This document shows positions 1 through 64,000 of a stretch of DNA of 64,000 nt, piece by piece. The first letter of the stretch is position 1. Every line of letters begins with the position of its first letter. The translations under genes and the position numbers were made by a program. Origin of the DNA: Hirsutella rhossiliensis. Taxonomy: Eukaryota; Ascomycota; Sordariomycetes; Hypocreales; Ophiocordycipitaceae. The notes beneath the pieces were generated by a model. The model saw only the letters and a list, made by a program, of their open reading frames with translations, made no database searches and was not told the DNA's origin. The stretch lies in assembly GCF_020360975.1 (NCBI RefSeq), contig NW_025408667.1, positions 1,550,001 through 1,614,000 of the forward strand, given 5' to 3'.

Positions 1-1827
1 TCCTACCCTTCCTTAATAATAACCTACCTTTTACTACCCTAAAGAAGATAAATAGAGATATAATTAAATAATAAAGTAAGAAAACGAATATTCTTACTAC
101 TTACCTCCCTTAAAAATAAGAGTTTTTACTTTATAGATAGGGACGTTTATTCTTTATTATAAAGGGGGAGACCCGCTATAGCGAAAATAAACGCGCTTAT
201 AAGATAAATTTTAATATATTTTCGACTTACTAGATTAAACGTATAGAACCTTAAGAGAAAAACTTTTACCGCTAAAGATAGTAACTAAATAAGGCTACCT
301 ACTCCTAGTAAACCTACTATAGACTACTATAAAGTAAACTTAAAGACTATTTAATTATTACTTAAGAGAGAGCTCGTTAAACCTATATAATCTCTTTCTA
401 GGTAAAATAAGTATAAGGTTAATTTCCTCCCCTTCCTTTAAATCCTTAGTAGGACTAAAGTAATTAAGGATATTATAAAGAAGATAAGGGGCGGTCTTAT
501 TACTAATATACTTATTATAAAATTTATTAGTCTTAAGGTTAGTATAGAAATTATAACTATATATATAGTTAGTAAATCTATTAAGGTTATAAGTAGCCTT
601 ATAGTATTTAGGGAAGTACCGCTATTTATAAATAAGCGCTTTAGTCGAATCCTAGATATAGTTAGCGTAAGAACCGCTGGTAGTACTTAAAAGAGAGATA
701 TACTTATAAAAAGGAAATATAATATACTTATAAGCAGAAGTTATAGTTATTTAATAAGTTTAAATATACCCTTAATAAAAGTAAGGATTATAAGTTCTAT
801 ATAAAGTAATTAAGACTACTTAAGAGTATTCTTACTGCCTTAAACTAAGCTAAGAAAAGAAGTATTTACGCGGATAAGCGATTTCTATAAGGATATAGGT
901 TACTAGCTAACGTCTATAATAAAGGGTATAGAAGACGATTTAATTATATTAACCTAGCGTGCTTTTAAGAAAGTAAGAGAGAGGAGAGCGACCGCGCGCT
1001 TTAATCCTAATAATATCGGGAGCTTTTAATAGAACCTATAACTAAAAGGTAATTTCTATATAAATTAGAAACCTTTAGTAACCGATATTATTCTTATTAT
1101 AGACCTAGGTCTTAAAGTAACTATAGATCTATAGAAGAAGATAGTTAGAACGAGCTAAGCGAGATTAAATAAGTTAGATAGTTATTACTTAAAAGTACTT
1201 TATATAAAAAGGAAAGACCTTAGTACGATAATTCTAAGTAAGAAGAGTAGTAGTAATAAAAGAAGGTTATAAAAGAGTAGTTAAAGAGAGGTTAACGATA
1301 TTTAATAGCTCTTTAGTTTTAAGTTTAGCGGTCTTATAAGATATAATAAGGAAGAAGAGGTAGTTATAAAAAGAGAAGATAAGAGGTAGCGGTCTAAAGA
1401 AATAAAGAAGATAGAAGAGAGAAGAGGAAAAAGAGGAACGGAAAGAGTAAAAAGGAAAAGAAAAGGGTAGAGATTAAATAGCTTACTAATCGATAACCGG
1501 TAGAAGAAGCTATTTAAGCGTAACCCTTAAATACGCCTAAGACCTTACCGCTATAGAGGCTAGCTAAAGTAACTAATAACTACGCGCTTTAATAACTATT
1601 TATTCCTCTTACTATACCCTCCTTCTTTCTTCCTTTTTCTTCCTTTTATATATATATATATATATACTCTATATACTTCCCTACTTATAATAATCCCCTT
1701 TACTAATATAACTCTTATATATATATATAATACTTAGCCTCTTAGCGTTATAACTTAGAACTACTAACCCTAACTATTTAATCTTATTTTCTCCCTCTCT
1801 TTCGCTTACTCTACCCTTTCCTAAGAT

Positions 1828-4365
1828 ATAGCGGCGAACCTAAATAGTATCCTAGGCCTAGCTATAGACCTCCCTAAGAATACCGCTATCTTCTTTAGCG
1901 CACTACTATTTAGGAGTAAGAGCTCTATTTTACCTACTTACTATAGTAAAGTTAAAGTAGAAGGCGGCGAAGGGCGCTTCTATGCTAAAGATAAGGAAAA
2001 ATTTATAGACTAAGACTAATAAGACGTTTATAGGTAGAAGTAACCTCCTTAGTATATCTATAGAGATCGTTAATACTTAATATTAATAGGCCCTATTAAC
2101 TAGCGGGATATTACCTTTAAAGACGCTCGGATAATATATAAGGGCGTTAAAAAGATAAACGGATTCGCTAGGAATAAGGCCCGCTAAGAAGAGTATATCG
2201 TCGACGTATATAACTTTCTCTATAGAGCTATCGATAAACGATAGGCTATAAGCTTTAGCCTTAGCACGATAATTAAAATCTTAATAAGAGGTATTAAGAA
2301 CGTAGTATACCCCTTACCTTACCTACTATTAGTTTATACTAACTACTAAGGGGAACCTATTAAAGATATAGAAGATAGATATAAGAAGTACTATAAATAC
2401 TTAAATAATAAGGAGTATTTAATTAAGTTTACCGCTCCTACCTTTAACCTTAGTCGCTTCGCGTATAAATAAAGGTATATAACTAGAGTTATTAACTTTT
2501 CGGTAGGTATAAATAAAGGGGGACTCTACTAAGGGGCGTTCCTTTAAGACTATAGAGAAGGAAACCTAGTCGTTTTTAATACTTAGAAAGAGGGACGATA
2601 CGCTAGACTCTATATATTCCTATAAGTATAGCGGTAGTTTCTTTATATCCTCTAAGTTCCTTATAACTTTACCTATACGCTAGTCCCTTATACCGCCTAG
2701 TAAGAAGGGTAGGAATATAGCTACTTAGCCTTAATAATAATCTAATACTAGGTTAAAGGCATAGTTAAGCTATACCTTAAGATATTTAAATAGTAATACT
2801 TAAAAGTTAAAGTAATTCTAGAGTAAAGGTATAGGGTAACGTAAGAAGCCTTATAAATAGATAAGATCTTATATTAAGACTAGTATTTCTTTAAGCTAGA
2901 CGAGAGGATAAGTATAAAAGGCTATATCGATAGGCTAATATACGGAATCTAAGCTATCGCGGCGAACGAGCTTAATTATATATAAGCGATATTATAGGGC
3001 GGTAGAGTTTCCTAGTAGTTTAATAGCGGGGTTAAACGACTATAAAGGATACTATCTAATTAAGGTCTAACGACCTTTAGTAGAGTCTTTCCTATAAGGA
3101 TTCCTAGGAGCGAGCGGATTTACTAATATAACCGTATTATCTTAGGAGACTAAGAAGAATAAGACCTCTAGGAAGTCCTAGAGGTAGTTAACCTCTTAGA
3201 TAGGCCTACTAGATAAAGACTACTGCTCTAAAGAGATATAGAACTAGCTTATATAGTAAGGAAAGCGAGAAAGGAGCTATCTATACTAGCTACCCTTACG
3301 GAGCAACCTAACTTAATCGTTTAAGCTACGCGCGGTTTCTTTATAAAACTCCTCTTTAAAAAGACCCTTAATTATCTAATTACGTTAATAGGAATCGAGA
3401 ATAGACCTAGTCCTTCGTTACCTTAAGCGTTAACCGAATTAAGCTCCTTATTTAAACTAAGTAGCCTTTCCCTAAGTAACCTTAAGATAGGATCCCTACC
3501 CTAGAGCCTATAAAGGAGAGAGCTAAGCGCCCTTATTAGTCCCTTTATCTATATAGAAACGACGCCTTTATTCTCCCCCTTTAATATATAGCTAATTAGG
3601 CCTACTCCTCGCCCGCTATTAATAACTCCTTTAAATATATAAAGGAGCGAAAGACTTATAACTATACCCCCGCTAATAACCTAATAAGGAGCTAGTAATA
3701 AAGAAAGGTAGATAGCCTAACTACTAACTCGCCCTAGGACTCCGAAATTACTAGGCGCTCGGTTAATTACCCTAAGGCCGAAGACTCTAGTAACGCCTAT
3801 AGCACGCCCCGTTACTTCCTAGAAACGAAGTATAGTAATAGCCTCTCTAGCTATAGTCCTTATAAGGTTTATACTAGGTTTTAAACCCTCCTAGGTTAAA
3901 GGAGTTAAAAACCTAGGAATATATTAGAACTACCGCTAGGATATTAATAACTATAATTCTATATATTTACGTAAGACTACTAGTAACGCGATAATAATTA
4001 GCCTATAAGACTCTATAGCTTATTTAATCTAGCTATACCTAAAGCTATAGACTAGTAAAGACGCTAACTACTTTGTTTCCCTAACGCCTCTAGGAATAAT
4101 AAGCGCGAATACTTAGGAGCGTATATAGGGGGTAGTAGATAATTATTTAAAGAAGGAAGTATATAAGTAAAAATAGGAAAGAGCTAAACGAGTAGCTCGT
4201 AGGTAAAGGGAGGAATAAAGGACGCGAAGGGAAAGGATTATAGTAAAGGAGAAAAGTTCTATTAACGGTTTATTTACTTACTTATATACTTAGGAAGAGA
4301 ACCTTACCCGTTATTATTGCGCCCTTTCTATTAGTATCCTAGGTTAGAAAGTTACTAGGGAGGAG
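1828..4365 (+). pseudogene. Unknown ORF B of G2, RIP-broken copy
   Basis: This is the same reading frame as 51173-53710 in the other copy. It begins at an ATA that probably was ATG, followed by codons for A-A-N-L-N-S. Apart from stops of the TAA/TAG type it stays open almost to the LTR. I do not recognise the protein: there is no reverse transcriptase, integrase, protease or zinc-knuckle motif and no clear membrane segment. Finding the same long frame in two copies argues that it was a real gene of the element. Confidence 0.5.
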
Positions 4366-4744
4366 TTTAATAAGTAAGATCGCACCCCTATAGATATTAG
4401 CCTATTAGGGGGGGGATAAGACCCCTAGCACTCCCCTTTTAACTTACTTCTAAGTATACTTAAAGGCGTTATAAAGACCTCGATTATCTAATTAGGAATC
4501 TTCTTAAATTATAGTTAATTTAAATTTTTGTTTTTCCCCTTTAAAGTAGATACCGCTAGTTGCGCGACTCTAGTAGAGACGAAGAGGCATAGAGTAAAGA
4601 AATCTCTAAGACTTATATTTATAACCTAAGGCCCTTAAAGCTATATATAGGCTAAATAATTAGATAATTACGTAGTTAATTGCTCTGCTAATCCTTAGAT
4701 ACGTACTACGCGTGCTTTAGGTATATGCCCTCGTCCCTATTAAA
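4366..4744 (+). repeat. 3' LTR of the left G2 copy
   Basis: About 379 bp. It matches 33594-33975 and 53711-54091. It begins TTTAA, ends TTAAA, and is preceded by the purine tract AGGGAGGAG, the expected plus-strand primer site. Confidence 0.8.
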
Positions 4745-5105
4745 GTAGGGTTATAAGGGGAAGTAGAAGTAGCGATAGCTTCCTATAGAGGTGGCGAAAG
4801 ATAAGACGGATATGCTAGCAACGGCTGAAAAAGAGGGGGAAACCCGGCAAAAAGCTCGGTAGTTAAAAGGACACTAGTAGCTTCTTTGAGTAGGATCTTC
4901 TTTGTTAATTAAGATACTAGATAGGTATAAAGAGGGGCGTTAGATAGAGGAAAGAAGGACAATTAAGGCAATATAACAATTACTCCCCTGCCGTAATTGC
5001 TGCCCCCGTAAGAATCAAACAGCTTAGCCCTACCTGTCTGTCCCCTTACTTCCAATTTCACCTTCGTGCATTTTACATGCACTTCTTATATCTCTCTACG
5101 CGAGA
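4745..5105 (+). repeat. Copia LTR fragment, nearly free of RIP
   Basis: It matches the inside and end of the Copia LTR at 32719-33195 and the partial LTR at 59064-59409. Unlike those it keeps many CA and TG dinucleotides, for example around 4980-5085, so it preserves a close-to-ancestral LTR sequence. The 5' part of this LTR was separated by the G2 insertion ending at 4744. The possible target duplicate GTAG at 4745-4748 cannot be verified because the other side lies outside the window. Confidence 0.75.
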
Positions 5106-6530
5106 CCTTTAGGTTATCGTTATAGACCGCGACCTCGCCCTTATTAACGCCCTTAACGCGTTCTAAGAGCTCGAGAAGATAGCCTAGTTACTTTACCGCT
5201 AGTACGTTAGTAAGAATATACTTACTAAATATAAAGCTTACTTTCCTAAGGCTATACGTAATAGTAAGGGCTAGGTTAAGCGTGCCGTAAGCTTCTTATT
5301 ATTCCTTAAAGACTAGGAGACTCTTATTAGCTTAAATATAATAAATAACTTTAAATAACGCTTATAAGCCTATAAAGCGTCTAGGCACCTAGCTGCCGCT
5401 ATACGCTATACGCTATAGACCTAGCTTAAACTATAGAAAGAAAAGATCGTCGCTTACTTTATTAACCGGTATTATTACTTTAGGTATATAATAACCTTTA
5501 TCGTTAAGGGCCTTTATTTATTAATAAAGCGGTTCCTTTAATCGTCGATAAGGGACCTTATAACGGTCTTTTATAAATTCGCTACCTTCTAGGCGTATTA
5601 GGCTTTTAAAATTAAAGCTATTCGGCGTTATAATATATATAAGATCTCTTCCTTTACCCTTAAGAACCTCTATCTCCTTATCCGCGAAAAAGTATTATCT
5701 TAAGCGCTTAAGCTTATAGCCGAATAATACTATACGATTTAAACGAATATATAGATAAAGAGGCTTATATAGCTATTAAGCCGCTGCCCTTATAGCTTTA
5801 ATACTAGTATAGGCTTACTATACTAGTATCTTATCTTTAAATAGCTTAATAATAACGTATCGCTATAGCTTAAAGATTTTAACGTCTTTTAGTATATTAT
5901 AAAAGCCTCTTTTATAGGCCCTAGGGCTCCCTTTAAGCCGCTTATTATATATAGTAAAGGCAGGCCTAAAGGCGCTCTTAACCTCGAGAAACGCGGTATA
6001 AAGCGCGACCTATTAGCTTACGATATTATAGAAAGCATCGAACGAGCCGAGGCTATAAGGCCGCCGCCCTTAATAGCACCGCTAGCTCTTAATACTAATA
6101 GGGCTACCGTAATAGTTACTATATAAAGCTTATAATATCTTTAATAGTATAGCGATACGTATAAGCTAGGCACGCGTATACTATAAGTATATTAACGAGC
6201 TATACGCCGCACGCTAGTCTCTAACGATAAGCTTACTAGAGACCCTTAGGCTACTAATATAGACGATATAGTAGACGATATAGTAGACGATATAGTAGAC
6301 GATATAGAGATAGAGGCGGCAGCTAAGGAGATATAAGACGAAATTATTATCGCGATGCCCTTATAATAGGTCTCGTAAGAGGATAGATAGGATAGGGCGG
6401 ATAGGGAAGTCTAAGCAAAAGGCGAGGTATAGCGAGAATTATATAATACGGGCCTCCTATAAAGATATAAAGCGTCGTAGGCAAGTAGGCGGGCGAGCAA
6501 GGCTTAATTCGATAAAATAACGTATCTTTA
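5106..6530 (+). mobile_element. RIP-mutated transposase relic, probably Mutator-like (MULE)
   Basis: A plus-strand frame with RIP-type stops runs through this stretch. Reading past the stops gives a segment near 5785-5880 that resembles a degraded SWIM-type zinc finger (C...NTSIGL...C..LIF, then a line ending in F.YI). About 20 codons later comes the basic GRPKGALN-type tail often seen in fungal MULE transposases. Near 6261-6312 the 12-bp unit encoding D-D-I-V is repeated in tandem. No terminal repeats were found, so the element limits are unknown. The MULE call rests on motif resemblance only. Another DNA-transposon family is possible. Confidence 0.4.
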
Positions 6531-6822
6531 AGCCTCGAGCCCGAATATATAAAAAGCAGCTTATGCCTGCCTTCGTGCCCGTAGGTGCAAATAGCTTTAT
6601 TTTACTTTATATAAGGCAGGCAGGTACGTATAGAGGGCGCGCAGTAGGCGCGGGGAACGCGCACACCTAATTCTGCGGTATCGTCGCTGCGCCTCGACTA
6701 GCCACACTTTCCCCATATTTGGTCGGCTCGTTAGGCAGACCGGTCGGCTCTGTAGTCAAGGCCTAACTATATATAGCTAGCTAAAAGAGGGTATTAAGAT
6801 ATTTCTATACCTAAGTTAGGCC
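6531..6822. other. Transition from RIP-mutated to normal sequence
   Basis: CA and TG dinucleotides reappear within about 100 bp. I see short GC-rich repeats such as GGCAGGCAGG but no gene. Confidence 0.5.
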
Positions 6823-6824
6823 TA

Positions 6825-6936
6825 CCCGTGCCACGCCCCACTTTATTTGGAATTCGCAAGCTCCCACCTCCTAAAGTTGGTGCTCACCACCAGTATCCCC
6901 ACACCACCGGAATACCCAGAATTTCGACTCCCCGAC
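6825..6936 (+). repeat. Left TIR of the pogo/Fot1-type element
   Basis: 112 bp, identical to the reverse complement of 8634-8745. TA target duplicate at 6823-6824. Confidence 0.95.
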
Positions 6937-7085
6937 CTAGAATCGCTTCAACCACCGCGTACCACGCTCAGAATCGCGTACTTCCACTCGTTCTAACCTT
7001 CCTGAACCCTCCATTGGCGTGCCTTTTTGCTGCTTCCTCAAACCATCGCTTGCGTGCGTTATGCGCCTTTTCTCCGCGTCTTCTA

Positions 7086-8584
7086 CTACCTTCCTTGCTT
7101 TAGCAATCTGATCATCTCCCTTTGTTGCACCATTTCCCGTCCTTGGGCCACTGACAATACTCCTCCTGATTGTAACTGTATATTCTTCATAGCCTTACGT
7201 TGTTTTTGGATCCGCTCCGCCATTTTGGTTCGTCCCAAGTCCCTTTTAGTCTGCACGAGCTCAGTCGCCAGAGATAGCGATCCTCGAATAAATCGACTGA
7301 GATCGTGAGAAAAGTCGGGATCCAGGCTTTTATCGTCTTCAAGGACGAGATCTAATTTGTCCGCTACCTTGTTTATTTGTCGTAGAGTCAATGGTGTCTC
7401 GAAAGGTGAGGAGTGTGGTCCTGAATTGGGAGGAGGTGTGGGTGTCGTGGCTTGACGAGCTTCAAACATTGAAGTACTACTTGTGGATTGAATGGGAAGA
7501 TTCCTGTCTTGCGAAATGCGGAGCGTATAGTACTCTCCTTGAAAGCATGCAATCGTACTTGTTGAATGCAGGAGAGAACTCAAGCTTGGTTATGTTGACG
7601 AGGCCATCTCGAACCATGACATCTAAAGCCTTGGCGTGATAGTGCTTTAGGGGCTGGAAAACGACAACGTCCAAAGGCTGAAGTGCATGCGTGAGATTAG
7701 GCGGCATGCCGAAGGGAATAATATTGTGGTTGTCGCAGTATTCAATGAACTGCCTGGTATGGTGAGAGCCATGACCATCAAGAATTAGAAGTCGCTTCGA
7801 GCTTCTTGAGCTTTTTTCCGAGTGCTTGTCAAAATGCTGGAGCCACTCCAGACTAATCACGTCGTTTGAGTAACCAGTAGGCGTGGGTCGAATAACTGTG
7901 TCAGGATCTAGCTCAGGTATTTGATACCATGAAGCCATGTGCATCTGGCCAGCGAGTATCAAAAAAGCCGGAACAACCTCCCCATTCGCCGAGATAGCTT
8001 CGATCGCAGTAGCGGATTCCTATTCTCAGGAATGCCAAAATAATGAGCTCTCCTCCGTTTTGTCACAATCAGCTGGTCTTTTCCAACCCCGATGCGAAAA
8101 CCAGTCTCGTCCATATTCCAGATATCCTCAGGAGGTATACCATTGTCTTGGATAACCTGCCGAAGATGCTGGAAATACTGGTTAACTCGTGTAAGATTCT
8201 CGGAGACTTGGCGCTCTGCTTGAAGCCTTTTGGCGCTTTTGAAGTAGCCGTGACGCTTTAAGCGAGAAGTCCAGTTTGGCCCCACGGTAGGAGCGTCGCG
8301 CTGGCTAGACCGCTCGCGCAAGATACAGTTTGCCGCGTCAGTAACGAACTCGACGCGTACCGCAAGGTTTATATTATCCAAACGATCGATATAGCGACAT
8401 AGGGCCTTCTCTTCTGGTTCGGAAAGCCTCGTATTTCTAGCTCGCTGGCCAGTTTTAGGAGGTCGGCCTTGAAGACGGTATCGCAATCGATCACGTGTTA
8501 CACCGAATTCTCGCGCTACGGTTGCGACTTTAGCACCGGAAAATTTTCAATATATCGAAGAGCGTTTTGTACACGTGCTTCCAT
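7086..8584 (-). pseudogene. pogo/Fot1-like DDE transposase, interrupted by four 1-base deletions
   Basis: The start is ATG at 8584, 50 bp inside the right TIR. In order there are an N-terminal helix-turn-helix (...VAREFGVTRDRLRYRL), a CENP-B-type DNA-binding region, and the DDE domain with IWNMDETGF, then LLILDGHGSHHT and a NIIPFGMPPNLTHALQPLDV block typical of the family. Near the C-terminus are a SAFRKTGIFPFNP motif and a basic coiled tail. The frame changes four times, at about 8540-8543, 8019, 7572 and 7472. Each time one missing base in a short homopolymer restores the frame, and I see no RIP-type stops. The catalytic Asp residues are visible. It is either a young pseudogene or an intact gene with base-calling errors. 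Confidence 0.85.
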
Positions 8585-8633
8585 TTCGGCTATCGACGAG
8601 ATCGTGAATTGGTTAAGATATAGGGATGCTGAA

Positions 8634-8745
8634 GTCGGGGAGTCGAAATTCTGGGTATTCCGGTGGTGTGGGGATACTGGTGGTGAGCACCAACTTTAGG
8701 AGGTGGGAGCTTGCGAATTCCAAATAAAGTGGGGCGTGGCACGGG
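8634..8745 (-). repeat. Right TIR of the pogo/Fot1-type element
   Basis: 112 bp, perfect inverted copy of 6825-6936. TA target duplicate at 8746-8747. Confidence 0.95.
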
Positions 8746-8747
8746 TA

Positions 8748-9150
8748 TATAATATCCTTAGGCTAGGGGAGTTATATTAGTTAGGCAGGCTTCCTTATAT
8801 ATAATTATTAGGTCTACTAGGCATAACTGTGGCCTCTTATGCCCCCTCTCCTTAATAGTAGGGAACAAGTATGTTAGCTTGTGATACAACATTGAGCCAC
8901 CCAAGATCTGGTAGGCTATGCCTAATAACTTTGGAGTCGCTTCTAGGGTAGCAAAGATGCTGTATATAGATAACCAGCACTTTAAGTTTACCTATAATAC
9001 CGTCTGTTCAAAGCTGAGTCGGCCCCCTCGAGACCGGCACAGCCCTCAAGGCTTGTGCCCGGGCCCACAACATCGGGGCGTAATCCAAATCTCGTCTTCT
9101 GTCCTCTTCCCCAGCTTTCCCTCCGTCGCTGTCGAGGCGCACGCCCATAA
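8748..9150. other. No gene seen; mildly AT-rich flank
   Basis: The first 250 bp are AT-rich with TA-rich runs, then composition becomes normal. I found no supported ORF or repeat. Confidence 0.4.
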
Positions 9151-9560
9151 TATAACAGGAGGTAGCGATCACTACCTCTTCTCCACATGCGCTTCCCGGT
9201 GATGATGGTTACAAAGGCCACAAGAAACGCAGCGGCAATCCACGCCAAGGCCCTTGGGAGTAGACCGCCTGGCCTGGGAAGCACCGTCTGTCGAGACTAA
9301 GCCGTAAGATGATTCATAAAGCAAACTCCTGAGAGTGGAATGTATATTCCCATTGGAAGTCGCCAAGGCAGAGAGATGGGTGTAGATGTGTACCGCCTTT
9401 GCACCAAGGACCGACACGACGGCTACACACCAGTAGAAGAGGGTGGTCTGGGCGATTACTCTCCCATCAAACTTTTTGACGACGAGCTACCCCAAGAGAT
9501 TTACTTGCCAGGTCATGCCGCGAGATACGAAGGCAATTGATATGCGCGACGCACCACTTT
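9150..9560 (-). CDS. Possible small membrane protein, gene model uncertain
   Basis: Reading leftward, one frame encodes a hydrophobic stretch near 9410-9455 (TLFYWCVAVVSVLGAKAV) and runs on to about 9260. A second frame then gives another hydrophobic segment, AWIAAAFLVAFVTIITG, followed by a basic KRMWRR tail near 9180-9240. Two membrane segments joined by one frame change, within a GGG run near 9252, suggest either an intron or a one-base indel. I do not recognise a family. The start is not defined, and an in-frame TAG lies just upstream of the first segment. This may be a relic. Confidence 0.25.
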
Positions 9561-10540
9561 GCTACGGACGCCGCTTTATGGACGCCGTGTGCATGGATAT
9601 ATTCCACCCCTCAGTGCCCCTTTCGTAATCCTCGAACTAAGAGCACAAGTACACACGCGCCTAGAAAGAAGGCCGAAACTTTCGTCCGGAAAGACTGGTA
9701 GCTCGCCTGCTGTCGGAGGTCAGGGGCCCAGGGCGGCGGTGGTGACGGCTCGCGAGGGGGCAGGCGCGCGCGCAAACAGACTGGCGGGCCGGCGACTGAG
9801 CGCACAGGCGGGCAGGCGAGTAGAAACAAGAGAGCGAGCGATATTGAGAGTAATGTTAACATTGTGCCTTGAGAGAGAGAGAAAAAGAGAAGAAGAGAGG
9901 GGAGGGGACAGGAGACAAGGGGGAAGTGGCGGGCTTCTTTTCGCAGTCGCAGCTACGGCCAACCTCATACCGACTGCTTCTTTCTACTAAGACGCAAAAC
10001 CTTATCAGTAAGCAACGATGGCATCGATTCGGGGCAACAGCAAGAGACGTGGGTTAGACTTTGTCTTGCAGCCTCTTGTCTCATTCTTGGGCTCACTCAC
10101 GCCGTAGTCAAATTCAGCGCACATATCCTCCCATGGCATCATTTTTCAGCATCGGTTCGTATCGCAAAGCAGCCTGGCGCGTCCGCGAGTGCACCATGTC
10201 TGGTCCCTTGTCGGTCCACCATCGCCGACGTCACAGCCTTTGACTGTGCGTCCTCTTGGGGATGGATATTTCGTAACGCCCTGACTTAACTGACCTACGC
10301 AGGGATTTCAAGGCTAGGGATAATCCTAATACTCGCCACTTATATAAGAATAGCCTGCTCAGTTCGATCCGAGCTAGATGGCTTTCTGCAGAGCGTCAAG
10401 GTAGACAAGGCGTGACTGACCTACAATGAGAACGTAAGCTGTATTTAACTAACTAGTCCGCAAGTACTTCGCCCGAAACCCCTCTCCTACCTTCGAGAAG
10501 CCCAAAGTCGTTTCATTTTATATAGTGTGAGCACGATACA
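9561..10540. other. No supported gene; GC-rich and purine-rich low complexity
   Basis: 9720-9830 is GC-rich. 9868-9930 is a purine-rich run of GAGAGA, GAAGAAGAG and GGGGA motifs on the plus strand. The short ORFs here have composition-driven sequences and no recognisable motif. Confidence 0.45.
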
Positions 10541-10729
10541 CTAACGCCGGTATCTGTTGCGATCCGACGAGGGAGGCGTGTTGCAAGCCTGAGCGCCGCA
10601 GTTTGAAGGAAAGATGTGCCCGTCTCGGTAGGTTGGTAGACAGTTTCGAGAACCAGGTCTGGCGCAAGGATATTCGTTAGTCCGCCGTATGTGGCCGCAA
10701 GAGTAGTAGTCGGTAACATAGGTGCACAT
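10541..10729 (-). CDS. Small cysteine-containing hypothetical protein, 62 aa
   Basis: A single-exon ORF, ATG at 10729 in a good fungal start context (AAAATG), ending TAG. The protein has six cysteines and starts M-C-T-Y-V-T-D-Y-Y-S-C-G-H. This matches a Cys...Tyr-x-Cys-Gly-His opening that I have seen in many short uncharacterised fungal proteins; possible metal binding is inference. There is no signal peptide. The C-terminus is polar and basic. A longer overlapping frame (10513-10764) also exists, so the choice of frame is not certain. Confidence 0.45.
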   Translation of the reverse strand: MCTYVTDYYSCGHIRRTNEYPCARPGSRNCLPTYRDGHIFPSNCGAQACNTPPSSDRNRYRR

Positions 10730-11020
10730 TTTCTAGCTCTCGTTAGAAGATTCCAGACTGACATTCAGTTCGGTGGGCTGAAGATTGTGAACACTGGGGC
10801 TGGCAGGGCAGTGATCACATACCGATGAAGAAGGAACAAGTTTGAGAAGTCGAACTTTGACTTCTAGTGAACGTAGAGGATGAGATTGAGAAATCACAGG
10901 ACATGAAGAGTCGGCTGGGTTTCTTTTCATACTGGAAGTCCGCAATATACGGAAGGTGCACCGTCTTCGCCAAACTGTATTGACCATATGAGCCTCAGTC
11001 TCATCTTGCGCACGCCTAGC

Positions 11021-11560
11021 CTCTGTGTGGATTTTGCGCCACGTACAGCGGACATCAATTAAGGGACATGCCTGCCCGTACGAAACCATTGGCTCTTAGG
11101 CTCTTATAATTGAGAAGGATGCATACGCAAGTCATACCCAAGGCCAACAAGTCTCGGGCATATGCGCTGCATTCGGTTGATGCGAAGAACTTTCGGAGCT
11201 TCGTTGTTCTACAACCAACAATAAAGGTGGATATAGATGTGCTGCACTATATTCATCTTGGGCTTTGGCTTCCGCGCGTCTACAAAAAGACCTCTGTGTG
11301 AGTCGCGTTGCACGCAAAATGAACATCAACCAAGGGGTATGTCCGCCCGCATGGAACCAACAATTGGCTCCTGGCCTCCCTTATAGGTGATGAAAAGCAA
11401 GTGTGCATGCATACGCAGGTCGTAAACAAGGCCAACAAGTCCTGGACATAACAGACTGCATTAGCTTGATGCAAAGAACTTGGTTGCTTAACAACTAATA
11501 AAGAAGGTGACTGCATGTACCTTGAGCTAGAACAGCCGATTCCCAGGCGCGCGGCAACCG
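11021..11560 (+). repeat. Two diverged tandem copies of a 271-bp unit
   Basis: Copy 1 (11021-11291) and copy 2 (from 11292) both begin CTCTGTGTG. They share matching blocks in the same order, including GCATACGCA, AAGGCCAACAAGTC, a GATGC.AAGAACTT block and AATAAAG.TGG. They differ by many substitutions and small indels, so the duplication is old. No convincing protein frame is conserved across both. 10730-11020 to the left shows nothing I can support. Confidence 0.7.
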
Positions 11561-11731
11561 GTGCTGAAAAGAACGCAGGTCGGTATGTCCGAGCACGCAT
11601 ATAAGCACTTGTAGTCAAGTGCTTGTTGGTGAGATAGCATGCTACATCCCTCGTCCTAAACCTCTCTCCCCTCACGCCAGAATCATTGCACTTGCCAGTT
11701 TGCACGAAACGATCATCCACATCGTCCCTCA

Positions 11732-12386
11732 ATGGCGCTTGAGCTTCACATACCAGACTGCATAATGAATCCCGCCCACAGCCTTCATCCGCCACCTTTA
11801 GAAAAGCCTCTCCGAATCTCGATTGAGGGCCCGCTGGTGTCCGTCGAAAAATTGCTCCAAGGCCTCAAATGGAGGCTTGAGCACCCTGTGTGGGAACCTA
11901 CTAGGTTTCAGTCGGCAGCCGAAAGACTCGCTAGGTTGACGTATCGTGTCCTCTATAATCAAGACGGCAAGGGAGACGACATGATCGGGTCTGCAGACGT
12001 TGTTGTTCGGGATGAATACTTGGGCTGGGTTCAACCTCTTTCGGCCGGACAGTATGTTTAACTCCGTGTGATTCTGGCCGCAACTAAATCTTGACCCTAG
12101 CAAAATCGACTACTACGGGGTCACATTTGATCACCGCGTCCCTGTAGGTGATGACGATCCAGACGTGCTACAGATCAACATCATAGAGACAGAAGAAGAC
12201 CAAGGCGAGTATGCGAACAAATACTTGCCATTCCGCATAGACGCAGGCGATTACACTGGTAAGAGAGTGCTCGCAGTGCCCCGATGCTGTCAGCTGCGGG
12301 TAGGATCTCAAGATCGCAATCGAGTCAATTATTCAGTTCTCGATCGAGAGGGTCGGATGCCAAAGAGCAGTACTCTATCAGCTTGA
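11732..12386 (+). CDS. Hypothetical protein with one intron, possibly cut short by an in-frame TGA
   Basis: Exon 1 (11732-12051) and exon 2 (12101-12386) join in frame across a 49-nt intron that has GTATGT, an AACTAAAT branch-like site and CCCTAG. This gives a 201-residue protein with no family I recognise. The junction reads ...SAG-H-KIDYYGVTFDHRV. A second optional intron (GTAAGA...TAG, 45 nt, near 12260) would also keep the frame. After the TGA at 12384 the same frame stays open for 71 more codons to 12602, with coding-like content (VVLRSIRQSLKKLNIFMYIT). The TGA may therefore be a mutated CGA, and the real gene may run to 12602. No signal peptide or membrane segment is seen. Confidence 0.45.
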
Positions 12387-12769
12387 AAAGTTTCTATTGA
12401 TGACGGTGAGGTTGTACTGCGCAGCATCAGACAGAGCCTTAAGAAGCTCAACATATTCATGTACATAACATCAAGGAAACAAAAGAGTCGGGAAGACACG
12501 ATGAGAGCTCTCATAGAAACGAATAATTTGAAGTATTTTAGCGGTACAAGCTCCCCTTCCGACCGGCGAGGTTTTGATTCGCAGGGTCGGACGCGGCTGT
12601 GAGAAGCATACGAGTTTCATCAACTAATGGGTCTAAAAGATGAGCCGAGAGCTCAGATTATAAGACTAGGAGAGGTGAATTGGCATGGTGGCAGTTCTCC
12701 TTCATCGCATTAGAGGTGAGTGCAGATGCCCGCTCATGTTGATTGATACATGACCCAGGTAAACTTTGG

Positions 12770-13740
12770 CCTCAGTCATCTCTGCTCTTTATGCACATCG
12801 AGGCGATCTCGGCTGCGTGCTTGGAAGCTATTCGGGCCATAGGAATGTCCGGTAGCGGTGGCTTATGGGCCGTGAGCGACTGAGCCAATGTGTTGGCCTT
12901 GGAGCCTTTGGGAACCTCGTTCGGTGCGAGACCAGTCGTCGCGGCCGGTGCGTTGTTGAGTTCGACCTGTATGAACGGGAGTGCCTGAGACCATTTGTTT
13001 AGAGTCTCGAGGGATGTGTTCCATACGCGAATGACGCTTTACACAGTCTGAACGAAGCGCTCCATCTGGTCGTCGGGCTGTGGGTGGTACGCTACTGAGT
13101 ATAGCAGCTTCGCGTTATGCCGTCTCCACACCACTGAGAGATCTTCAGGTCTCAATCTGAGACAACGGACTTTGGATACCCCCGGTTGCCTTGCAATTGA
13201 CGCGTGGTTAGTTCCTCTCCGGTTTTCGATGGGGGGTTTGCTTTATTGGCGGATTATAGGAAGCACTCCTCGCCTAAGCGATCCACGATGATCATGACGG
13301 AGTCGAATGCGTCGTCGAGTGTCGATAGCCGAGGGAAAAGTTCAAGTTAATCATCTCGTATTGCAGTTGTGGTGACAGATGTTTCGCCGTGAATACCACG
13401 GACTTGACGCGGCGAGACGGAATCATCCGGGATGGCTTCATAAAAACCGGTGTAGGTTGCCCAACGCAGCGGCATAAATGTACGCCAGACGCTGGAGACA
13501 TCAAGCAGGCACCTCGAGAGATCTAAAAAGCCGGCAGGTTCCAGTCTGGGCTGGTCAGACACCTGTTGGGTCTTTTGGGGAATGTGTGCCCTGGTATGGC
13601 TGTCAGATTCGTTTCTGCTGTCGGCCTTTCCGGATTGGTGACGAGGATCCAGCCTGTGACGAAGATCTCTCTTCATTGAGCTCGCCGATACTATTGTTTG
13701 ATATTTCTGTCGCATTGTCTCGACCAGATTGGTGATCACT
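12770..13740 (-). mobile_element. Ty3/gypsy relic: integrase region, mostly un-RIPped
   Basis: Reading the minus strand from about 13320 to 12770, frame fragments spell typical gypsy integrase pieces: SVMIIVDRL, then a GNRGYP block, SD.DLK, KLLYSVAYHPQPDDQMERF, then LNNAPAATTGLAPNE. Frameshifts and stops break it. Upstream (13347-13739) an open minus frame of 130 codons probably belongs to the same element. Reverse transcriptase was not found, so the element is deleted as well as decayed. Dinucleotides look normal, unlike the RIP-saturated gypsies at 34-64 kb, so this is a different family or one shielded from RIP. Confidence 0.7.
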
Positions 13741-14518
13741 GGGACCAGCGACGGCAGCAGGGGCGGGAAACGGACGTTTGACGGCCGTCTGAGAACCCGA
13801 CTTCTCTGGGCTGGCGAAGATGAGCCAGGGCAGTCTGACTTAATGGTCGAATAGACATCTATTTACTCGGAATATCCATCAGAAGGGCTGCGGACATGGT
13901 GTCAATACTCATTCACGTTATCGGAATATGAGGATTCTTACCCGCCACTCTCTCCCATGTAGTGGAGAGCGCGAGGTTCCTAACAGCCACATTCTCCCTC
14001 TCGCGTTGCTGCGCCCTGAGGACGGTTTGCACGGCGTCGTCGGTGGCCTTCTGAGCTGGCCGGACCGGCGTCTTGGGCACGAGGTTGACGCTGTTGTCGG
14101 CCGTTTGGTTGTAGGTTTGCTGTCTTCCCAGGCATGGTCTGGGTTTTTTCAGTGGGAATTGGGCAATGATCGGATATGGGTCTTTTTAGGGGCACGACGA
14201 TTGATAGAGAGTGCTTTAGGCATGATGATGCAAGAGTCAAGACTGACTTAGCATGATGAAGGGGCTTGGAAGCCTGCAATGTGAGGGGGGAAATGAGGAG
14301 ATTTCACAAAGCCAAGCCCAAGTTGGGGCTACCCCTACTCGTCCTATTAATACAGTCTTGTGTTGTATGCTTAACCAGCAATCCGTCAAGGCCCTCTCGA
14401 TAGGTAGTAGTTTCGTACTCAGTGCAAGAAGCCTGAACCATTCGTACAGTTTAAAATTTATGCGGCGGTAACTTCCATCGTGGCCGGCCCACTGTAAAGC
14501 CTGCCAAGGCAAACCCCT
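13741..14518 (-). other. Probable 5' part of the gypsy relic, otherwise no gene seen
   Basis: A minus-strand frame at 13980-14279 encodes a basic, Gln/Arg/Pro-rich stretch (near KTANLQPNGRQQRQPRAQ). It could be the start of a gag protein, because it lies on the 5' side of the integrase relic on the same strand. No zinc knuckle or LTR was identified, so this is weak. Confidence 0.25.
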
Positions 14519-14893
14519 TCACAGTAGCGACCACGCCTTGGTGGCACGCGTCCACGATGCACGTAGGTCGTCATGGCTTAACCTGCCTTCTTGGGCAACC
14601 AGGTAGGCCGCCATTCGCCCGCTCCCTTCACTAAGTACTGTAAAGATGTCGGCTCCCGCTTCAGGCTTGGCACTCTCAGAGGTTATCCCGATGTGGTCAT
14701 ATTTCGAACACGGCCCAATGTTACCGGGTTTATTATTTCCACAGTGGAGCATCTCCCACTTCTCTGCCGCATTGTCTCCATCTCGGACTATAACCCGTGG
14801 CCTGGCCACATGATACAACGTGGAGTCAACCGGTGGGATACTCCAGGACTGCATAAGTCGGAGGCAGACAACTATATATAGTCCAGTCTTCAA
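14519..14893 (-). CDS. Hypothetical protein, 124 aa or longer
   Basis: A minus-strand ORF with normal codon variety, ending TGA. The C-terminal half has a coherent globular look (GPCSKYDHIGITSESAKPEA, then DLRASWTRATKAW). The N-terminal 20 residues are hydrophobic but may be non-coding: the string CTTATGCAG at about 14850 could be an intron acceptor, in which case the start lies further upstream. I do not recognise a family. The overlapping plus-strand ORF (14591-14881) looks like a shadow. Confidence 0.35.
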   Translation of the reverse strand: MKTGLYIVVCLRLMQSWSIPPVDSTLYHVARPRVIVRDGDNAAEKWEMLHCGNNKPGNIGPCSKYDHIGITSESAKPEAGADIFTVLSEGSGRMAAYLVAQEGRLSHDDLRASWTRATKAWSLL

Positions 14894-15433
14894 CGCTCAT
14901 CGGGCTTAGTGGGCAAATTCACCTTACAGTTAGCAAGTATACAAAGTATAGATTGAGGGATCATACGACGAGTCATAATGATGTAAAATTGGAACTTGAT
15001 GTGCGGCGAGTAACTCATATCGAGAAATAATAACATAACCATATACTTCACACTCGGTACTGCTTCATGCTGGACCAAAATTAGAGCATTACCTCACTGC
15101 CTTCATGTCAGACAGTTTGATTGGTGCTTTTAAAAACAGCTAGGCACGGGAAGCCCCAGTCGGTAAGTTAATGCAAGTCCGCAACTAAATCTCCTGATTC
15201 ATGAACAAGCCTCTGGGTAGTCTTATCTTTAGCATTTGCACATATTACTCGGCCAGGCTTCGACAAGGAAGCATCGAACTGACATCTCTATCAAACCAAG
15301 CGCCAGGGAGAGCAATACGACGCGGCCCTGCGAACGGCAGGGCTAGCTTGCCACATGACATTCGGCCCGGTAGAAAAGTCTATGCTAGAGAATACAGGGA
15401 ACTGCGCCGTTCCTGATCAAGTTTCTCTCTGCT
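14894..15433. other. No supported gene
   Basis: Moderately AT-rich at 14900-15060, then normal composition. Short ORFs on both strands have no motif. Confidence 0.4.
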
Positions 15434-16091
15434 GTCATGACTCAGGGCCATGGGTAGGAATTGATACCATCTATTCTCGGCGCTCATAACGTGTCTAAGG
15501 TGCTGTGACCGCCGCTACAGATTAGGGCTCGCGTACCGAGCCGGGCTTGTAGAAGCCTTTATCGCCATTTAGATACCAAAGCCAGATTCCCAAACATATT
15601 TCTTACTAATATTTAAGGCGAATGCGCTTAGAACTGCCGCTAGGGCTCGCTATATCTAGGAAGAGTCCTTAGGGAACGATGGAGGACGCCCCAACTTACT
15701 TCCAGCTATACGTAACTAATAATAGAAATTCGTCCATTGCATCCCGCCATTTCTTCAGGCGTGTCATGACTTAGGGCCATGGGTAGGAATTGATACCATC
15801 TATTCTCGGCGCTCATAACGTGTCCAAGGTGCTGTGACCGCCGCTATAGATTAGGGCTCGCGTACCGAGCCGGGCTTATAGAAGCCTTTATCGCCATTTA
15901 GATACTAAAGCCAGATTCCCAAACATATTTCTTACTAATATTTAAGGCGAATGCGCTTAGAACTGCCGCTAGGGCTCGCTATATCTAGGAAGAGTCCTTG
16001 GGGAACGATGGAGGACGCCCCAACTTACTTCCAGCTATACGTAACTAATAATAGAAATTCGTCCATTGCATCCCGCCATGTCTTCAGGCGT
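15434..16091 (+). repeat. Tandem duplication, two copies of 329 bp, with RIP-type differences
   Basis: Copy 1 is 15434-15762 and copy 2 is 15763-16091, both starting GTCATGACT. I find seven differences by eye. Six are transitions, and all six sit in CpA or TpG context, with the mutated base sometimes in copy 1 and sometimes in copy 2. The seventh is T versus G. No protein frame is evident. Confidence 0.9.
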
Positions 16092-16164
16092 AGCCGAGCG
16101 CCTGAAACTTTTACTCGGCGCCTGTATCCTCATCTTGTATACCATCTACGAAGTGCTTAGATTA

Positions 16165-16262
16165 TTTGTATGATATGCTATTCTTCTCTAAGGATTGCCA
16201 TGAGGGCTTAGATATCATGACTCAGGCCCTTAGGCGCATACCGCTTTTAGCGTATACAGAAA
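16165..16262 (+). repeat. Dispersed repeat, copy 1
   Basis: It begins GATATGCTATTCTTCTC and contains GGCCCTTAGGCGC. It resembles 24573-24690 in the same order and strand. It may be an LTR or MITE fragment; no ends were identified. Confidence 0.5.
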
Positions 16263-16960
16263 GATCCTATCAGCATATATGTACGGCTAGTATTGTAGGA
16301 ATGAGACCGTAACGTCTCCCCTTACCCCTTCAGAAAACAAGAACCCACCCACCCCCCAAGCCCACAACCGCGTAAGCATCTTTTAGGGACGTGGATATAG
16401 CGAGTACTGCCAATAAACAATTACAAAGAGCGGTTATTTTTGCTATGGGCTGGTCTCATGCAAGCCCGGGCCCCGTGAGACTGAGCGGCCCCGGACTTGC
16501 AGTTTTGAGGAAATGCCGAAGGCCGAAACAAACCACCCAGTGTACCCTTTTGAACTATACCGAGAATCGAGCGCATTAATTTTACCTATTCAAGCCAAGT
16601 ATCTATCGTAGACCGCTTCTTAGTCGTCAGTTGTTCTGGATATGTGGCCGGGAAGAGAGAAAAAACTACCCCCCTGCAAGGATCGGCCCTGAGCCCACAT
16701 GAGTTAGCCGCGCCGGGGACCATCATTGGGTCTGCGTCCCTCTGCAGGAGGGCATCACTTTCCACAGAAACTAAAGTCGCCTAGAAGAGGACTTCAGCAT
16801 AGCCTTATTTCTTCTAAGAAAGAGTATTTAAATGCCAGACATACCTTACCAGTCAAAACGATGAACTTCAACGTGGGACCGTCTCTTGTTTTCTCTTCCT
16901 CGATCCATCAATCACCAGCATTCGGCCGTTCTCGTCGCAAGCGCCCAAATTTAACGAACA
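16263..16960. other. No gene; upstream region of the amidase gene
   Basis: It contains a C-rich stretch near 16335-16365 and the leader of the amidase gene. Short ORFs here show no motif. Confidence 0.4.
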
Positions 16961-18894
16961 ATGTATAAAGAAAAGCGCACGGGAATATCCTGGCTCCTTT
17001 GCCTGTTCCTGGCCGTCATTTCTGTCTCGGCAGATTCGACAAATAGTTGAGTTTTACCGGCACTTTAACAGTTCTTTGTGGATGCGAGACTCGATGCTGA
17101 CCTCTTTTGTGTGTTTTTCCAGCTGAATGGACATTTCCTAGTCTCATCAATGCAACGCTCGAGGATCTTCAGCAAGGACTTAGCAGGGGATGCTTTAGTA
17201 GTTCTGACTTAGTAAAGGTAGGTCCGAATGACTTTCACTTTATGCCATGCCCACTCTACTTACCAACAGCAGACATATCAAGAGCGCATCCGGCAAGTTC
17301 AAAGCAAAGTTCGTGCTGTCACCGAGATCAACCCAGATGCGCTTGCCATTGCAGCGTCTCTCGATGAGGAGAGGAAAGCCGGTGGCAAACGTCTCGGGTG
17401 AGCGATAACTACGACTTTGTTGTGCCAGCTTGATGGTGCTTGCTTGCTCATTGCAAATACAGGCCCCTGCACGGGATACCCATTCTTCTCAAGGATAACG
17501 TGGCCACGATGGACAAAATGAATAACACCGGTTAGTACTTATCGCTCCTCTGAGTCAATCTCAGCAGGGAACCATGACGACTAAGGCAGCCTCAAGCCGG
17601 ATCGACTCTCCTGCTCGGAGCAAAGGTTCCCCACGATTCTACAATAGCCAGGAAGCTCCGCGACGCCGGAGCCATTATCCTCGGCAAAGCAAATATGGAT
17701 GAATGGGCCGATTTTCGCAGCGATATTCCTACTGGCTATTCGCCGTACGGAGGCCAGACATACGCCGCGTACTATCCGAATCAGTCCCCTTCTGGGAGCT
17801 CATGCGGCAGCGGCGTGTCTGCCGACTTGGGTCTAGCCTTCGCGGCAATTGGCACCGATACAGGCGGCTCCATTTCATACCCATCGTCGATCAACGGTAT
17901 TGTAGGGATTAAGTCGACTGTAGGGCTTGTCTCGCGCCACCTAGTTATCCCCGCGTCAGAACATCGGGACTCAATCGGGCCCATGGCGCGGACGGTACGA
18001 GACGCGGCGCATGTCCTAAATGCCATCGCGGGACCGGATCCGGCCGACAACTATACGTCCGCGGCACCGTTCAGCACTCTCCCGGATTACGTGGCTGCCT
18101 GCGATGACAAGGCTCTTCAGGGAGCGCGTATCGGGGTGCCCTACAACGTCTTTAATCTATCTCGGGGCTTCGAGAAGGATGACACCCCCCAGTTTGTTGC
18201 CTTTCGAAATGCATTGAAGATCATGGAAGATGCCGGAGCGACCATTGTTGAGGCCAACTTCACAAGGACAGGTAGCGACAACTCTACCTCGCTCGACAAT
18301 TTGTACACGCTCGGGGCGGACTTGATTACCGACATTCCCGGCTACTTTGCCCAGCTCAGTGAGAACCCATCTAATATCTACACTCTTGCCGACTTACGGG
18401 AGCGAACGCGCAATGCCCCGGCAGAGGAGAATGATATATGGGGCACCAACTTTTGGGATGGTGCTCTCGAAAAAGTCGGCTACAACAACACTGATCCACG
18501 TTTCTGGCCCGCCTGGCAAAGACTCCAACGGCTCCAGGGGCCCGATGGATTGCTCGGCGCCCTGGAGAGGCACAACCTTACAGCTATAGCGACACCCACC
18601 AACTTTGCTCCAGGAATGGCCAATCACATTGGTGCACCCGTCGTGACGGTGCCCCTGGGATACTATCCGGCCAACACGTCAGTAGAGTCACGAAAGCTTC
18701 AAAACAATGGGACCCTGGTCTGGGCAGCCCCGTCAATACCATTTGCCATGTCCTTTGTGGGACGGCTCTGGTCTGAGGCTGATTTGATTGGGCTGGCATA
18801 TAGCTTCGAGCAGAAGACGCGGGTAAGGGTTCAAGCGAAGCGTATTGTCATGCCCGAAGCTGAGGTCACTGTCTCTTCTTCATGTTACGCCTAA
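16961..18894 (+). CDS. Secreted amidase of the amidase-signature family, five exons
   Basis: Exons 16961-17045, 17123-17217, 17273-17397, 17463-17530 and 17597-18894 total 1671 nt, 556 residues, and every junction keeps frame. Residues 1-25 form a signal peptide (WLLCLFLAVISVSA). The amidase-signature domain follows: GIPILLKDN carries the catalytic Lys (about K112), SPSGSSCGSG the cis-Ser (about S192), and GTDTGGSI the nucleophile (about S216). The family hydrolyses C-N amide bonds; the substrate cannot be told from sequence. About 550 residues is usual for fungal members. The ATG at 16961 is chosen because it alone gives a signal peptide that runs into the domain. Intron 4 must end in AAG rather than CAG or TAG to keep the conserved N-N-T-A-G-S-T frame, which is slightly unusual. 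Confidence 0.9.
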
Positions 18895-19969
18895 AGCCTG
18901 ACCGCAGCGCTCATTATGTCCAAGTTAATCAATCAGCCCAACTAGCCAGCCAGCTAGCTAGACCTCACTTTCGATTAAATCAGGGCAAGACGTTACAATG
19001 GATGAATGCGCAGCAGGTATAGGAATGACACATCTACTCTTTGTTTCTCCTAACTACTAGGGAGGATGTCCACGGCTGCTTCCTATAGTTAGGGGGCTCA
19101 TTATTATTTCCTTCTAGACCTTTGGAGTGGTTTTTTGCAACCTTTTCGACAGTTGTTTGTCGCTCATCATCCAAGCCCATTAAATTAGGCTAAGAAGTAA
19201 GAACCAATATGACAGTATATCTATGATCGGCATTACTAAAACGAGCCCTAATAAAACAAGCAAAGCGAGTGTGATTCCAGCCACGTCTGCGCCATAGGGC
19301 TCATTCGCGCGTCTGAGTCCTGCGCAGCAACTCTCAAAATTGCACTAACGTCATCGATGTAGCATATACCATAAGGGGCTTAGCATTATCTTATAGTAGC
19401 TCTAAGCGTCTGATGAAAGTTCTTGAGTAAAAACTTGTTCTTGGGTTTGGGCTTCGTGAGTGTTGTTGTAATGTTCCCCATTTGAAAGCGAGAGGCAGTG
19501 GTTCTCGTTTGGGAAGAACCCATGGATGTACTATGGTTTCTTGGATAGGGAAGTAAGGTTTGAAATTAAAGAATGTTGGAAGGTCCTTAATGACGGATTG
19601 CCGAGCAATCATACGGTGTGGAAACACCAATAACACATCAAGTTTCCGTGTTCCTTTACCCGCGAATCAGCCATGAGGGCTAACAAGGGCCACCAACTTC
19701 GACGAGACAGCTTGTTCTGCCAATAGTCGTCTCAAGCTCGTCCTTTACAGACGCATGAACTGCCTTGCCGTTTGTGGCGGTGGCTGTGCCCAATACATGC
19801 CCGATTGCCAGGCAGAATCTGCGCTACTTCAGCTCTCCTTGACCCCGCAAGTCACGGCATTATCCAGCTCCTTTGTATCCGTAGACTTTGATCCCGAACC
19901 TCCTTTATGCTTTTCCTGACAGGCACTGACGACTCGGTGTGGATAGCCTGCTAAAGGCTGCGTTTCTCC
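18895..19969. other. Intergenic; 3' flank of amidase and 5' flank of receptor gene
   Basis: No supported gene. A short CTAGCCAGCCAGCTAGCTAG run lies near 18942-18961. A minus ORF at 19391-19636 has no recognisable motif. Confidence 0.5.
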
Positions 19970-22900
19970 ATGGAGACGCCACATTGCTTCGATCTGAAGA
20001 TGATGCCGGGAAGACGCCACAATGATTCTGGATGCCCTGGTCGACGAGTACCTGTTGCCGAGACAGGATCCTCGATCGACGGAAAGCGGAGTCGAGGAGA
20101 TGCTGACCACCAGGGCCCAACGTCGAGTGCCTCGAAGCGACAGAGGCCGCACCGGGCGTTCAACGATAACGAGAGACAAATTCAAGATGGTGTCTCGGGA
20201 ATGTCATCCCACGACTACACTGTCGGTTGGATCTGCGCCCTTCCCATCGAGTTGGCCGCAGCTCGGGCGATGCTGGACGACGTTCACGACGATTTATACA
20301 CGTGCCCCAGCGACAGCAACACGTATACGTTGGGGAATATTGGCTTGCACAACATTGTCCTTGCCTGTCTTCCAGCAAGACAATACGGTACAGTCAACGC
20401 GGCAACGGTGGCGGGCGACATGCGTCGAAGCTTCCCTTGCATCCGCATAGGGTTGATGGTCGGTATTGGCGGCGGAGTCCCTGGCAAGGTCGACATACGA
20501 CTAGGCGATGTAGTCGTCAGTGATGGAGTGAAGCAGCACGATCTCGGAAAGCGTGTCGGGGGCGGCTGTATGCAGTGGACGGGTACGTTGAAGAGACCAC
20601 CGCCGGCCCTCATGACGGCAGTCGCCAAGCTACGGGCGGTCCATGAGTCGAATCCCAGCAAATTACCCTCTATCCTATCTGATATGCTCAGCCGATATCC
20701 AAAAATGACCAGATACAGCCATTGCGGCCCGTCCCAGGATCGCTTGTTCGACGGCACGTACGACCATGTCTCGTCGATGAACAACTGCGATGATTGCGAC
20801 CCACTCAGGTTGGTCAACCGACCTGCTCGAGATAGCACCGATCCCAAGATTCATTACGGAGTCATCGCCTCTGGAAACACTGTCATCAAGGACGGTAGTA
20901 CCAGGGACAAGATGGCGCAAGAGCTCGACGTCCTGTGCTTCGAGATGGAAGCGGCGGGCTTGATGGACAGCTTTCCGTGTCTGGTCATCCGCGGCATCTG
21001 CGACTATAGCGATACTCACAAGAACAAGCAATGGCAAGAGTATGCAGCAGCAACAGCGGCGGCATATGCCATTGAGCTCCTCTCCATCATACCAGCCAAT
21101 GAGGCTCAAGGGATACCAACGATTGCGATTCCTGTAGATGATGCTGGTTGGTACTATCTGGCGCTTGCTTGTTGTAGCTCGCTGAAAACATCATGTAGAA
21201 CGACACAACACCCTCTTGGAGTCTCTCAAGTTTGACCTGATTGATGCCCGCCGCTCAAACATCAAATCGAGCCATTCGACAACCTGCCAGTGGCTGCTGC
21301 AACACCCCGATTATCTAGACTGGCTCGATCCCGAAAAAGCTGTCGACCACAACGGCTTTCTATGGATAAGGGGAAAGCCCGGCACTGGCAAGTCGACCAT
21401 TATGAATTTCGCCTACAAACAGGTGGCCAAGAACAAGGCGAATACCGTCATCTCCTTCTTCTTCAATGCAAGAGGCGATGATTTGGAGCGGTCGACTGCT
21501 GGCATGTATCTCTCTCTCCTGTTCCAGCTCCTGAGTGCCCTGCCGAGGCTTCTCGATGTCTTTGACGGGCCGGAGCACAAGGTTCAGCTCGACGGCTTGC
21601 ACGAGAATATTGTGAGCCAGAGCAGGCAAGCCGAGTGGCCAATGGCACTCCTCCGGGGCTTGCTGCGAAGCGCAATAGCGAGGCTTGGTCTCCAATGCTT
21701 GACGTTCTTTGTCGACGCTCTTGACGAGTGCGACACAGGTCAAGTGGAAGAAATGGTGGAGTATTTTGAGGATCTTGGACAATACGCGGTCTCCAGCGAA
21801 ATTCGGTTTACCGTGTGCTTCTCCAGTCGCCACTATCCACATATTGAAATCGAGCACGGCCGAAAATTGAGCCTGGAGCATCAAGAGGGGCACGAAAAGG
21901 ACATCGCCACGTACATACAAAGCAAGCTCAAGGTCGGGAGGAGCAAGACTGCCGAGGAAATAAAGACCGAGATGCAGGCCAAGGCAGGTGGCATCTTCAT
22001 GTGGGTCGTCCTTGTTGTCGACATTCTCAACGCAGAATACAGGGGCGGGCGGATTTTTCATGTCAGGAAGCGGCTTGACGCGCTGCCGTCCGAGTTGAGC
22101 GACCTCTTCAAGGAAATCCTGGGAAGGGATCAGAGGAACCCGCGAGACCTGCAGCTCTGTGTCCAGTGGATTCTTTTTGCGAAGCGTCCATTGAAGCTGG
22201 AAGAGTACTACTTTGCAGCCGTATCTGGACTAAGTCCTGATGTGTTGCGCGAATGGGACCCTGAAGAAGTCACCAGAGACGACATGAACAGGTTCGTGTT
22301 GAGCTCATCCAAGGGACTTGCAGAGGCAACCAAGTCCAAGAATGCAGCCGTTCAGTTCATACACGAGTCGGTGCGCGAATTCTTCCTCAAAGATGGCCTA
22401 CAGGAGTTGTGGCCCAATCTCACAGCAGCCGAGTTCCCGGGCGTGAGCCATGGCCAGCTACAGCAATGCTGTCTTGCCTACATCAAGCTCGACATCTCGA
22501 ACCATGTGCCCCCTGACAAACCACTTCCAAAGGCATTCTCCGATGCGGCAAAGGAGTTGCGACTAATGGCGTCAGAAAAGTTCCCCTTTCTCGAATATGC
22601 AACGCGCCATATGCTGAACCATGCTGATGCAGCTACCGACTCCCAGGACGCCTTCCTGGAAGAGTTTCCCCTCCAGGCCTGGATCAACTTGGATAACCTG
22701 TTCGAGAAGCACGAAATTCGACGCTACACGCAAAACGCAAGTCTATTGTACATTCTCGCAGAGAACAATTTGACGAGGCTCATGAGGACAACACTTGTCC
22801 ACCATCCGAGAATCAACGTTCGAGGAGAGCGACATCAATACCCTCTCTTCGCCGCCTTGGCTAATAATCATCGAGATGCGGTTAAAACACTCTTGCAACA

Positions 22901-23894
22901 GGAGACAACACTCCCGCAGACGGACGACGTCTCTATGCAACTCGATTATGGGCGGGCTTTCGCGGCTTCCAAGGGCCAGACACCACTGCATTGGGCGTTT
23001 GAGAAGGGGCATGTGGCCCTCGCTCATCTTCTGATTGCGCAAGGGGAGCTCAATCTAGACTCTGGGGGCTGCAAAAAACGGACGCCGCTCTCGTGGGCCG
23101 CCGAGATTGGGCACATAGCTGGTGTGAAGCTGCTGCTCGGCACGGGCCTGGTCAATGTCAACTCGAGGGATAATTCCGGGCGGACGCCGCTCTCATGGGC
23201 CATAGAAAATGGGCACGTGGCTATTGTGAAGCTGCTACTCGACACGGGCCAGGTCGATATCGACTCGAGGGATAATTCCGGGCAGACGCCGCTCTCGGTG
23301 GCCGCCACAAATGGGCATGAGTCTATTATAAGGCTGCTGCTCGGCACGGGCCTAGTTGATGCCGACGTAAGGGATTATTTTGATCAGTCGTCGCTCTCGT
23401 GGGCCGCCGAGAATGGGCATATAGCCGTTGTCAAGCTGCTACTTAATACGGGCCAGGTTGATATCGACTCGAAGGATAATTCCGGCCGGACGCCGCTCTC
23501 GGTGGCCGCCAAAAATGGGCATGAGCCTATTATAAGGCTGCTGCTCGGCACGGGCCTAGTCGATGTCGACGTAAGTGATTGTTTTAACCAGACGCCGCTC
23601 TCATGGGCCGCCGAGAAAGGGCATGTAGCTACTATAAAGCTGCTACTCGATACGGGCCAGGTTGATGTCGACTCGAGGGATAATTCCGGCAGGACGCCGC
23701 TATCGTGGGCCGCCGAGAAAGGGCACGTAGCTGCTGTAAAGCTGCTGCTCGACACGGGCCAGGTTGACGTTCATTCGGGGGATATGACTGGTTTGACGCC
23801 GCTATCGTACGCCGCCAAAAAACAACAACGAGCTGTCGTGGAACTGCTTGTTGCTGGACATGGGCGAATTCCATCTGGAAGTATATATTTGTAG
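19970..23894 (+). CDS. PNP-NACHT-ankyrin STAND receptor (fungal NOD-like receptor), two exons
   Basis: Exon 1 is 19970-21146 and exon 2 is 21199-23894, with a 52-nt intron (GTTGGT...GTAG) joining ...VDDA-E-RHNTLL in frame; 1290 residues. An N-terminal nucleoside-phosphorylase-like domain starts at DYTVGWICALPIELAAARAM (about residue 81), with VGIGGGVP and FEMEAAGLMDSFPCLVIRGI. The NACHT ATPase has Walker A GKPGTGKST (451-459) and Walker B FFVDALDECD (about 562). About nine 34-residue ankyrin repeats run from residue about 984 to the end. Such proteins act in fungal non-self recognition and regulated cell death, by analogy with characterised STAND proteins. ATG 20201 (MSSHDYTVG) is an alternative start that keeps all domains. 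No RIP damage is seen and the gene looks intact. Confidence 0.93.
22970..23851 (+). repeat. Ankyrin-coding tandem repeats, 102-bp unit with 204-bp higher order
   Basis: Units begin G-R/Q-T-P-L-S-W/V-A-A. Two types occur and partly alternate: type B (SWAAE.GH...KLLLDTGQVD) and type A (SVAA.NGHE.IIRLLLGTGLVD). Several units are nearly identical at DNA level, for example 23259-23312 against 23669-23715. Confidence 0.9.
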
Positions 23895-25082
23895 TTGAAG
23901 CTGCGAGATGCACTTGACTAGAATCGAAACCCTAAGCCTTCATGTTGTCTTGTTATGTACCGTTAGATTGACCCAGCAGTTTGTTGGTTCTCTCCCTTTG
24001 ATTCACTTGTGTCTTTGAACCAACATACACACAAGAATGTGGGGGTGATCAGTCTCATTGCCAGGGGCCGCAAGACACTGTGCTGGGCGTTTCCATTGGC
24101 AGGCGGATACCAGCATGACTGGGCTCGACATTGTGATATCCGTTTCGGCATTTTCAGCCGAGTCAATTGCGCTATACGGCAACTCGGCTGGCCTAGATAT
24201 CGAAGACTCCTGGCCATGCCCACATCAACAGCGAGTGCCGTTATATGCAGGTCTACTCGCTGTGGACTGGTCAAGTGGAACGGGGCCACGCACGTTGAGA
24301 GCTGTCTCTGGGCGAGGAGAATGGTGACGCTGTGAGACGTAAAAAGCACTCGCACGACGAAACAAAGAGTGGAGAACGGGGACCGACGATTCAATTATTG
24401 ATATTGAAAGAACTCATACGGTAAGTTATAGTCATCCCTAATATCTTATATCTGCCAACTGCTGAGACAGCTCCTGCTAACGCATCGTGATCCCCACTTG
24501 TATTTGGCTCTTTGGTTTCAATTAGAGCTCCGTACGTTTGCAATAAAGACATGTAGCTAGAAGATATGTGAACGATATGCTGTTCTTTTCCGAAGATTTC
24601 CACGGGGGTCCGGGTGTGGTGATTTTAGGCCCTTAGGCGCGTGACATGGATGCCGACAGCTTAGAGTATACAAGTAAATTAATTCATGGTCCGTTCTTGT
24701 CTGGCTACGCAGGCATGGACAAAATGTTGAATGTGCCGAGGCGAAGAGGGCATCTGGAGGCAGCAGCTTGATTCAAGCGTTTTGGCCGAGATATAGTGTT
24801 GAAGTACCCTCGAGTAGAGCTAGAGAGCAGAAGAGGGGAAGGGGGGGCCATTGGGTCTCGGACTCGCTTGCGGTAATAGCATGGCCAGGGGCCAAGCTTG
24901 CGACTCAAACAGCGTTCTCTCTGGGCACTCTTTGAGACCCCTACTGTGCTCCCAAGCCACTGCTTGTGGATTAATTTATTCCTCAAGGCACATTTTTAGC
25001 AAGCGTTTATAATCCAACACATATGGCCAATTCAGCTACTACATAGGAATGTTCAAACTTGTGTCTTGCGTCTCCCGGATCC
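23895..25082. other. Intergenic with one dispersed repeat
   Basis: 24573-24690 resembles 16165-16262 (GATATGCT.TTCTT.TC, then GGCCCTTAGGCGC). ORFs on both strands at 23963-24394 look like chance frames. No RNA gene was recognised. Confidence 0.45.
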
Positions 25083-26288
25083 TCAAGACGGTAGACCATG
25101 TCTGAACCTCAAACCATCAAAATATCCATAGGCATCGCGATCCTCGTCCCGAATAAGCACATCCCTGGTGAGAAACACGCGCACTGGCTCCCCTTCGCCA
25201 CGTAGGTAGTAGTAGTAAAGGCGTCCTTGATGCTCCGCGATATCGAGACCAAGCGCCGACTGAAAAGTCAGAACAGCCACACCGCCACTCACCTGGACCC
25301 AACAAGGACCTCCGGGACTTGACGGATCAGGGCGCTCGAGATTTCCCGGTTCTTTCGACGCGAGACCGGTAGTGTTATGTGAAAATGTCCCGTCTGGGAG
25401 TGCCCAGGCGGAGTCGAAGCTGGGATAGCTAAGCTGAAGCTTATTACGGCCAACGCCAGCCATCCACGCCAGGTAAAATAGGGCGAGCTGAACAGACATT
25501 TTCCCCTCGCCGCAATTTTCCCATGGGATAGATTTATATTCAACGATGTATCCATCCTCTGCGGCTGCCGTAGGGCGGTAGGACGACCCGCTCGTTAGCG
25601 AGATATCCCGCATACTACTAGATAGCTGCGACATAGTTGTGCTTGTCGATGTCTGATGAGAGTGGCCATGGCTTTGCCCTACTTGGCGCCGTGGTCTGCT
25701 AGCGGCGATGCCTGGGCCTGTATGCTGTACGGCCACTCGCATGACAACAAGTTCGGCATCGGTGAAGAGATAGCCATAACGACATTTGTCCCTGCTGCAA
25801 TACTGCAGAATTTGCCGTACTGGATCTTGCCAGACCGCTTGCTCGATGGGATCGAGATTGGCCTCTGACGAAGAGCTGTGCCACTTGTTTGAAAGCTTGG
25901 TATCACCAGGAAGAAGGTTGAGATAATGATAGCTGCCATCTTGGTAGCTCCAAGTGCGTCCACGAGAAACCATGGCCCAGTCGGGCTTGAATCGACGATC
26001 AGCCCCGGGGTCATTGTAAGTGCATCCGGATTGGGTCAAGAAGAAATCGTGCCCCTCCTTAAGTCCCACATAGCGACAGGCATGAGCAAGAGCTTTGTTG
26101 ACCGGAGGAAAAATATAGGAGGTGCCGACTCCGTGTTCGAACTGGTCTTCATCGAAAAACTCTGCCGCCTGGTCGGGAAAGTCCAGCGGTAAATCTCCCG
26201 ACAGGGTCCAGTCCGCCTCGACTACATGGCCGAGCAACGAGTGAAGCTTACTATATTCAAAATCTTCCCACTCGGTCCAGCCATTCAT
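25083..26288 (-). CDS. Conserved fungal protein, possible PD-(D/E)XK nuclease fold, 401 aa
   Basis: A single-exon ORF starting MNGWTEWEDFEYSKLHSLLG. The middle has LLPGDTKLSNKW, followed by WQDPVRQILQYCSRDKCRYG and YLFTDAELVVMRV, then a Gln/Ser/Thr-rich linker (about residues 200-245) and a block ending EYKSIPWEN. This order (D-x-K, Q..PVRQI..Y, RYG-xx-TD-xELVV, EYKSIPW) is one I know from many uncharacterised Pezizomycotina proteins. The D-T-K and the preceding acidic residues could be a PD-(D/E)XK-type centre, which is inference. There is no signal peptide or membrane helix. The gene is convergent with the receptor gene upstream. The insertion/linker makes a kinase fold unlikely. Confidence 0.8.
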   Translation of the reverse strand: MNGWTEWEDFEYSKLHSLLGHVVEADWTLSGDLPLDFPDQAAEFFDEDQFEHGVGTSYIFPPVNKALAHACRYVGLKEGHDFFLTQSGCTYNDPGADRRFKPDWAMVSRGRTWSYQDGSYHYLNLLPGDTKLSNKWHSSSSEANLDPIEQAVWQDPVRQILQYCSRDKCRYGYLFTDAELVVMRVAVQHTGPGIAASRPRRQVGQSHGHSHQTSTSTTMSQLSSSMRDISLTSGSSYRPTAAAEDGYIVEYKSIPWENCGEGKMSVQLALFYLAWMAGVGRNKLQLSYPSFDSAWALPDGTFSHNTTGLASKEPGNLERPDPSSPGGPCWVQVSGGVAVLTFQSALGLDIAEHQGRLYYYYLRGEGEPVRVFLTRDVLIRDEDRDAYGYFDGLRFRHGLPS

Positions 26289-27296
26289 GCATGGTCACGA
26301 TGGGTTAGTTGTATTAGAGCCAGACTTTGCCTTGTTGAACAACTGAGGCAATGGCTGATTAGCTCATAGAGGATGGTAGTTTTCTTGGGCATGTTGTCGC
26401 GTGTACGGTTGACAAAATTGCTCGGAATTGGCTCTCCTGATATATTCCCACACGTGCTTCATTCGACATCACTGTCCCCGCACACGTATCGACTGATATG
26501 CAGACCTTTTGACGGTCCGGGTTGTCTCGCTGCATGGCGCTGTGCCCAATTAGGATAGAGGGATACTCTACGCCGTGAGTCCGTACGGGCAGGGACTTTT
26601 GCTGCAGTGAACATATATATGCACATTGCCTGCTCCTTCGCTGTCCAAAGGTGCTGATTCTACGAATAGGCGGATTGACCACATTCCCGTTCAGAAGCAT
26701 GAGAGTAGGTACAGTACTGTCAGCTGCCGCCAGCACCTCCATGACATATAGGGTCCACTGCCAGGTCATCTGTTGGAGTGTCACTTCACTTTTGCCTGCA
26801 CAACCCAGTGGTTTCCTCCCGAGTACCTACTTTGCGGGGCCGAATATCAATCAACAAGATGAGGCGGCAAGGCGGCACTAACACTAATTAGCTGGAAATA
26901 GTAGTCTCAACAGTACCAGGGAAATGAGTAGAAGCGCCTCAATTTAGAATGAGAAATCAATGCATAAACGGGCGCCTGTTGCCTGCCAGGCAGCAGCTGG
27001 GCTTATCACGACAACAGTTTTCCCGCTGAATTTCGTTTCTGCGTAGTGGCATTAGGCTAGCGCTAAGTTTCAACGAGCAGTACGGAGTACGTAGGGTTGC
27101 AGTCACATGAGGGCCGTACTGAGGCGGCAAGGAACTTCGCACAAAGTACTTCGTAGCGTAACGCATGCGGCACGGCCCCAATGCTTCTTGGTGCCACACG
27201 CGCGCGTGTTTGTCAGCCAGCAAGTCGTCGTCAGCCGCCCACGTTCCGTCTCCCTTTCCCCCTCCCTCATTCCACCACGTGCCCGTCACCAAGACC
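26289..27296. other. Intergenic, divergent promoter region between two genes
   Basis: It separates the minus-strand 25083-26288 gene from the plus-strand 27297 gene. A 141-codon minus ORF (26359-26784) shows no motif and is probably a chance frame. A palindromic CTGCCAGGCAG lies near 26983. Confidence 0.45.
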
Positions 27297-28346
27297 ATGG
27301 CGTCCAGTTTCCCGTTTATCTCAGAGCGCGATAAAGTTGGCGATCCTCCCATGAGCGCAATGAATTTCGAAAACCCGCGCCTTCGACGATTCCCCCATCC
27401 GAAAAGTCTGAGGTTGACGAAGCGCCTGGGATCTGGTCAAGATGGATTCGTCTTCAAGGCTCGTGGCTACCACAACGAAACGCTGGCAGTCAAGATTGTG
27501 CGTGTGGCATCAACATTTCAACTCTGCAGAGATTCTCACTAACATTCTTGATCTCAGTTCAAACCACGTACACCAGAATGGTACTGGGCCTTTGAGCGAG
27601 AATGCGTCAATGCGGCGCTCCTGGACATGATCAACGCCAGTCTCCGACGTGCCGCAGCGGACGGCCGCAAGAAACTTGTCATTCCCGATCCAAAAAGCCG
27701 CGAAGAGGCCTTCAAGAACCTATTTTCCTTCTCCGACGAAGCCAATACGGGCGAGCTTTGCGAGGCCAGACTCGTTCCAATTTCCGCCGACGTGCAGATT
27801 ACTGCCTGTCTGGGCTGGATCGAGTTTCAAGGGCGCGCCATCAACAAGCAGCTCAAAAGGGCGCGAATTTGCGATCAAGAGGCTATGATCGACGAACAAT
27901 CCTACTACGCAATCGTCTACGAGTTCGTGCCGCAAGACGAGCTGGATATCGACACTATCGTCGCCCAACACGACTTCTTTCACATCATCGGCTTCCACGT
28001 CGTGCCCTTTCGCGAATCGAATTGGCAATCGTGTGGACGGCTCGTCGACTTCTCTGACCTTGTGTCCCCTCACGCGGGCCCGCCGGAATGGAACTCCGAC
28101 TACTACGCGCGCGATCAGGAGAGTTTCCCGCGTGAGATAAAACGGATGGCTGACAGGGGACTGCTGAAGCGACCGCCGATGTTAGTTGGGCAGCAGGGCG
28201 CATGGCCATGCACTCAGGATCCTCGCAGAAGCTATTCCAAGAAGCCTCCGCCTCCATCACCAGGTTTTGGTGTGAAGCGGAAGAGCTGCGAAAGCATCAC
28301 TTCAACATTTGACATCGACTTAGCCAACTGCAATCGAAGTGCATGA
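27297..28346 (+). CDS. Kinase-like protein of the FTA2-like type, two exons, 329 aa
   Basis: Exon 1 is 27297-27497 and exon 2 is 27558-28346. The 60-nt intron has GTGCGT, branch CACTAAC and TCTCAG, and both exons are in phase 0. The N-lobe resembles a protein kinase: glycine loop LGSGQDGFVFKA (44-55) and a VAIK-like LAVKI (K66), then F.PRTPEWYWAFEREC with an acidic helix. GRLVDFSDL near residue 240 sits where DFG would be, but I see no HRD loop, so activity is doubtful. Fungal proteins annotated as kinetochore Sim4-complex FTA2-like share this layout. Kinetochore function is not implied. The C-terminal 60 residues are Pro/Ser/Lys-rich. More exons downstream are possible. Confidence 0.78.
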
Positions 28347-29866
28347 AGTCTGGCGTTGACTTGATGCCGTTTTTAAGCGCCTGTCGAGTCATCTGGCGCA
28401 GACGAGGACCCACAACCGCTGTTTACTCTGGGCGGACAGGAGAACTTGGCACCATCTTCGCTCCAAATCCGCGCCCTCTTTGGCCGGTTGCCATGGACCC
28501 TAACGCAAGATGAACTTGACCACAATCTCGGGTCGCCGTCAGCTCATGGACAGTCCGCGGCGCTCCCTCCACCCTGACCTTGCATGTAGCAAAGCGGCTT
28601 TGACATCACCGAAATTCCAATAGTAGAGTCGCTTGCTTCCTGCATCCAACCATTGTCGTCCTCGGCAACAAACGCGGTTGATGTACAGTTACGACTTCAG
28701 CGCCGGCGTCTACGACTTTGGACTCTGCGAGTCTTAGTATGACTCGAGCGGCTTACGTCGCTGTTCCCAGCTCGAGCAGGGCCCCCGGGATCCATCCGGA
28801 ATACATATATATATCCTTGAAAGACTCAGCCTTGCATTATCTGATTGTCTCTCGTCCTGAGCCTGGAACGGAGGCCGCTCAAGACAGCAAGGCTAGTTCG
28901 GTCACCTCGGTCCTACAGGCCAGCCCTTACCAGAGTTTTCAGACCTTGCCACCTTCTTTCTTCGACTCGGAACTCAGCCAAGATCATTGACAGCCAGACG
29001 AGTGTAGCTTTGTTATCCTGACGGTTCGACACCGAGCAAAAGTATAGCAATGGCGGAGGCGAACGAGCCGCCATATAGCGCAAAATAGACGAGTTGATCA
29101 GCCAGAACCGGAAGTTCGCTACAGTCTGCGAGCCTCCGCGGCGAAAGAGAGCCTTCAAGCATGAGCTGGTATCGGGCTTGCAAGACGGGGACCTCGAAAC
29201 CGCGGTAGACACCATGACTCCAGAGCAAGGTTGACGAGTTGACCAGCCAGAATCAGCATGCATAAGAGGGCTGTCGGGTACGTAAGGTCTATATAAAGGT
29301 ATTCAAGGGTAATCCCAGGGATCAACGCGTCAATTCAATGTAGCACGTTCGAGTGCAGACCTGAAGTAGCGCGCCGTCGCTACTTCCACGCCGCAAAATA
29401 GGAGCATTTAACCGCGGTCAGTAAGGTATCGTATAGACAGCAATAGCATACCCGCATATACACACGATCATTTACAGGCGTCCGCAAATGTAACGTAGAT
29501 GTCTATTCTCTAGCCTCTCCACCGAGGAAGCACTGCGCAAATCATGGAGCGCAGCTTTAAGGACGCTGACCTGCCGTCCTACGTCGCGCTAGTGCTTTGT
29601 TACCATAAATTTATTGTCATGACGCAATAGTTGATCCTACCGGTGCAACGAAAAGCCGTCTCCGTCAAGGCTTGGAGGGGACAGCGCTGATATAGTTGTG
29701 ACCTATATTGACCTGGCTAGATATATTTCGAAGACAGGAACCCGCTAACAGTCGGCCGAGCTTAAACTCCAGTGGAGAACTCCATGCAACGACAGAAAGC
29801 TCTCTCCTGGCGGCCGGCCAAGTAATATCACCGTCGGCCGCCGCATCAGGCCCCCCCAAAAAGGGT
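28347..29866. other. Gene-free or relic-bearing spacer
   Basis: 28380-28575 contains a stop-free plus frame with coding-like content (FTLGGQENLAPSSLQIRAL). It could be a lost exon. 28680-28990 has two overlapping open frames with a TAG. A 20-bp near-repeat GACGAGTTGAYCAGCCAGAA occurs at 29089 and 29232. An open minus frame at 29665-29928 overlaps the last exon of the peptide gene, but in another phase. Nothing here is convincing as an intact gene. Confidence 0.4.
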
Positions 29867-30715
29867 CTAGTCCCCATGCTATCGGTTGCGTTAGTTGTGC
29901 TGCCAGCAATTAAAGTCTTCTTCCTCAACTAAGTAAATATACTTACAAGCTATAGTCGCCAGTAGCTTGAGCATGTCGCTAGCAACAATCCTTGTTAAAT
30001 CAGGGAAAGCCACTTACCGTCTATAATCGTTAGCTGTGTTAGCATACCGGTATTCTTGAATAAGGGGAAGCCACTTACAAGCTATAGTTAACAGTCGTAT
30101 CAGCGTTCCGTCAGCAACCACAACCCTCGTTAATTGGAGGAAGCTACTTAAGTTATAGTCTACGGCCGCTATCAGCAATCATAATCCTTATGAACAGGGG
30201 AAGACACTTACCGGCTACAGTTGTCATCAGCAAACACACTCATTGCTAGTTCAAGGAAACCACATACCTTCTATAGTCCACAGTTGTCAGCATGCTGCAC
30301 CAATGACAATCCTAGTCAGTCAGGGGATGTTACTTACCCTCTATAGTTGGTACCGAATTACATTAGTATGCCGCTCGCAATTATAATTCCTGGCTCAGCA
30401 GGGAAAACTACATACAACCTTCGTTTGCCAAATTCATTAGCATGCCGTTAAGAAATACAATCCAGATTTAGGTTAGTCAAGAAAGCCACTTACTATCTGT
30501 TTTCACCAGTCCCATTAACATGCCGCTAAGAATCGCAGTACTCATCAATTGCAGGAAGCTACGTACAACCTTTATTTGCCAGTCGTATCAGCATATCACA
30601 GAGGTTATGATTATTCAACTCTTTGACTTACCACCATTCCAGTTTGTCGAGATTCGAGTGGCGCCGCCAGAACCGCTCCGGCGAGGACCACGATTATTGC
30701 TATTATAGCCTTCAT
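29867..30715 (-). CDS. Secreted small peptide gene with nine 3-nt micro-exons
   Basis: Exon 1 (30715-30632) encodes 28 residues, M-K-A-I-I-A-I-I-V-V-L-A-G-A-V-L-A-A then PLESRQTGMV: a clear signal peptide followed by a Leu-Glu-Ser-Arg-Gln boundary common in fungal secreted peptides. It ends exactly at GTAAGT. Then come nine 3-nt exons: 30567-30569 GTT, 30494-30496 ATA, 30416-30418 GTT, 30338-30340 AGG, 30268-30270 AAG, 30212-30214 CCG, 30079-30081 CTT, 30018-30020 ACG, 29947-29949 CTT. The last exon (29878-29867) gives H-G-D-stop. All junctions are phase 0. Introns are 62, 70, 75, 75, 67, 53, 130, 58, 68 and 68 nt. They have GTAAGT, GTATGT or GTACGT donors, a branch-like CTRAY (or TTAAT, CTCAA) and an AG end. 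Total 40 residues. The function is unknown. The alternative is one long intron with all codons skipped (31 residues). Confidence 0.72.
29879..30631 (-). repeat. Tandem array of intron-plus-codon units
   Basis: Eleven homologous units, about 53-75 bp each, lie head to tail. On the plus strand they appear as ACTTAC (or ACATAC, ACGTAC), three bases, then CTATAG-like. Unit interiors share motifs such as GTGGCTT.CC near the donor and GCATGCTAATG or GCTGATACGACTG near the branch site. Eleven, not ten, because the unit at about 30144-30158 has lost its splice sites. The units are too diverged and too short to attract RIP. Confidence 0.85.
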
Positions 30716-31629
30716 GTTGATGATAAAGGTAATTTGAAAGATAAAAAGCACTTAGGGGTAGTGAGCAAGAACAAAAGGCTACCTTGACCTAATATAGAGA
30801 TGATATTAGACAAAGTTAGGTCGTGCACAAAGAGAGTAACCTATAAATAATCTTAAAGAAAATATTGACGTGATAACTTAGCAGGGAGGAAGTAAAGCTA
30901 TATATATTCGGAGGAGCTTTTATAGGCTGCCTGTTACTTATACACGATATATAAATGTAGTCGGAAACCGGAGAGGTCACCGGGTAATTAACGGCAGTAG
31001 CGTTATATAAATAGAATATTATATCTCTTAGAATATATAACAATTATACTAAGGGTATTTAAATAAGAAACCTTAATATTCGAGCTTATATTACCTCTAC
31101 GTATCCACTGAATTTCGTTTATATTAGAAACCTCTATGCCTACGTGACTCGTTCTAGAGCGGAATATTTTAGTCCTTCGGAATCCCTGGCTAAAGCCCGA
31201 GTGTCCATTCGTACAGGGGGATTATAATGTTACTACTACGCTTATCGAGATATACGTTCAGTGTAAAGGATTATTCGCTGTATCCGCGGTATTAACCTCG
31301 CTAACTTATAAGCTAGTCTAATTAGCGGAGAGGGAGCTAAGTAGTTAGACATTTTATATAAAAATTACTAGGGCAGGATACTTATTATAAGTGCAAAAAG
31401 TTTTATTATATAAAGGCCCTAACTAGAGAGTATATATATATAAATAGGGAGTATATAAAATAAGTAGGGTAGTATAGCTTATTAAGGCGCAGCGCTATAT
31501 AAGAGCGCTACTAGGAGGTACGGGCTAATAAAGCACTTAGGTACGTATTACTAATATATCGGTAGGGTATTAGTAGGGAATCGTATATACTCCGCTCGCG
31601 AGTTATAAATAACTTACTACTTTAACTAA
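30716..31629. other. Promoter side of the peptide gene, grading into RIP-mutated DNA
   Basis: Directly upstream of the peptide ATG the minus strand reads TTTATCATCAAC, a plausible leader. From about 30790 CA and TG vanish and TA runs dominate. No gene seen. Confidence 0.5.
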
Positions 31630-32718
31630 AGAGGAAAAATCCCTCTTTTAATAAGCTTTAGTCTTATAATAAGAGAATATAATATATATAGTATAGTACC
31701 TCTAGCTATCTCTACTACCTAACTAATTATACTATAATATATATTCCCTTATAATTTCTAAAGCTTTCTTTTTTAGTTACTTAATAGAGATAGCTACTTA
31801 AAGAAGACTATATAACGCTCTTATAGCGCGATATAGTAGTTAACTAGTTAAGGCCTCTTTATTATATATATTAAGTATCTACTTAAGAGATAAAGAATAG
31901 GAAGATATATCCTTAGAATAGACCCTTATTATAGATAGCGTTATAATTATATCGAAGATATCGCTACCTATAGGCGTAAGATAACCGACTTATAAGGAAA
32001 AGCTTATAGCTTTATAAGCGCGTATTAAGGAGCTAAAGGAGATAAAACGCTTATAAGATCGCGTTATATAGTTAAAAGAGGAAATTATTAAACGTTCTAG
32101 TACTATCCCTACTTATTTAAGGAAGCGTCGACGTTCTTACTCCCTTAACTTAGATAGTAATCGCGGTAGTAAGGTTAAGATTAAAAATATCGCTTAATTA
32201 TTTAACCTACTAACGTATAGAAACGTTTAGACTAAACTTACGATTTAAAGGACGCCTTTAAGGTAGCGCTTAAACGTTTTTATTATAACGAAATAAAGAT
32301 CCTTTATATAGTAAATTATATATATAGCAACTATAAAGTAAGATAGCGCTAATACCTTAAAGAATAGACGCTAATTAACCGGACTAAATATAGTATAGAT
32401 TAAGTATACTTTAAGCGATATAATTAAAGGAGGCTTATTAGTAAGAAGGCTAGTCCCCCTTAGAGTTTAGCTTATACTTTAACTCCTTAAAGAGATATTT
32501 TAAATGCCTATTAAAAAGCCGCGTATTCTTATATTTTTCGCTAAGCTAAAGCTATAACTTTAAGACTAAATTAACCTTTATTTAATACCTATTTATACTT
32601 ACTAATAAGAAGAGCTTATATAAGTCGCTTAACGATATTAAGATACTACTACTAGTAAGAGGTAATATACTAATATTACTTTTACCCTTAAAAGAACTAA
32701 GAATAGAAATAGTACTAT
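31630..32718 (+). mobile_element. RIP-mutated retroelement relic, gag-like
   Basis: Read past TAA/TAG, plus-strand frames give a coiled-coil/basic stretch (KRRRSYSLNLDSNRGSK, about 32120-32165). A capsid-like run follows, near FYYNEIKILY and KYSIDQVYFKRY if TAA/TAG are read as Q. It abuts the Copia 5' LTR at 32719 but lies outside it, so it belongs to another element into which the Copia inserted. Family uncertain. Confidence 0.35.
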
Positions 32719-33195
32719 TATTACGAAGCGTAGCCTAATTTCGTAGTTCTCGGAGATATCCTATAGTAAGAGGGACTAAGGAAGCTAAAAAATAGGTTTT
32801 AAGGAAGGAGCTAAAAGGAGGTATAGAGAGGAGGGTAGGGGTAAGAGGGGAAGTAGAAGTAGCGATAGCTTCCTATAGAGGTAGTAAGAGATAAGACGGA
32901 TATACCGGTAACGGCTAGAATAGAGGGGAAAAACTAGTAAAAAGCTCGGTAGTTAAGAAGATATTAGTAGCTTCTTTAAGTAGGATCTTCTTTATTAATT
33001 AAGATACTAGATAGGTATAAAGAGGGGCGTTAGATAGAGGAAAGAAGGAGAATTAAGGCAATATAATAATTACTCCCTTACTATAATTACTGCCCCTATA
33101 AGAATTAAATATCTCTGCCCTACCTATCCGATCCCTTACTTTTACTTTTACCTTTATATATTTTATATATACTTCTTATATCTCTCTATATAAGA
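32719..33195 (+). repeat. Copia 5' LTR, RIP-mutated
   Basis: About 477 bp; starts TATTACGAAGCG (from an ancestral TG start). It shares its whole length with 59064-59409 and 4745-5105 where these survive. The 3' limit is estimated. Confidence 0.75.
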
Positions 33196-33593
33196 GTTAT
33201 AAGCCTAGGAGGAATAGAATTCCTATACCTTCCGGCTACTATAAAAGGCACCTTTCTTATATCCCTTATAGCTTCCTTTTACCCCTCTTACTAAAAAAGC
33301 TGATTTTTAACCGACTTTTCTACCCCCTCTCCTATAATAATATCGAAAAACGATTCCTTTACCGCCCCTATAGTCCGTAGGACGATTCTTATAGAGCCTT
33401 AAGATTAGGATAAGTAGGTAAAGGAGCTATAGGCTCGTATAAATAGAACTATCTATAATTTAGTCTTCTTTAATAAGTAGGACCCTCTTAAGCCCCCTCT
33501 TCGTCCTAGGGTAACGGAATTTATAGAGGGAGCTTCCCTCTTCTTTAAGCTAACCTCTATATAGTAAAGAGCTTTTTCTACTACCTTAGGTAA

Positions 33594-33975
33594 TTTAACG
33601 GGTAAGATCGCACCCCTATAGATATCAGCCTATTAAAGGGATAAGACCCCTAGCGCCCCCCCCCCCTTTCTTACCTCCTTTAAAGTATACTTAAAGGCTT
33701 TATAAAGACCTTAATTATCTAATCGGGCATCTTCCTTAATTATAGTTAATTTAAATTTTTATTTTTCCCCTTTAAAGTAGAGGCCGCTAGTTACGCGACT
33801 CTAATAGAGATAAAGAGGCATAGAGTAAAGAAATCTCTAAGACTTATATCTATAACCTAAGGCCCTTAAAGCTATATATAGGACCGATGATTAGATAATT
33901 ACGTAGTTAATTGCTCTGCTAATCCTTAGCTACGTGCTACGCGTGCTTTAGGTATATGCCCTTATCCCCGTTAAA
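33594..33975 (+). repeat. G2 5' LTR
   Basis: 382 bp, preceded by GTAA (33590-33593). Same family as 4366-4744 and 53711-54091. Confidence 0.8.
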
Positions 33976-34401
33976 ACTAGTCTCTAGGGCGTGAACTCGT
34001 TGTTCCGTTCTATTTATACGGCGACGAGTAGCTTTACGAAGCCGAGAACACCTAGAGGACGACGGTACTATTTAGAAAAAAATAAAATCTAGGGATTTAA
34101 TAATTAAAGTAGTAACTACCTTAATAGCTAGAGTTAGGGACCTAATAAAGCGATAGACTTACTAGGAAATAAATAATTAGATAATGCCTTCGCTAGTAGT
34201 AAAGGAAAAGCAATAAGCTAATACTAAAAAACCCCGAGCTCTTATTATTAGCCCTATAACCCCTAATACTAGCGACTCGGTTAAGAAACCACGATCCTTA
34301 TATAATACTTTAAAAGATATAAATAATAACGATAGCGTAATCTAAACCGTTCTAGAACCCTACCGAGACCTCTTACTTATATACGTATTAATAATACTAA
34401 T

Positions 34402-34883
34402 TATAACGACCGGTGTTATTCCTAAGGGATAAACCTATCGAGGGGTTTATATTAGCAGATATAATAGGGCGTGGTCTAAGCAATAATAAGTATATTACGT
34501 TAGTAATAAGTCGGAGGTCGTAGACCGTAGACTATAACTAAGTAATTAGAATTAGAGATAGAATCGTAATAAAGATCTATATTAAAAGCTAGAGAGCTAT
34601 CTATCTAAAGGAGTAAAAGTAGGTGGCTATATATACCTATAGAGACTATCCTTAGATTATAGGCCTAGCTATAATCCCTAACGTTAGATCGTATAGAGCG
34701 CAGTGATCCCTAACGTTAGATCGTATAGAGCGCAGTGATCCTATTAATCCTAGATTACTTAGATCTCTACGATCCCCTTAATCCTATATCTATTAGATAG
34801 TCGTGCCGACTATTTATCCGTTAGACCGTGTTACGTGCTTAACGCGGTCGACCGTTAGCGGCCTAGTGGCCGTGGTCGTAACA
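34402..34883 (-). repeat. G1 3' LTR (element orientation minus)
   Basis: 482 bp. It contains a 32-bp direct duplication (ATCCCTAACGTTAGATCGTA...) at about 34676-34740, also present in the other LTR. Confidence 0.9.
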
Positions 34884-34968
34884 CGATGTCTCCCCTCCTT
34901 TTAGTCTTATCCGTAAGACCTACTACAGCTGCCTTAGCCGCCGTATATAAATATACCCTTATCGCGTC

Positions 34969-35750
34969 GTGCGTAAGTATATCGTTCCTTGTTTCTTTAT
35001 CCTTTCGGGATATGCTGCTAATAGTATGTCTAGTCGTGTACTAAAAAATCGTTCCCAAAAAGCCTCCGAGCGCGCTACTCTTACCGAATATATCGACTTA
35101 AGTAGAGATCCTACCGATATGCCGTGCACTCGATGCTTTAAGGCGAAGAAGATAAATTGTCGGATAGCCGAAAATTCTTCGCGCTATAATAATTATATTG
35201 CTAGTAGTCGTCCCTATTATAATAGTGTTTTAGTAGCCTCTTCTTATAGGTGTCTTCTAATTCTTTCTACGTATAGTAGCTAACGTATTTCTTCTAGTAA
35301 CTAAATTATTAGCGGAGCAGCGTAGGCTATATTCCGAAGAGGAGGAAGCTAGAGAAGCCTTATTAGAGCTTTAGGCATAGCTTACGAACCTTTAGTCGTA
35401 AATATCTATCGCCGTTAATCGTTTAGCTCGTATCCGGAAGATTTAGAATCGTGCAAAGGAAAAGAGTTCTAAGTTATTTTATCGTAGTATCTAAGAAGTA
35501 GATACCGAGGATAGCGTTTTGCCTACGCTCGATGCGTATAAGTATTAGGTAGCAAATAATTTACAATCGTTAGGTATTCCTAACGAGGTAAATTAGTCCT
35601 TGTTCGGTGTTAGCGAGGAGTTTACGGATCTTAGTCCTTTAATCCCTCCTAAACCTTCTAGTAAAATTATTAAAGTAGAGAGCCGTAGTAGGTTAAGTGC
35701 TTAAGTAGTTCCTAGGTATTTTCCTCTAGTCCGTATCCCTTTTACTTAAT
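34969..35750 (+). pseudogene. Antisense accessory ORF of G1 with Cys-rich zinc-binding-like motif
   Basis: On the strand opposite to gag-pol, between the 3' LTR and the end of pol. The first 104 codons are open and include MPCTRCFKAKKINCRIAENS, followed by positions where Tyr codons (TAT) probably replaced Cys (TGT). A second stretch from about 35306 in another frame gives an acidic coiled-coil-like run (EEEEAREALLEL) and a C-terminal part (VDTEDSVLPTLDAYKY) with RIP-type stops. The frame change near 35250-35300 could be an intron, since TAGCTAAC and TTCTAG are there, or an indel. I infer a DNA- or RNA-binding accessory protein. Function unknown. Confidence 0.55.
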
Positions 35751-35759
35751 AAGGTATTC

Positions 35760-38700
35760 TTATTACTATCCTTATTTTCTTATATCTAGTATTTATTCTA
35801 CTTTATATTCTTAATCGTCGTTAACTTCGATTTTTTCCTACAGTTTAGCGTTTTATAGCGCTAGTTTTAATAATAAGATATAAAATATCGGGTATATCTG
35901 TATTATTATTAGTAGCGAAAGTTCGTAGTTAACTTTTAAAATAGTTTTCTTAACCTTAAACGGTCTAAGTTTCTTAAAATCTAATTTATTACTTAGTTAT
36001 TTTATTTTAATATTTCGTTATATAAGGTAGACTATATCTCCCTCTCGAAAGATTAGTCCCTATAATCTTTTCCGATTATAGTAAGTAGATATTCGTTTTC
36101 TAATAAATTAAAGTTCTTATTACATTTCTTTATATAATTTTTATAGCTAATCTGCCTATAGTATCGCTCGTTCCGCTTATAGTCCTTATCGAGTAACCTT
36201 AAATGCTTCTAGGTTATATCCGTAATTAGCGTATACTAGTAAGAGCTTAGTTATTTCTATAACTAAGCTATTATAAGCTAGTTGCGCTATTAGTAGCTAT
36301 TTAACTTAATCGTTTTATTCGTAGCTAATATAGTATCGTAAATATTATTTAAGCGTTTAGTTAAGTCGTTCCGTTTATCTATCTATTTATAGGTAATAAG
36401 CTATACTAAGCTTATATTTCGTTCTTAATTATACTATAAGAGCTTACTAAAACTTAGCTATAAACGTGCTTCCTCTATTAAAGATAATCTCGTTCGGTAG
36501 TCTATAATTGCTAATAATAGTTCGTAGGAATATATATACTAGCTCTTTTATATTACTTACTTCTTTATACGGTAAGAAGTACCCGTACTTTATTAGTCTA
36601 TCGGTAATAACGAATATGCTATCGTACTTAACGTTAGTTATAGGTTCTTTTAATAGTAGTAGCTTTATAATATAGTCGAAAGCTATCGAATCCTATGGTT
36701 TTTCTAGTACTAGTAGCGGTTATAATTCTCTATATAGTTTATATCGTTTAGCTTTACTTCGTGCGTAAAGTTTATATTCTTTAATAACTTATCGTATTAC
36801 TTCTTTAAGCTATAGGAAGTTATATTATCGTTTAATCCGTTTTATTATTCTTCGGATTCCTTAGTATCTATATATTAAATATTCGTATATATCTTATATA
36901 ACTTTATCTCGTAATTCTAGTAGTATCTAGATTTTATTTTTATATATTAGAACTTCTAAATATTCTATATCGCATCCGTTTAGTGCTTTATATTCTTTTA
37001 TCTATTTTAGGATCTTCTAGTATATTAAGTCGTCGGGTTATACTTTAAATATTATATTTAGCTATCGTTGTTAGTAGTTCCTGTTTTCGTTGATTTCTAA
37101 GAGCTGTCCTTTCGCTATAGGTGCTCCTATATCGTAGTTACTTTATCGACTAAGGGCATTAGCTCGACCGTTTTCTATTCCTTTTCTATAGATTATTTTA
37201 TAGTCGAATTCCGATAAATATTCGGCCTATTAGATCTATCGTCCGTTTAACTATTACGTCGTTATAAAATATAACATATTCTTATAGTCTATATAGACCT
37301 TAACTTTATATTTACTTCCGAGAAGGTAGTATCGAAATTCCTTAAAAGCTTAAATAATTATAAGGAATTCTTTATCGTAGATAGGGTAATTAAGTTCTAC
37401 GCTATATAGCTTCTTTAAGTAGAATGCAATTAGTCGTAGTCTTCCTTTATTGTCTTTTTATCCGATTTATACTCCTAGAGCAAAGTCTAATATATCGGTT
37501 TCGAGTTCGATTTATCGTTCTAGATTAAAGGTAGTTAAGACTAGTTCTTATATAATCGTAGTCTTAGTATATTCGAAAGCTTTGTTAGCCTTATTATCCT
37601 ATATAAATTCTTTTTCCTTCTTTATTAAGTTATATAGTAGTGCTATAATCTTTCCGAAAATTTTTATAAATCATCGGTAGTAATTTATAAATCCTAGGAA
37701 ACTTTATACGTCCTTAACGTTCTTTAGCGTTAGCTATTCTTTAACTAAGTTAATCTTATCTTATTATATTCGTATCTCTCCTAGTAAGATCGTATATCTA
37801 AGGAAGTCTACTTCCTATATATAGAACTTACTTTTCTCTAGTTTAACTAGTAACTTCGTATTCTAAAGTACGCGGAGTACCTTATAAATATATTCCTTAT
37901 ATTCTTCTAGGGTATCCGAGAAGATTAAGATATTATCTAGGTATACTACTATAAAGATATCTAAGTATTCGCGTAGGATATTATTAATTATCCGTTAGAA
38001 GGTAGCTAGTGTATTTATAAGTCTAAATAGTATTACTAGATATTTGAATAGTCCGAATTTCGTTCTAAAGGCTATTATCTATTTATATCCCTTTTTTATG
38101 CGTATTAAGTTATAGGCGCCTTTAAGGTCGAGGGCTATAAACTATTTTTTACCGTATAGTCGATCTCGTAGTTCCGATATAAGCGGTAATAGTATTCGGT
38201 CCTTTATTATAATATCGTTTAAGCGTTTATAGTCGATAACTAGTCGTAGCTTGCCGTTTTTCTTTAGAATAAATATAACTAGGTAGCCTACTTCGGATAT
38301 TAACGTTCGTATATATCCCTTTCGTAGATTCTCGTCGAGGTAGTTACGTAGCGTTTATAGTTGCTTTTCGTTTAGGTTATAGATCTTATAGAACGTCGGC
38401 GTTGTTCTATCCTTAAGATAAATTTCGTGGTCTTATTAGCTATATTTAGGTAACCTTATCTTAAGTTCTTCCTTAAAGAGTTTATCGTATTTCCGGTATT
38501 CTTAGGGGATGTTCTTTATTCTATCTTATAGGCTTTATTCTTTCTTTTAAGAGCTAGTTTCTCTTAACTCGAGCTTTTTATTAATTTATTTAAGGTCTTT
38601 CCTTAGAGTAGTAATAACTCTTTAGATCTTTATATTATATCCTTTATTCTATTTATATCGGATGCTAGGTTATATAGCTATATTAGTTAGTACGTAGGTC

Positions 38701-41700
38701 TTATTAGTCGATTTTATTATATCCGCTAGTTCGGTTACTGTTTTCGTTTATATCGCTAAAGCCTATAATAATTTACTTAAACGGTTATCCCTTTTATCCT
38801 ATTTAGTAGCTAAATCATCGCAAAATTTTACTTTCTCTTAAATCTACTAGTCCTAGAAACTTACGTCTTCGTTCTAACGTAGCTAGCTAGTTTTCTAGTT
38901 AATTAATAGGTTACTCTCCTATAGCTATAAAAGTCCTAATATAAGGTCGTGTTCTCTAATATCTATAATATCGAAGTTAACTCGTTTATTATAGCCCTAG
39001 ATATTAATATCGAGGTAATTAATCTCTATATTAATAATTCCGTTGTTATAGTTAAAGGCCTCTCCTTCGATATTTATAAGTTTATATAGATCTATCTTAT
39101 ATCTCTATATAAGTCGGTAACGATTAACGACTTTAGGTAAAACGTAATTGCCTATCGCGCCGTAGTCTAAAAGTATATATATATAATATCCCGCGATTTA
39201 GATATCTAATACTATTTAGTTACTATAGCTTACCGTTGCTATATATAGGGTCCTTAGATCTTATTATATCGTGCTAGTCTATAGCCCTTTTATAGATAGC
39301 GTACCTTATTTTTTGCCTAGTCCTTATTCGTTTTATTTAGGTATTCTTCTTTAATTTATTATTAATATTGTTTCTTTATATTTTCGTCGCGTAGTATTAT
39401 ATCGGGGCTTAAGAGACTGATTTCTTATAGCTAATCGAAGATTTCTTATTTCTTAACGCTATATCGTTTATATTATATAGCTTCGTAGTTAATTACGTAC
39501 TATACTTCGCAATTCTATTCGTTTTCGTACTAAAGGTCGAGTTTTTATTTAGCGTCTTTCTGTTTTTTACGTAGTATTTCTATATCGATTCTTCCTTAGT
39601 CGAATACGGCTTATAGCCTTCGTATATATTACTAATAATCTTTTAGTACACCGTTATATCGTTTATACTATACTCGTGCTTTTTCGTGTTTATAAACTCT
39701 ATAGTTCGGGTATATATATTCGTTATAATCTTCTTCGTCGTATTTAACTCGTTGCATAAGTCTTTAAAAGATTAAGGGTTCGGATGCCTTAGAGCGAGTA
39801 GCGTTATACTATTCCTCTATTTTAGCGTGTCTATAGATTTTATATATCTCCGAAAGATATCTTATTAATAAACCGTAATTATCGCGGTATTTAAGTAGCG
39901 TGCCGTAATCGGGTTCTAATAATATAACTTAGTCGTCCGGGTAGCGTTAATCGATTTTCTAGTAGTCTAGTTCTATACTTAGGTAGGGTTTCGAAAGTAC
40001 TTATCCCTCGAACCTAACCGGGAAGGCGTCGTATCGTGCCTTTATCTAGAAGTATATTATATAATCTAGGTAGACGTATAATATCTATAAAATATACTTA
40101 TAGTGCTTATAAGTAAGTAGTATTTATAGATCGTCTCTAAATTCTCCTCGTAGTTACTATTCTCGTTATAGAGCTATAAAGGTATCGACTACGGCGATAG
40201 CTATAGCGTAGTCTCCTCTATATAGTGCCGGTTAATATCGAATTAATATAGCTTATTAGTTTTCCGTGAGAATTTAAGGCGTTTATTAGGTTCTAATTTT
40301 AAGTATTTCTTCGAATTCTTTAAAGTATAGAGCGTGTTCTCTAATCGTAGTATTCTCCCTTAGTAGCGAGGGTAGTAGTACGAGTTCGTTCTCGTCTTCC
40401 GTTTCTTTAGGTATTTCTTATTCTTTAGAGCTTATATCGTCGATACTTCGTTATTCCTCTTTAGGTAGTTATCCGAGTTTCGTAAGTATAAGGGCTACGT
40501 CTATATCTTCTTTATTATATTATTTATAGACTGCCCGTCGTTATTATCGATTTTTGCTTTATATATCTTCCTAGAATTATTTGCTGTTCTTCCTAATCTA
40601 GTCTTATAAGACTCCTTTAGGATAGGGGTATTCTAGTTCTACGAATTTAACTTATTTCTATATTTTAGGATCCCTTCGTTATATTATTACAAGGGTCTTC
40701 TTTAGTAGCTTTAGGAACCATCTAGTACCGTTCTTATCGCTTAAGTATACTATATATTCGTCGTCGTAGTATATAGTCTAACTAAGGAGTTTATGCTTTA
40801 GTTCCTATCTATTAGTAGCGTTTAGGTGTTTCTTACCTTCTAGGGCTAGTGCCTAGTAGGTTTTCTTCTCCTTATAAGGTTATCTATATTCTTTAGAGTA
40901 ATATCTAAGTTTCCTATAGTTAAAATACTTTCCTTTACTTTTTTATATTACGTTTAGGTCTATCCTACCTAGGTTAGTTATATAGGCGTAGGTAATAGGA
41001 GTTTCGCGCTTCTTTTTATAGTTAGCGCGTCGGTTAAAGTTATTCTTATAGGAAGGGTTCTAGTTTCCTCTTCCTTATTTCTTTTCTTAGCGTCGCGTAT
41101 ACTATCTATCGTCGATTCGTACTACTATAGCGATATAGTTTAAGAGGCCGTCGGGTCGATCTTCCTTATAGAGTTCGTCCTTAACTTCTTCCCTAAGTCC
41201 GTCGTAGAATCGCGATATAAGGGGTTCGTCGTCCTATTTAAGTTTTAAGGTAACTTAACGGAATTTAGTAGTATAGTCCGATATTAAGGTCCTTTATCGG
41301 AGTTCTCGAAGTTTCTATTCGGCTTCTCGTTCTTTATCGGTTATTCCGAATACCTTAGTAATAGCTTCTTCGAATCCTTAGAAACTAGTAAAGACTTCGT
41401 CCGTTTCGCTATTTCGTTATACTAGTTAGTTATTAAGATAGTCCCTTATAATAGGTCTAAACTAGGCGAGTGCCGTTCTAGATAAATAATTTCCTACGTA
41501 GAGTACCTTTTTAACTAGGTTTAAAAGTTTCGTCGGGTAGAACCGGTGGTAGGCCTTAAGTTAGGTAAGAAAGTCTTAAAGAGTGCTATAAGTACCGTCG
41601 AATAGTCCTAGCTACTTTAGTTTAACTGCTTCTCTAAGGTCCCTAACTTATCTATTACCTCCTCCGTTCCTAAGTAACTATACCTTATATCGAAGGGTAA

Positions 41701-41760
41701 TAATCTCGCGCATTATATCCTAAGGCAATATAGTAGCTCTAGAGTTAGTTAATCTAGCTT
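35760..41760 (-). pseudogene. G1 gag-pol, RIP-broken
   Basis: Minus-strand frames with many TAA/TAG. gag at about 41.7-40.6 kb has LGLFDGTYSTL and AYHRFYPTKLLN. Protease is at about 39.2-38.9 kb. Reverse transcriptase carries LPLISELRDRLYGKK, then FIALDLKGAYNLIR (about 38.1-38.25 kb) and FIVVYLDNILIF (about 37.95 kb), the YxDD-type centre with the second Asp changed to Asn. RNase H ends with an NGRANALSR-like block near 37.15 kb, followed by integrase towards 36 kb. No product can be made. Confidence 0.85.
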
Positions 41761-41834
41761 ACTATATAGGTATATTAATAGTTACGATATTGCTTAGAGT
41801 AACGCGGTATTATACTAAATAAGAGCTTTTAACG

Positions 41835-42316
41835 TATAACGACTAGTATTATTCCTAAGGGATAAACCTATCGAGGGGTTTATATTAGTAGATATAATAG
41901 GGCGTGGTCTAAGTAATAATAAGTATATTACGTTAGTAATAAGTCGGAGGTCGTAGACTATAGACTATAACTAGGTAATTAGAATTAGAGATAGAATCGT
42001 AATAAAGATCTATATTAAAAGCTAGAGAGCTATCTATCTAAAGGAGTAAAAGTAAGTAGCTATATATACCCGTAGAGACTATCCTTAGATTATAGGCCTA
42101 GCTATAATCCCTAACGTTAGATCGTATAGAGCGTAGTAATCCCTAACGTTAGATCGTATAGAGCGTAGTAATCCTATTAATCCTAGATTACTTAGATCTC
42201 TGCGATCCCCTCGATCCTATATCTATTAGATAGTCGTGCCGACTATTTATCCGTTAGACCGTGTTACGTGCTTAACGCGGTCGATCGTTAGCGGCCTAGT
42301 AGCCGTGGTCGTAATA
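41835..42316 (-). repeat. G1 5' LTR (element orientation minus)
   Basis: 482 bp, paired with 34402-34883. Followed by the CTAAT duplicate at 42317-42321. Confidence 0.9.
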
Positions 42317-42321
42317 CTAAT

Positions 42322-45300
42322 ATAGGTACTAACGAGGGATACCTTAATAACCTTAACCTTAGCTCTCCTCTACGTAGTAGCCTATAGAGAACGCCTACCT
42401 CCCGCTAATAGATAAGAAAGTAAGTAATAAGATAGTTATAATAAGATATCCTTTAACTCCGAAAACTCTAACTTTAAATTTTATAACCTTATAATTTATA
42501 GGTATACTATATCTAGAAACGCTAGCTATTAAGAGGGATTATCTAATCCTACTACTAGCGATATAAAGAAAATTAAGGTAGATATTAATAAGATTACTAA
42601 TAGACTTAGAGATATACTTACTAAAAGCTAAGATAACCCTATAGGAAGACTCCGCTAACTATAACTCCTACTTATTAGTAAATTTAACGGTAAAAACGTA
42701 ACTAAATTCCTTAAGAAGTTTAAATAGGAGATACGCGTTAACCGCATCTATAATAAGGATAAAATAGACTAGCTTAAAGTCTATATCTCCTTTATATAAG
42801 CCCTTACTATTAAAATTCTTATAGACGGACTTACCTAGGAAAAAGCGAAGAAGAGACTCCTTTAATACTACTACGTATATAATATTAAATAACTAGAAAC
42901 TACTAACGACCGCTTAGACTATTATAATACTAAAAAGCTTAAGACTATTACGGAAGTTATAGAATAGCTTAGTCTTTACTTATACCTATAGTATAAGGTA
43001 TAACCTAACGGCTAGGAAGAATCTATAGTCTAGTTATACTTTATTTACTATATAATGCTAAAGGAGCTTATTATTAACGTTATAGAGAGAAATAGGAAGA
43101 TATCTAAAGTTATCTCGAAACTCCTATATAAAAGCCTTATCTATATAATTAATAACTACTTAGTACCTCGCTAGGATATTAAGCGACGAGATATAGTATC
43201 TAAAGTCTATAATTAAAAGCTTAAGAACCTAAAGAAAGACTAGCTCTTTAGGGAAATTAATAAAGTAATAGAGGAAGCCGAATCTAACGAGGGCGAAGAA
43301 AAACTTCCTAAAGAGTTAAAGAAAATAAATAAGAAACCTAGATAGCCTATAAAGGAGATCTTAGACTTAATAAAAGCCTTTAAAGATATAAAGATTAACC
43401 TTACTCGCTAGTAAGAGTAGATATTTAACTAGCTTAATAGGGAATAGAGACGCGTTAGTAGTAAAGGCTACTCTTTAAGTTATAGATAAGGAGGTAGCGT
43501 AAATACTATTAGATTTTACTACCTATCTAATTAATATATATAGTTTTAGGTTAATACTTTTAACTAGCCTAGGAGATACTTTTATTATAGCGAAGAAGGA
43601 TACTACCCTAATAAGTATAAGGTATACTCTTAGGACTATAAGATCGGATTTATAATATATAAAGTAGTAAACGGGACTTTTTACCTTAAAAGAAAAGATA
43701 ATAAAAGCGTAATTCCCTTAGTACTTACTAATAGGTTTTCTTAAATAGGTATATATATTTAAAGGCTTATTATATACTAAGTAGATATATAGCTAGACTC
43801 CTTTATATTACTACTTATAAAATAGGTTAAAGCTATAGTTATACTATCTTACCCGAATTAAGCTACTAGTAAAAGAGAATCTAGTTTCCTAGACTAGTTT
43901 TAGAGATATAAAAGCCCGTATAAGTAAAAGCTAAGGAATCTAAAAGTAAGCGATATAAGAAAAGAAGTAAGAAGGATATTAGTTATTATAATTATAGATA
44001 GTATATAATAAAGCGATATATATAATTAGATAATCTATATAACTATAATAGGGATTAATACCTATAAGGGGAAAAGATAAAGAGTTAAAGAGGATATAGA
44101 GGAAATCGAGATAATAAGAATAGTAAAAACTAGCTTAAAGATTATCCCTATATACTATAGATATAGAGTAGATCTAGATAAGAAGTTCGATAGACTTATA
44201 AATAAAATCGTCGGAGAAATTATATATAAAAGAATCCCGATCCCTTTAAATTACCTAATCGACTTTATTCCCTAACTAAGCGAGAGACTTAGTACGAGAT
44301 ATATAGATATAGCCTAAGGTATAGAAAACACTAAATTCTAGACCTTAGAGAAAGTAAAGAGTAATATAAGACCTTATAGAGCTATAATAATAGTTATAAA
44401 AGAGCTAAAGATAATATAGAGAGTAGTTTACTCCTCTTTAAATATCTATAAGGAAAACTTATAGTAGCTTTAGTATAAGTTAAAGAATAAAACGAAGAAT
44501 ACTAGGTCGAACCGATTAAGCTTACTTACCTTACTTATAAAGAATCGGATTATAAGTATCTTAAAGTCTAATAAGCACTAAAGGAAGTTAGGTTTATAAC
44601 TAATATAATTAGCGTAATATAACTAGCTTAAGGACTATTTAATTAATAAACTCTAGAAGTAATAAGACTAAAGAAAGACGAATTTATTATATAGGAAGTA
44701 GTACTCTTAATAAGATACTAGGAGATAACTCTAGAGGACCTTATAGCGATTCCTATAATATATATAAACACGGTCCTTATACCTTTCCGCTCGCTTAAGT
44801 ATATATAAGACCTACCCTATATTTAAGTATAGCTCGGTAGCTAGAAAGCTAAAGTTCTAAGCGCCCTAATCGATACTAGGTCTAAAGGAAACCTTATTAC
44901 TAAAAGATACGTAAACGTATATAAGCTTAAAATCCTACTAATAAGAGCATTAATAACAGCGTATACTAGGTCCCCTATAGATATAGTTAGGGAGGTAGAG
45001 ACTAATCTCTATCTAAGCACGGCCTAGATACTAATCTATCTTTATATTATACTAGACGGAGTCTTAGTCCCCTTTATCCTAGGTATACTATTTATTAGAG
45101 CCGCGCGTATATTATTTAATTATTCCCTAAGGAACGGCGATATATAGGTTAAATGTTAGATCGATACTATTTAGGTAGTTACGCTAGCGGTAGGAGCTAT
45201 TAAATAAGAGCTTTTAGACGAGGTCGATATAGTAAAATCCTTTTAGACTACGACCTTAATAGTTAATAAAGACGTATATAAAAGACTAAAGCTTAAGGAG

Positions 45301-48300
45301 ACTATATAGGAAATAGCTACCTAGCTCCTAAGAAATTTTTTTTAGGCTTTAGTAATAAAAGTTAAAGAAGATAACCTAGGAGCTACCTAATAATTATAGA
45401 GAGAACCCCTTATAGATACCCCGACGGCCGAGATTCTCTTACTAAGAGGTAAGATCCTTAGTTATAAAGGGGGCGCTAACTAAGTCCCTAACCTAGCCTA
45501 CGCTAGTATAAACGAGCCCTTAATAGTACTAGTACGATAGTAATTAATTATAGACGAAGGAGATAAGGCGATTCTAGCTATTAGATCTAAGATAGTAAAA
45601 GAGATTATTAAAGTTATAGTTATAGAGGCTATAAGAGAATTTAAGAAAAATATTATTAGAGCTAGAAAGAAGTTTAAAAAGATCTAGAAGGTTAAAGTTA
45701 AGATAAGGAGGAAACGACCTATTAGATTATATAATCTAAGAGTTAATACTCTCTTTAAAAGAAAAGTAGATAAGATTAACCCTATTAACGATGCTCTATT
45801 AAACGGCTCGATGCTAGAAGGGGACCCTAACTAAAAGAAGACTAAATAGAATACCGTTAAAGATAAGATATAGCTTAGACCCTACCTAGAACACTTAATA
45901 GGAAAATTCTTAAGTATATAGAAAGGAAAGCGGCTAATATAAGAAAGACTTAAAATAATTTACGAATAATTTAAGGGCTTTCTTATAGAGGTAGAAATCC
46001 GGATCTTCGATAGTATTCTATTTAATAGGGAAGTAGCGTTATCCTAGGACTTTATAGAAAGAGGTAAAGTCGACCTAGCTATAGCCCCCTTATAGGTTAT
46101 TAGGATAATAGAATATAAGGCATAGTAAGTAGCCTTAATCCCGATCCTAAAAGCGATAAAGTAGAAAGTTATCGATATCCTTAAAATTAGACTAGAAATA
46201 GGAGTCCTTAAAGAAAGGCATAGGCCTTATAAGAACCCTTTTTTTCTAGTAGTAAAGAAAGATAGAGGACTACGCCTAATTAATTCCGCTATACGTATAA
46301 ATGCCGTTATAATAAGAGATACGAACCTACCGCCGAATATAAATAAGTTTAGCGACTACTTCTCGATATATAAGATCCTTTTCCTCCTAGACCTTTTTTT
46401 AGGCTATAATTAGATCCCTCTTAATATTAAAAGCTATAACTTAACGATATTCGCGATACCTATTAGCCTCTTATATATATATATACTCCCTTAAGGGGCT
46501 ATAAACTTAGTTAGCTAATTTATAAAGATAATATAAAGAATCCTATAAGACCTTATACCGAATATCTATAGGAATTTCCTTAATAATATAAGTATTAAGG
46601 GGCCTAATATAACGTATAATAATAAAGAGGTAGCGCTAAGAGTAAGGAGATTTATCTTTAAATACTTTATTAACCTCGATAAAGTCCTAATTAACATCGA
46701 ACTCTTTAGTTATACGATTATAGGGGCTAAATCGAAATTCTACTAGTAAGTAACCGAAGTTATCGGTTATATTTATAGAATAAATAAAAGGTGCCCCGTA
46801 GAAGCTAAAGTTATTAAAATTAAGGAATAAATAAGATACCTTAATATAATATATATTAAAGCTTTCCTTAGTATCGTAGGATACTATCGAATCTAGATTA
46901 AATAGTTCGCTATCTTAGTAAAACCCCTTATAAACCTACTAAAGAAAGAAGTCTATTAGGAATAAGGAGACGAATAAGTAAAAGTAATAGCTGCCCTTAA
47001 GAAAGCTATTACTAATCTAGTCTTTCTAGTATCCCTTAACGTCGGCCTAAGAAGAGGAGATATTATTTTAATATATAATACTAGTCTACTCGGCTAGGGG
47101 GCAGTCCTAATATAAATCGTTAATAGAAAGAGGCGCCCTATAAGGTTTAAAAGTAGAACGTAGTTACTAGTAGAAGCTAAATATAATACGATAAAGAGGG
47201 AGTATAAGGCTATATTAAGTGCGCTTAGGAGACTAAGAATATACCTATATAGTATATATTTTATCTTAGAAACTAACGTATAGGTCCTAGTCGATTAACT
47301 AAAAGGTGCCCTTAAAGACGTCCCTAGAGCTATAGTAACTTACTAGATAAGCTATATTTTCCTCTTTAACTTTACTATACGATACGTTAAAGGTAAGAAG
47401 AATAGTATAGCTAACGGACTCTTAAGAAAGCCTAAAGGACCTTCTAACGTATTAGATAAGGAAATAGAAAGCGATATTAAAGAATTTATAGACTTCTACT
47501 TAAACGTAGTATAAGGGACTAAGCTATAAGGGGACTACTTAAAGGAATCGAGGATAATTACGGACTTCCTTTAAACGTTAAAACGGCTAGAGGGCCTTTC
47601 TAAATAAGACTATAGGAAGCTACGTCTAAAGAGTCTAAATTTCTATATTAAAGATTAGAAGCTTTAGCGACTCCCTAAGAAAGAAGAAAGGGGACCTATA
47701 CTAGTCGTAGACGACCTAAAAGAACGGAAAAGGATTATCGTAAAGTACTACGCGTAAATAGGATATAAAGAACGATAAGTTATATATACGTTCGTAAAGA
47801 ATAAGTATTAATAGGCTAGCCTTTAGAATAATATTTATAGTATAATCTCTTCCTATAAAGAATACTAATACTTTACGACTAAGAGACCCTAGGAAGTTAT
47901 AACCGCGACTATGCCTAGCTACCCTATAAGTAAGATTTACTTCGATAGCTAGTATATACTATTTAATTATAGGTATTCGTACCTTATAGAAGTATAAGAC
48001 GACCTTACTAAATAGGTAGAAGTAACCTTAGTTAAGGAAATTACCGTAGGAGCTATAACTAAATTTATACTCTTTATTATTTATAAGTATAGCGTAATAC
48101 TATATACTATAATCGATAAAGGGCCCAAAATAAAAAAAGACTTTAAGTATATCTTAAAGGATATAGGCGTTAAAGTTATTTAAACTTTAGTATATAATCT
48201 AAAAGCGAACGCAGTAGTAAAATAAGGGTACTAAAGGTTAATAATAGTACTTATAAAAATAGTAGAGAAAAAGGGTAAGTAGATTAAATACCTTAACTAA

Positions 48301-48800
48301 GTAATCCTTATAGACCGAATAGTAGTTAGAGAGTCTTATAGAATATTAGCTTTCTACCTACTATATAAATAAGAACTAGTACTACCTCTTAAGGTAGAAT
48401 ACCTAACTTAGCGACTAATCGACTAGGATAAAGTAAAAATAAGAGAAGAATTATTTAAAGTATAAGTATAAGTTTTAAAAAGGAAAGAAAAAGATATAGA
48501 AGAAGCTAAGAAAAGAGTAATAAGATATCGGAATTAATTAATAGAGAGGACGGATAAAGCTAATAAGTATATAATAAGGAAAGAAAGCCTATAACCTAAA
48601 GACCTTATCTTACTATTCGACGTAAGATAATTAAATAATCTAGGGAGGCAAGCTAAGTATTAGATAAGGTAGAACGGCCCCTTTTAAGTAGTATCGCGCT
48701 TAGAGTAGTCTAGGGCGTATAGGATTAAGACTTTAAATAGAATCGTACTTAATAAGATAATCCTAGGAAAGTATTTAAAGAAGTTTAAAAAGGATAAGGA
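42322..48800 (+). pseudogene. G2 gag-pol (part 3' of the G1 insertion), RIP-broken
   Basis: gag ends near 43.65 kb with a zinc knuckle in which Cys and His codons are partly TAT (CFYYSEEGYYPNKYKV). Protease near 44.87 kb reads ALIDTRSKGNLIT. Reverse transcriptase has NLPPNINEF, LLDL-type and YTLPRGAINS-like blocks at 46.3-46.6 kb. RNase H at 47.07 kb has DTSLLGWGAVLI-like residues. Integrase at 47.6-48.3 kb has YFDSQYILF and IDKGPK, with the catalytic Glu codon apparently GAA to AAA near 48.22 kb. The 5' end of gag lies left of G1 (33976-34396). Confidence 0.8.
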
Positions 48801-50091
48801 AGGTTAGTAGTGCTCTACTAAGGATAACTAGTTACTTTAGGATAAGATTACTCTCGATAAGAGGAGAAAGGAAGAAATAATAGATAAAGTAAATAATTTA
48901 CTACTCCTACTAAGTAGAGAAGCCTTAGATTAGATAGTACTACGGTTATAACGACTCCTTAATAAACCTTAGAAGGATTAAAGCTAGGAAGAGGAAGAAG
49001 AGTAACTATAAATACCTAAGAAAGGCCTAAGGTATACGATTAAGGTTTAGCTACCGTAACTTAATAAAGTAAAAAAGGATTTCTACGTAGGAGCCCTAAG
49101 GACGCTAATCTAATAAGAAAAGGAGGAGGTAAAAAGGAGCTAAAGAGGAAAAGGCGGTAAAGATAAAAATCTATAACTATTATAAGAAGTACGCTAAAAC
49201 CTAACTAGTAACCCGGGCACCGTCTAACTATCTAATTAAAGGACGACTATAGTAGCCGAGATATTTATAAGCGCCTTACCTACTACCTTACTATTTTAAA
49301 TTTTCTACTTAAAGCTCCTTAAGTAGATAAAGATAATATTTCATACCCTTCCTTAATAATAACCTACCCTTAACTACCTTAAAGAAGACGAATAAAGATA
49401 TAATTAAATAATAGAGTAAAAAAACGAATATTCTTACTACCTACCTCCCTTAAGAATAGGATTTTTTACTTTATAGATAGGGACGTTTATTCTTTATTAT
49501 AAAGGGGGAGACCCGCCGTAGCGAAAATAGATACGCCTATAAGATAAATTTTAATATATTTTTAACTTACTAGATTAAACGCGTATAACCTTAAGAGAAA
49601 AACTTTTACTATTAAAGATAGCGACTAAATAAGGCTACCTACTCCCGGTAAACCTATTATAAATTACTATAAAGCGAACTTAAAGACTATCTAATTATTA
49701 CTTAAGAGAGAGCTTATTAAACCTATATAATCTCTTTTTAGGTAAAACGGGCGTAAGGTTAATTTCCTCCCCTTCCTTTAAATCCTTAGTAAGACTAAAG
49801 GGATTAAGGATATTATAAAGAAGATAAAGGGCGGTCTTATTACTAATATACTTATTATAAAACTTATTAGTCTTAAGGTCGGTATAGAAATTATAACCGT
49901 ATATATAGTTAGCGAATCTATTAAGGTCGTAAGTAGCCCTATAGTATCTAAGGAAGTGCTGCTATTTATAAACGGGCGCCTTAGTTAAATCCTAGACATA
50001 GTTAGCGTAAGAACCGCTAGTAGTACCTAAAAGAGAGATATACTTATAAAAAGGAAATATAATATACTCGTAAGCGGAAGTTATAGTTATT

Positions 50092-50880
50092 TAATAAGTT
50101 TAAATATACCTTTAATAAAGGCGAGGATTATAAGTTCTATATAAAGTAATTAGGACTACTTAAGAGTATTCTTACCGCCTTAAACTAAGCTAAGAAAAGA
50201 AGTATCTACGCGAATAAGCGATTTCTATAGGGATATAGGTTACTAGCCGACGTCTATAATAAAGGGTATAGAAGACGATTTAATTATACCGACCTAGCGT
50301 GCTCTTAAGAAAGTAAGAGAGAGGAGAGCGACTACGCGCTTTAATCTTAACGATATTAAGAGCTTTTAACGGAACCTATAACTAAAAGGCAATTTCTATA
50401 TAAATTAGAAACCCTTAATAACCGATATTATTTCTACTATAGACCTAGGTCTTAAAGTAACTATAGATCTATAAAAGAAGACGGTTAGAACGAGCTAAGC
50501 GAGATTAAATAAGTTAGATAGTCGTTACTTAAAAGTACTCTATATAAAGAGGAAAGACCTTAGTATAATAATTCTAAGTAAGAAGAGTAGTAGTAACGAG
50601 GGAAGGTTATAGAAGAGTAGTTAAAAAGAGGTTAACGATATCTAGTAGCTCTTTAGTTTTAAGCTTAGCGGTCTTATAAGATATAATAAGGAAAAAGAGG
50701 TAGTCGTAAAAGGAAAAGATAAGAGGTAGCGGTCTAGAGAAATAAAGAAGATAAAAGAAAAAAAAGGAAAAAGAGGAATAGAAAGAGTAAAGAGGAGAAA
50801 AAAAGGTAGAGATTAAATAGCTTACTAATCGATAACTAGTAAAAGAAGCTATTTAGGCGTAACCCCTAAATACGCTTAAG
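50092..50880 (+). pseudogene. G2 extra ORF A, unknown, RIP-broken
   Basis: A plus frame after pol, open once TAA/TAG are read as Gln (NKFKYTFNKGEDYKFYIKQ...). It is basic and Lys/Arg/Gln/Glu-rich towards its end, where a coiled-coil or nucleic-acid-binding tail is likely. The same frame exists in the left copy near 750-1510. No family recognised. Confidence 0.4.
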
Positions 50881-51172
50881 ACCTTACTACTATAAAGGCC
50901 GGCTAAAGTAACTAATAACCGCGCGCTTTAATAACTATTTATTTCTCTCGCTATACCCTCCTTCTTCCTTCCTTTTTCTTCCTTCTATATATATATATAT
51001 ATATATACTTTATATACTTCCCTACTTATAACGATCCCCTCTACTAATATAACTCTTATATATATATATAATACCCTCTTAGCCTCTTAGCGTTATGACT
51101 TAAAACTACTTACCCTAACTATTTAATCTTATCTTCTCCCTCTCTTTCGCTTACTCTACCCTTTCCTAAGAT

Positions 51173-53710
51173 ATAGCGGCGAACCTAAATAGTATCCTAG
51201 GCCTAGCTATAGACCTCCCTAAGAATACCGCTATCTTCTTTAGTATATTACTATTTAGGAGTAGGAGCTCTATTTTACCTACTTACTACGGCGAAGTTAA
51301 AGTAGAAAGCGGCGAAGGGCGCTTCTACGCTAAAGATAAGGAAAAGTTTATAGACTAAGACTAACGAGACGTTTATAGGTAAAAGCAACCTCCTTAATAC
51401 GTTTATAAAGACCGTTAGCACCTAATACTAACGGGCCTTATTAGACGGCGGGATATTACCCTTAAAGACGCTCGGATAATATATAAAGGCGTTAAAAAGA
51501 TAAACGGATTTACTAAGAATAAGGCCTACTAAGAAAAGTATATCGTTAACGTATATAACTTTCTCTATAGAGCTATCGATAAACGATAGGCTATAAGCTT
51601 CGGCCTTAGCGCGATAATTAAGATCTTAATAAGAGGTATTAAGAACGCGGTATACCCTTTACCTTACCTACTATTAGTTTATACTAACTACTAAGGGGAA
51701 CCTATTAAAGATATAGAAGATAGATATATAAAGTACTATAAATACCTAAACGATAGGGAGTATCTAATTAAGTTTACCGCTCCTACCTTTAACCTTAGTC
51801 GCTTCGCGTATAAATAAAGGTATACGACTAAAGTTATTAACTTTTTAGTAAGACTAAATAAAGGGGGACTTTACTAGGGAGCGTTCTTCTAAGACTATAG
51901 GGAAGGAAACTTAGTTATTTTCGATACTTAGAAAGAGGGACGGTACGCTAGACTCTATACGTTCTTATAAGTATAGCGGTAGTTTCTTTATATCCTCTAA
52001 GTCCCTTATAACTTTACCTATACGCTAGTCTCTTATACCGCTTAGTAGGAAGGGTAGGAATATAGCTACTTAGCCTTAATAATAATCTAATACTAGGTTA
52101 AAGGTATAGTTAGGCTATACCTTAAGATAATTAAGTAGTAATACTTAAAGGTTAAAGTAATTTTAGAGTAAAGGTATAAGGTAATATAAGAAGCCCTATA
52201 GATAGATAAAATCTTATACTAAGACTAATATTTCTTTAAGCTAAACGAGAGGATAAGTATAAAAGGCTATATTAATAGGCTAATATATAGAATCTAAGCT
52301 ATCGCGGCGAACGAACTTAATTATATATAAGCGATATTATAGGGTAGCGGAGTTTCCTAGTAGTTTAATAGTAGGGTTAGACGACTATAAAAGATACTAT
52401 CTAATTAGGGTTTAACGACTTTTAGCGGAGTCTTTCCTACGAAGATTCCTAGGTATAAACGGATTTACCGATATAACCGTATTATTTTAGGAGATTAAGA
52501 AGAATAAGACCTCTAGGAGGTCCCGGAGGTAGTTAACCTCTAAGATAGGCCCGGTAAATAGAAACTACCGCTTTAAAGAGATATAGAACTAGCTTATATA
52601 GTAAGGAGAGCGAGAAAAGAGCTAACTACGCTAGCTACCCTTACGGAGTAACCTAACCCGATCGCTTAAGCTATACGCGGTTTCTTTACGAGACTCCTCC
52701 CTAAAAAGACCCCTAACTATCGAATCGCGCTAATAGGGATTAAGAATAGGCCTAGACCTTCGTTACCTTAAGCGTTAACTAAATTAAGCTCCTTATCTAA
52801 ACTAAGTAGCCTTTCCTTAAGTAACCTTAAGATAGGATCCTTACCTTAAAATTTATAAAGGAGAGAGCTAAGCGCCCTTATTAGTTCCCTTATCTATATA
52901 AAAACAATGCCTTTATTTTCCCCCTTAAATATATAGCTAATTAGGCTTACTCCTCGCCCGCTACTAACGATCCCTCTAAACGTATAAAGGAGCGAAAGAC
53001 TTATAACTATACCCCCGCCGATAGCCCGATAAGAAGCTAGTAAGGAAGAAAGGTAAATAGCGCGGCTGCTAACTCGCCCTAGGACTCCGAAATTACTAGG
53101 CGCTCGGTTAATTACCCTAAGGCTAAAGACTTTAGTAACGCCTACGGCGCGCCCTATTACTCCCTAGAAATAAAGTATAGTAATAGCTTCTCTAGCTATA
53201 GTCCCTATAATATTTATACTAGGCTTTAAACCCTCCTAGGTTAAAGGAGTTAAAAACCTAGGAATATATTAAAACTACCGCTAAGATATTAACGACTATA
53301 ATTCTATATATTTATATAAGACTACTAGTAACGCAATAACGACTAGTTTATAAGACTTTATAGCTTATCTAATCTAGCTATACCTAAAGCTATAGACTAG
53401 TAAAGATACTAACTACTTTATTTCCCTAATGCCCTTAGGAATAATAAGCGTAAATACTTAAGAGTATATATAAGGGGTAGTAGATAATTATTTAAAAAAG
53501 GAAGTATGCGAGTAAAGATAAGAAAGAGCTAAATAAGTAGCTTATAGGTAAAGGGAGGAATAAATAACGCGAAGGGAAGGGATTATAGTAAAGGAGAAAA
53601 GTTCTATTAATAGTTTATTTACTTACTTACGTGCTTAAGAAGAGAGCCTTACCCGTTATTATCGCGCCCTTTCTATTAGTATCTTAGGTCGGAAAGTTAC
53701 TAGGGAGGAG
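51173..53710 (+). pseudogene. G2 extra ORF B, about 846 codons, unknown, RIP-broken
   Basis: The frame starts at an ATA (ancestral ATG likely), continues A-A-N-L-N-S, and stays open apart from RIP-type stops until the purine tract. Segments such as KNAVYPLPYLLLVYTNY, FTAPTFNLSRFAYK and LNKGGLYQGAFF look globular. The last third is Arg/Ser/Pro-rich. There is no reverse transcriptase, integrase, helicase or membrane segment that I can see, so it is not an obvious env gene. The left copy is 1828-4365. Confidence 0.5.
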
Positions 53711-54091
53711 TTTAATAGGTAAGATCGTACCCTTATAGATATTAGCCCGTTAAAGGGATAAGACCCCTAGCGCCCCCCCCCCTTTCTTACCTCCTTTAAA
53801 GTATACTTAAAGGCTTTATAAAGACCTTAATTATTTAATCGGGCATCTTCCTTAATTATAGTTAATTTAAAATTTTGTTTTTCCCCTTTAAAGTAGAGGC
53901 CGCTAGTTACGCGACTCTAGTAAAGATAAAGAGGTATAGAGTAAAGAAATCTCTAAGACTTATATCTATAACCTAAGGCCCTTAGAGCTATATATAGGAC
54001 CGATAATTAGATAATTACGTAGTTAATTGCTCTACTAATCCTTAGCTATATACTACGTGTACTTTAGGTATATACCCTTATCCCCGTTAAA
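53711..54091 (+). repeat. G2 3' LTR
   Basis: 381 bp, preceded by AGGGAGGAG and followed by GTAA (54092-54095), the target duplicate. Confidence 0.82.
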
Positions 54092-54559
54092 GTAACTATA
54101 AGAGTTACTATAAGGAATACCTTTATAAGACGAAGCTACTAACTACTATATATATAGCGATAATAAAATCTATTAGTATTATAAAGCTAATCTCTCTTTA
54201 AGAGGAAGAGACTTTTAAGTAGTAGCTTTTAAAGCTTAAGACTATAATAGCTCCCTAAAGGGGCTATATAACTAACTATATTAGGAAGACCTATACGGTA
54301 TACCTAAGAGCCTTATTTACTAGGAAGCTACTAGCTTCTTTATAGCTAGCTAAGTAAGAAGAAATCCTTAAGGAAGCTAACTAATACTTCCTAATAAAAG
54401 CTCTTTCTAGCTAGTAGCTATAGGATATATCTCTACTAATAAAGCCTATTAGTAACGGTTACTTAACTATCTTTTAAGAAGCTAGCCGAGAACTAGATAA
54501 AGAAGCTACTAGAGTATAATAATAAGTAGTCTTATTCCTTTATAGCTAGCACTTAACCT

Positions 54560-57500
54560 AGATAGCTCGACCTGCTGCCCCTATAGCTGCTATAGCCCCT
54601 ATTACTATGGCCCCCGCTGCTACTACTGCTATAGCTGCTGCCCCTCTAGCTCCTCCTCCCTTAAGAGCCTTAACGCTATCTTTAACTATAGCTGCTGCCC
54701 TAGCCCTAGCTTCGTATCTTACTCCGGGCCCGGCCCTAGCCCCGTTAGTCCGTCCGGCCTAACTAGTCCCCTAATAGACCTTTTAGTCCGTTAGTCGAAA
54801 AATTAGGAAACTAGTCGAATTCGAACCTCTTCGTTAAAATTAGCAATAAGGTATAAAAAGGGGGGGTTTTTAAGCAGACCTTCTAAAAAGAGATAAGGAC
54901 TCCTTAAAGAGATAATAAACGAGGATGATTCGACCTACTTACTAAGCATATAAAAGGCCCTATCGGCTAGAAGACTACTAGTAGGTCTTTAAGGAGAGTC
55001 GACCTTCCGGAATTACGCCTCTTAAGGGACTAAAAGATATTATTAAAAAGTCTCTTAAGGAGGACCCCTTATTATAGAAGAAGATAGACGAGATTTAGGT
55101 TACTAAGAAATAGTAACTAATAATGCCGCTGCCCTTATTTAAGCCGTAAATTCGAGGAAAAATCGTTAGTATAGTAAATCCGGCCTTTATCTTCCCTATA
55201 GATTAATAAGGCTAAGACTAACCGTTAGAGCCCTCCGATTATCCCCTACGAAAATTAGCTATCCTTAACTCCGGTGCTTCCCTTAATATCTATAATACCC
55301 TCTTACGATTCTAGTCCTTTAAGAAGGCATAGAGGGAATACCTTATTACTAGGGAATTAACCGTATAGATAGAGGGATATAGAAGGGTAAGTTTTACGAT
55401 AGAATTACCTAATAGGTCTATATAAATTCTATAGCGAAAAAGGGTAGCTTTTAGCCCTTGATTTTTAACGAGCTTAATTTCCTTCTGCTTTCTTTAAGAG
55501 GAAGGAATCTTCTAAGATACGACGTCTAAGCCTACGAGGCTAGTCTAGAAGAATTAAACGATTAAGCTTATCGAGGAGAAATTTAGTTAATTTATTCTCG
55601 AATTCCGACCTATCCTTAAGAAGGAATCTCTTAAGAAGTTAGCTTTCCCTACTAAGAGGAATAGGTCTACTATAAAGGACCCTCTTCTAGTAGCCTAAGG
55701 AGACGGTCTTTTTTAGTACGTACGACTTAGTTACCTAGGCCCCCTAGCTTTATATAAGCTAAGCTAATAATAAAGTATACGAATAAAGGGCCTAAAGACC
55801 GTCGAATATAAATACTATAGCTAAGGAAAGACTAGGAGACGAATTTCTAGACGAACCCTTTTACGGCCGGACTAGCTATATAAGGAAATTTAAGTTAACT
55901 AAACCGATATCTCTAAGGACTAAGAAAGCTTTATTAAGGTAATATTTTTTATAGACGCTTTTTTAAGGATAGTTTTCCCTTATTTCTTATAGACTTACCT
56001 AAGTAAGTATAACTAGTTTACCCTCTAAGACTTTATTAACTAAATAAAATCCTACTTCGGCTATAAGGTAAAGAAGATACGGTTTAATAGAGAGCTATTT
56101 ATAAAGGATATCTTAAATTAGCTTTAAAAAAGGTATATTTTATACCTCCTATTAGTACCGAATACCTAGGCCTAGAACGGAGGGGTAGAAAGATTAAGGG
56201 GTATTATAATAGAAAGGGCCCGTATAATAAGACTTACTATAAGGCTTCCCTATAACCTTTAGAAGGAAGTCGTTAAGACCGCTTATTACTTATAGAACCG
56301 GACCCTTAGAAGGACTACCTAAGGAATAGACTAGAAATCCCCTCTTAAGCTCTTTATAAAGAAAAGGGCCTCGCTAGCTTACCTTTATACCTATAACTAT
56401 AAGGTATACGCTATAACTACTAATATATAGCTAAAAAGGAAGAAGAAAAAAAAGCTTAATCTTAAAGCCTTTATTAGTTACCTCGTTAGTTATAATTCTA
56501 CTAATATCTTTTAGATCTAGATTCCTCTTTTATAGAAGGTTATTTTAACTAAGGATATAATTTTCGACTAATCTAGCTTCTTCGATAAAAAGAGGGATTA
56601 ATAGCCCCTCTTACTCTTATAGCGTTAGCTAATTTAAAAGATCTAAATCCCCCCTTCCTAATAGTCTTAAGAAGAGGTCCTAGATAAGGAAATAGAAGAA
56701 GAAACTAACGTTAAAGTAGTTAAGGATAACGCTAACTTCGAAGAAGAAAAAGTAAAGGAAGCTACTAAATTAGATAATCTAGATAAAGAAGGAAACTATA
56801 GGAAAGCGTTAGAGCTAGAATACGCCTACCTTCCTACGCTTCCTCTTATAGAATAAAAAGAAGATCTAAAAGCAGCTTTTTCTATTAGTCTTCCTATCTC
56901 GACCCCTAAGGGGGTATAAAAGGCACCTCTCTTAAAGGATTACCTAGCTGCCTTTTTATCCTTACTTCGAAAAGCAAAGGAAGGTATAGGGCTTAATACG
57001 GTTACTAAAGAAGACTAACCTCTTTCTTATTTCGATCGTTTTTCTAACTTTTATCTAACGCCTATAGAAGACGGTTCCTATAGAGCATTTATAGTAGGCT
57101 AGCCTTTTAAGCCTCTATTAGTAAGGAAGGTATATAAAAGAGACCCCCTAGACCTACTAGTAAACTAAAAGCAGCTAGAAAAACACCCCTTTAAAGACTA
57201 GTTTTTCTAGGCCTAGAAAGACTACCTAGCCTTATATAAAGAGATAAGGTCCTTTAAAGAGGTCCTTAAGGAAAAGGTATAAGGAAAATAGGTCCTTAGC
57301 TATAAGTAGGTCTTTATCTATAAGACTAATAAATATAGCTTCCTTTAAAAGTATAAGGCCTAGCTAGTTATCTATAGGAATTAATAAGAAAAAGGGGATC
57401 TTCTTACTAAGGTAACTACCTTAGTAAGGATATTATTTCGGACCCTTATAGCTATAGTAGTAGAATTCGACCTTAAACTTAATTAAATAGATATAGTTAA

Positions 57501-59040
57501 CGCCTTTATTAACTACCTACTTAAGGAAGAAGAAGTTATCTATATACGCCTTCTACTAAGCTTTTAATAGTAAGGAAAGGTTCCATAGCTTTAAAAAGCT
57601 TTATATAAACTATAAAGATTACCTTTTCTTTAGTAATAGTATTTAATAGGTTCCCTTAAAGCCCTAAGCTTTAAGAAAGTCTCTTAGGAACCGTATATAA
57701 TATAGAAGGGTAAAATTATAGTCTTTTTCTACGTCGACGATATTATCTAGGCCTACTTAAAAGAGGAAGAAGTAATTACTAAGGAGGTTATAAAAGGCCT
57801 ATAATAAAGGTATAAGATAACTAAGCTAAGGGAGCTAAAGTAGTTCCTAGGGATTTAAATCCTTTAAAATAAGTCTTAATAGACTATCTAGCTTACCTAG
57901 GACGCCTATATCGATAAGGTCGCTTATAAATTCCTCCTTAATTTACTCGATAAGAAGCTTCCCTTTACGCCTATATTAAATAAAGAGCTTTTACTTAATC
58001 CGACCTTTTAAGCTAGGGAGTAAGAGAAACACCTATACTAATAAAAGGTAGGCTCCCTGCTTTTTTTAGGTATTTCTACTAGACCGGATATCTCTTTTAC
58101 GGTCTCCTAGCTAGCTAAGTATAACTAGAATCCTAGCCCTAAGCACTAAGAAGTAGTAGACTAAGCTATTCTTTATCTTTATTTAACGAGATTATATAGT
58201 CTATACTTAGGAGGGTAGGGAAGGAAACTAGCTACCGAAACCTTCCTTTATTTAAGCGATTCGTCCTTTACGGATAATTCCTTAGATAGAAAGAGCTTAT
58301 AAGGGTATATTATATCCCTTTTTAAAGGAACTATTACTTAGAAAGCTTTAAAGTAAGCTACTATAACGACTTTAAGTATAGAGGTAGAGCTACTAGCTCT
58401 TTTAAAAGCGTTAAAAGAAGCGATTTTCCTTAGCTAGCTACTAATATCTCTATAACTATAAATTCCGACCCTATTAGCTATAGAATATAATAATATATAG
58501 ACTATACGAATTCTAATAGAAAATATAAAGCTATTAACCTAGCTATAGTATATCGATATTTATTAGTATTAGTTACGCTAAGAGGTCTAAAAGGGACTTA
58601 TTTCTATCTATTAAGTTTTAATAGTATCGATAAAAGTAAACGGTCTTATAAAGCCCTTACTAAAGTAAAAGCTAGTTATCTTTTTATAGTAAATTAAGCT
58701 AGAAGACGTTTATAAAAAGCTATCCTTAGAGGCCCGCTTTAAGAGTTTATAAGAGGAGCTAATAGCCCGTATAAGAAGGTAACGTCTATAGCTAAAGAAA
58801 AGGAAGAGGTTTTCCCTTTAGAGGGCCCTTTATTTTAATTAGGTTTCTCCCTTTTAAGACGGCCCCCTTTCTTATAAGACTTTCCCCTCTTTAGGCCCCT
58901 ATTCCTTAAGTAGGTCTAAAAGAGCCTAAGGACCTAAAAGGGCCCTTACTTTCCTTAAGTAAAGGGATAAGTATAGAGCTAAGAACCTCCTCTATACGCT
59001 TACTAGCTTAAAGCTATATTAGCTATACTCTTACTAAAAG
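54560..59040 (+). pseudogene. Copia gag-pol (3' of the G2 insertion), RIP-broken
   Basis: The sequence starts with an Ala/Pro-rich run, about 54.56-54.74 kb. Protease near 55.25 kb has LNSGASLNIYNTLLRF (normally DSGAS). Integrase follows at 55.7-56.6 kb. Reverse transcriptase has FIYKTNKYSFL, AIVVEFDL-like residues and DIVNAFINYLLKEEVIYIRL at 57.3-57.55 kb, then FFYVDDIIWAY-like residues at 57.73 kb. RNase H at 58.2-58.45 kb has LSDSSFTDNSLDRKSL and IEVELLALLKALKEAIFL. Domain order and motifs are those of Ty1/Copia. Many RIP-type stops. Confidence 0.85.
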
Positions 59041-59063
59041 GGTAAGCTATAGCTAAGGGGGTA

Positions 59064-59409
59064 TATTAAGAAGCGTAGCTTAATTTTATAGTTCTTAGAG
59101 ATATCTTATAGTAAGAAGGACTAAGGAAGCTAAAAAGTAAGTTTTAAGGAAAGAGCTAAAATAAGGTATAGAGAGGAGGGTAGGGGTAAGAGGGGAAGTA
59201 AAAGTAGCGATAGCTTCCTATAAAGGTAGTAAGAGATAAGATAGATATACTAGTAATAGCTAGAATAAAGGGGAAAACCTAGTAAAAAGCTTAGTAGTTA
59301 AAAGGATATTAGTAGCTTCTTTAAGTAGGATCTTCTTTATTAATTAAGATACTAAATAAGTATAAAGAGGGGCATTAAATAAAAGAAAGAAGGAGAATTA
59401 AGGTAATAT
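59064..59409 (+). repeat. Copia 3' LTR, interrupted by G3
   Basis: Starts TATTAAGAAGCGTAGC after the purine tract. It matches 32719-33060 and stops at 59409, where unrelated sequence begins. The rest is expected beyond the window. Confidence 0.8.
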
Positions 59410-62400
59410 TATAAGGGCTTTTACCCTATATAGGCCTAGATAAAAGTCTAGGCTAAGTTTATATATAAGCAGCCTCTATACTTATATAGGCTAAGCCTAT
59501 ACTTCTCTTCCTTTTTCCTTTTATAGATTATTAACCTTTTTTTAACGGACTATACCTAAGCTTATACCTCTACTTACTCTATAATAGTATAATCTACCTT
59601 TTATTTTACTCTCTCTATATCCCTATATATAAAATAGCTATTTTTAGCTACCTTTAAAGCTAACGTTTAATTACTTAGTTTAGTTAAACCGCCCGCGCTA
59701 GTATATACGCACGTAAAATATCTATACTCCTATAGTTATTAAATTAAGGCGAATATAATACTTAGTTTACCTAGGTAATTAAAAGCCTCTTATAATAATA
59801 GGGCTCTATATAACTAAGAGCGGTACTACTATACCTTAGTAAGTTTAACGGCTCCTTTATAGAGCTCGAGCTATAGCTACTTTATATAAAAGCAAAGCTC
59901 TATACTAATAGCGCTATAATAAGGGATATCCGCGCTTAATTTAACTATCTTTATATAAGCTTATCTTTACGCTTATAAAGGTATCTCTTACTATTTATAT
60001 ATACTCGTATAAATAGACTAGCTAACCTCCTTATAAAGCTTTATATTAATTATAGCGAACCTTATATAGCTAAGTTAGTAAGCTAAGAGCTTATAACGCT
60101 CTATTAAAAGTAAAGTAAAGTTATTTTAGCCTACCTTATATAGTTTAAAGAGGTACTTTATATAAGAGTCTTTAACTATTATAGGTAATAGGCTTAGGCC
60201 GCGGCCTAAGCTATATAGTTACGTATAAAGGGCTGGATCCTATAAGTATAGGGGCGGGCTAGCCGCGTATAAAAGAGCTCTATATAGCTTATTAATATTA
60301 TCCTATAGATAGCACCTATATATACGCCTCTACCTACTCCGTAATAGTATAAGCTATTAACTAATAGATCTAATAGACCCTCGTAGTATAGTAGTTATAT
60401 ACCTAGGAAGCCTACTAGCTATAACGCTAAAGTTAGTTCGAATCTAGCTAGGGGCACGATTAATTTTTAGTTAGACTAGTAGACTACGTTAACCTACTTA
60501 TTAATTAGCTAATTAGCGCTTCTAGAAGCGCTTATAAATATACTAGCAGTCTAGCCCCGCTATAAGTAGGCCGGCCCGGACCTCGCCTACCTAGACCTAG
60601 CGACGAATTCGTTAGGACCTCCCCCTGACCCCGGTCCGAGCCCCCTAACCGGGAAAATAAAAACCTAGGGCCGATACTAGTAACTCGATAAGTACGGTGC
60701 GAAGCCGGTGCAATAACCCGACTACCGGCCCGGCTAAAGGCCGGCATTAATAAAAATAGCCCGCTAAGCTTTATAGCGGAAAAATAAGGCAGAGCCCGGG
60801 AAGATATCGTTATAGGATAAGGTCGGAGATAATTATATAATTAACTAAAAACGCTCGTACTACCGATTAACGCTATATACCCCGCGTACGTAAAGGAGTT
60901 ACTTTCTAAGGTTACTTTATAGTGGGGCTAATACGATTCCGACTAACTATAACGATATATAAGATAGCCGGCGTAAGATTCCTATATATTATAACCGCGA
61001 CCTAGTATAAGGGCGGACTAGCTATAAAAGAGGGGAGGGTTTTCCTCTAGGTACTTTAGTTTTTCCCTCCTATTTAACATCGAAGTTCTAGATACCTTTA
61101 GATAGGTTACTAGTATAATCTTAATAATAATAATAATAGATCTAATAAATATCTCCTTAAAAAGGGTGCCGCTTCTTTAAGGGAGCACCCCGCTACCCCT
61201 TAGGCGGATAGGAAGTATTATAGCTATCCTAGAAGCGATTAGAAGCGCGACGGCTAGCGAGAAGAATAAGGTTCTCGCTATACTAAGGGAGCTATCTACG
61301 AGACTAGCGTTAACCCCTATAACCTTAGCAATACCGGTTACGGCGGCGGCACTACTAATATAAAAGCCGCTTCCTTAGCCGACTTAGGATAGTAAGCCTA
61401 AGTCCTTCTACTTCTTCCTTAGCTAGCTATAGACGAAGTTTATAATAGATAAGAAATAGGGCCTAAACGGCTATCGTAATATAGCGTAGTATTCGCTCCT
61501 TTATACGCTACTAGAGCCTTAAATATAGCGGATCTCTAGATTCTAAGATAAGGGCGGCCCTAGAAGTAAACGCGACCTATAGGACTTCTTTTAATACCTT
61601 ATATATATGTTTAGCAACGTATAAGAGCAGGAGAAAGTATAGGATAGGCTATAAACCCTTAAGTAGAGGGATAGGTAGACTTTTAGCGAATTCCTCCCTA
61701 ACTTTAAAGAGATACTCTTACGAGTAGCGGGAACTATAGTATAGGAAGATAGCGCGAATCTTATATAGTTATAGAACTTAATTACGCCGGCCCTATAGGA
61801 GCTACTTATCCCTATAATTATACCTACTAACTATAGCGAGTATATAAGCTAGTTAATAAAGGTAGTATAGGGCTATAAGTAGACGCCGCGTTTTTAAAAG
61901 CTTTATAAGCGTACGCCGTATAGCGGTAACGGGATTACTACCCCTTTATAAGAGGAATAGCCGACTATTAATACTAACGGAGATACCTTAATATTAGCTA
62001 CTTATATAGACCGAGCTAAACGCGGTAGGAAGTTATCTTTAAATATCCCTTATACTATCCCGCTCTCTAAGTAGCGGGCGAAGTAGGTAACGAGCGAGGT
62101 AATTAGGAAAAGGAAGGCTAACGGCCGCTACCTATATTACGGCGCGTCTATATACTTTATATTAAAATGCCCCTTCCTTTTAGCTAAGCGGCCTATAGTA
62201 GTTTAAGTAGCGAAGATAGAACTGCTTTTTACCTTAGATAACGAAGAGGACTCTGCTCCCTTAGGCCTAAAGGAAAAAGAGTAGCTCTAGAGTAAAGACG
62301 GGCTCTAGAGCCTTAATTACTAGCACTAGTAAAGGAGAAGGAGGAATTATCCGCTTATATAGAAGAGGAGCCTACTTTAATATAGGTTATAGTTAATAAC

Positions 62401-64000
62401 TCCTTGCCTATCGCCGCCCTTATAGATAAGGGCTGCTAGTACTATACTATAGTTAACGAGGCGCTTATATAAGAGATATAAGTACTAGTAGAAAAGATCG
62501 CCTTAAGGCGAGTAAAGGGCGCCTTAAGCGCGATAGAGGGTACGGTAATTAAGGGTATTACGTAGCTAGCTATAAAGGTCGACGGTTACCGTAAGCTTAT
62601 CGTAGCCTATATAATCCTTTAACTAGAGTTTCCCTTAATCCTTAGGAAACCCTAGTTATTATATATAGAGTTATACTTAGTTCTATACTAAAAGAAGCTA
62701 TAGTTTAAGCTTATATAATAGTAGGTCCGCTATAATAATAGTTTTATAAGCGTAGGACTAAGCGTGCGAGCTTTATACTTAGTATAAGAAGTCCTTGCCT
62801 TTATCTTTATAGGAACCGTATAATAGTTAAAGTAGGAGGAAGGCTAGGTAGCGGCTAATATAGCGGTCTATATAGTTAGCTTAGTAGATATCGATAAGGC
62901 CCTTTAAGCGAAAAAGCTAAAGTCGCCCTCTAAGCTATAGTAGTAAATACCGGAGTACTTTTACGACCTCTTACTACTATTTAAGTCCTAGGAAGCGGAT
63001 AAGCTTAACCTATATAAGCTAGGGGTAAACTATAAGATCGTACTTTATACTAATAAGAAGGGGTAGGAACTACCTATACCGTTCGGACCGCTATATAGTA
63101 TATTATATGTAGAGCTACTAGTACTAAAAAAGACGTTAAAGGACCTCTTAAATAAGGGTTTTATTTAAGTAAGTAGCTCTAAAGTAAGAGCGCCGGTCTT
63201 ATTTATATATAAACTAAGGGGCGGGATATAGTTTTATTATAACTATAAGGCTTTAAACGTAATTATAAGGCCGGACCGCTACCCCTTACCCTTAATCTTA
63301 GATATACTCTATAACCTTTTAAAGGCAAAGTAGTTTATAAAGCTAGATATAAAATAGGCGTTCTATAAGGTATAGATCTTAGAGGGTAACGAGTAAAAGA
63401 CAGCGTTCTATATATACTATAGCTTATTTAAGTAGCTTATAACGCCCTTCGGCCTCTTAGGAGCGCCCGCTACTTTCTAGCATTATATTAATAATATACT
63501 TTAGGACTTCCTTAATAAGTTCGCCTTTATATATATAGATAATATCCTTATTTATATAAGTAGCTTCTACGAGGACTATATATAGAAAGTATAGAGGGTC
63601 CTAGAGCGCCTTTAACTTTATAGGCTCTACCTCGACTTAAATAAGTATAAATTTAGGGTTAAAAGGGTTAAGTACCTAGTCTTTATTATCTACGCTAGTA
63701 TAGGTATATAGGCGTATCTTATAAAGATTTAAGCGATTTAAGACTAAGCTACCCTAACTATATAGATAGGTATATAGAGCTTCCTTAGGTTCGCGAACTA
63801 TTATAGGATATTTATTAAGGGCTTCTCCTATATTATAATGCCCTTAAATAAGATTACTAAGAAGCGGACCGCTTTTCGCTAGGGCCCTATATAGGAAGGA
63901 GCGTTCTATACGCTTAAGGACCTATTCTCTTAAGCCTTAGTACTACTTTAGTAGGACTTTAACTAGTTTATATTAGTTAAAGTAAACTATAACGGCTAGG
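59410..64000 (+). mobile_element. Ty3/gypsy element G3, 5' part, RIP-mutated
   Basis: It begins TATAAGGGC (TG start after RIP) inside the Copia LTR. The 5' LTR and leader occupy roughly 59.4-60.9 kb but cannot be delimited without the other LTR. gag frames follow at about 61.1-62.3 kb, then protease and reverse transcriptase to the window end. A short (ATA)n run is at 61124-61138. RIP is heavy but less complete around 60.54-60.75 kb, which is GC-rich. Confidence 0.75.
61150..64000 (+). pseudogene. G3 gag-pol, RIP-broken, runs out of the window
   Basis: Protease-like ALIDKGCQYYTI near 62.42 kb. Reverse transcriptase has RYPLPLILDILYNLLKAK, FIKLDIKQAFYK at about 63.28-63.37 kb, TPFGLLGAPATFQHYINN at 63.45 kb and FIYIDNILIYI at 63.52 kb (second catalytic Asp changed to Asn), then RFANYYRIFIKGFS. 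This is the Tf1-like branch style of Ty3/gypsy. The frame is broken by RIP-type stops. Confidence 0.82.

What the first reader, a model, noticed from the sequence alone, without database searches (positions are those of the whole stretch)
29867..30715. A secreted-peptide gene built from nine single-codon (3-nt) micro-exons
Seen: on the minus strand, a signal-peptide exon ending at GTAAGT is followed by a regular series AG-NNN-GT(A/G/T)NGT. Exactly three bases lie between each acceptor and the next donor, nine times over about 690 bp, with a branch-like site before almost every acceptor. All junctions are phase 0, so each exon adds one residue (V, I, V, R, K, P, L, T, L) between a constant N-terminus and H-G-D-stop. 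Known: 3-nt micro-exons exist singly in animals and plants, and schistosome micro-exon genes use short in-frame exons to vary secreted proteins. I know of no fungal gene with a tandem array of single-codon exons. Inference: any exon can be skipped without loss of frame, so one locus could yield up to 2^9 peptides. It may alternatively be spliced recursively as a ratchet.
Basis: partly seen in the sequence, partly recalled or inferred. Interest (0 to 1): 0.96.

Follow-up and report, generated by a model that had tools for sequence, protein, structure and literature searches.

The report
Peptide genes with one-codon exons
A fungal genome holds a family of genes, most with a signal-peptide exon, in which the rest of a small peptide is written as up to 74 three-base blocks between related introns, one amino acid per block; the blocks are likely joined by dozens of successive splicing steps, and an uninterrupted sister of one of these genes in the same genome spells a related protein.

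Summary
In detail: nine AG-NNN-GTANGT units at 29947-30571 (-), where shuffles give at most 2. It is not unique: I read runs of three or more such units at eleven other loci of the genome, one with 74 single-codon exons, then an acceptor and a stop codon. A profile trained on introns of other loci finds the window's introns and nothing else in the window. Decisive for the family: L051, an uninterrupted paralogue of the 74-codon gene; its mature part aligns to the array at score 215 (best of 5000 shuffles 83). Over 310 triplets there are no stops (6.8 expected, P 0.0007) and Cys is twofold enriched. In the younger arrays codon positions 1 and 2 are hypervariable inside nearly invariant repeats. 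Best reading: the mature peptide is written one codon per exon, likely spliced codon by codon, and edited by duplicating and exchanging codon-plus-intron units; uninterrupted copies were probably cast from spliced RNA. No RNA data were available; the window gene itself has no uninterrupted paralogue; combinatorial skipping is untested.

The parts
30632..30715 (-). exon 1, 84 nt, signal peptide and short pro-part MKAIIAIIVVLAGAVLAAPLESRQTGMV, donor GTAAGT
   Evidence: the only match of this exon in the genome at E <= 1; signal peptide read by eye
30567..30569 (-). single-codon exon 1, GTT (V)
30494..30496 (-). single-codon exon 2, ATA (I)
30416..30418 (-). single-codon exon 3, GTT (V)
30338..30340 (-). 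single-codon exon 4, AGG (R)
30268..30270 (-). single-codon exon 5, AAG (K)
30212..30214 (-). single-codon exon 6, CCG (P)
30079..30081 (-). single-codon exon 7, CTT (L)
30018..30020 (-). single-codon exon 8, ACG (T)
29947..29949 (-). single-codon exon 9, CTT (L)
30082..30211 (-). double-length intron 7 holding a tenth, decayed unit (near 30150)
   Evidence: intron part 30082-30150 matches the family profile at E 2e-8
29879..30631 (-). the ten introns of the array (30570-30631, 30497-30566, 30419-30493, 30341-30415, 30271-30337, 30215-30267, 30082-30211, 30021-30078, 29950-30017, 29879-29946), homologous to those of other arrays
   Evidence: 10 profile hits, 6 with E < 0.05, 4 with E 0.13-0.92, none elsewhere in the window
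29867..29878 (-). last exon CAT GGG GAC TAG (H-G-D-stop)
29733..29801 (-). 3' flank element found at 27 places of the genome, 91% identical to the C5 copy over 69 nt
   Evidence: C1:1579733-1579801, E 1.9e-20
30917..30924 (-). TATA-like box TATAAAAG about 200 nt before the start codon
   Evidence: read by eye; not tested

Best explanation
The window locus belongs to a gene family in which a signal-peptide exon is followed by a run of three-base exons, one codon each, between homologous introns, and the codons are predicted to be joined by successive splicing into the mature secreted peptide. Shown from sequence: runs of single-codon units at twelve loci (window included), a signal-type exon read at seven of them (window, C6, C5, C3/L034, C10, C13, C8), homologous introns at ten of the twelve, a stop codon directly after the last acceptor at seven places (C6, C5, C10, C8, L044, L045, L048), and an uninterrupted paralogue of C6 that spells a related protein contiguously. 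Inferred: splicing runs 5' to 3' as a ratchet, each step adding one codon to a growing first exon. Inferred: arrays grow and change by duplication and unequal recombination inside introns, so each event adds, removes or swaps whole amino acids in frame, while selection keeps or diversifies the codons. Inferred: the uninterrupted members were probably made when a spliced RNA copy replaced an array. The window member is an old, small, partly decayed array.
For: Genome-wide, the two-intron 3-nt pattern has 178 hits against 1 for the reversed pattern; a donor-branch-acceptor-NNN-donor pattern has 114 against 0; the one-intron form has 267 against 13 for 3 nt and 40 against 10 for 6 nt; include hits in AT-rich repeats. 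In the fetched stretches the 3-nt counts are 72 (L032), 27 (L033), 16 (L034), 24 and 42 (L039, L040, which overlap by 3 kb), 41 (L041), 43 (L042) and 27 (L044); each length from 4 to 12 gives 0-3. C6: exon 1 ends in KR-A, then 74 single-codon exons, then TAG|TAA. L051 in the same genome is an uninterrupted ORF: C6 array peptide against its mature part scores 215, shuffles mean 42, sd 8, maximum 83 of 5000; 46 of 67 aligned array residues identical; upstream 120 nt 90% and 130 nt after the stop 97% identical. Against the tail of P0001 the array in frame scores 148 (shuffles at most 77), triplets shifted by 1-2 bases 13-35, reversed order 50. 310 triplets inside 11 array sets: 0 stops (6.8 expected, P 0.0007), 52 Cys (26.9 expected, maximum 41 of 10000 shuffles). 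Diversity at codon positions 1+2 against the nearest 28 flanking sites: 0.65 v 0.04 (C10), 0.74 v 0.08 (L044), 0.74 v 0.12 (C6). Units with identical downstream introns share the codon in 10 of 15 pairs (C10) and 6 of 11 (C13), against 0.14 and 0.09 expected; pairs identical on both sides in 3 of 3 and 1 of 1; C10 (41 codons) and C13 (43) differ by a middle block exchanged in whole units. Relic bias: the mature parts of uninterrupted L051, L052 and L060 show one preferred third base, as arrays do; their signal parts do not (p 3.7e-4, 6.6e-5, 4.8e-6).
Against: No RNA or peptide data could be reached, so splicing itself is inferred. The window gene has no uninterrupted paralogue, no Cys, one dead unit, and three codons instead of none between its last acceptor and the stop. 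4 of its 10 profile hits are weak (E 0.13-0.92). Over all unit pairs codon identity is not significantly tied to intron similarity (six tests, P 0.09-0.48), and codons differ in 65-88% of the pairs (4, 17 and 8 pairs) whose two introns are at least 95% identical. C6 and C10 introns are closer (0.109) than their exon 1 (0.208), which fits introns moving between loci. The contrast is partly built in, since the pattern fixes AG and GT, and it is weaker in older arrays (flanks 0.37 in C5, 0.35 in the window). On an earlier set of 147 triplets the stop test gave P 0.068; isolated hits outside arrays were dropped before counting, among them a TGA in L039 and a TAA in L055. C10 and C13 are near-duplicates. 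3 of 9 uninterrupted members tested (L054, L055, L059) lack the third-base shift. Arrays L035 and L038 have no family introns.
Confidence: 0.8

Rival explanations
1. Intron invasion: the family began uninterrupted, and a mobile, introner-like intron inserted between every pair of codons of some members.
For: Codons are largely decoupled from intron similarity. Introns of C6 and C10 are closer than their exon 1. A single family intron sits at phase 0 inside an otherwise uninterrupted gene (L060). C6 groups with uninterrupted L051 and L052 on upstream, exon 1 and 3' flank (unrooted tree).
Against: It must hit every codon boundary, only at phase 0, with no gaps: no run of 6- or 9-nt exons appears in the long arrays. 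Identical downstream introns share codons far above chance. The third-base relic in 6 of 9 uninterrupted genes.
Confidence: 0.3
2. Combinatorial secreted peptides: exons are skipped freely, so one locus makes many peptides.
For: All nine inner exons are 3 nt and phase 0, so any skip keeps the frame.
Against: L051 matches the all-included product of C6. Cys enrichment and alignable Cys order suggest one folded product. No isoform data.
Confidence: 0.12
3. A non-coding minisatellite inside one long intron or an untranscribed stretch; the triplets mean nothing.
For: The units are tandem repeats, and no transcript was seen.
Against: No stops in 310 triplets, Cys excess, in-frame match to L051 and P0001 that vanishes on shifting, and stop codons directly after the last acceptor.
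Confidence: 0.05
4. Assembly artefact of a repeat.
For: Arrays are repetitive.
Against: They lie in large contigs at many loci, with diverged introns (0.30 substitutions per site in C5) and shared flanks. Raw reads were not seen.
Confidence: 0.02

Closest known systems
Micro-exon genes (MEGs) of schistosomes
   Same: Secreted products; short symmetric exons after a signal-peptide exon (recalled; PMC4350168 seen as search listing with start of abstract).
   Different: There exons are several codons long (recalled); here the mature-part exons are one codon each, dozens in a row, between homologous introns.
bicycle genes of aphids (putative gall effectors with many micro-exons)
   Same: Fast-evolving effector candidates (PMC9168663, search listing with start of abstract).
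   Different: Exons are longer and not single codons (recalled).
Introner-like elements of fungi
   Same: Families of similar introns in several genes (PMC4457414 and PMC9860276, search listings).
   Different: Introners land singly in ordinary exons (recalled); here introns saturate a coding region at 3-nt spacing and appear to duplicate with their codon.
Stwintrons (spliceosomal twin introns)
   Same: Short fungal introns removed in successive steps (PMC8469720 and PMC9024468, search listings).
   Different: No nested donor or acceptor here; each intron has its own and the triplet between is predicted to be coding.
Xlr2 microexon of Trichoderma virens
   [quoted passage not shown] pombe).
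   Different: A single regulated microexon in a transcription factor.
Conotoxin-type gene families
   Same: Conserved signal and 3' region with hypervariable Cys-rich mature part (recalled).
   Different: Similarity to toxin models is weak and was seen at one locus only (C5), among the four products scanned plus C13; no single-codon exons are known to me there.

Membership tests
this single-codon-exon family (window locus as member) | introns homologous to those of the other arrays | tested here: met
   profile from six other arrays gives 10 hits in the window, all in the array on -, 6 of them with E < 0.05; 0 elsewhere, 0 in the reversed window
this single-codon-exon family (window locus as member) | shared 3' flank element | tested here: met
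   91% over 69 nt, E 1.9e-20
this single-codon-exon family (window locus as member) | stop codon directly after the last acceptor | tested here: not met
   CAT GGG GAC then TAG; seven other places have it, read by eye
schistosome micro-exon genes | protein homology to MEG products | not tested
   one search found no homologue of the 40-aa product at all
schistosome micro-exon genes | signal-peptide exon followed by short symmetric exons | tested here: met
   works like one, membership not claimed
introner-like elements | similar introns in several genes, also singly in an ordinary gene | tested here: met
   (L060)
introner-like elements | signs of insertion (target-site duplication or terminal repeats) | not tested
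   no empty-site comparison was made
stwintrons | one intron interrupts the donor, branch or acceptor of another | tested here: not met
   each of the ten introns has its own donor and acceptor
knottin / ion-channel toxin-like peptides (locus C5 only) | Pfam Toxin_12 above its cut-off | tested here: not met
   18.9 bits against 21; PDB best E 0.022

The most novel reading that the evidence does not exclude
A codon-cassette coding system: every amino acid of a secreted peptide is a separate intron-plus-codon cassette that can be duplicated, deleted or swapped without breaking the frame. It is read by up to 75 sequential splicing steps, and from time to time a spliced copy is printed back into the genome as an uninterrupted gene, so the array acts as a generator of new secreted peptides.
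Probability: 0.5. Interest if true: 0.98.

Novelty: categorically new. Interest (0 to 1): 0.95.

Why it matters
If transcripts confirm it, exons can shrink to one codon and tile a whole peptide, with 75 introns for 107 codons at C6. That would test the lower limit of exon size and the order of splicing, and give a natural case of exon shuffling at the scale of single amino acids. It would also mean that standard gene finders and aligners are likely to miss such peptides. Interrupted and uninterrupted paralogues in one genome make intron gain or loss directly testable.

Tried and rejected
Taken back: P0001 (HRG_012392, Hirsutella rhossiliensis) was first read as an independent species. L052 in the same genome is identical to it over 90 residues, so it is probably the same or a very near species and counts only as a record of an uninterrupted member. 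Led nowhere: the 40-aa window product and the C13 product had no homologue; Rfam gave nothing at E <= 1 for L044, L045 and L046, which hold the 3' element; three copies of the element are not strongly structured (z -1.1, -0.3, -1.4); plasmids gave no match. Considered and dropped: minisatellite, one long intron, assembly artefact (see rivals). False positives in pattern searches: AT-rich repeats beginning GTAGGTCTCCC, GTAAGTATAGCTTAAGG and others, GTAAGTAGTAAG. Four near-identical loci have family-like introns round a 6-nt exon (one of the four read, L064). Hit lists were cut by the tool, so later contigs are under-listed; the counts are whole. Not done: the genome-wide 4-nt control (searches did not complete).

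Full report
Observation. On the minus strand at 30715-29867 an 84-nt exon that reads as a signal peptide is followed by nine triplets, each between AG and GTANGT, and a short last exon. Length 3 is the only exon length in excess, and 5000 dinucleotide shuffles give at most 2 units. A tenth unit is dead. The window's exon 1 has no other match in the genome at E <= 1.

It is a family. The window lies in an 81.8-Mb genome of 40 contigs, which could be searched. The two-intron pattern has 178 hits against 1 reversed, some of them in an AT-rich repeat; a stricter pattern with a branch site has 114 against 0. I read runs of three or more units at eleven other loci: C6 (L032), C5 (L033), C3 (L034, L036, L037), C1 (L035), C6 (L038), C8 (L039 with L040), C10 (L041), C13 (L042) and C8 (L044 with L063). 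In the larger ones the 3-nt class dominates and each length from 4 to 12 gives 0-3; length 0 gives 7 and 5 in L039 and L040. A profile built from up to 12 introns of each of six arrays (C6, C10, C8, L044, C5, C3) recognises introns in the window (10 hits, 6 with E < 0.05) and, among loci not used to train it, in L036, L037, L042, L043, L045, L048, L049 and L060; it finds none in L035 and L038, whose introns are unrelated.

Architecture. C6: exon 1 is MKVTIVLLTTLAGWGLASPVLDAESGAKLEKRA, then 74 single-codon exons, then TAG|TAA. A stop codon also stands directly behind the last acceptor at C5, C10, C8, L044, L045 and L048 (read by eye). Exon 1 ends at or next to KR, as expected for Kex2-type cleavage, in C6, C10 and C8. 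At L044 the array instead extends a longer upstream reading frame. The C8 array is interrupted by two insertions inside introns (by eye).

The triplets are codons. L051 is an uninterrupted ORF of 117 codons whose promoter side (90% over 120 nt) and 3' side (97% over 130 nt) match C6. The C6 array peptide aligns with its mature part at score 215 against at most 83 in 5000 shuffles, with 46 of 67 aligned array residues identical. L052 carries two more uninterrupted copies. P0001, a hypothetical protein of Hirsutella rhossiliensis, equals one of them over 90 residues, so the genome is probably that species or a near relative. Against the P0001 tail the array scores 148 in frame and 13 to 35 when each triplet is shifted by one or two bases. 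Over 310 triplets of 11 sets (ten loci; L037, L038 and shorter runs left out, isolated hits outside arrays dropped, among them a TGA in L039 and a TAA in L055) there are no stops where 6.8 are expected (P 0.0007), and 52 Cys codons where 26.9 are expected. On an earlier set of 147 the stop test gave P 0.068. C10 and C13 are near-duplicates, so the counts are not fully independent.

How arrays change. In the younger arrays the repeats round the codon are almost invariant, yet codon positions 1 and 2 are near saturation: 0.65 v 0.04 in C10, 0.74 v 0.08 in L044, 0.74 v 0.12 in C6; in the older C5 and window arrays the flanks reach 0.37 and 0.35. The search pattern itself fixes AG and GT, which lowers the flank values somewhat. 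Over all pairs codon identity is not tied to intron similarity. But units with an identical downstream intron share the codon in 10 of 15 (C10) and 6 of 11 (C13) pairs, with identical upstream intron in 5 of 15 and 2 of 11, and all four pairs identical on both sides share it; C6 and L044 have only one or two such pairs. C10 and C13 agree in the first 24 and last 12 codons and differ in a middle block of 5 and 7 whole units. I read this as duplication and exchange of codon-plus-intron units by recombination within introns, with selection on codons (inference).

Uninterrupted members. A 3' flank element has 27 hits in the genome. All 27 places were read: 9 are arrays of three or more units, 3 are short or decayed arrays (L045, L048, L049), 11 carry an uninterrupted or ordinary gene (L046, L047, L050, L051, L052 twice, L054, L055, L056, L059, L060), and 4 are unclear (L053, L057, L058, L061). 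By eye most of the 11 look like small secreted proteins with unlike mature parts. In 6 of 9 tested, the two near-identical L052 copies counted apart, the mature part prefers one third base more than the signal part (p < 0.01), as in arrays; in L054, L055 and L059 it does not (the cut was set by a simple rule, in L050 and L059 arbitrarily at residue 28). This favours array first, with uninterrupted copies cast from spliced RNA. Beyond the element the 3' side of C6 matches array C10, not L051, which fits too. The rival, intron invasion, is favoured by introns that are closer (0.109) than exon 1 (0.208) between C6 and C10, by the grouping of C6 with L051 and L052, and by a lone family intron in L060. 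On origin I hold about 0.6 to 0.3 for array first.

Splicing mechanism. Inferred only: with 3-nt exons U1 and the upstream 3' splice factors cannot sit together, so 5'-to-3' stepwise removal, each step adding one codon to exon 1, is the simplest route.

Known work. Searches of the open-access library listed no paper whose title or shown abstract reports a tandem array of single-codon exons; the library lacks most subscription papers and preprints. Closest are schistosome micro-exon genes, aphid bicycle genes, introner-like elements, stwintrons and the Xlr2 microexon. Only the last was read beyond the listing (abstract and passages).

The window member. It has the signal exon, family introns and 3' element, but its array is old (diverged introns), has one dead unit, no Cys and no uninterrupted paralogue. 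It may still make a short peptide (VIVRKPLTLHGD by conceptual splicing) or be decaying.

Noticed in passing
L033 (C5:2398501-2407500): The product implied by this array has a six-cysteine knottin-like spacing and a sub-threshold Pfam Toxin_12 match.
   Followed up: partly
window 29733-29801 and 26 other places of the genome: A conserved 60-70-nt element roughly 50-150 nt after the stop codon of array genes and of other small genes; no Rfam match in three loci scanned, function unknown.
   Followed up: partly
L035 (C1:10734001-10742000) and L038 (C6:1210501-1218500): Runs of 3-nt units whose introns are not recognised by the main family's profile, perhaps a separate origin.
   Followed up: no
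L064 (C2:6218401-6220900) and C7:3594962, C8:396375, C11:281583: Four near-identical loci with family-like introns round a 6-nt, two-codon exon (one of four read).
   Followed up: partly
L039/L040 (C8): A long array of 57 counted units interrupted inside introns by two insertions.
   Followed up: partly
window 21216-23894: An 892-aa ORF with 102-nt repeats that look like ankyrin repeats behind a NACHT-like start (domain names by eye, not searched).
   Followed up: no
window 15433-16091: A two-copy tandem repeat of 329 bp, 97% matches.
   Followed up: no
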